Part shown: positions 1 to 22,827 of the stretch, piece by piece
Layout: every line of letters starts with the position of its first letter
Position numbering within the stretch: the first letter of the stretch is position 1
Source of the DNA: a virus
Virus record (IMG/VR): IMGVR_UViG_3300047551_003799
Coordinates: 1 to 22,827 of that record
Length of the DNA stretch: 22,827 nt
Direction: 5' to 3' (one strand)
Translations under genes and position numbers: made by a program
The notes under the pieces: model-generated
What the model was told of the DNA's origin: nothing
The model's database searches: none
Seen by the model: only the letters and a program-made list of their open reading frames with translations

Positions 1-831
1 ATGAGTATCAAAGATTTGGTTATCACGTCCCGCCGTTTCCTCGACGCATTTATCACCCGAGCGAATAAGGGAGAGTCTGGGATCCGCGTATGGCAAATCG
101 GCCCCGCCGTCGTAGCCTTTCCCGATGACGGGCCCATTGCGTTTTGCACTACTGCCTTGTCGCACCGGTTAGAAGATCGCCCGTTGGAGCTTCGAGGGCA
201 AGCGGTTGGGGCAGTCGCGACTTGGGAGCCTGCGGAGCGCACCGAAAATGACGACAAGTATCGAAAGATGGCCAACCATGTGCTATCTCAGATGCACTCC
301 GAGGCTCCTGTCTCGGTCAACGTCAATCCCAGGCTGCTGTCCGAAGTCCTGGATCTCATGGAAGGTGATTGCGTTTTGGATTTAATCCCTTCCACCGACC
401 CGGCAAAGGCTGACCCATGGCATGTGATCCGGGTGCGTGACGGCCAATCGATTGCCGTTGTGGCCGCAGTCAGCCGTGAAGGGCTGGTCAACACGACCGG
501 GACTTGGTGCGATCGGTATCCGCGTCCCAATGCGGCCCGCCCTGAAATCAACCCGCCCGATGGCTGGGGTTGCATCTCTGATGGCGACTATCCCGAAGAT
601 GGCGACTATTGCACCGTGGCGTTCATGGATGCTCATGGCGAGATCCGGGTGTGTGGCGGAACTTGGTTTGAGATCGCAGAGGACTGGATTTATGGCGAGG
701 GCGGTAGTGCGCTATTTGGTGACATCCCGGTTGACGCGCTTCCCTTCCCTATCTACTGGATTGCAAAACGGCTCTCTGAGTCTGAAGCCATCGCAGCCTT
801 GACCGGACAATCGGAACCCGAACCCTTCTAA
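1..831 (+). CDS. Hypothetical phage protein with possible sliding-clamp-like segment and DUF551-like C-terminus
   Basis: The function is not recognised with confidence. The ATG is the first base of the window, so the true start and ribosome site cannot be checked. The 276-aa protein is soluble, with no signal or membrane segment. Residues about 103-160 (starting VSVNVNPRLLSEVLDLM, then an acidic strand and RVRDGQSIAVVAAV) follow the pattern of the third domain of bacterial DNA polymerase III beta clamps, where an N-x-x-Y/L-L helix precedes strands ending in a conserved VMP-like motif. The C-terminal 90 residues (WGCISDGDYPEDGDYCTVAF, later GGTWFEIAEDW and IYWIAKRL) resemble the DUF551 pattern found in phage early proteins. 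Both assignments are by eye. The gene leads a plus-strand trio that converges on the late operon, which suggests early or accessory expression. Confidence 0.55.
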   Translation: MSIKDLVITSRRFLDAFITRANKGESGIRVWQIGPAVVAFPDDGPIAFCTTALSHRLEDRPLELRGQAVGAVATWEPAERTENDDKYRKMANHVLSQMHSEAPVSVNVNPRLLSEVLDLMEGDCVLDLIPSTDPAKADPWHVIRVRDGQSIAVVAAVSREGLVNTTGTWCDRYPRPNAARPEINPPDGWGCISDGDYPEDGDYCTVAFMDAHGEIRVCGGTWFEIAEDWIYGEGGSALFGDIPVDALPFPIYWIAKRLSESEAIAALTGQSEPEPF

Positions 832-840
832 CCACCTCAC

Positions 841-861
841 GCCGGGCCGCAACGGCCCGGC
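841..861 (+). terminator. Perfect GC-rich hairpin between the first two plus-strand genes
   Basis: GCCGGGCCG and CGGCCCGGC form a perfect 9-bp stem around a CAA loop, starting 10 bases after the preceding stop codon. It is followed by ATTCCC, not a U-tract, so it is not a classic intrinsic terminator. It could be a transcript-stabilising or attenuating hairpin. The next gene's Shine-Dalgarno sequence (AGGAG) starts about 7 bases after the stem and stays free. Confidence 0.5.
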
Positions 862-880
862 ATTCCCAGGAGCATCACCC

Positions 881-1279
881 ATGAGAAAGATAAATCCAAA
901 GTCGCTGGAAAACCTAAAGCTTTCGGAGCGGCGAGGATTGAGCAAGAATTTCCAAATCAAGGTCTCGGAATCCCTTAAAGAGCGCCTTGCTACCGTCCCG
1001 CCGGACGTGATCAGGTCTTGGCTACAAGACAAACTTGATAGTTTTGGTGGCGATACCACGGTTGCCGATGAACTGATCGAGCGCGTCCAAATTGGAATGC
1101 TTGAGGAACTGCCTGAGCTTGAAGACCTTGTTCGCCGGGTGGGAATTGGAAGGGCGATGGCCATCCTGAACGATACGGTGCGCGTTGGAATCTCCGAAGC
1201 CAGCGAAGACTCACTGAATCGGGCCCTGGCCTTGGTTGCCGCCCACCGCCTCGCCTTGATGTTGAATGAACCTGATTAA
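881..1279 (+). CDS. Hypothetical protein, possibly ribbon-helix-helix-like N-terminus
   Basis: A 132-aa soluble protein of unknown function. The ATG follows a good ribosome site (CCAGGAGCATCACCC) and the gene begins 49 bases after the upstream stop, so the two are probably co-transcribed through the intervening hairpin. The N-terminus is basic (KSLENLKLSERRGLSKN) and is followed by FQIKVSESLKERLATVPPDV, a strand-helix pattern reminiscent of ribbon-helix-helix DNA-binding folds. The rest is helical and acidic. The DNA-binding idea is inference from pattern only; no family was recognised. Confidence 0.6.
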   Translation: MRKINPKSLENLKLSERRGLSKNFQIKVSESLKERLATVPPDVIRSWLQDKLDSFGGDTTVADELIERVQIGMLEELPELEDLVRRVGIGRAMAILNDTVRVGISEASEDSLNRALALVAAHRLALMLNEPD

Positions 1280-1295
1280 CTCTTTGGGGCAAGCC

Positions 1296-1619
1296 ATGAA
1301 CAGGACTGAACTCTTGCTGCGATTGACCGAAGCGCTGCTAGCCAATCCTCAATATCAATGGGACGGGCGTGATGTTGCTGCCGTTGTGGAAGATGCCATT
1401 CTGATGGCAGATCGGATTGAGGATGACGCTGCAAGTCAGGACACCGCTGAACTGGACTCGCTTAATCTAGACTCGCTTTCTGAAATCAACCCGGAATTAC
1501 AGGAACAGATTGAGCGTTTCGCAGTTTGGGTTAATTCACTCAAAAAAGATCAAGGGACTGTTCAAAGTCCCTGGAAACTTCCCGGTGTCTTTTTCCGCTC
1601 TAACCCCCCAACGCCCTAG
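1296..1619 (+). CDS. Hypothetical small acidic helical protein
   Basis: A 107-aa protein of unknown function, acidic in the middle (repeated LDSLNLDSLSE), with no membrane segment. I chose the ATG at 1296, preceded by a weak GGGG site, over an upstream in-frame ATG at 1266 that overlaps the previous gene and has no visible ribosome site. The last 20 bases overlap the 3' end of the convergent gpU-like tail gene. The final codons also hold a hairpin that looks like the terminator of the opposing late transcript, so the last 25 or so residues may be shaped by that constraint (they are Pro-rich and low in structure: VQSPWKLPGVFFRSNPPTP). Confidence 0.5.
   Translation: MNRTELLLRLTEALLANPQYQWDGRDVAAVVEDAILMADRIEDDAASQDTAELDSLNLDSLSEINPELQEQIERFAVWVNSLKKDQGTVQSPWKLPGVFFRSNPPTP
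1542..1572 (-). terminator. Probable terminator of the minus-strand late operon
   Basis: Read on the minus strand, AGGGACT-TTGAAC-AGTCCCT forms a perfect 7-bp stem with a 6-base loop (1553-1572), followed after TGATC by six T (1542-1547). It begins 27 bases downstream of the gpU-like stop codon. It lies inside the coding sequence of the opposing plus-strand gene. The 5-base spacing before the T-tract is longer than ideal. Confidence 0.5.
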
Positions 1620-2085
1620 ACAATGCCGCCGCCAAGGCCCCGGTCGCTGACTGCTGGAATGGAGAGAAGTCAAACGCTGCCGACAAATCAGCCGAAGGGG
1701 ACGGGTCGGGTTTCGTTGTTCCCTTCAGCGTCAAATCGACTTTCACCTTCCAGAGCGCCCCATCCGAAAACGTCTGCTCAACATCCGAGTTAAGCGACTC
1801 GATCACGTATTTACCGTTCCAAATCCCTTGGCCCCAAATCAGGTCGAGGGATTTTTGCTCTGAAGCGGCCGCCCGCAATGCCGATAGCCTTGGCTCGATT
1901 GCCCCTTGCTCACAATGAAGATCGAGCGTCACGTCCAGGGTTTCTAAATCCCAACCGCAAGCCTGGATCGCCTGTTGCCGCGCGATCCGGTCATGGGTCG
2001 GGTAAGTCCACTTGGCAGAGTTGCGAACCCCAGTGATTCCGCCCCGTACAGCAAATTCCATCTCACCCAAAAGCAGATAGGCCAT
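1600..2085 (-). CDS. U: Phage tail protein, P2 gpU-like (tail terminator/completion)
   Basis: A 161-aa protein of the P2 gpU type, which caps the distal end of the tail tube in contractile tails. Family features seen: a short N-terminal strand, then W-x-Y-P-T-H-D-R-I-A-R-x-Q-A-I-Q (residues 26-41, matching the W..(N/H)-x-RIG..A-x-Q pattern), a strand of alternating hydrophobics (LETLDVTLDL), IWNGKYVIESLN, and the F-x-D-G-x-x-x-K-V-x-V-D-L-x-L core strand. The C-terminus is Ala-rich and probably flexible. The start ATG has AAGGA about 9 bases upstream. The gene lies beyond a plus-strand moron from the tape measure, so a read-through late transcript would carry antisense of that moron. It is the last gene of the minus-strand block and overlaps the convergent gene by 20 bases. 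Confidence 0.85.
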   Translation of the reverse strand: MAYLLLGEMEFAVRGGITGVRNSAKWTYPTHDRIARQQAIQACGWDLETLDVTLDLHCEQGAIEPRLSALRAAASEQKSLDLIWGQGIWNGKYVIESLNSDVEQTFSDGALWKVKVDLTLKGTTKPDPSPSADLSAAFDFSPFQQSATGALAAALSRALGG

Positions 2086-2139
2086 GTTTCGGTTTCCTTA
2101 AGGTTTGGCTGTAGAGATAGGTAGAGTTTGGATCGTGCT

Positions 2140-2463
2140 ATGAAACGCTGGATCGCCCCGTCGATTGCCTTTGTTGTTGGTGCTGGCTTGGGTGGATTCA
2201 GTCAGCCCAAGCCGATCGCCCCTGTGCCGCCTGAAGATGTTCGGGTTTGGCAGTCGGTCAGAGACGGCTTGAGCCTTGAGGATGTGGAACGAGTGATCGG
2301 AGTCAAGGGTGGTTCGGATGTGGCCAGCACTCAGGGCGCGGTGAAGGTTTTAAATCGCAGTTATCGGATTGGCGATGGGGCGATTACCATCCGCTACGAG
2401 CAAGCCCCGGGGGATGAAGGATTTAAGGTGGCGAATAAATTGATGCTGGATAAGTTTGAGTAG
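2140..2463 (+). CDS. Putative exported BamE/SmpA-like small protein (moron)
   Basis: A 107-aa protein starting MKRWIAPSIAFVVGAGLGGF, a short basic then hydrophobic stretch that fits a signal peptide or N-terminal membrane anchor; there is no lipobox cysteine. The mature part reads VWQSVRDGLSLEDVERVIG, then a glycine-rich turn, SYRIGDGAITIRYEQ and FKVANKLMLDKF. This is the helix-helix-then-strands order of the SmpA/OmlA (BamE) fold. I chose the ATG at 2140; a TTG at 2128 is an alternative. It is the only plus-strand gene inside the tail cluster, has its own terminator, and interrupts tape measure and gpU, which fits a moron (a lysogenic-conversion or superinfection gene). The BamE-like label is inference from pattern. 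Confidence 0.65.
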   Translation: MKRWIAPSIAFVVGAGLGGFSQPKPIAPVPPEDVRVWQSVRDGLSLEDVERVIGVKGGSDVASTQGAVKVLNRSYRIGDGAITIRYEQAPGDEGFKVANKLMLDKFE

Positions 2464-2564
2464 TGCTAGAATAGCGCTACTTGAAGTGGCTATACGCCCC
2501 CCATGGGTGTATTTGTTGGTTGACTTGAAGTGGCCATATGCCCCTCCTACGGGTGTATTGGTTG
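2462..2564 (+). repeat. Tandem hairpin repeats downstream of the moron
   Basis: Two imperfect tandem copies, 2479-2522 (44 bases) and 2523-2564 (42 bases), share ACTTGAAGTGGC and GGGTGTATT blocks with a variable centre. In each, TA(C/T)GCCC pairs with GGGTGTA (one or two G-U pairs) around a different loop: CCCAT in copy 1, CTCCTAC in copy 2. A further short hairpin, AGTGCTA-GAA-TAGCGCT, precedes them at 2462-2478. Conserved stems with differing loops suggest RNA-level structure in the moron's 3' untranslated region or a small RNA. Confidence 0.6.
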
Positions 2565-2585
2565 AATTGAATTGAATTGAATTAA
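2562..2585. repeat. Five-base microsatellite (TTGAA)n
   Basis: Four uninterrupted TTGAA/GAATT-type units plus partial ends lie between the tandem hairpins and the terminator. This is a simple-sequence tract that could change length by slippage, altering the spacing between the hairpins and the terminator. Confidence 0.7.
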
Positions 2586-2588
2586 TCC

Positions 2589-2627
2589 CTCCCGATCGGT
2601 TGTCGCCGATCGGGAGTTTGTTGTTTT
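2589..2627 (+). terminator. Strong intrinsic terminator of the moron transcript
   Basis: CTCCCGATCGG and CCGATCGGGAG form a perfect 11-bp stem around the loop TTGTCG (2589-2616), followed by TTTGTTGTTTT. The T-rich run is present only on the plus strand, so the late transcript coming from the tape measure should read through. The T-tract touches the tape-measure stop codon at 2626. Confidence 0.85.
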
Positions 2628-5600
2628 AGCCATACGCCAGCCTCTGATTCCGCGCTTCATATTCCCGGATCATCCCAAAGAATTTCTCACGCTCTTGCGC
2701 CAGCACCGCCCCCACGCCACTGGTATCGCCCCCATTGATCACGGGCGCGTAGTTGAACACTGATTGGCCGCCGCCCCCTCCAGACGTGGCCATTGCTGGT
2801 GGCATCGGAGCCGGGGTGAGAGCCGGGGACATCACGCCACCCATCCCGCCCATCGGATTCAGGGCAGTACCAATCGTGCCCTGGTATCCCGTCGCGGCCC
2901 GTTGCAGTCCGACGGTAAACACATCAAGCAAGCCAGGGCCGGCCCCTCCAAATTGAGACTTGGAGAACGGCCCATATTTTGCATAGGAGCCAGGGAACGC
3001 ACCTCGAACGGCGGCGGCCGCTGCTGATGCCGCTGCAACCGCTTGGCCAATCCCGGCGGTAATCCCAGCGGCCAAGTTGCTCATCATCGCCATCCCGGCC
3101 GCCTGCATTGAGCCGGCCATGGCTTGGAACGCGGCGGCAATTTGTGCCCCGGCTGCTGAAGCAATCGCTGGCAACTGTGCAAGTTGCGCCTGGATCCCTG
3201 CGATGGCGGCCGCCATAGCCGCTTGAGCCGCTGCCATTGATGACGTGAGCGAAGCGGATAGGGAAGCACCAAACGCAGTCGCTTGAGCCGTGATCGTTGC
3301 AAAGGCCATGGTCATGCTCGCGGCCAACATCATCACTTGGACTTGCACCCCTGTGAAGGCAGTGCTAAAGGCCATCGTCAGGGTAGACCCGATCATGGTT
3401 GCTTGAGCGGTGATGCCGGTGAACGCAGCCCCAAGTTGCGCGGTGAATGCGGCCACTTGGGCCCCGACCTGAGCGAACGCCGTCGTGAATGCCATCGTTA
3501 GAGCCATCCCAATTTGGGTGATGGCTGGCGTGATCGTTGTGGCGATGCCACTAAAAATCGTGCCGATATTGGTGGCGATGGTCGCCATCCCGGTCGTGAT
3601 TGAAGCCATTGCGGCCGTGAACGATGCTGCTAGTTGCGGCCCAAGCGTCATCACTTGCGAGACGATGCCTGCGATTGCCGGGCCGATAGCCATGAGGGGA
3701 GCGGTCAAGGCCGATTGCAGCATCGGGCCGATTGACGACAGGCTAGAGATCAACCCCTGGATCATGGTTTGAGCGCCCGAGAGCATCCCGCTTAGGAACC
3801 CTCCACCACCGCCGCCCCCGATATTCATGGCTCCAGACAAGCTTGCGAAGGCCGCCTTAATACCATTGATCACGCCCATCACGGTTGACTGAATGCTCTG
3901 AACAAACGAGCCAATCCCTGAGAGCGCCCCTTGCAATCCCGACATGATCGAGCTACCCAATCCCGAAAATGCCGACCCGAACGAGGTAACTAGGCTTGCG
4001 AGCATTCCAGGTATTGGGCCAAAGATGCCAGTGATCACCGTGGGGATGGCACTGAATGCCGCTGAAATCAGACCGGGTAATCCCGAGAGCGCACCCGAAA
4101 TCATCCCACCCAGTCCAGAGAACACCGACATCACCATGCTCGGGATGGGTGCAAGGATGCTCATAATAAACCCCGGCAATGCAGTCAATGCACTACCGAT
4201 GGCGCTCATCAGTCCCGACCCGATGCTTGCTAATCCCGAAAAATCCCCACTGAACGCTTGCGCGATCGCATTGCCAAATTCCACAACCGCTGCAATCGCA
4301 TTGACCAGATTCGCAACGAAATCAGCAATGAACCCGTAGGCCGCGCCCAAGGCAGCTCCGATCATCTGCCCAAAGTTTTGGATCCCCGAAAGCGCACCGG
4401 GCCCAAACGCCTGCTGAATCGCAGCCTTGATCGCATTGAACGCAGGGGCCAAGGCCGTACCCAATCGGGAAAAAGCAGCCTTGACCCGATCCAATGCCGG
4501 GCCAAACGATGCCATAAAACCTTTCCCAAACCCGGTGAACAGCGCTGATAGCTGCGGTTGTAGGGCGGCCGCGGCCGCTCCGATTGCCGTGATCGCAGCC
4601 GCAACAGCCAGAATCGGCCCGACCGAAATCCCAGCCAGGGCCGCTCCAATCGCGCCAACCGCAGCCACCACGACCAAAATCCCAGCGCTCAAGGCTGCGA
4701 ACCCTGCAATCATCGCGGTGATGCCAGGATTGGCATTAGCAAAACTGGCCAGCGCCTGAACGACTGATGTGATCGGAGCAAGGATCGAAGCCACCGCAGG
4801 GGCCAAGGCTCCACCCACGTTGATCGCCAACTCGTTTAAGGCGTTCTGGGCTAACTGGACTCTCGCTTTCATGGTGTCGATACGGGCGGCAAATTCAGCT
4901 TGCATCCCGCCGCCCTGCTTGGTCACGTCGTTGGCGCGGGCCATCGTGGCGGCCAATACGTCCATATTTTGGGCAAGTTGCGCGGCCTTCGGTGCGTGGT
5001 TTTTCCCGAACAGTCCGACCAGGGCCGCCTGTCCTTTCAGTCCAGCATCACCTGCCTTGGACAGGATCGACTCAAAAGCCGCAACCGGGCTAACCTCCAT
5101 TGCCTTCATCACGTCTTGGGTGGTTAGCCCGAGATCCGCCAAAGCCGCCGCTTGTTTCGGTGTCGCCTTGTTCAACCCGTTCAATGAAGCGAACATTGAG
5201 TTAAGACCCGTGGCGGCCGATTCCGGGGCCATGCCCAACGAAATCATCGTGGTAGTCAACCCGGCCGCGTCGTTTTCGGTGATCCGCATGGCCTTGGCTG
5301 TACCTGAAAATCGCTGAGTCGCGTTCAGGATTTCCACCTCGGTTGCTGCCGACGTGTTGCCCAAATAGTTGATCATGTCGCCAAACTTTTGGACGCGGGC
5401 AAAGTCAAGCCGCCCGGTCGTTTGGTTCATAAACCCGAACGCGTTTGAAAGCTTACCCAGTCGGGTAGCTGTTTCGCCTGGTGCAATATCGAAGGCCGTG
5501 GACATCTTGGCCGTCGTGTCCACAAACCTGCTGATATCATCCTTCGCAACACCCAAAGACCCGGCCGATTCAGCAATATCGGCTAGCCCCTTTTGGCTGA

Positions 5601-5982
5601 TGGGGATGGTGCGAGACATCGCCTTGATTTCGTTGCCAAGTATTTGGGTGTCTTGGGCGCTCAGTCCGGTGGTCTTCCGAACGGCCGCCATCGCATCTTC
5701 AAATTCTTGGAATGCCTCAAGGCTCCCACCAATCGCCCCGATCACCGGCCGCCCGATTAAGTTTGCAGCCGCATCGAACCCAGCCATCGCGTCGGCGGCC
5801 CGTCCCATCCCGCGCTGCAACCGACCGGCTCCTTTTGCCGCGTCATTCGTTGCACCGCCAACCCCCCTTGCTGCTCTTTCGGTGGCTTTTTGGGCGCGTT
5901 CGAGTTTAGACAAAATGCTGTCGATCTTCGCAGAAGCTTGATCGACAGCATTAATCGTGATTGTCAGTGAAGTGCTAGCCAC
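2626..5982 (-). CDS. Tail tape measure protein (TP901 type)
   Basis: A 1118-aa protein that sets tail length and is threaded through the tube. After an N-terminal coiled coil (residues about 10-45) comes a TP901-type tape measure core at about 80-280, with FEDAMAAVRKTTGLS, AESAGSLGVAKDDISRF and a Gly/Ala-rich helix pattern. Hydrophobic helices follow at about 395-480. The rest is a long low-complexity Ala/Gly/Thr/Met region with repeats, including a 40-residue tandem duplication. The C-terminal 100 residues contain a SYAKYGPFSK motif and a Gly/Pro-rich linker. The start is GTG with AAGGG about 7 bases upstream, overlapping the frameshift extension of the chaperone by 8 bases. At about 0.15 nm per residue the tail would be roughly 165 nm, a rule-of-thumb estimate. 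Confidence 0.93.
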   Translation of the reverse strand: MASTSLTITINAVDQASAKIDSILSKLERAQKATERAARGVGGATNDAAKGAGRLQRGMGRAADAMAGFDAAANLIGRPVIGAIGGSLEAFQEFEDAMAAVRKTTGLSAQDTQILGNEIKAMSRTIPISQKGLADIAESAGSLGVAKDDISRFVDTTAKMSTAFDIAPGETATRLGKLSNAFGFMNQTTGRLDFARVQKFGDMINYLGNTSAATEVEILNATQRFSGTAKAMRITENDAAGLTTTMISLGMAPESAATGLNSMFASLNGLNKATPKQAAALADLGLTTQDVMKAMEVSPVAAFESILSKAGDAGLKGQAALVGLFGKNHAPKAAQLAQNMDVLAATMARANDVTKQGGGMQAEFAARIDTMKARVQLAQNALNELAINVGGALAPAVASILAPITSVVQALASFANANPGITAMIAGFAALSAGILVVVAAVGAIGAALAGISVGPILAVAAAITAIGAAAAALQPQLSALFTGFGKGFMASFGPALDRVKAAFSRLGTALAPAFNAIKAAIQQAFGPGALSGIQNFGQMIGAALGAAYGFIADFVANLVNAIAAVVEFGNAIAQAFSGDFSGLASIGSGLMSAIGSALTALPGFIMSILAPIPSMVMSVFSGLGGMISGALSGLPGLISAAFSAIPTVITGIFGPIPGMLASLVTSFGSAFSGLGSSIMSGLQGALSGIGSFVQSIQSTVMGVINGIKAAFASLSGAMNIGGGGGGGFLSGMLSGAQTMIQGLISSLSSIGPMLQSALTAPLMAIGPAIAGIVSQVMTLGPQLAASFTAAMASITTGMATIATNIGTIFSGIATTITPAITQIGMALTMAFTTAFAQVGAQVAAFTAQLGAAFTGITAQATMIGSTLTMAFSTAFTGVQVQVMMLAASMTMAFATITAQATAFGASLSASLTSSMAAAQAAMAAAIAGIQAQLAQLPAIASAAGAQIAAAFQAMAGSMQAAGMAMMSNLAAGITAGIGQAVAAASAAAAAVRGAFPGSYAKYGPFSKSQFGGAGPGLLDVFTVGLQRAATGYQGTIGTALNPMGGMGGVMSPALTPAPMPPAMATSGGGGGQSVFNYAPVINGGDTSGVGAVLAQEREKFFGMIREYEARNQRLAYG
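3262..3501 (-). repeat. Tandem duplicated 40-residue unit inside the tape measure
   Basis: Two adjacent 40-codon units both start LTMAF(T/S)TAF and end in TAQAT(M/A)(I/F)G(S/A)(T/S), with a diverged middle. This is typical of tape measure growth by duplication and would alter tail length by a fixed step. Confidence 0.65.
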
Positions 5983-6157
5983 GCTTGCCCTTACCCTTAT
6001 TGCGGGCTTTTTCGATTTCCCGGTGCTCTCTTTCCGCGTAGAGCGTCACCTCATGCCACCAATACCGGGCCGCCTTGAACGTCATCCCCCTGACTTCGGT
6101 GAGGGAAAACCCTCCAACCTTGACCAGGGCCAAGACGTGCGACCCGGTTAGGATTCC
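5975..6157 (-). CDS. Frameshift extension of the tail assembly chaperone (E' type)
   Basis: After the chaperone frame (stop at 6148-6150), the -1 frame stays open for 60 codons to a TAG at 5975-5977 that overlaps the tape measure start. The peptide is credible: a GGFSLTEVRGMTFKAARYWW core, then a strongly charged tail (ERE, IEKARNKGKGKRG). It has no good start of its own; the internal ATG has AGGGGG directly against it. A run of five G (minus strand, 6156-6160) places codon GGG over a G, so a peptidyl tRNA could slip back one base and continue into this frame, giving a fusion of about 158 aa. Programmed frameshifting at this exact gene position, just before the tape measure, is established for P2, lambda and many other phages. 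Confidence 0.75.
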   Translation of the reverse strand, partial: GILTGSHVLALVKVGGFSLTEVRGMTFKAARYWWHEVTLYAEREHREIEKARNKGKGKRG

Positions 6158-6450
6158 CCCTCTGGGAATTGCTTGGAGACCGTATTGACGATCATGGTTC
6201 CGTCCTTCAGGGATAGCGTCCGGTATTGCTCGTAAGTGAGCGGCTGCCCATCAATTGTCACTAGCCGCGTAATCAGGAACGCCAGCACCTTTTGTTGTTT
6301 GCCACCGCTCTCGATTTGTGCGGCCTCAAGGTCAGCCATCGTGCCCTCGCGGATCACAGCCACCCGCCCAGAAGGAAGCGTGATCGCTTGATCGCCCGGA
6401 TTGAGCACTTGAGTTTCAATCGCTTGGGTGGTCTCTAACTCTTTCGCCAC
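6148..6450 (-). CDS. Tail assembly chaperone, P2 gpE / Mu gp41 type
   Basis: A 100-aa protein between the tail tube and tape measure genes, the conserved place for the tail assembly chaperone that binds the tape measure during tube assembly. The sequence shows the family plan: a short N-terminal strand region (ITLPSGRVAVIREGTMADL), central helix, then LAFLITRLVTIDGQPLTYEQ, with the conserved idea of 'initiate on a target gene product, one helix pair, one acidic tail'. The start is GTG with a strong AAGGAG 8 bases upstream. The reading frame ends in EGES, with a G5 slippery run two codons before the stop leading to the -1 extension. Confidence 0.8.
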   Translation of the reverse strand: MAKELETTQAIETQVLNPGDQAITLPSGRVAVIREGTMADLEAAQIESGGKQQKVLAFLITRLVTIDGQPLTYEQYRTLSLKDGTMIVNTVSKQFPEGES

Positions 6451-6469
6451 GGTCTCAACTCCTTAAAAA

Positions 6470-7015
6470 CTAAGCAACGTTACCCAGCACGGCCCCTTGG
6501 ATTCCCAAGTTGGCCCTCATCCGTTCGAGCAAGTCCACACCCTTGACCCGATAAATGTTGGCGGCCACATCGAGCGCTAAAATCTCTTGCCCGTCGTAGG
6601 TCTTGGAGTAGTAAGTGGGGTTCATCACATATTCCCACTCAGCCAACTCACCACCCGACAGGTCGCCTCCTGGGGTTTCTTTGAAGCGACCGCGCAAGAC
6701 CACAATCAACGGTTTTTCATCGGCTAAAACGCCGCCGCGATAGATTTCCACGTTTTTGCGAACAATCAGTTCGTGCTGATTGATGTGATCGCAAGCGGCC
6801 GCGTCAAGTTCAGGATGGTAACTGGTGCATGTGATCGTGGATTCCAGTGGCTCCATCTTCAGGCGATACTCTGGTTTTCCGATCAAGGCCAGCGAAGCAT
6901 CTTCCTCGGTCTCGGTCTCGATTGTGGGCAATTCGATTTCATCGATTACCCCGTCAAGCAAAACACCGTTCAGGCGAGCTGAGGCGCGGACAATTTTTCC
7001 AATATCTACTGACAT
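6470..7015 (-). CDS. FII: Major tail tube protein (P2 gpFII type)
   Basis: A 181-aa tail tube subunit whose hexamers stack inside the sheath. The start of the family pattern is visible: a short helix, LNGVLLDGVIDEIELP (residues about 15-30), then an acidic loop and EYRLKMEPLESTITCTSYHPEL. The second half has IVVLRGRFKETPGG and WEYVMNPTYYSKTYDGQEIL, matching the strand arrangement of tube proteins that end with a helix. The ATG is preceded by GGAGGG at about 9 bases. In Mu and P2 the tube gene directly follows the sheath gene; here two membrane-protein genes separate them. Confidence 0.88.
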   Translation of the reverse strand: MSVDIGKIVRASARLNGVLLDGVIDEIELPTIETETEEDASLALIGKPEYRLKMEPLESTITCTSYHPELDAAACDHINQHELIVRKNVEIYRGGVLADEKPLIVVLRGRFKETPGGDLSGGELAEWEYVMNPTYYSKTYDGQEILALDVAANIYRVKGVDLLERMRANLGIQGAVLGNVA

Positions 7016-7067
7016 GGGCTAGCCCTCCACTGGGTCTATTGTTGTTGAGTCGCAAAGATTTGAGGGG

Positions 7068-7604
7068 TTAACCGTCACTGCCTTCGGTGGGTGGCCGGTC
7101 TGGGTTAAACCGTTGCATTGGGCCAAACTGAGAGGCATCACCGCCCCTAAGCTCTTGCTCGATTTCCGCAATTTGTCGAGAGTACCGACCCGGAAAAGAT
7201 CGCTCAAGCTGGTTGAGGGATTGAGTCAACCGAGCTAATGCAATCTTGTAACGCTGTTTGTAATATTCTTTGTGGTCGTAAGCGACGCGAGCAAAGTCAA
7301 TCAATTCAGCGTGTTTGGCTTGGATTGACTCGACCCGCTCTTGCTCTCGATCAAGGTCGGCTCGCAATTGAGCAATCGTTTCCCGGTCGGTTGATCGAGC
7401 TGTTTCGACAATGTATCTTTCCCGTTCACTCAGTCGGGACTCCTGAACCTCCCATAGCTCGCGTTTTTGTTGGCGTTGCTTTTCGTTAAACTCTGCAATT
7501 TTGCCCAGGATTGCCCCAAGCCCAGCAAGGATTGCAGTGATTTCGATTGCGTTATCCTTGACAAGTTGAGCGATGTTGTGGGTGTTAGCTGGATCGACTG
7601 ACAT
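7068..7604 (-). CDS. Membrane-anchored coiled-coil protein, possible spanin-like lysis protein
   Basis: I chose the ATG at 7604 (178 aa); a longer frame from a TTG at 7691 would overlap the upstream gene by over 100 bases. One membrane segment (residues about 17-36, ITAILAGLGAILG) near the N-terminus is followed by a long charged coiled coil (about 37-150, many E, R, Q and K heptads) and a Pro-rich end. This is the plan of inner-membrane spanins (Rz type), in which a periplasmic coiled coil spans to the outer membrane; it could instead be a tail-linked or structural protein. The start overlaps the end of the preceding membrane-protein gene by 20 bases. No endolysin is seen nearby, so the lysis role is inference. 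Confidence 0.65.
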   Translation of the reverse strand: MSVDPANTHNIAQLVKDNAIEITAILAGLGAILGKIAEFNEKQRQQKRELWEVQESRLSERERYIVETARSTDRETIAQLRADLDREQERVESIQAKHAELIDFARVAYDHKEYYKQRYKIALARLTQSLNQLERSFPGRYSRQIAEIEQELRGGDASQFGPMQRFNPDRPPTEGSDG

Positions 7605-7953
7605 TATGGAAACGCCGCAATCGTATCGAAGCGGTGGAATTGGACAGGACGTTACTAAAAACGCTCCCAGAAATCCACGCAAAACTCGCAAATCTTAGCC
7701 CTTGCTCTGCCAAGAAAGATTGCAAAGAAATTACGCTCAACACCCCGATCAACAAATACTTCCAGCTACGCCAGACCCACCCAATCCGATAGAATTCCTT
7801 CAGGGTTCTTGCGAGAATTCCTGTCAGGTAGATCCCGGCATAGCCGTACAATTCCCGTTCTGTGACTTCTGGATTAACCGCCGTGACCCCAACCCAGAGA
7901 GCGAGTGAAAGTAGGAGCAGGGGATCGGTCAAAATCCCCCGGACGATGATCAT
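7585..7953 (-). CDS. Small multi-pass membrane protein, possible holin
   Basis: A 122-aa protein with three clear hydrophobic segments (about residues 8-25 LTDPLLLLSLALWVGVTAV, 35-51, 63-81 LLIGVLSVISL) and a weaker fourth (88-104). It ends in a basic, Arg-rich tail (IRLRRFHNVSRSS). Size and topology fit a holin, but no specific family was recognised. Its ATG overlaps the sheath stop codon (TAATG), so it is translationally coupled to a very highly expressed gene, which would be unusual for a lysis timer. It forms a pair with the following coiled-coil protein. Confidence 0.6.
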   Translation of the reverse strand: MIIVRGILTDPLLLLSLALWVGVTAVNPEVTERELYGYAGIYLTGILARTLKEFYRIGWVWRSWKYLLIGVLSVISLQSFLAEQGLRFASFAWISGSVFSNVLSNSTASIRLRRFHNVSRSS

Positions 7954-10031
7954 TAGGCGGCCACCGTCCCCAGCGAAGAGAGTCGCGTGATGTCGATCCG
8001 CTGCTCAAAAACGATCCGTTGCGCCCCTGGCATTGGAGTTACTTCGTAATCGAACCGAACGATTCCCTTGGCTAACTCAGTGGGTGGGTTCTTCCTGCGG
8101 TCGTAAGAGCATTTACCCCAGACGATGGCCCCGAGTGTCACCTGGAAATCCAGAAACGCATTGACCGTGGCCGGCACGTTGGCGATCACCGTGTTGAGGG
8201 GTTGATCAATATAGATGAGGCAAGCCCGTTCGAGTGCGAACTGCATCACGTCCAGAGTGCGGCGTACCGAGACCAAATTCTGGATCTCAGCACTGGCCGG
8301 GTAGCCTGCGGAGTAAGCCCCCCAAGAAACGAACCCGGTCGCATAATCCCGATAGATGGTGCTAATCCCGGCCCCCGTCAGCAGGTTCACTTCGCTGTTC
8401 GGGTCGTTATGCACCGAAGTCAACAACCGCTCCATACCCTGGACTGCGTTTAATTCTTTGTTGGATGGGCTGAACCAGTAGCCAAAATCCAGATCGGTCG
8501 CTGAGGCCATGGCCACCCAACGACGCGAGTAGGGTTCTAGCACTGCCTTGTTGAGCGTGGTATCGAAGGTCTCGACATGGGGATAGCAGAGAACGACCCG
8601 CTCGGATGATGTGAAGAAATTCTCAGCAGGGCCGGCCGATCCGCGTGACTCCAGAGCTTCTTGCACCGTCAGCCCCAAGGGAGCGTCAATCGCTGCAATG
8701 GCCCGCGTGTTTTCCACGTAAGCCTCAAGCGCTTGGGCTACCTCGATTCGGTCTGACCAGCCAGGGGCCGCGACTAGCATGGGTTGGAACCCGAGCCGCT
8801 GCATTGACCCTAACCAAGCCTGAATCCCGGTGCGACTGCCATCATCCAAGGTTTCACCGATGATTTCAGCGCTGGTTACTTCCGAAGGATATTCGTAGGA
8901 AACCGACACTTCAGCATTAGCCGCGATCCGTTGCTGCAATCCGTCAGTAACCCGCGTGATCGTGCCTGCGATAGGATCGATCACATAATCCCGATTTTCC
9001 TCGAACACCACGCTCGGTTCGGTGTAAGACACTCGGATGGCTGCATTGGGTGGAATCAGCCCGCTCGCCACCCGCGTGATCACCCCATCGGCATAGGTGA
9101 AATCATCGCCCAAGGTGTAGGTGGTAAAACCATCCAGGCTCGCAACCGTCCCGATCACCACCTTGGTATAGGTCACTCGCAATCGAGCGCCGGACGGGAT
9201 TGAGCCACCGCCAACCCGGGTAATTACACCCGATGCCACCGTGAAATCCGTGGTCAGTGCGTAGGCCGTGCCCGACAGCGATTCCACCTTGAGGATGTCT
9301 GCGCTGGGTTCCCCGGTGTCGTAGAGGTTGCCGGACGCTCCAATCGTGCGCGTCACCTGTCGAGGCATGGTGATTGAATCAACGCCGGTATCGTAGACCG
9401 CGATCACCGTGCCCAATGCCGGGATCGTGCCGGTCGCCACGCGCGTGATTGTTTGGCCTGTGATTGTGTAATCCGTGGTGAGTGCGTAGGTTGCACCGGC
9501 GGGTGAGCGCAAAGCCACCAACGTTGCCCCGGTCGGTAGCGTCACCGTGCCCGGTGTGCCCACAAAGGTTAGGGATTCTGCGGTGCGAGTCGCGCCCTTG
9601 AATCGGAACGATCCAAGATAACCGGCCGTCCCCTCGATGGCGATTAGGTCGATATTGGCCTCACCTGGCTTGGTTCCTTCCAGCGTCAACACATCGCCAT
9701 CGAAGCTAACGGTTTCAGCCGCAATGTTGAGATGCACCGCCGGATCGAACACATTGATCGCAATAATCAGCCCGCCGCCGTGATCGTCCCGGGCCTTTGC
9801 GTCGTAAGGCAGCGAGTAGCCGGGAAGTCTCGGGCCCAAGTATTGCGCCGCGTCACGGTCGTTGGCAATCAGCACCGGCTCGTTAATCTTGCGATCGCCT
9901 GCGGCCAATTTGTGGATCGGAGCCGTGCCGATGTAACCAATCGTGCTGGTTCGAGTAATCTGAACCGGAACCAAGCCGGTCGGAATTTCTACAAACTGAA
10001 CGCCGCGAATAAATTCACCAATCGAGGCCAT
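7953..10031 (-). CDS. Contractile tail sheath protein with beta-rich module insertion
   Basis: A 692-aa sheath subunit, longer than the usual 390-500. The N-terminus has the sheath signature: FIRGVQFVEIPTGLVPVQ, then TIGYIGTAPIH and VLIANDRDAAQYLG (residues about 7-66), and GGLIIAINVFDP. The C-terminal third matches the conserved sheath core, with LVSVRRTLDVMQFALERAC, a helix (PATVNAFLDFQVTLGAIVWG) and the closing strands EQRIDITRLSSLG. Between them, residues about 180-384 contain four tandem copies of a roughly 35-65-residue module of the form D(Y/F)...(G)xITRV..G.IP....(V/R)VSY. In a sheath this insertion would project outward, so it may decorate the tail surface. ATG start with GAGG about 9 bases upstream. 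Confidence 0.9.
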   Translation of the reverse strand: MASIGEFIRGVQFVEIPTGLVPVQITRTSTIGYIGTAPIHKLAAGDRKINEPVLIANDRDAAQYLGPRLPGYSLPYDAKARDDHGGGLIIAINVFDPAVHLNIAAETVSFDGDVLTLEGTKPGEANIDLIAIEGTAGYLGSFRFKGATRTAESLTFVGTPGTVTLPTGATLVALRSPAGATYALTTDYTITGQTITRVATGTIPALGTVIAVYDTGVDSITMPRQVTRTIGASGNLYDTGEPSADILKVESLSGTAYALTTDFTVASGVITRVGGGSIPSGARLRVTYTKVVIGTVASLDGFTTYTLGDDFTYADGVITRVASGLIPPNAAIRVSYTEPSVVFEENRDYVIDPIAGTITRVTDGLQQRIAANAEVSVSYEYPSEVTSAEIIGETLDDGSRTGIQAWLGSMQRLGFQPMLVAAPGWSDRIEVAQALEAYVENTRAIAAIDAPLGLTVQEALESRGSAGPAENFFTSSERVVLCYPHVETFDTTLNKAVLEPYSRRWVAMASATDLDFGYWFSPSNKELNAVQGMERLLTSVHNDPNSEVNLLTGAGISTIYRDYATGFVSWGAYSAGYPASAEIQNLVSVRRTLDVMQFALERACLIYIDQPLNTVIANVPATVNAFLDFQVTLGAIVWGKCSYDRRKNPPTELAKGIVRFDYEVTPMPGAQRIVFEQRIDITRLSSLGTVAA
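8880..9494 (-). repeat. Four tandem ITRV modules within the sheath gene
   Basis: The four protein modules lie at residues about 182-213, 256-289, 303-337 and 343-382 of the sheath. Shared core: T-D-(Y/F)-T, a Gly turn, ITRV, then G-x-IP and V-x-(Y)T. They are too diverged at DNA level to recombine easily. The same module occurs twice in the gp36-like gene at 11156-11500. Confidence 0.75.
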
Positions 10032-10034
10032 GAG

Positions 10035-10670
10035 CTAATCCTCATCTTTATAGGGAATCGTGAGCAATCGGGGCTTGGGTGGGTTGCCGTTCGGAGTGTG
10101 TGGATTGAGCGGGGGTGACTCAGGATCGTTGGGGTCTGAGAGGGTCGGATCTGGGATGATGGGCCGCCCCGCCGCGTCAAGGTCAGGCTGTCCTGGTGTT
10201 TGCAGGTCAAACAGGATTGCCTTGGCCAGGGGTTCGGGTTCTGGGGTGTTGTCAGCGACAGCCAAGACCGGCACTGAGATTTGTAGGGTGTATTGCCAAA
10301 TCCTGCGAGTGCCCTTGTCGATTCCCTCGTAGGTGGCACGGGTCAAGGCGGCAACCGTTCGAGCGTGTGGCAACCTAGCCCCAATCAACCGGGATTGTGC
10401 GATCGCGACCATCGCTTCGACCGAATCCAGCTCGACATGGCCCAAGGCCACCACCCATAGCGCCTCACCCTTTTGGCTTGGAACCAAGCGGCCCTCGGAT
10501 GTTGCCCACCGGATTTCGTCTAACCCAACCCAGCAATAGCCACGAAACGAGCCTTCTGAAACCTCAGCCTCAGCTAACGGGTTGGGCACTTTGGGCATCA
10601 CCCCAAATGGCTCGAAAGGAACAATCAGGCGATCGATAATCCCAAGCCGCTGGTCAGCAATCCAACTCAT
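10035..10670 (-). CDS. Mu gp37-like tail/connector protein (DUF1834 type)
   Basis: A 211-aa protein immediately before the sheath gene, the position of Mu gp37 (head-tail joining or tail terminator-like). The N-terminal domain has WIADQRLGIIDRLI, FGVMPKVPN and a strand pattern around GHVELDSVEAMVAIAQSRLI, then RIWQYTLQISVPVL. The C-terminal 50 residues are Pro/Asp-rich and likely disordered. I chose the ATG at 10670 because it overlaps the upstream stop (ATGA) and has GAGGGG seven bases before it; a GTG two codons upstream is possible. The assignment rests mainly on position and moderate pattern match. Confidence 0.7.
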   Translation of the reverse strand: MSWIADQRLGIIDRLIVPFEPFGVMPKVPNPLAEAEVSEGSFRGYCWVGLDEIRWATSEGRLVPSQKGEALWVVALGHVELDSVEAMVAIAQSRLIGARLPHARTVAALTRATYEGIDKGTRRIWQYTLQISVPVLAVADNTPEPEPLAKAILFDLQTPGQPDLDAAGRPIIPDPTLSDPNDPESPPLNPHTPNGNPPKPRLLTIPYKDED

Positions 10671-11599
10671 TGCCACCCCTCAAGCCGTCGCTGCGTAAAG
10701 GTTTGAGGTACAGCGCCGTAGGAGATATAGCGGCTATCTAAGCCCGTTCCGAACTCTGGTGGAATTACCCCGCCGCCCTTGCCTTTATCTCGTAATCGAG
10801 ATAGGGCTAGCTCTGCCTGAGTCCAAATGTCTTGCCCCTGTTGCGGGTCAAGGTGGTATCGGGCAAACGAGATCGCAATCCACTGGCGAGAGTCAAACTC
10901 AGGGGTGCTCCCACCCACTGCATTCCACTCCAGGTAAGGGCCGGCTGCTGAGTCGATCACCGCTGTGGCATGTTCGAGGTGGATTGACAACTTGGCCCAA
11001 TCGGGTTCGGTTGCGTAATCCCGTCCCTCTCCATTGCCGTTTTGGGTGAGCCGGGTTGTTTCCTTCAGTCCGATGGCCCTGACAAAATCCGCCGGGGTCG
11101 CGTAGAACCCAGAGAGGTCAATGGCTTCAGGGTCTTCAGGTACGTTCCGCCCAAAGCAGGAATAGGAGATAGCCAACTCATCAGCCACCGGGATGCGGCC
11201 GCTCGGAACCCAGACCAGCTCACCCTTTTCGAGGTCTGCGAAGTAGTCCCCAGCATCACCCGCGATGGCCCGTTGGTAGGGCAGCGGCTCGATTGAACGC
11301 AGCTCAAGGGATTCAATCGGATAGGTCGCCAGTACGCCACCGGACGGGCCAATCAAAACCGGCTCGTTTGCCACCGTCCCCAACACAGTCGAGTAAGTGG
11401 CCAGCAGCACGGCATTGAGAGAAACCCGGCCGTTAGGGAGCCGCGTGATTTCCCCGGTCTCAAGATCGGCCGCGTAGTCCTTATCAGCCACCAGCAGCGA
11501 GTTAGTCGGCAGCACGCGCAAGTCCCAAATCCACTGATGAGGGAGTGAGATCTTGAGTGCGCCGTTAAACGTGCTAGTGATGGTAAAGGTTGCGGCCAT
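10667..11599 (-). CDS. Mu gp36-like (DUF1320) head-tail connector with N-terminal sheath-type modules
   Basis: The C-terminal half (about residues 165-295) shows the DUF1320 plan: FYATPADFVRAIGLKE, LTQNG, then a helix of the form LEHATAVIDSAAGPYLEW, ISFARYHLD and LALSRLRDKGKGGGVIP. DUF1320 proteins (Mu gp36) lie between capsid and sheath genes and act in head-tail joining. The N-terminal 150 residues are additional: two beta modules (about 34-70 and 114-147) with YAADLETGEITRLPNGR and DYFADLEKGELVW(V)PSGRIP. They are the same kind of module inserted four times in the sheath encoded two genes downstream. A normal DUF1320 protein is about 130-150 aa, so this one is roughly doubled. Confidence 0.78.
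   Translation of the reverse strand: MAATFTITSTFNGALKISLPHQWIWDLRVLPTNSLLVADKDYAADLETGEITRLPNGRVSLNAVLLATYSTVLGTVANEPVLIGPSGGVLATYPIESLELRSIEPLPYQRAIAGDAGDYFADLEKGELVWVPSGRIPVADELAISYSCFGRNVPEDPEAIDLSGFYATPADFVRAIGLKETTRLTQNGNGEGRDYATEPDWAKLSIHLEHATAVIDSAAGPYLEWNAVGGSTPEFDSRQWIAISFARYHLDPQQGQDIWTQAELALSRLRDKGKGGGVIPPEFGTGLDSRYISYGAVPQTFTQRRLEGWQ
11156..11500 (-). repeat. Two ITR-type modules in the gp36-like connector gene
   Basis: The N-terminal half of the protein carries two copies of the pattern DY-x-x-D-L-E-x-G-E-(I/L)-x-x-x-P-(N/S)-G-R-(V/I), followed by a hydrophobic strand ending in (T/S)YS. This parallels the sheath modules (DYxx...G.ITRV..G.IP...VSY). Same strand, 1.7 kb upstream of the sheath copies. 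Confidence 0.65.
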
Positions 11600-11601
11600 G
11601 G

Positions 11602-11805
11602 CTATTCGCTGTCCTTGGGTGGGGTCGCTTTCTTCGGAGCAGGTTTAGGTGCTGCAACGGGTTCGGGTTCAGGCTCAATGAATAGTTCTGCGTAACCTCG
11701 CTGCAAGAATGTTGCAACCGAACTAGGCGGCAACTCGACAACCTCATCCGGTAAGCGCCGCACTCGATTGAGCGTGACGGGTACGAGCAATTTGTACTTA
11801 GCCAC
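11602..11805 (-). CDS. Small capsid-region protein with Lys/Pro/Glu-rich tail
   Basis: A 67-aa protein in the gp35 position (between capsid and gp36). It starts at a GTG that overlaps the capsid stop (TAGTG). Residues 1-42 form a small beta-type domain (KYKLLVPVTLNRVRRL, VVELPPSSVATFLQRGYAEL); residues 43-67 are a low-complexity E/P/K tail. The N-terminal domain resembles the first 45 residues of the 157-aa protein at 15206-15679. Exact family not recognised. Confidence 0.6.
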   Translation of the reverse strand: MAKYKLLVPVTLNRVRRLPDEVVELPPSSVATFLQRGYAELFIEPEPEPVAAPKPAPKKATPPKDSE

Positions 11806-12794
11806 TAGATCACCTCCTGAGCCAAAAAGGCCGCGCCCTGTCCTGTGACCACAACCTGACGGTCGTAGTTGACCCCATAGACGATGCTCTTTTGGGCCCG
11901 TTCTTCGTAGGGCGTTTCGGCTGCTGGCATCCCATCCAACACATAGGTATAAAACGCAGAAGGCTCTTGCATCGAAACATCAATGGTTGGCGTGTAGGAA
12001 ACGACACCGCGCCCGATGGCATTAGGGTTCACATAGGCCAAGATCGCGCTCTTGCCCCAAGCCATATCGCCCAATTCCTCGCCCTCTCCTTCTGCCAAAT
12101 GAACCGCGTCACCCACGATCACTTGGGCTAATCCCCACATTTCAGCCAGCATTTCAGGGGTGAGCGTTTCCCGGCTGGTGTGTTTGATGCGGTCACGAAT
12201 ATCTTCGTGATCATCCAAAGCATCAAACACCTCGGAACCCAAAAACAAAGTGTTGGGTTTAATCCCAATCGAGCGCCGCACTTGCTGGGCCCAATCCTTG
12301 ACTTGACGGAACGGGCGGGATCGGGTAGCACCCTCACCCACCGACCATTTGTCATTGCCAGTGAGGATCGTTCTGTGGTTCGCATCGTAGTTAGCCGGAT
12401 TGGCCACCACGTCAGCGATTTCCTTTTCGAGGTTCAGGGCGTGAGCGCCCATGAGAGCCTGCATGGTGGCCGCTTCGTAGCCGATGCCAATCGTCCCCTC
12501 GGTTTCCTGAATCTCGGTTAAATCCGCCAAATGCTCCAGGGAGTGTTGATCAATTTCGTAGGGGTCGGCACTGTAGCCCCATTCGATCCGATTACTGTGC
12601 CCGCGTACCGACCGCTTCGTTTTGTAGGTCGCAAAGGCTTCTTTACCAAAAGCCACCACCTTGCCCGAACGCTTAGGCGACGACACAATCGGACAAAGAG
12701 CAGTGCCAACGAGCGTGGCATTTTTCCAGCCTCGAACGATGGTGGTCAGAACCGGATCAATTCCGATCCGGCGTTCTTTCAATGACATTGGCAT
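11805..12794 (-). CDS. Major capsid protein (Mu T-like)
   Basis: A 329-aa major capsid subunit. I chose the ATG at 12794, three bases after the upstream stop; an upstream start would overlap the decoration gene. The N-terminus (SLKERRIGIDPVLTTIVRGW, then LCPIVSSPKRSGKVVAFGKE) matches a capsid family of Mu-like phages with the pattern 'DPVLT.IA.GY....F....LFP.V.V.K..GKI..FGKE'. HSLEHLADLTE, the central helices (ALNLEKEIADVV, VKDWAQQVRRSI), NTLFLGSEVFDALDDHEDI and a C-terminal YGVNYDRQVVVTGQGAAFL follow in the same order. Neighbours (protease, decoration, gp36) confirm the role. Confidence 0.88.
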   Translation of the reverse strand: MPMSLKERRIGIDPVLTTIVRGWKNATLVGTALCPIVSSPKRSGKVVAFGKEAFATYKTKRSVRGHSNRIEWGYSADPYEIDQHSLEHLADLTEIQETEGTIGIGYEAATMQALMGAHALNLEKEIADVVANPANYDANHRTILTGNDKWSVGEGATRSRPFRQVKDWAQQVRRSIGIKPNTLFLGSEVFDALDDHEDIRDRIKHTSRETLTPEMLAEMWGLAQVIVGDAVHLAEGEGEELGDMAWGKSAILAYVNPNAIGRGVVSYTPTIDVSMQEPSAFYTYVLDGMPAAETPYEERAQKSIVYGVNYDRQVVVTGQGAAFLAQEVI

Positions 12795-12796
12795 AG

Positions 12797-13216
12797 TTAG
12801 AACCAGATGATGTTGGCGAGTTGGGGATTCGTAGCAGACGGGGGCGATGCCCACTCGCCTTGGGCGAAAACACCGACCGCATTAGCCGCGCTTGTTCCGA
12901 CGATTGCTTGGCCGTTTGTGCCGGGGGCTGCAAAGGTGGCCGCCATCGTGCCGGAAAAGGTATAGCGGGGATAAACCGCCGTGCCCTGATCAGCGAAGTT
13001 GAAACCCGTGCCAACCCGAACGGAACAAAGCCCGCCGGTCGCCACCGTCACGACCTCGCCCGCTTGGGCCGCATGTTGGGCAATCCCGAGCTTTTGGGTA
13101 GCAGAAGTCCCGAGCTGGCCAGTCTGAACGTCCACAAAGTGGAACACGGGGATGTTGGTCGTTGCCTTGACGGTCAACACGTCTTCAGGGTGTTGCTGCG
13201 GAAATAGTCCTGCCAT
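12797..13216 (-). CDS. Capsid decoration/cement-like protein
   Basis: A 139-aa protein between protease and major capsid genes. It is Gly/Ala/Thr/Val-rich with no charged helix and an alternating strand pattern (FHFVDVQTGQLG, LGIAQHAAQAGEVVTVATGG, LCSVRVGTGF, VYPRYTFSG). This fits the DUF2190 type of capsid cement/decoration proteins, which bind the outer capsid surface and stabilise it. Start ATG coupled to the upstream stop (TAATG). Confidence 0.7.
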   Translation of the reverse strand: MAGLFPQQHPEDVLTVKATTNIPVFHFVDVQTGQLGTSATQKLGIAQHAAQAGEVVTVATGGLCSVRVGTGFNFADQGTAVYPRYTFSGTMAATFAAPGTNGQAIVGTSAANAVGVFAQGEWASPPSATNPQLANIIWF

Positions 13217-13764
13217 TAGTTACCCCCTACGGCCTTCAGGGCCTTTAAATAATCAACGTTGTTTTCGGCTGCGTAGGCCAGGGCCTTTTGGTGCAAAGCC
13301 AGGGACTCGCGATCAACCTCAGTTCCCGGCGGGGCGTTGAACTCCATCACGGGTTCGGGCGTTTCGTCCGGGGTCACGACCGGAGCGGTCGGGTCAAATT
13401 CACCAAAGGCTTGAGCCAAAAACTCCAGGTGATACTCAACCGGGGACTTGCCACCCACCGCAAATTCAGGCGAGACGGACTTGGAAAGGGAAGCCAGGAA
13501 TTCGACTTGATCGGAACGATGGGGCGCTAACTCAGGCCGGCTGCTGGCCAGTTCATCAAAGCGACGGGTCAAGCGCTCGGTTTCCAGTTGGTCGCGAGTG
13601 GCTGAATATTCCAGCGATAGAGCCTTGTTCTGTTGAGCAAGCTGTTCCACTTGACGGCGCAACTCTGCGATTTCGGCGCTGTTGTCAGGAGCTTGATAGG
13701 TCGGCTCGGTTGCAGCCGGTGGCGATTCAGGGGTTTCGGTTTCCGGGGTGATCGGATCAGTCAT
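13216..13764 (-). CDS. Possible internal-start scaffold (Mu gpZ analogue)
   Basis: Inside the protease frame an ATG at 13764 (residue 148, MTDPITPETETPESPP) lies at the border between the protease domain and the coiled-coil scaffold half. In Mu, the scaffold gpZ is made from an internal start in gene I. Here there is no convincing Shine-Dalgarno sequence in front, so the claim rests on position and analogy. Confidence 0.35.
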   Translation of the reverse strand: MTDPITPETETPESPPAATEPTYQAPDNSAEIAELRRQVEQLAQQNKALSLEYSATRDQLETERLTRRFDELASSRPELAPHRSDQVEFLASLSKSVSPEFAVGGKSPVEYHLEFLAQAFGEFDPTAPVVTPDETPEPVMEFNAPPGTEVDRESLALHQKALAYAAENNVDYLKALKAVGGN

Positions 13765-14205
13765 GGTGATTTCGTAAGTAAAATCCACGTCCCCAGAGGC
13801 ATAGGCGTTTTGCAGTCCAGGGATCGCGGGTGGTACGGCCCCAAGCAAACCCACATGAGCCAAGCCCCATTTCCCAGGACGTGGATTGGATGGATGCTCA
13901 GGATGCCAGAGCTTCACGGAGATTTTTCTAAAGGGGCGAAACGGTGCGCTCAAAAACTCTCGGATACCAGGGGCTAGCTTGTCTTCGTCATAGGACGCGA
14001 TCAACTTGCCAGCATTTAGCTTCAGGGATTCAACCCACCCAAGGGCGGGATCGTCAGTCTTGGGATGGCCTGCAACCAACGGCACGGGAGCGGCCGCCAA
14101 ATCTTGCTCAACGATTTCGGGTAACTCGCTACTGAAGGATCGAGTATTGCCCGCTGAATCCGTCCACTCTCCCTGTGCAAAAACCTCGATATCACGAATC
14201 GCCAC
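13216..14205 (-). CDS. Mu gpI-like prohead protease, possibly with nested scaffold
   Basis: A 329-aa protein. The GTG at 14205 has a strong GGAGGGG site (14210-14216) four bases upstream; a longer frame from TTG at 14295 has none. The N-terminal domain (about 1-140) has EVFAQGEWTDSAGNTRSFSS, PLVAGHPKTDDPALGWV (conserved GHP), then FRPFRKISVKLW (conserved Ser) and HVGLLGAVPPAIPGLQNA, the order found in Mu gpI-type proteases that mature the prohead. After a Pro/Thr/Glu-rich linker, residues about 165-235 form a coiled coil (AEIAELRRQVEQLAQQNK), as in the scaffold part of Mu gene I. The stop overlaps the next start (TAATG). Confidence 0.88.
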   Translation of the reverse strand: MAIRDIEVFAQGEWTDSAGNTRSFSSELPEIVEQDLAAAPVPLVAGHPKTDDPALGWVESLKLNAGKLIASYDEDKLAPGIREFLSAPFRPFRKISVKLWHPEHPSNPRPGKWGLAHVGLLGAVPPAIPGLQNAYASGDVDFTYEITMTDPITPETETPESPPAATEPTYQAPDNSAEIAELRRQVEQLAQQNKALSLEYSATRDQLETERLTRRFDELASSRPELAPHRSDQVEFLASLSKSVSPEFAVGGKSPVEYHLEFLAQAFGEFDPTAPVVTPDETPEPVMEFNAPPGTEVDRESLALHQKALAYAAENNVDYLKALKAVGGN

Positions 14206-14367
14206 GTTGCCCCTCCAAACTTCTTTTCCTACTTTCACCGGGCGGCTCCCTTCAGGGGCGTTAACCCCGGAAACGTTCTGGGATCCCCCGCCCAAAAGAG
14301 TAGGGTTAAGTTTTAGATGTCGGCAGTCTGCAATTACGATTAGGGTGTCGTCTTATTTTTGTTAACG
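14206..14367. promoter_or_regulatory. Divergent intergenic region between protease gene and plus-strand regulator
   Basis: 162 bases without a gene, the only divergent gap inside the head block. It must hold the promoter of the regulator and may hold one for the capsid/tail operon. It contains a GGGG-TTAACG-CCCC hairpin (minus strand, about 14255-14268) upstream of the protease ribosome site. No consensus promoter stood out: TTGCAG with a poor CTTAAC 17 bases on (minus strand) is the best I see. Confidence 0.35.
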
Positions 14368-14829
14368 ATGGGCAAAAGCAAAAACGCAAAAGCCTGTGTT
14401 CAAATGCAGCGAATCCTGAAGGAACGCAAGCTAAGTCAGGTCGATTTGTGCTACCTGGTTTTTGCCAAGACCGGGAAAAAGCTAATCCCTCAGCATGTGA
14501 ACGCAGCGATCAACGGACGTGAGGAGGCAAGCTATCAATTCCGGCGGCTCGTGTCTCAGTCGCTAGGGTTAGAGATGCCTGATGCATTTCCTGAATACGA
14601 CCGGGCTGCTGAGGTCTTTATCGAATGGTTCCGAGACCTGAAGGCAACCGGGCGGATCGACGTTGGGCCGCTATCGCACCTAAGCGGTGTGGACTACACG
14701 CGGCTGCACGCCATCCTCAGAAAGCAAGACGCTCCCACTTATTGGGAGCGTCAAAAGTTGGCTGCGTTGGCTCAAAAGCCAGTAAACGAGCTATTTCCAG
14801 AGTTCGAGACTCACCCCAGTATCGTCTGA
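14368..14829 (+). CDS. Putative regulator with two tandem HTH-like domains
   Basis: A 153-aa basic protein. I chose the ATG at 14368; it has no evident ribosome site, so it may be leaderless or weakly translated. Residues about 11-76 have a Cro/C1-like helix-turn-helix plan (MQRILKERKLSQVDLCYLVF, IPQHVNAAINGR, then SLGLEMPDAFPEY). Residues about 96-147 repeat the plan (IDVGPLSHLSGVDYTRLHAIL, ERQKLAALAQKPVNELFPEF). Both halves end in L-x-x-x-L-x-x-(P/E)-(D/V)-x-(A/L)-FPE(Y/F), pointing to an internal duplication. It is divergent from the protease operon and convergent with the gpG-like gene (19-base overlap), so it sits between the two late blocks, where it could control one or both. Target unknown. 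Confidence 0.65.
   Translation: MGKSKNAKACVQMQRILKERKLSQVDLCYLVFAKTGKKLIPQHVNAAINGREEASYQFRRLVSQSLGLEMPDAFPEYDRAAEVFIEWFRDLKATGRIDVGPLSHLSGVDYTRLHAILRKQDAPTYWERQKLAALAQKPVNELFPEFETHPSIV
14721..14752 (-). terminator. Long hairpin inside the regulator gene, probable terminator of the first late block
   Basis: GACGCTCCCA and TGGGAGCGTC form a perfect 10-bp stem around a 5-base loop (14728-14752). On the minus strand it is followed by TTGCTTT, a weak T-tract; on the plus strand by AAAAG. It lies about 60 bases downstream of the gpG-like stop, so it probably ends the portal-to-gpG transcript while lying inside the opposing regulator coding sequence. Confidence 0.5.
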
Positions 14830-15209
14830 AGCCACTGCTCTGCTGTCTCTTTCAGCTTGCTCTCATGCCTGGCCCCAATCCCGATGAATGGGCGCGGTGG
14901 AATCCCCCTAGAAGTCCCGAAATTATGCCAGGGTGACTTGGCATCGGACGCGGTGATCGTGGCGGTATTGCCCCCGGTGGAAAGGGTGATGCCGCCCATC
15001 ATCGCGCCCGTCTCCACCAGTCCGTGATAGTTGGGCCCGCCAACCCACCCCGCCCCATCGGGGCTAACTTGAGCGCCGTAATCTTCCATGGTCATTTGGT
15101 GCTGCATTTCACCCAATTGGGTGACCAGCTCACTCAGGTCATGCAGCTTGGATCGGACGCGCTGCAAATCGGCAATGGCGGGGCCCGAGATCGAAAAGGA
15201 TAGGCTCAT
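14811..15209 (-). CDS. Mu gpG-like tail completion/virion morphogenesis protein
   Basis: A 132-aa protein of the phage virion morphogenesis (Mu gpG, P2 gpS) type, which completes the head-tail interface. Signature parts in order: an N-terminal ISGPAIADLQRVRSKLHDL helix, VSPDGAGWVGG, then GLVETGAMMGGITLS and SPWHNFGTSRGIPPRPFIGI, the conserved H-x-F-G...PxRPF core. It is the last gene of the first minus-strand block. The start overlaps the preceding stop as ATGA and the 3' end overlaps the convergent regulator by 19 bases. Confidence 0.85.
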   Translation of the reverse strand: MSLSFSISGPAIADLQRVRSKLHDLSELVTQLGEMQHQMTMEDYGAQVSPDGAGWVGGPNYHGLVETGAMMGGITLSTGGNTATITASDAKSPWHNFGTSRGIPPRPFIGIGARHESKLKETAEQWLQTILG

Positions 15210-15679
15210 TCGAGGGGTACGGCAAATTGTTCGGACAGCGAATTGATTGCCGTCTCAATTTCGTCACGATCTGGGTCGGGCGCGATCGAGGTCAACAGGT
15301 TAGCGATTGCACCCAAAAAAAGCGCTTGTCGCACTTGGGTGAAAGGGCGATTAAGTTGTTGTTCCGTGCCCAAAGAACCCAGGTGCGCGATCGCATTGGT
15401 GTAATGCAAGTTTGCCGCCTGCGAATAGGTTTTGCTGGGGTCGGACGCAATTGCCAGGAGTTTTCCCAGCGCGGGCGATTGAGAAATTGCGTCGAAAAAT
15501 CCCAGGTAATCCGGCGGGGACTGAGGCTTTAGGTCTGGGTCAAAAGGCCCAATCACGCCAGCCTCGATTAATTGCAGCGTAGACAAATCTTGATTATCCA
15601 GATCTACCGTGTCTCCCAGCGCTAAATCATTGCCTTCAAATCGAAAAGGGGCTAGTACCGAAAATTTCGCGATGCTCAT
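15206..15679 (-). CDS. Small helical protein downstream of the YVTN fibre, possible tail-fibre chaperone
   Basis: A 157-aa protein of unknown family. The N-terminal 45 residues (KFSVLAPFRFEGNDLALGDT, VDLDNQDLSTLQLIEAGVIG) form a small beta-type domain resembling the N-terminus of the 67-aa capsid-region protein. The rest is helical (FFDAISQSPALGKLLAIASD, then RQALFLGAIANLLTSI). It occupies the slot of a tail-fibre assembly protein right after a fibre gene and has a faint similarity to the 129-aa protein after the other fibre gene (an F..A...SP motif followed by aliphatic helices). The chaperone role is inference. Confidence 0.55.
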   Translation of the reverse strand: MSIAKFSVLAPFRFEGNDLALGDTVDLDNQDLSTLQLIEAGVIGPFDPDLKPQSPPDYLGFFDAISQSPALGKLLAIASDPSKTYSQAANLHYTNAIAHLGSLGTEQQLNRPFTQVRQALFLGAIANLLTSIAPDPDRDEIETAINSLSEQFAVPLE

Positions 15680-15682
15680 TGT

Positions 15683-17596
15683 TTACTCAGCCTCAAAAGC
15701 TTGAACCGTACCGACTTCGCACCCGACCAAAACCCGATTAGATCCCGGCTCATAAGCAACATTTTGCGGGCCGGGATCGCACGGAATCCGCTTGATTAGT
15801 GAGGCTGTCGCCAAATCGATTACCGCAAGTTGGTTGTAGCCACGGCAGGCAACATAGGCTTTTCCTGATGGTGCAATTGCCGCCTCGGTCGGTTCCGATC
15901 CAACCCCAATCGTTACGCCACCTGTTGCGGTGTTGCTTGTCGTGTTGATAACAGTCACAGACCCGCCCTCTGAGTTGCAGACGATGGCCTTGCCCAGAGC
16001 GCTGCTGGCCGTCACGTCCGTAGGAGCTTGCCCCACGTTAATTGTCGTGATCACAGCGTTGGTATCTGTGCTCACGACCGTGACAGTGTTGCTGCCTCGG
16101 TTTGCAACAAACAGCAGCGAGCGCCCCGTGTCAATCCCCATCAATCGAGCATCTTGGCCCACTGGCACGTCAGCAACAAAGGCATTAGACGCGGAGTTGT
16201 AGACTTTCACAACGTTGTTGATTGTGGCGTAAATCCGCCCGTTGTGCAGCGCAATTCCCTGTACAAGATTGGCAGTGTTTTCTTCGACGGCGATTACGCT
16301 GTCTGTGTTGTTGATCAGGTCTGTCACCAAGATGGTTGACCCAATCGCACAGTAGACTCGCCCTAGTGCCGCGTTGTACGCGAGAGCACCCGTACCATCG
16401 CGCTGGATGATGTCATACAAAAACTGCTTATCGGATGAGAGCAGCCCGTACTGCAATGCGTAAATGTCTTGAGAGAGCGGAACCTGTCCTACGGTTGCCA
16501 GAGAATCCGCGTCGATCCGGGTCAGGGAATCACTCTTTGAATCGCGCCCGGTTGCCACAAAGATTTGTCCTGGCTCTGCTGGGCAAATTGAGTACAGCCG
16601 TTGCGTGGGAATTGAGCGGATTTCGCCCGGGGTAAACCGAGTAACCAGCCCCCCACCGGAAGACGTTGGAGTAAAAAACTGGGCCTCCCCGATTACCACC
16701 ACATCTTGCCCCTCAAGACTTATTCCGAAGCTGGTAAAGAGAAAGCGGAACCATGCATAGGGCGCAACCGTAGTTGGCACATAAACCCGTGTTTGCTGAG
16801 AGGCAAAAAGCGGCTCGCTGGTGACAGTGTGGAGCGTTACCCACGTGGTTCCATTGGTGCTTCCTTGAAATTGCCAGCCACGGGGCATCTGCATAGGGGC
16901 GACAATCCGAGAGGTTAGGCTATAGCTTCCAACCGATTTGGCGCTCGCGAATTGAACCGTCAGGCTGTAGGTTTCCATTGACGGAGCGCCCGCCCATCCA
17001 TCGTGGGTTGAGCTAATAGCCGGGGGATCGTCTCGATTAAAGGCCATCCACGCCGCATAGCGCCCACTACCCCAATCCCAATTACTGCTACTCGACACAA
17101 CCACCGTTTCGCCGGATACGGGATCGACCTGAATATTGCTGCCGCTAAACTTTGGGATGAGTGGAGCACCCCCGGTTTGTCCGCTGGGCGGCGCAACCTC
17201 CGTGACGGACTGACCTAGTGAGACCGTCCGAGATCGAGGCACGAAAAGCGTTGACTTATTGCTTGCGCCGCTTGGAGTCAACCCGCCCTCTGGCGTAACT
17301 GGCTCGAACCGATTAAGTGCGGCGTTCCACGCGAGCGTGTCTCCATCCTCTACGCCCGTCAGGTCAAAAGACAAGTTAGGTGGGAGGTCTAGCGCGGTCT
17401 TGAGTGAGTCAGGAGTGATGACAACCCACTTGTTGCCTGCTGATTGGTATCGAAGTAAAACACCGTCAGACAGTCCCGTTAGGTCAACCGGGCGGCCTCC
17501 GATCGAGGCTGAAGCATCAATGGCGGATTGCACCGCAGTGGTCAGAGTGTTGAGCGCTTCGGTGTTTTCAGCAAAGCGTTGAGCGATTGTGGACAT
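15683..17596 (-). CDS. Tail fibre/receptor-binding protein with discoidin-like domain and YVTN beta-propeller
   Basis: I chose the ATG at 17596 (637 aa) because AGGAG lies five bases upstream. Domains by eye: an N-terminal helical start; two fibre-type motifs DLTG(L/V)xDGxxLxW/Y (about 38-62 and 78-101); a discoidin/F5-8 type C-like beta-sandwich at about 160-308 (WDWGSGRYAAWMAFN, PRGWQFQGSTNGTTWVTLHT, YAWFRFLFTSF, VIGEAQFF); then about 320-637 a run of blades with YVTN-type motifs (LLFVANRGSNTVTVVSTDTN, KAIVCNSEGGSVTVIN, KAYVACRGYNQLAVID). Such domains bind glycans or cell-surface ligands, so this is a strong candidate receptor binder. It follows the P2 gpH-type collar protein, as the distal fibre part would. 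The propeller is unusual on a phage tail. Confidence 0.8.
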   Translation of the reverse strand: MSTIAQRFAENTEALNTLTTAVQSAIDASASIGGRPVDLTGLSDGVLLRYQSAGNKWVVITPDSLKTALDLPPNLSFDLTGVEDGDTLAWNAALNRFEPVTPEGGLTPSGASNKSTLFVPRSRTVSLGQSVTEVAPPSGQTGGAPLIPKFSGSNIQVDPVSGETVVVSSSSNWDWGSGRYAAWMAFNRDDPPAISSTHDGWAGAPSMETYSLTVQFASAKSVGSYSLTSRIVAPMQMPRGWQFQGSTNGTTWVTLHTVTSEPLFASQQTRVYVPTTVAPYAWFRFLFTSFGISLEGQDVVVIGEAQFFTPTSSGGGLVTRFTPGEIRSIPTQRLYSICPAEPGQIFVATGRDSKSDSLTRIDADSLATVGQVPLSQDIYALQYGLLSSDKQFLYDIIQRDGTGALAYNAALGRVYCAIGSTILVTDLINNTDSVIAVEENTANLVQGIALHNGRIYATINNVVKVYNSASNAFVADVPVGQDARLMGIDTGRSLLFVANRGSNTVTVVSTDTNAVITTINVGQAPTDVTASSALGKAIVCNSEGGSVTVINTTSNTATGGVTIGVGSEPTEAAIAPSGKAYVACRGYNQLAVIDLATASLIKRIPCDPGPQNVAYEPGSNRVLVGCEVGTVQAFEAE

Positions 17597-17604
17597 AGAG
17601 ACTC

Positions 17605-18126
17605 CTAGAGGGTTGCAAGCTTGAGAGATTGACGGATCAGGATCCCGATCTTGGTCATGTCGAGTGTGTTTTGCACCAACCAAGGCACATCGCAGAGCAT
17701 GGTCAGGTCGTTGCCGTCATCGGTGATCGTGATGGCTTCCACCGGCAAACCCGAGAGGGCCAGCGTGATTTCCACCAGCAGGTCAGTTACGGCCACGGAC
17801 TTATAGAGCAGGGGCGGGGTTGACCGGGCGGCGACCGCGAAAAGCTCACCCGTGTCCAGAAACACCCCAACCTCTGTGACCGCAGCTTCTAGCGCCGGGT
17901 CGGTTAGATACCCCGCGATTGAGACTTCATTTGGGCCTGAGTCTGTCCAATCTGAGACGGCAAACCGGGCGATCTCAGTCTTTAGGGCTGTCTCGGTTCC
18001 GGTGGGTGGGGTCGGGTAAGCCCCTGTACCAATGGCGATTTCGGTGATCTGGACTTGTAGCCCCGCAATCCTTGCGTCGGTTGCCGCTTGGATGCCTGCG
18101 TTTGTGATTAATGCCGGGATGCTCAT
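17605..18126 (-). CDS. Tail-collar fibre protein, P2 gpH N-terminal type
   Basis: A 173-aa protein matching the N-terminal domain of P2 gpH-type fibres (PF12571 type), which attaches the fibre to the baseplate. Family features: ALITNAGIQAATDARIAG, TEIAIGTGAYPTPPTG, then a strand run (VSIAGYLTDPALEAAVTEVG, VFLDTGELFAVAARSTPP, LLVEITLALSGL). It lacks the long distal part of gpH; the next gene supplies a large fibre-like protein, so the fibre appears to be split over two genes. Start ATG overlaps the upstream stop (ATGA). Confidence 0.85.
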   Translation of the reverse strand: MSIPALITNAGIQAATDARIAGLQVQITEIAIGTGAYPTPPTGTETALKTEIARFAVSDWTDSGPNEVSIAGYLTDPALEAAVTEVGVFLDTGELFAVAARSTPPLLYKSVAVTDLLVEITLALSGLPVEAITITDDGNDLTMLCDVPWLVQNTLDMTKIGILIRQSLKLATL

Positions 18127-18512
18127 AGGGCAATAAAGTGATTTTGCGCGGTCTCGATTAATGCGGCCTTGATGCTCTCTGTTTCAGCGGTTCCAATGAG
18201 GTCTAGTTGGGCAAAATAAAACGCGATTGCTGACTGAAACGCCGCGATTTCTTCAGGTTCAACACCTCCATGACAGCAAAAATCAATCGCGGAATTGAGC
18301 TTGCTATCTGCTACGGCAATGCTCGGGTTTTGCAAGGCAAGAGACACGGCTAAAGCGTATTCGGGAGATGCAAGTACGGCGCGGCGAAACGACAACCACT
18401 GATAGGCGGAGTCCACCCGAAGCAAGTGTTCATGTTGGGCTTGCTCTGGGGTTTGTCCGTTAGGAATGCCGATTTCAAAAACTAATCCGTTGTGGGTGAA
18501 TTGGTGCAGCAT
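18123..18512 (-). CDS. Small helical protein downstream of the main fibre gene, possible tail-fibre chaperone
   Basis: A 129-aa protein with an N-terminal strand (HQFTHNGLVFEIGI) and then helices (SFRRAVLASPEYALAVSLAL, FQSAIAFYFAQLDLIG, IKAALIETAQNHFIAL). Family not recognised. Its position right after the 588-aa fibre and its tight coupling (ATGA at both ends) are those of a tail-fibre assembly protein. It may be a diverged relative of the 157-aa protein after the second fibre gene. Alternative: a structural fibre adaptor. Confidence 0.55.
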   Translation of the reverse strand: MLHQFTHNGLVFEIGIPNGQTPEQAQHEHLLRVDSAYQWLSFRRAVLASPEYALAVSLALQNPSIAVADSKLNSAIDFCCHGGVEPEEIAAFQSAIAFYFAQLDLIGTAETESIKAALIETAQNHFIAL

Positions 18513-20278
18513 CAGGCTTCTACGTCTCCAAAAAACTCGACTTCCTGTGCCGGGAAAAAGTTAGCCCCACCCGAGCTAGGGCCGTTTAATTGCCAAATCA
18601 TCGTGTTACCCCAGGTCGGATCATTAAAGATGTAGGGGCCATAGTAAGTATTCATTGTGTTGACGGCGGTTTGATTGGATCGGGTGTCAACGATTGCCAA
18701 AGATGAAATGTCCTGTCCGTTGACTAGTGCGGTGGTATTGCCCGCCCTGTTTTGCCAGTTGCGCGGCAAGTGCAAGCTGCCACTCGTATCGCCCCGCGTC
18801 TGAAAAATAAAACCCGTAATCCGTACTTGGCGAGGGAATCTCCACCCAAACCACGACCCAGCCGCATTGGAGGTAACAACATCCTGCCCGCTCGCCACCC
18901 GATCGCTCAACTGCTGAGGCGTACCCGAACCCATCGCACTGGCCGCCGCTGTTACCGTGGCGGCCCCTGTCGTTGGATTTTGCCAAGTTCCACCCCCCTG
19001 TTCGATCCCAAAAAGATGCAGGATCCCCCCGGCACTTCGGGGATTTGAGGGGTTGTTGGATAAAGGTGTGCCGTTGTAGGTAAAGGTCAAAATACCTTCG
19101 CAGCCCTGTGCGATCCAGTTACCCCCGTTCGCAACAAAAATCCCGCGCTGTCCTGGCAAAATCAACACTGCGTTTTGAGCGGTGATTGCCGCACCGGATG
19201 GGGTAACCCCTGAGATTGTGGCCGCTCCACCTCGATTGACTCTGATTGCCGCCGTCGTGTCGTTGATGATCTGGTGCGAGCCTGACACCGACGCGGGCAA
19301 GGTCAATTCCGTTACGCCGGTATCGGCCACGCAATTTTCGTTGGTGGCGAGCGTGGCGTTAGCAGTGCGTACCGTCCAAGTCAGGTTTCCACCCGCTGGC
19401 GAGGCCCAAACGATTGCGGATCCGTCAAAGCTCACCACTTGCCCGGTCGTTGCACCACTACTCGAAAGCTTAGTGAGGGCTAGGGTTGGGATCTGGGCGG
19501 ATGGGATCAGGATTGATGCGTCCAAAGAGGCCACGCCGTTAGCCGCGCCCCTGTCTGTCGTATTGATTTTGCCCGCAAGAGCTGCAATCAGTCCCGTGAC
19601 TTCCGATTGGGCGATGGATGACCATGCCCCATCACCGCGCAAAAAGTTTGTGGCCGATGGTGTGCCGGTTCCGAGTCGCGCGGCTGAAAATACACCGCTT
19701 ACGATATCGGCAGCCGCTAAAACGACCGCTCCGATTTTGCCAGCCACTGACGTGACCGGGATCGACACCTCTGGTCTTTGGAGTAGGGATAGTTTGCCGT
19801 CAGCCCCAAGCGTGGCCACGCCGTTGGATGCACCCAATGCAGACGATTCAACTTTGGCGTTCAGAGCTGATTGCAGCCCCGTTACAGACGAAATGGAGTG
19901 CAGGTGAGCACTAGGAGCCTTGCCATCCAAGACCGATTGCAGCCCCGAGACCCTGGCAATCGTGGGGTTTGCAATATCCGGGGGGATTTGCTCCGAGGGG
20001 ACTACCCCGGCTCCATCCAAAGTGGCAAAACCATTGGGCTGCCCACGTCCCTGGATGTCGGTGGGGGCGTGTTGGTGGATCGAGGGAGCCTTGCCCGCGA
20101 CTTGGGATTCAAGGGTGCTAAGGTCAGCACCAATGCCTAACTCTCCCTTGATATCCCCCCAAGTTACGGTCTTCTCGAACGCGCCGGGCCTCGAAATCAA
20201 GACGCGATCACCATCATCAAGACCAGCGCCGGGCAAGGTCTCAAGATCGCTAACCGTGATGTCAAATTCTTGGGGCAT
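18512..20278 (-). CDS. Tail fibre protein with repeats and a discoidin-like tip
   Basis: A 588-aa fibre. The N-terminal domain (about 1-50, DITVSDLETLPGAGLDDGDR) resembles baseplate-attachment ends of fibres. About 50-290 carries fibre repeats: G-x-(S/A/P)-NG-(V/F)-A-(T/S)-L at three places and VTGLQSALNAK-type heptads with H-x-H. The middle has GAVVLAAADIVSG-type and 'S.AT.FLRGDGAWSS' segments seen in other phage fibres. The C-terminal 180 residues form a separate beta domain (SWFGWRFPRQVRITGFIFQT, RNWQNRAG, MIWQLNGPSSGG) similar in plan to a discoidin-like carbohydrate-binding sandwich, the probable receptor-binding tip. TAATG coupling to the preceding gpI-type gene. Confidence 0.85.
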   Translation of the reverse strand: MPQEFDITVSDLETLPGAGLDDGDRVLISRPGAFEKTVTWGDIKGELGIGADLSTLESQVAGKAPSIHQHAPTDIQGRGQPNGFATLDGAGVVPSEQIPPDIANPTIARVSGLQSVLDGKAPSAHLHSISSVTGLQSALNAKVESSALGASNGVATLGADGKLSLLQRPEVSIPVTSVAGKIGAVVLAAADIVSGVFSAARLGTGTPSATNFLRGDGAWSSIAQSEVTGLIAALAGKINTTDRGAANGVASLDASILIPSAQIPTLALTKLSSSGATTGQVVSFDGSAIVWASPAGGNLTWTVRTANATLATNENCVADTGVTELTLPASVSGSHQIINDTTAAIRVNRGGAATISGVTPSGAAITAQNAVLILPGQRGIFVANGGNWIAQGCEGILTFTYNGTPLSNNPSNPRSAGGILHLFGIEQGGGTWQNPTTGAATVTAAASAMGSGTPQQLSDRVASGQDVVTSNAAGSWFGWRFPRQVRITGFIFQTRGDTSGSLHLPRNWQNRAGNTTALVNGQDISSLAIVDTRSNQTAVNTMNTYYGPYIFNDPTWGNTMIWQLNGPSSGGANFFPAQEVEFFGDVEA

Positions 20279-21117
20279 TAGATTGAAGACCCAGTGACAG
20301 GCAAATCAAGGGAAATGCGCTCACCCGACTGGAAACCCAGCCGTAGCCCCGATTGAGTCGAAACTACGGTCGGGATCTTAGGAGTCGAGACCGCAAGCTT
20401 AACGGTGATCCGTTTTGAACCACCTATAGCTAGTTTGGCTTTAGGGCGTGGGATCCCGGCGTTAACCCGAACGACTGACGTGAGCCGCTTGGACGCGGCG
20501 ATTTTTACCCCAAGAGCGATCACCGTAGGACGCGAAGGGACGGCCGCGAGGATTTGCAGTACAGCAGAGACCCGCTTGGATGCTCCGAGCCTGGATATTG
20601 GGGCACGGGGACGGCTGGCGATTGCAATTTCAAAGCCCGACCGAGCGGGCTTGGCCGCTTCCACAAGCTGGTAGACCTTGGCCCAAAACTCAGGAGATTC
20701 CACATCAAAGCGCGGGTCGGTTGGCAGCCCCTCACCATTGATCGCGACCCTGAAGGTGTGGACTTGCCGCTTGGGTGTGGACTGCCACCATTCAGAGACC
20801 ACCGATTCAGTGATGCCCAGAATTCCCAAGGCCCGTCGCACCGCGTGTAATGTTCCCTTGTATCGGTGCAACTCAATCGAGCGCCAAATTAGCTCGCGAT
20901 ACTCAGCCTCAGTCATCCCCGGTACGACAAATTCTTGGGCTGAAAACTGACGGATCAGCGAGGGAATCGCAGAGCTAACCACCCGGTCAACGTCGTAGAC
21001 AATCGCTCTTTCAATCGGCAGATTCTCTAACCCGTTGATCAGTTGCCATAGGGCTTGGGTGCGTTCATCTTGAGCGATGGATGGCTGGATAATTCGGCTA
21101 TCAAATCGTTCGCTCAT
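20278..21117 (-). CDS. I: Baseplate/tail protein I (P2 gpI type) with C-terminal repeats
   Basis: A 279-aa protein. Residues 1-180 follow the gpI family: ALWQLINGLENLPIERAIVY, an arginine-centred helix (EYRELIWRSIELHRYKGTLH, with the conserved H-R-x-K-GT), AVRRALGILGI, and then the strand with SEWWQSTPKRQVHTFRVAI. gpI works with gpJ at the baseplate edge, holding the fibres. The C-terminal 100 residues are extra and contain three copies of a unit with SKR (ASKRVSAVLQ, ASKRLTSVVR, GSKRITVKLA) about 25 residues apart, suggesting a fibrous or beta-strand extension. The neighbour order is portal then I then fibre, without the usual V/W/J genes before I. Confidence 0.85.
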   Translation of the reverse strand: MSERFDSRIIQPSIAQDERTQALWQLINGLENLPIERAIVYDVDRVVSSAIPSLIRQFSAQEFVVPGMTEAEYRELIWRSIELHRYKGTLHAVRRALGILGITESVVSEWWQSTPKRQVHTFRVAINGEGLPTDPRFDVESPEFWAKVYQLVEAAKPARSGFEIAIASRPRAPISRLGASKRVSAVLQILAAVPSRPTVIALGVKIAASKRLTSVVRVNAGIPRPKAKLAIGGSKRITVKLAVSTPKIPTVVSTQSGLRLGFQSGERISLDLPVTGSSI

Positions 21118-21120
21118 GCC

Positions 21121-22827
21121 CTATTCTCCTAAGTCAAAATAGGAGCGATTAGCGTCGTCGTATCCGAGCCATTCGTTCAGGTGACGCAAGGTTTCTTCGT
21201 CGTTTGGTAGTGGCGTGATTTCCCCATCATAATCAGCACCCACCGGCTCCAAAGAATGACCACAATTAAACGCAGAGGGCGGGCAAGCTTTCGCCCAAAA
21301 CTCAGGATCGTTCGGGAAAACTTTACCCTCTAATGCTGTGTGGGATTCACGCGGGTTTTGGGCCTCACGGATGCGGATATATCTGACATAGGGCGCACCT
21401 TGAATTGATCGCCATACCTCACGTCGGCGCTGTTGCTCCTGTTGCAATCGCTCGATAGATAGAGCGTCAAAAGTAAGGGCGTTTAATGCAGGATTAGGCT
21501 GATCAGAAATAGGTTGATTGCTATCACCAGCAAGGGCGGGATCAGGGTTTTCAACTCTCCCCACGGGTCGTAGTGAAACATCGGAATTCTCTTCCTTGGG
21601 TGCAAATTTCACCCCATAGATTTCCTCGCAGTAAGTTGGGTCTAAAAGTAGTCCGGTTGCCTGCGATAGTTTTTGATCTCGATCCGCTCGCTCGGTTAGA
21701 TTCTCGACATCATCAAAGTCACGCCAAATTGTTGGCGGTTTGGCCGATGGCATGTTGAGCCGCACAATCCATTCAGCCAGGGTATTTAGCACCCCATAGC
21801 TAAGAGCGTCGGCATCGGCTTTTGCTAACCGCATTGCCACCCGTTCAGCCACTTCATCACGGGCCCGCGATCCGCCGCCTTGGGACTGATTGACTAATGC
21901 CGTTTGCCCACCGATGAGCCTTGAGATTTGCGAATCTAGGTATTCGCACATTTCCTGCTGAATCGCTCGATCACTTCGCGACGACTCAAGGAAATCCAAC
22001 ACCACACCATCGGGGGCGATTAAGTGATGCTCGGGTGCGAAGATTTCTAGAAACGCCTGCACCTCTTTATAGATGGGGTGGTTTTGGTCAACACCGGCCG
22101 GCATGATCGCCCTGATCAAGGCCGCGGCCCGGGCCACTGCAACCAACCAATCCTTAAGAGCATCTTTTTTAAATTCTGCGAACCACCAAAGAGCCGATCC
22201 GATTCCACTGCCGTAGGGGTTGCCCGACTGTGACCCCCACGAATGGATCAGGATCCGGTAAGGCTGGGTCAAGAATTCCCCTCGAAAAGGGTTTGACTTG
22301 GTGAGGATTTTGATCGCGTAGTCTTGGTGGGTTTGGGCGTTCCGAGGCGTTTCGCTCGTGACCAGGTCGAACTTAATCCGGCGTGAGGGGACGGGCCGCA
22401 ATGAATCGATCTTCCAGCCCGAACCATCCCGCGCCCATCGCACCTCGATTGGCTTGTACCCGTAGAGGATTGCTGACAGCCAGGCCAAACAGGCCGCGTC
22501 AAAATTTACCGAAGCCGGAGCGCCCGCCTGCCGTTCTTTCCCCGCCCAACGAATCCCCAGCAATTGTTGTTCGACTAACTCAGCGGCCTTGCGATCAACC
22601 CTGCGATCTGATGCAGGGATCACGCGCACCTCGCGTCCGATTACCGCTTGGAAACGATTTTCCAGGCAGGCTCGAACATGCGGATCATTCAGCAGCTTCT
22701 CGTACTTGGAAACGTCCGAGCCAAGCTGTCGAGATAGCAGCGTATCTTCGAGCGGGATAGCTCCATCGGCTAACCAAAGTTTCGGGTCGTTTTCAAAACC
22801 AATCAGACGACGGGCGGCGGTTCGCAT
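21121..22827 (-). CDS. Portal protein (Mu gp29/DUF935 type) fused to a MuF-like C-terminus
   Basis: A 568-aa protein starting at the window edge; the ATG is plausible but its ribosome site is out of view. The N-terminal two-thirds match the DUF935 portal family of Mu: YEKLLNDPHVRACLENRFQA, AELVEQQLLGI, YGYKPIEVRWA, RILIHSWGSQSGNPYGSGIG (conserved NPYG.G) and LIGGQTALVNQSQGGGSRAR. From about residue 467 the sequence is a MuF-type tail (REVWRSIQGAPYVRYIRIR, SHTALEGKVF, ACPPSAFNCGHSLEP). In Mu, gp29 and gp30 (F) are separate genes; here portal and the terminal part of the F domain are on one chain. The usual NCxC motif reads NCGHS, so the second Cys is replaced by His. The stop lies 3 bases before the next start. 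Confidence 0.9.
   Translation of the reverse strand: MRTAARRLIGFENDPKLWLADGAIPLEDTLLSRQLGSDVSKYEKLLNDPHVRACLENRFQAVIGREVRVIPASDRRVDRKAAELVEQQLLGIRWAGKERQAGAPASVNFDAACLAWLSAILYGYKPIEVRWARDGSGWKIDSLRPVPSRRIKFDLVTSETPRNAQTHQDYAIKILTKSNPFRGEFLTQPYRILIHSWGSQSGNPYGSGIGSALWWFAEFKKDALKDWLVAVARAAALIRAIMPAGVDQNHPIYKEVQAFLEIFAPEHHLIAPDGVVLDFLESSRSDRAIQQEMCEYLDSQISRLIGGQTALVNQSQGGGSRARDEVAERVAMRLAKADADALSYGVLNTLAEWIVRLNMPSAKPPTIWRDFDDVENLTERADRDQKLSQATGLLLDPTYCEEIYGVKFAPKEENSDVSLRPVGRVENPDPALAGDSNQPISDQPNPALNALTFDALSIERLQQEQQRRREVWRSIQGAPYVRYIRIREAQNPRESHTALEGKVFPNDPEFWAKACPPSAFNCGHSLEPVGADYDGEITPLPNDEETLRHLNEWLGYDDANRSYFDLGE

Follow-up and report, generated by a model that had tools for sequence, protein, structure and literature searches.

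The DNA analysed, called the window here, is the entire virus record IMGVR_UViG_3300047551_003799 (22827 bases), and is part of the genome of a Mu-like, contractile-tailed phage. Its minus strand carries the genes of a portal of Mu type, a protease, a cement protein, the major capsid protein, a gp36-like adaptor, gp37, sheath, tube, tape measure and gpU. The portal protein (21121-22827, minus strand; Portal_Mu E 1e-66) apparently carries a fused C-terminal minor head part similar to Mu gpF (Phage_Mu_F E 3e-4). In Mu, the Tail_P2_I gene (gp48) and the tail-fibre genes are located at the end of the tail module. In the window, a Tail_P2_I (Mu gp48-like) gene and a tail-fibre cassette (17605-21117, minus strand) are placed upstream of the head genes, between the portal and a virion-morphogenesis gene. 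A 666-aa protein encoded at 15683-17683 (minus strand) features a discoidin-like (F5/8 type C) stretch and beta-propeller-like repeats, both Pfam matches being weak, and is a candidate receptor-binding protein. Two small ORFs (7068-7953, minus strand), by eye one membrane-bound and one coiled-coil, separate the sheath and tube genes; neither gave a convincing family match, and lysis genes are one possibility.

Copies of the same module are found in two of the structural proteins, the tail sheath and the head-tail connector (Table 1). The sheath core resides at both ends of the protein, the PHROG 23 match spanning residues 4-686, and the protein is also matched by Pfam Phage_sheath_1 (E 2e-8, 34.8 bits vs. 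a cut-off of 31.4) and by the pyocin sheath 3J9Q (E 4e-30). The connector scores below the cut-off of Pfam Phage_Mu_Gp36 (PF07030; E 0.016, 15.8 vs. 24.7 bits), and is matched by an alignment of ordinary gp36 proteins with E 6e-5 and a probability of 64% (hhalign). Its gene sits between those of the capsid and gp37 proteins, consistent with the gp36 gene order, gp37 being the sole gene that separates it from the sheath gene. Weak but concordant matches, together with gene order, point to a gp36-like adaptor.

Table 1. Sheath, connector and module copies in the window, and module-bearing genes of three other prophages (window positions unless a locus is named)
Feature	Positions	Strand	Length or residues	Evidence
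Tail sheath protein, P2/Mu type, gpFI-like	7953-10031	minus	692 aa	PHROG 23 tail sheath, E 2e-74
Expanded outer sheath region, holding four modules	8862-9722	minus	about 104-390	alignment with the one-copy sheaths of L014, L015 and PhiKM
Sheath module 1, full length	9387-9584	minus	150-215	whole-domain profile, 29.7 bits
Sheath module 2, nearly full length	9162-9347	minus	229-290	whole-domain profile, 30.0 bits
Sheath module 3, C-terminal part only	9018-9149	minus	295-338	whole-domain profile, 33.7 bits
Sheath module 4, C-terminal part only	8886-9014	minus	340-382	whole-domain profile, 27.0 bits
Connector, putative gp36-like head-tail adaptor (DUF1320/Phage_Mu_Gp36 type)	10667-11599	minus	310 aa	PHROG 195 head-tail adaptor, E 8e-5
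Connector module 1	11384-11593	minus	3-72	whole-domain profile, 26.4 bits, positions 8-72 of 75
Connector module 2	11150-11371	minus	about 77-150	whole-domain profile, residues 118-147, 12.9 bits
gp36 domain of the connector	10670-11113	minus	163-310	alignment with ordinary gp36 of other Mu-like phages
Cement-like and gp37-like genes with module, L105	3258-3956, 5938-6777
Cement-like and gp37-like genes with module, L113	243-941, 2642-3481
Cement-like and gp37-like genes with module, L132	3572-4270, 5970-6809

The module is a unit of about 70 residues. Its leading part has the consensus E..TF.....I.L.H..v..v.vk...g, its C-terminal part the consensus tY..gtDYtvd...G.Itr...G.I..ga.v.vsY. A preliminary description of this DNA had placed four copies in the sheath (residues 180-384, window 8880-9494 of the minus strand, in the 692-aa ORF 7953-10031) and two in the connector (residues 34-147, window 11159-11500 of the minus strand, in the 310-aa ORF 10667-11599). 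These coordinates are correct; of each unit, the C-terminal 40 residues had been noticed.

A profile made from the sheath copies only gives 15-23 bits to the connector and its relatives, the maximum reached in 4000 shuffles of connector N-termini being 9.4 bits; none of the other window proteins scores above 4.1 bits. To avoid circularity, a second profile was built from 52 modules of other phages, with no sequence of the window clade. It gives 119 bits to the sheath (four copies) and 29-41 bits to the connectors (two copies each), the shuffle maximum being 8.2 bits. A whole-domain profile of 75 positions, also made without window-clade sequences, assigns 42-50 bits to the connectors vs. a shuffle maximum of 7.0, and among 8433 ORFs matches only sheaths, gp37-like and cement-like proteins, and the window-clade connector. 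The presence of the same module four times in the sheath and twice in the connector, as originally claimed, is thus recovered by profiles to which the window clade did not contribute. Among the best 60 of 8433 ORFs scored with a connector-only profile, connectors are followed only by module-bearing sheaths and gp37-like proteins (best E beyond connectors, 1e-10). The profile-profile comparison suggested in the preliminary description was carried out by hhalign of the two domain alignments, and gave a probability of 97% and E 2e-11. At the sequence level, the six copies are confirmed as members of one domain family. Searches of the phage collection by tblastn returned nothing meaningful when the connector and the window sheath modules 2-3 were used as queries, and did find matches when the query was the module of another phage. 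A first genome scan, with the sheath alignment, gave no relative; a second one gave 80 loci.

The first strands are missing from sheath modules 3 and 4, which are perhaps not domains in their own right. The sheaths of L014 and L015, 41-42% identical to the window sheath, and the sheath of phage PhiKM carry one module at the identical site, directly N-terminal of the subtilisin-like domain. Counted over the distinct sheath sequences of 380 aa or more from the collected loci, one module is found in 77, two in 6, four in 4, and none in 46, the last figure being an upper bound because some diverged Firmicutes-type sheaths (e.g. that of L140) hide a visible module-like stretch which goes undetected. 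A genome yielded a further two-copy sheath, L181. Sheaths of 409 aa truly lack the module region; those of about this size are a natural zero-copy control. They reside in L049-L061 and in prophages of Gastranaerophilales bins (L086, L090), and are up to 72% identical to one-copy sheaths. In the 608-aa sheaths of L045 (7001-8827), L047 (5513-7339) and L048 (7001-8827), the module is seemingly split by an unrelated insert of about 90 residues, profile matches being found at residues 101-137 and 224-296. No four-copy sheath was present in 386 sampled genomes of the phylum to which one relative, a Sericytochromatia bin, belongs; among the loci retrieved from this sample the maximum is two modules.

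In P2/Mu-type sheaths, the module is hence best described as a resident outer domain of variable copy number, with four copies here and one in most relatives. The notion of an add-on shared by two proteins holds insofar as one family is found in two structural proteins, but the sheath module is not foreign, most relatives having one copy there. Foreign insertion into the sheath was accordingly rejected, as relatives carry one copy in the same place. Sheath module 4 scores 89 with the single copies of other phages, 30-53 with modules 1-3. Being closer to those single copies, and having kept the junction, it is the probable descendant of the ancestral copy. Modules 1-3 are no more similar to each other than to copies found in other phages, and tandem duplication and capture are therefore indistinguishable as their origin.

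The two connector modules fill the entire extension N-terminal to the gp36 domain. Each of the four distinct connectors of the window clade has two, and none of the 76 ordinary gp36 ORFs of the collected loci has any, the connector copies being lineage-specific to the window clade. Connector module 2 is the weakest copy in the window; the orthologous stretch of the relative L004 scores 28.6 bits. Its first half was assigned by position and by alignment with copy 1. Of four connector copies tested, three score higher with modules of other phages than with the sheath copies of the same clade (best rank of an own-clade copy, 18-35 of 60); for the fourth, an own-clade sheath copy is ahead by one point.

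Searches with the module detected it in further phage structural proteins. The loci L105, L113 and L132 are Mu-like prophages of Binataceae/Deltaproteobacteria bins. In all three, the module is found in a cement-like protein encoded before the capsid gene, and again at the C-terminus of a gp37-like protein encoded before the sheath (Pfam Gp37 E 3e-30 in L132); the sheaths of L105 and L113 have two modules each. In annotated phages the module resides in major tail proteins, in a capsid-protease fusion and in sheaths. A Wolbachia phage protein with a baseplate-family N-terminus also carries it. Domain shuffling, as proposed in the preliminary description, is a fair term, since the family spans two structural proteins here and, in other phages, a cement protein, a gp37-like terminator, a tail tube and the capsid-protease fusion.

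PHROG 807 (major tail protein with Ig-like domain) and NCBIfam tail_tube_6XGR (NF052337) cover the module centrally, at about positions 92-177. PHROG 807 matches the sheath insert with E 5e-4, and the modules of other phage proteins with E 1e-5 to 9e-12 at profile positions of about 95-177; tail_tube_6XGR matches the cement and gp37 modules of other phages with E 2-3e-12, matches which stay under the whole-protein cut-off because one domain alone is in common. A Loktanella phage protein of PHROG 807 is in turn homologous to YSD1_22 (PDB 6XGR; E 2e-48). A direct search of PDB sequences with the family profile did not return 6XGR, and the window copies therefore link to domain 2 of YSD1_22 via intermediates. 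Through these, the profiles assign the modules to one family with domain 2 of the YSD1/chi tail-tube protein. This domain has been described as a DE-variant Ig-like beta-sandwich, a fold of two 3-stranded sheets, and as a latch round adjacent subunits, burying 950 A2 each (PMC7385642). Classical Ig families of Pfam (I-set, Big_1/Big_2, FN3), searched at E up to 1, were found in none of the sheath, the connector and eight module proteins of other phages. The window modules and YSD1_22 domain 2 are alike in that both are beta domains of about 70-80 residues inserted in a tail protein, and belong to the same sequence family via intermediate profiles. They differ in arrangement, the domain being found in single copy in the tail tube of a siphophage, in tandem here, four times in the sheath and twice in the adaptor of a phage with a contractile tail.

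An AF2 model of sheath residues 92-411 is all-beta up to where the subtilisin-like domain begins (mean pLDDT 80, pTM 0.53) and features a repeating strand pattern, the copies being four-stranded beta units. In the model of the whole connector, the N-terminus has a pLDDT of about 30, too poor for use, and the fold common to sheath and connector copies rests on sequence profiles for this reason. For the expectation of one fold in all six copies, the models are consequently informative on the sheath half. Foldseek lists obtained with the whole sheath fragment are mostly global misalignments (rmsd over 15 A), 6XGR itself being present as a global low-score match only, and two local matches to T5-type necks alone were used. 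Both are to head completion proteins, those of DT57C and T5, with a probability of 0.99, an rmsd of 2.6-2.7 A across about 70 columns and an E of about 0.3. In these proteins, domain DII (8HQO_P, 9ILP_a; residues 44-111) forms a small beta-barrel in contact with the portal, and is thus comparable, as a small beta domain in a dodecameric adaptor. DII is located inside the adaptor, whereas the connector modules are N-terminal, and a search for sequence similarity between DII and the modules detected none.

Compared with the distant relative L004, the sheath insert has a dN/dS of 0.22 and its core one of 0.05-0.06; the connector extension is at 0.45 vs. 0.13 in the gp36 domain. These values are rough because synonymous sites are near saturation. 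With the closer L003, the connector contrast is retained (extension 0.23, gp36 domain 0.07), and the sheath shows none, both insert and C-terminal core being at 0.11. Roughly, then, both module regions evolve faster than the protein cores relative to L004, yet under purifying selection. The extensions are maintained and, at least in the connector, less constrained, as expected of peripheral domains.

With a modest degree of preference, the modules are interpreted as beta-sandwiches of about 70 residues, of the YSD1 domain 2 family, which would brace neighbouring subunits of the sheath and adaptor rings. They would be located outside the tube-contacting core of the sheath and the helical gp36 part of the adaptor, the connector copies presumably sharing the fold of the sheath copies, and would hold adjacent subunits together in both kinds of ring, as YSD1 domain 2 does in the tube ring. 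By this analogy, particle stabilisation would be their likeliest role. According to a published description, additional sheath domains are remote from the tube and may have a stabilising effect (PMC9230969), and domain III of the Mu sheath is an outward-pointing, variable domain (PMC11915804). The local match of the sheath model to the T5/DT57C adaptor domain and the dN/dS contrast with L004 also count in favour of bracing. The equal values of sheath insert and C-terminal core with L003 weigh against it, as does the reported dispensability of extra sheath domains in T4. YSD1 domain 2 acts in a sheathless tube, and identical contacts therefore may not be assumed here.

The main rival to ring bracing, though a rather unlikely one, is surface adhesion, according to which the modules would be weak carbohydrate binders on neck and tail, prolonging the stay at the host envelope before receptor binding. 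Such a role has been put forward in the literature for Ig-like domains of tails and sheaths (PMC9022992, PMC9230969), and the faster divergence of the modules relative to L004 would fit it. The dN/dS values are however all below 1, with no sign of diversifying selection; the family is found also in an adaptor ring, a terminator and a capsid-protease fusion, which are not obvious adsorption sites; and its solved member, YSD1_22 domain 2, was described as a latch.

Neutral accretion is improbable. In this reading, copies lacking any particular function would have built up, through duplication or capture, in a surface loop that tolerates them and at a free N-terminus. The range of sheath copy number, from 0 to 4, speaks for it, as do the additional sheath domains of T4, reported to be dispensable for sheath formation in the work as cited in PMC9230969. 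Against this, the copies are intact in four diverged relatives at dN/dS of 0.1-0.45, which implies purifying selection, although this may reflect the need to fold alone. Even less credit is given to the idea that the connector copies are recent, within-genome copies of sheath modules that would make sheath and neck touch. It would explain the occurrence of the family in both proteins of one clade, with gp37 alone between the genes, but is unsupported, because the modules of other phages outscore the own sheath copies for three of the four connector copies; the other-phage profile likewise scores the connectors higher than the own sheath profile does (29-41 vs. 15-23 bits). Convergence on a common beta-hairpin motif (DY...G.I...v.vY), known also from unrelated beta proteins such as SprA and Gram-positive pilins, is the least probable reading, given that the match of connector copy 1 spans the whole domain, that the best 60 matches of the connector-only profile are module-bearing phage proteins only, and that shuffle controls lie far below the real scores.

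In a speculative extension, considered unlikely, Mu-like phages would reuse one portable latch domain along their whole head-to-tail axis, in cement protein, adaptor, terminator and sheath, copies in different proteins touching each other to form a continuous brace across symmetry-mismatched rings, and copy number tuning stability.

The finding is an unusual arrangement of a known domain, not a new kind of part. The acquisition of Ig-like domains by sheaths has been published (PMC9230969), and phage Ig-like domains have long been recognised as promiscuous (PMC9022992). Sheath types 2 and 3 of Evseev et al. 2022 (PMC9230969) similarly have extra beta-sandwich domains on a conserved sheath core; here, those domains are all copies from a single family that can be traced by sequence, and which is found in the adaptor as well, and while many domains were linked in that study to large genomes, the phage described here is a Mu-like phage with a small genome. 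The Ig-like domains of Fraser et al. 2006, as cited in PMC9022992, are comparable as mobile beta-sandwiches on many kinds of virion proteins; the domain analysed here is shorter and has zero matches to Pfam Ig families, and the five protein classes of Fraser et al., in the form in which they are cited there, include neither sheath nor adaptor. Within the literature searched, two points appear to be new, namely that a single sequence family links chi-type tail tubes with Mu-type sheaths, adaptors, terminators and cement proteins, and that an adaptor carries an extension made of two copies.

A domain described as distinctive of the tail tubes of chi-like siphophages is now tied to the sheaths, adaptors, terminators and cement proteins of Mu-like phages. 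The module profile covers protein regions which are outside Pfam coverage, and sheath homologues with 0, 1, 2 and 4 copies are a natural series in which the effect of extra domains on tail stability or adsorption may be followed.
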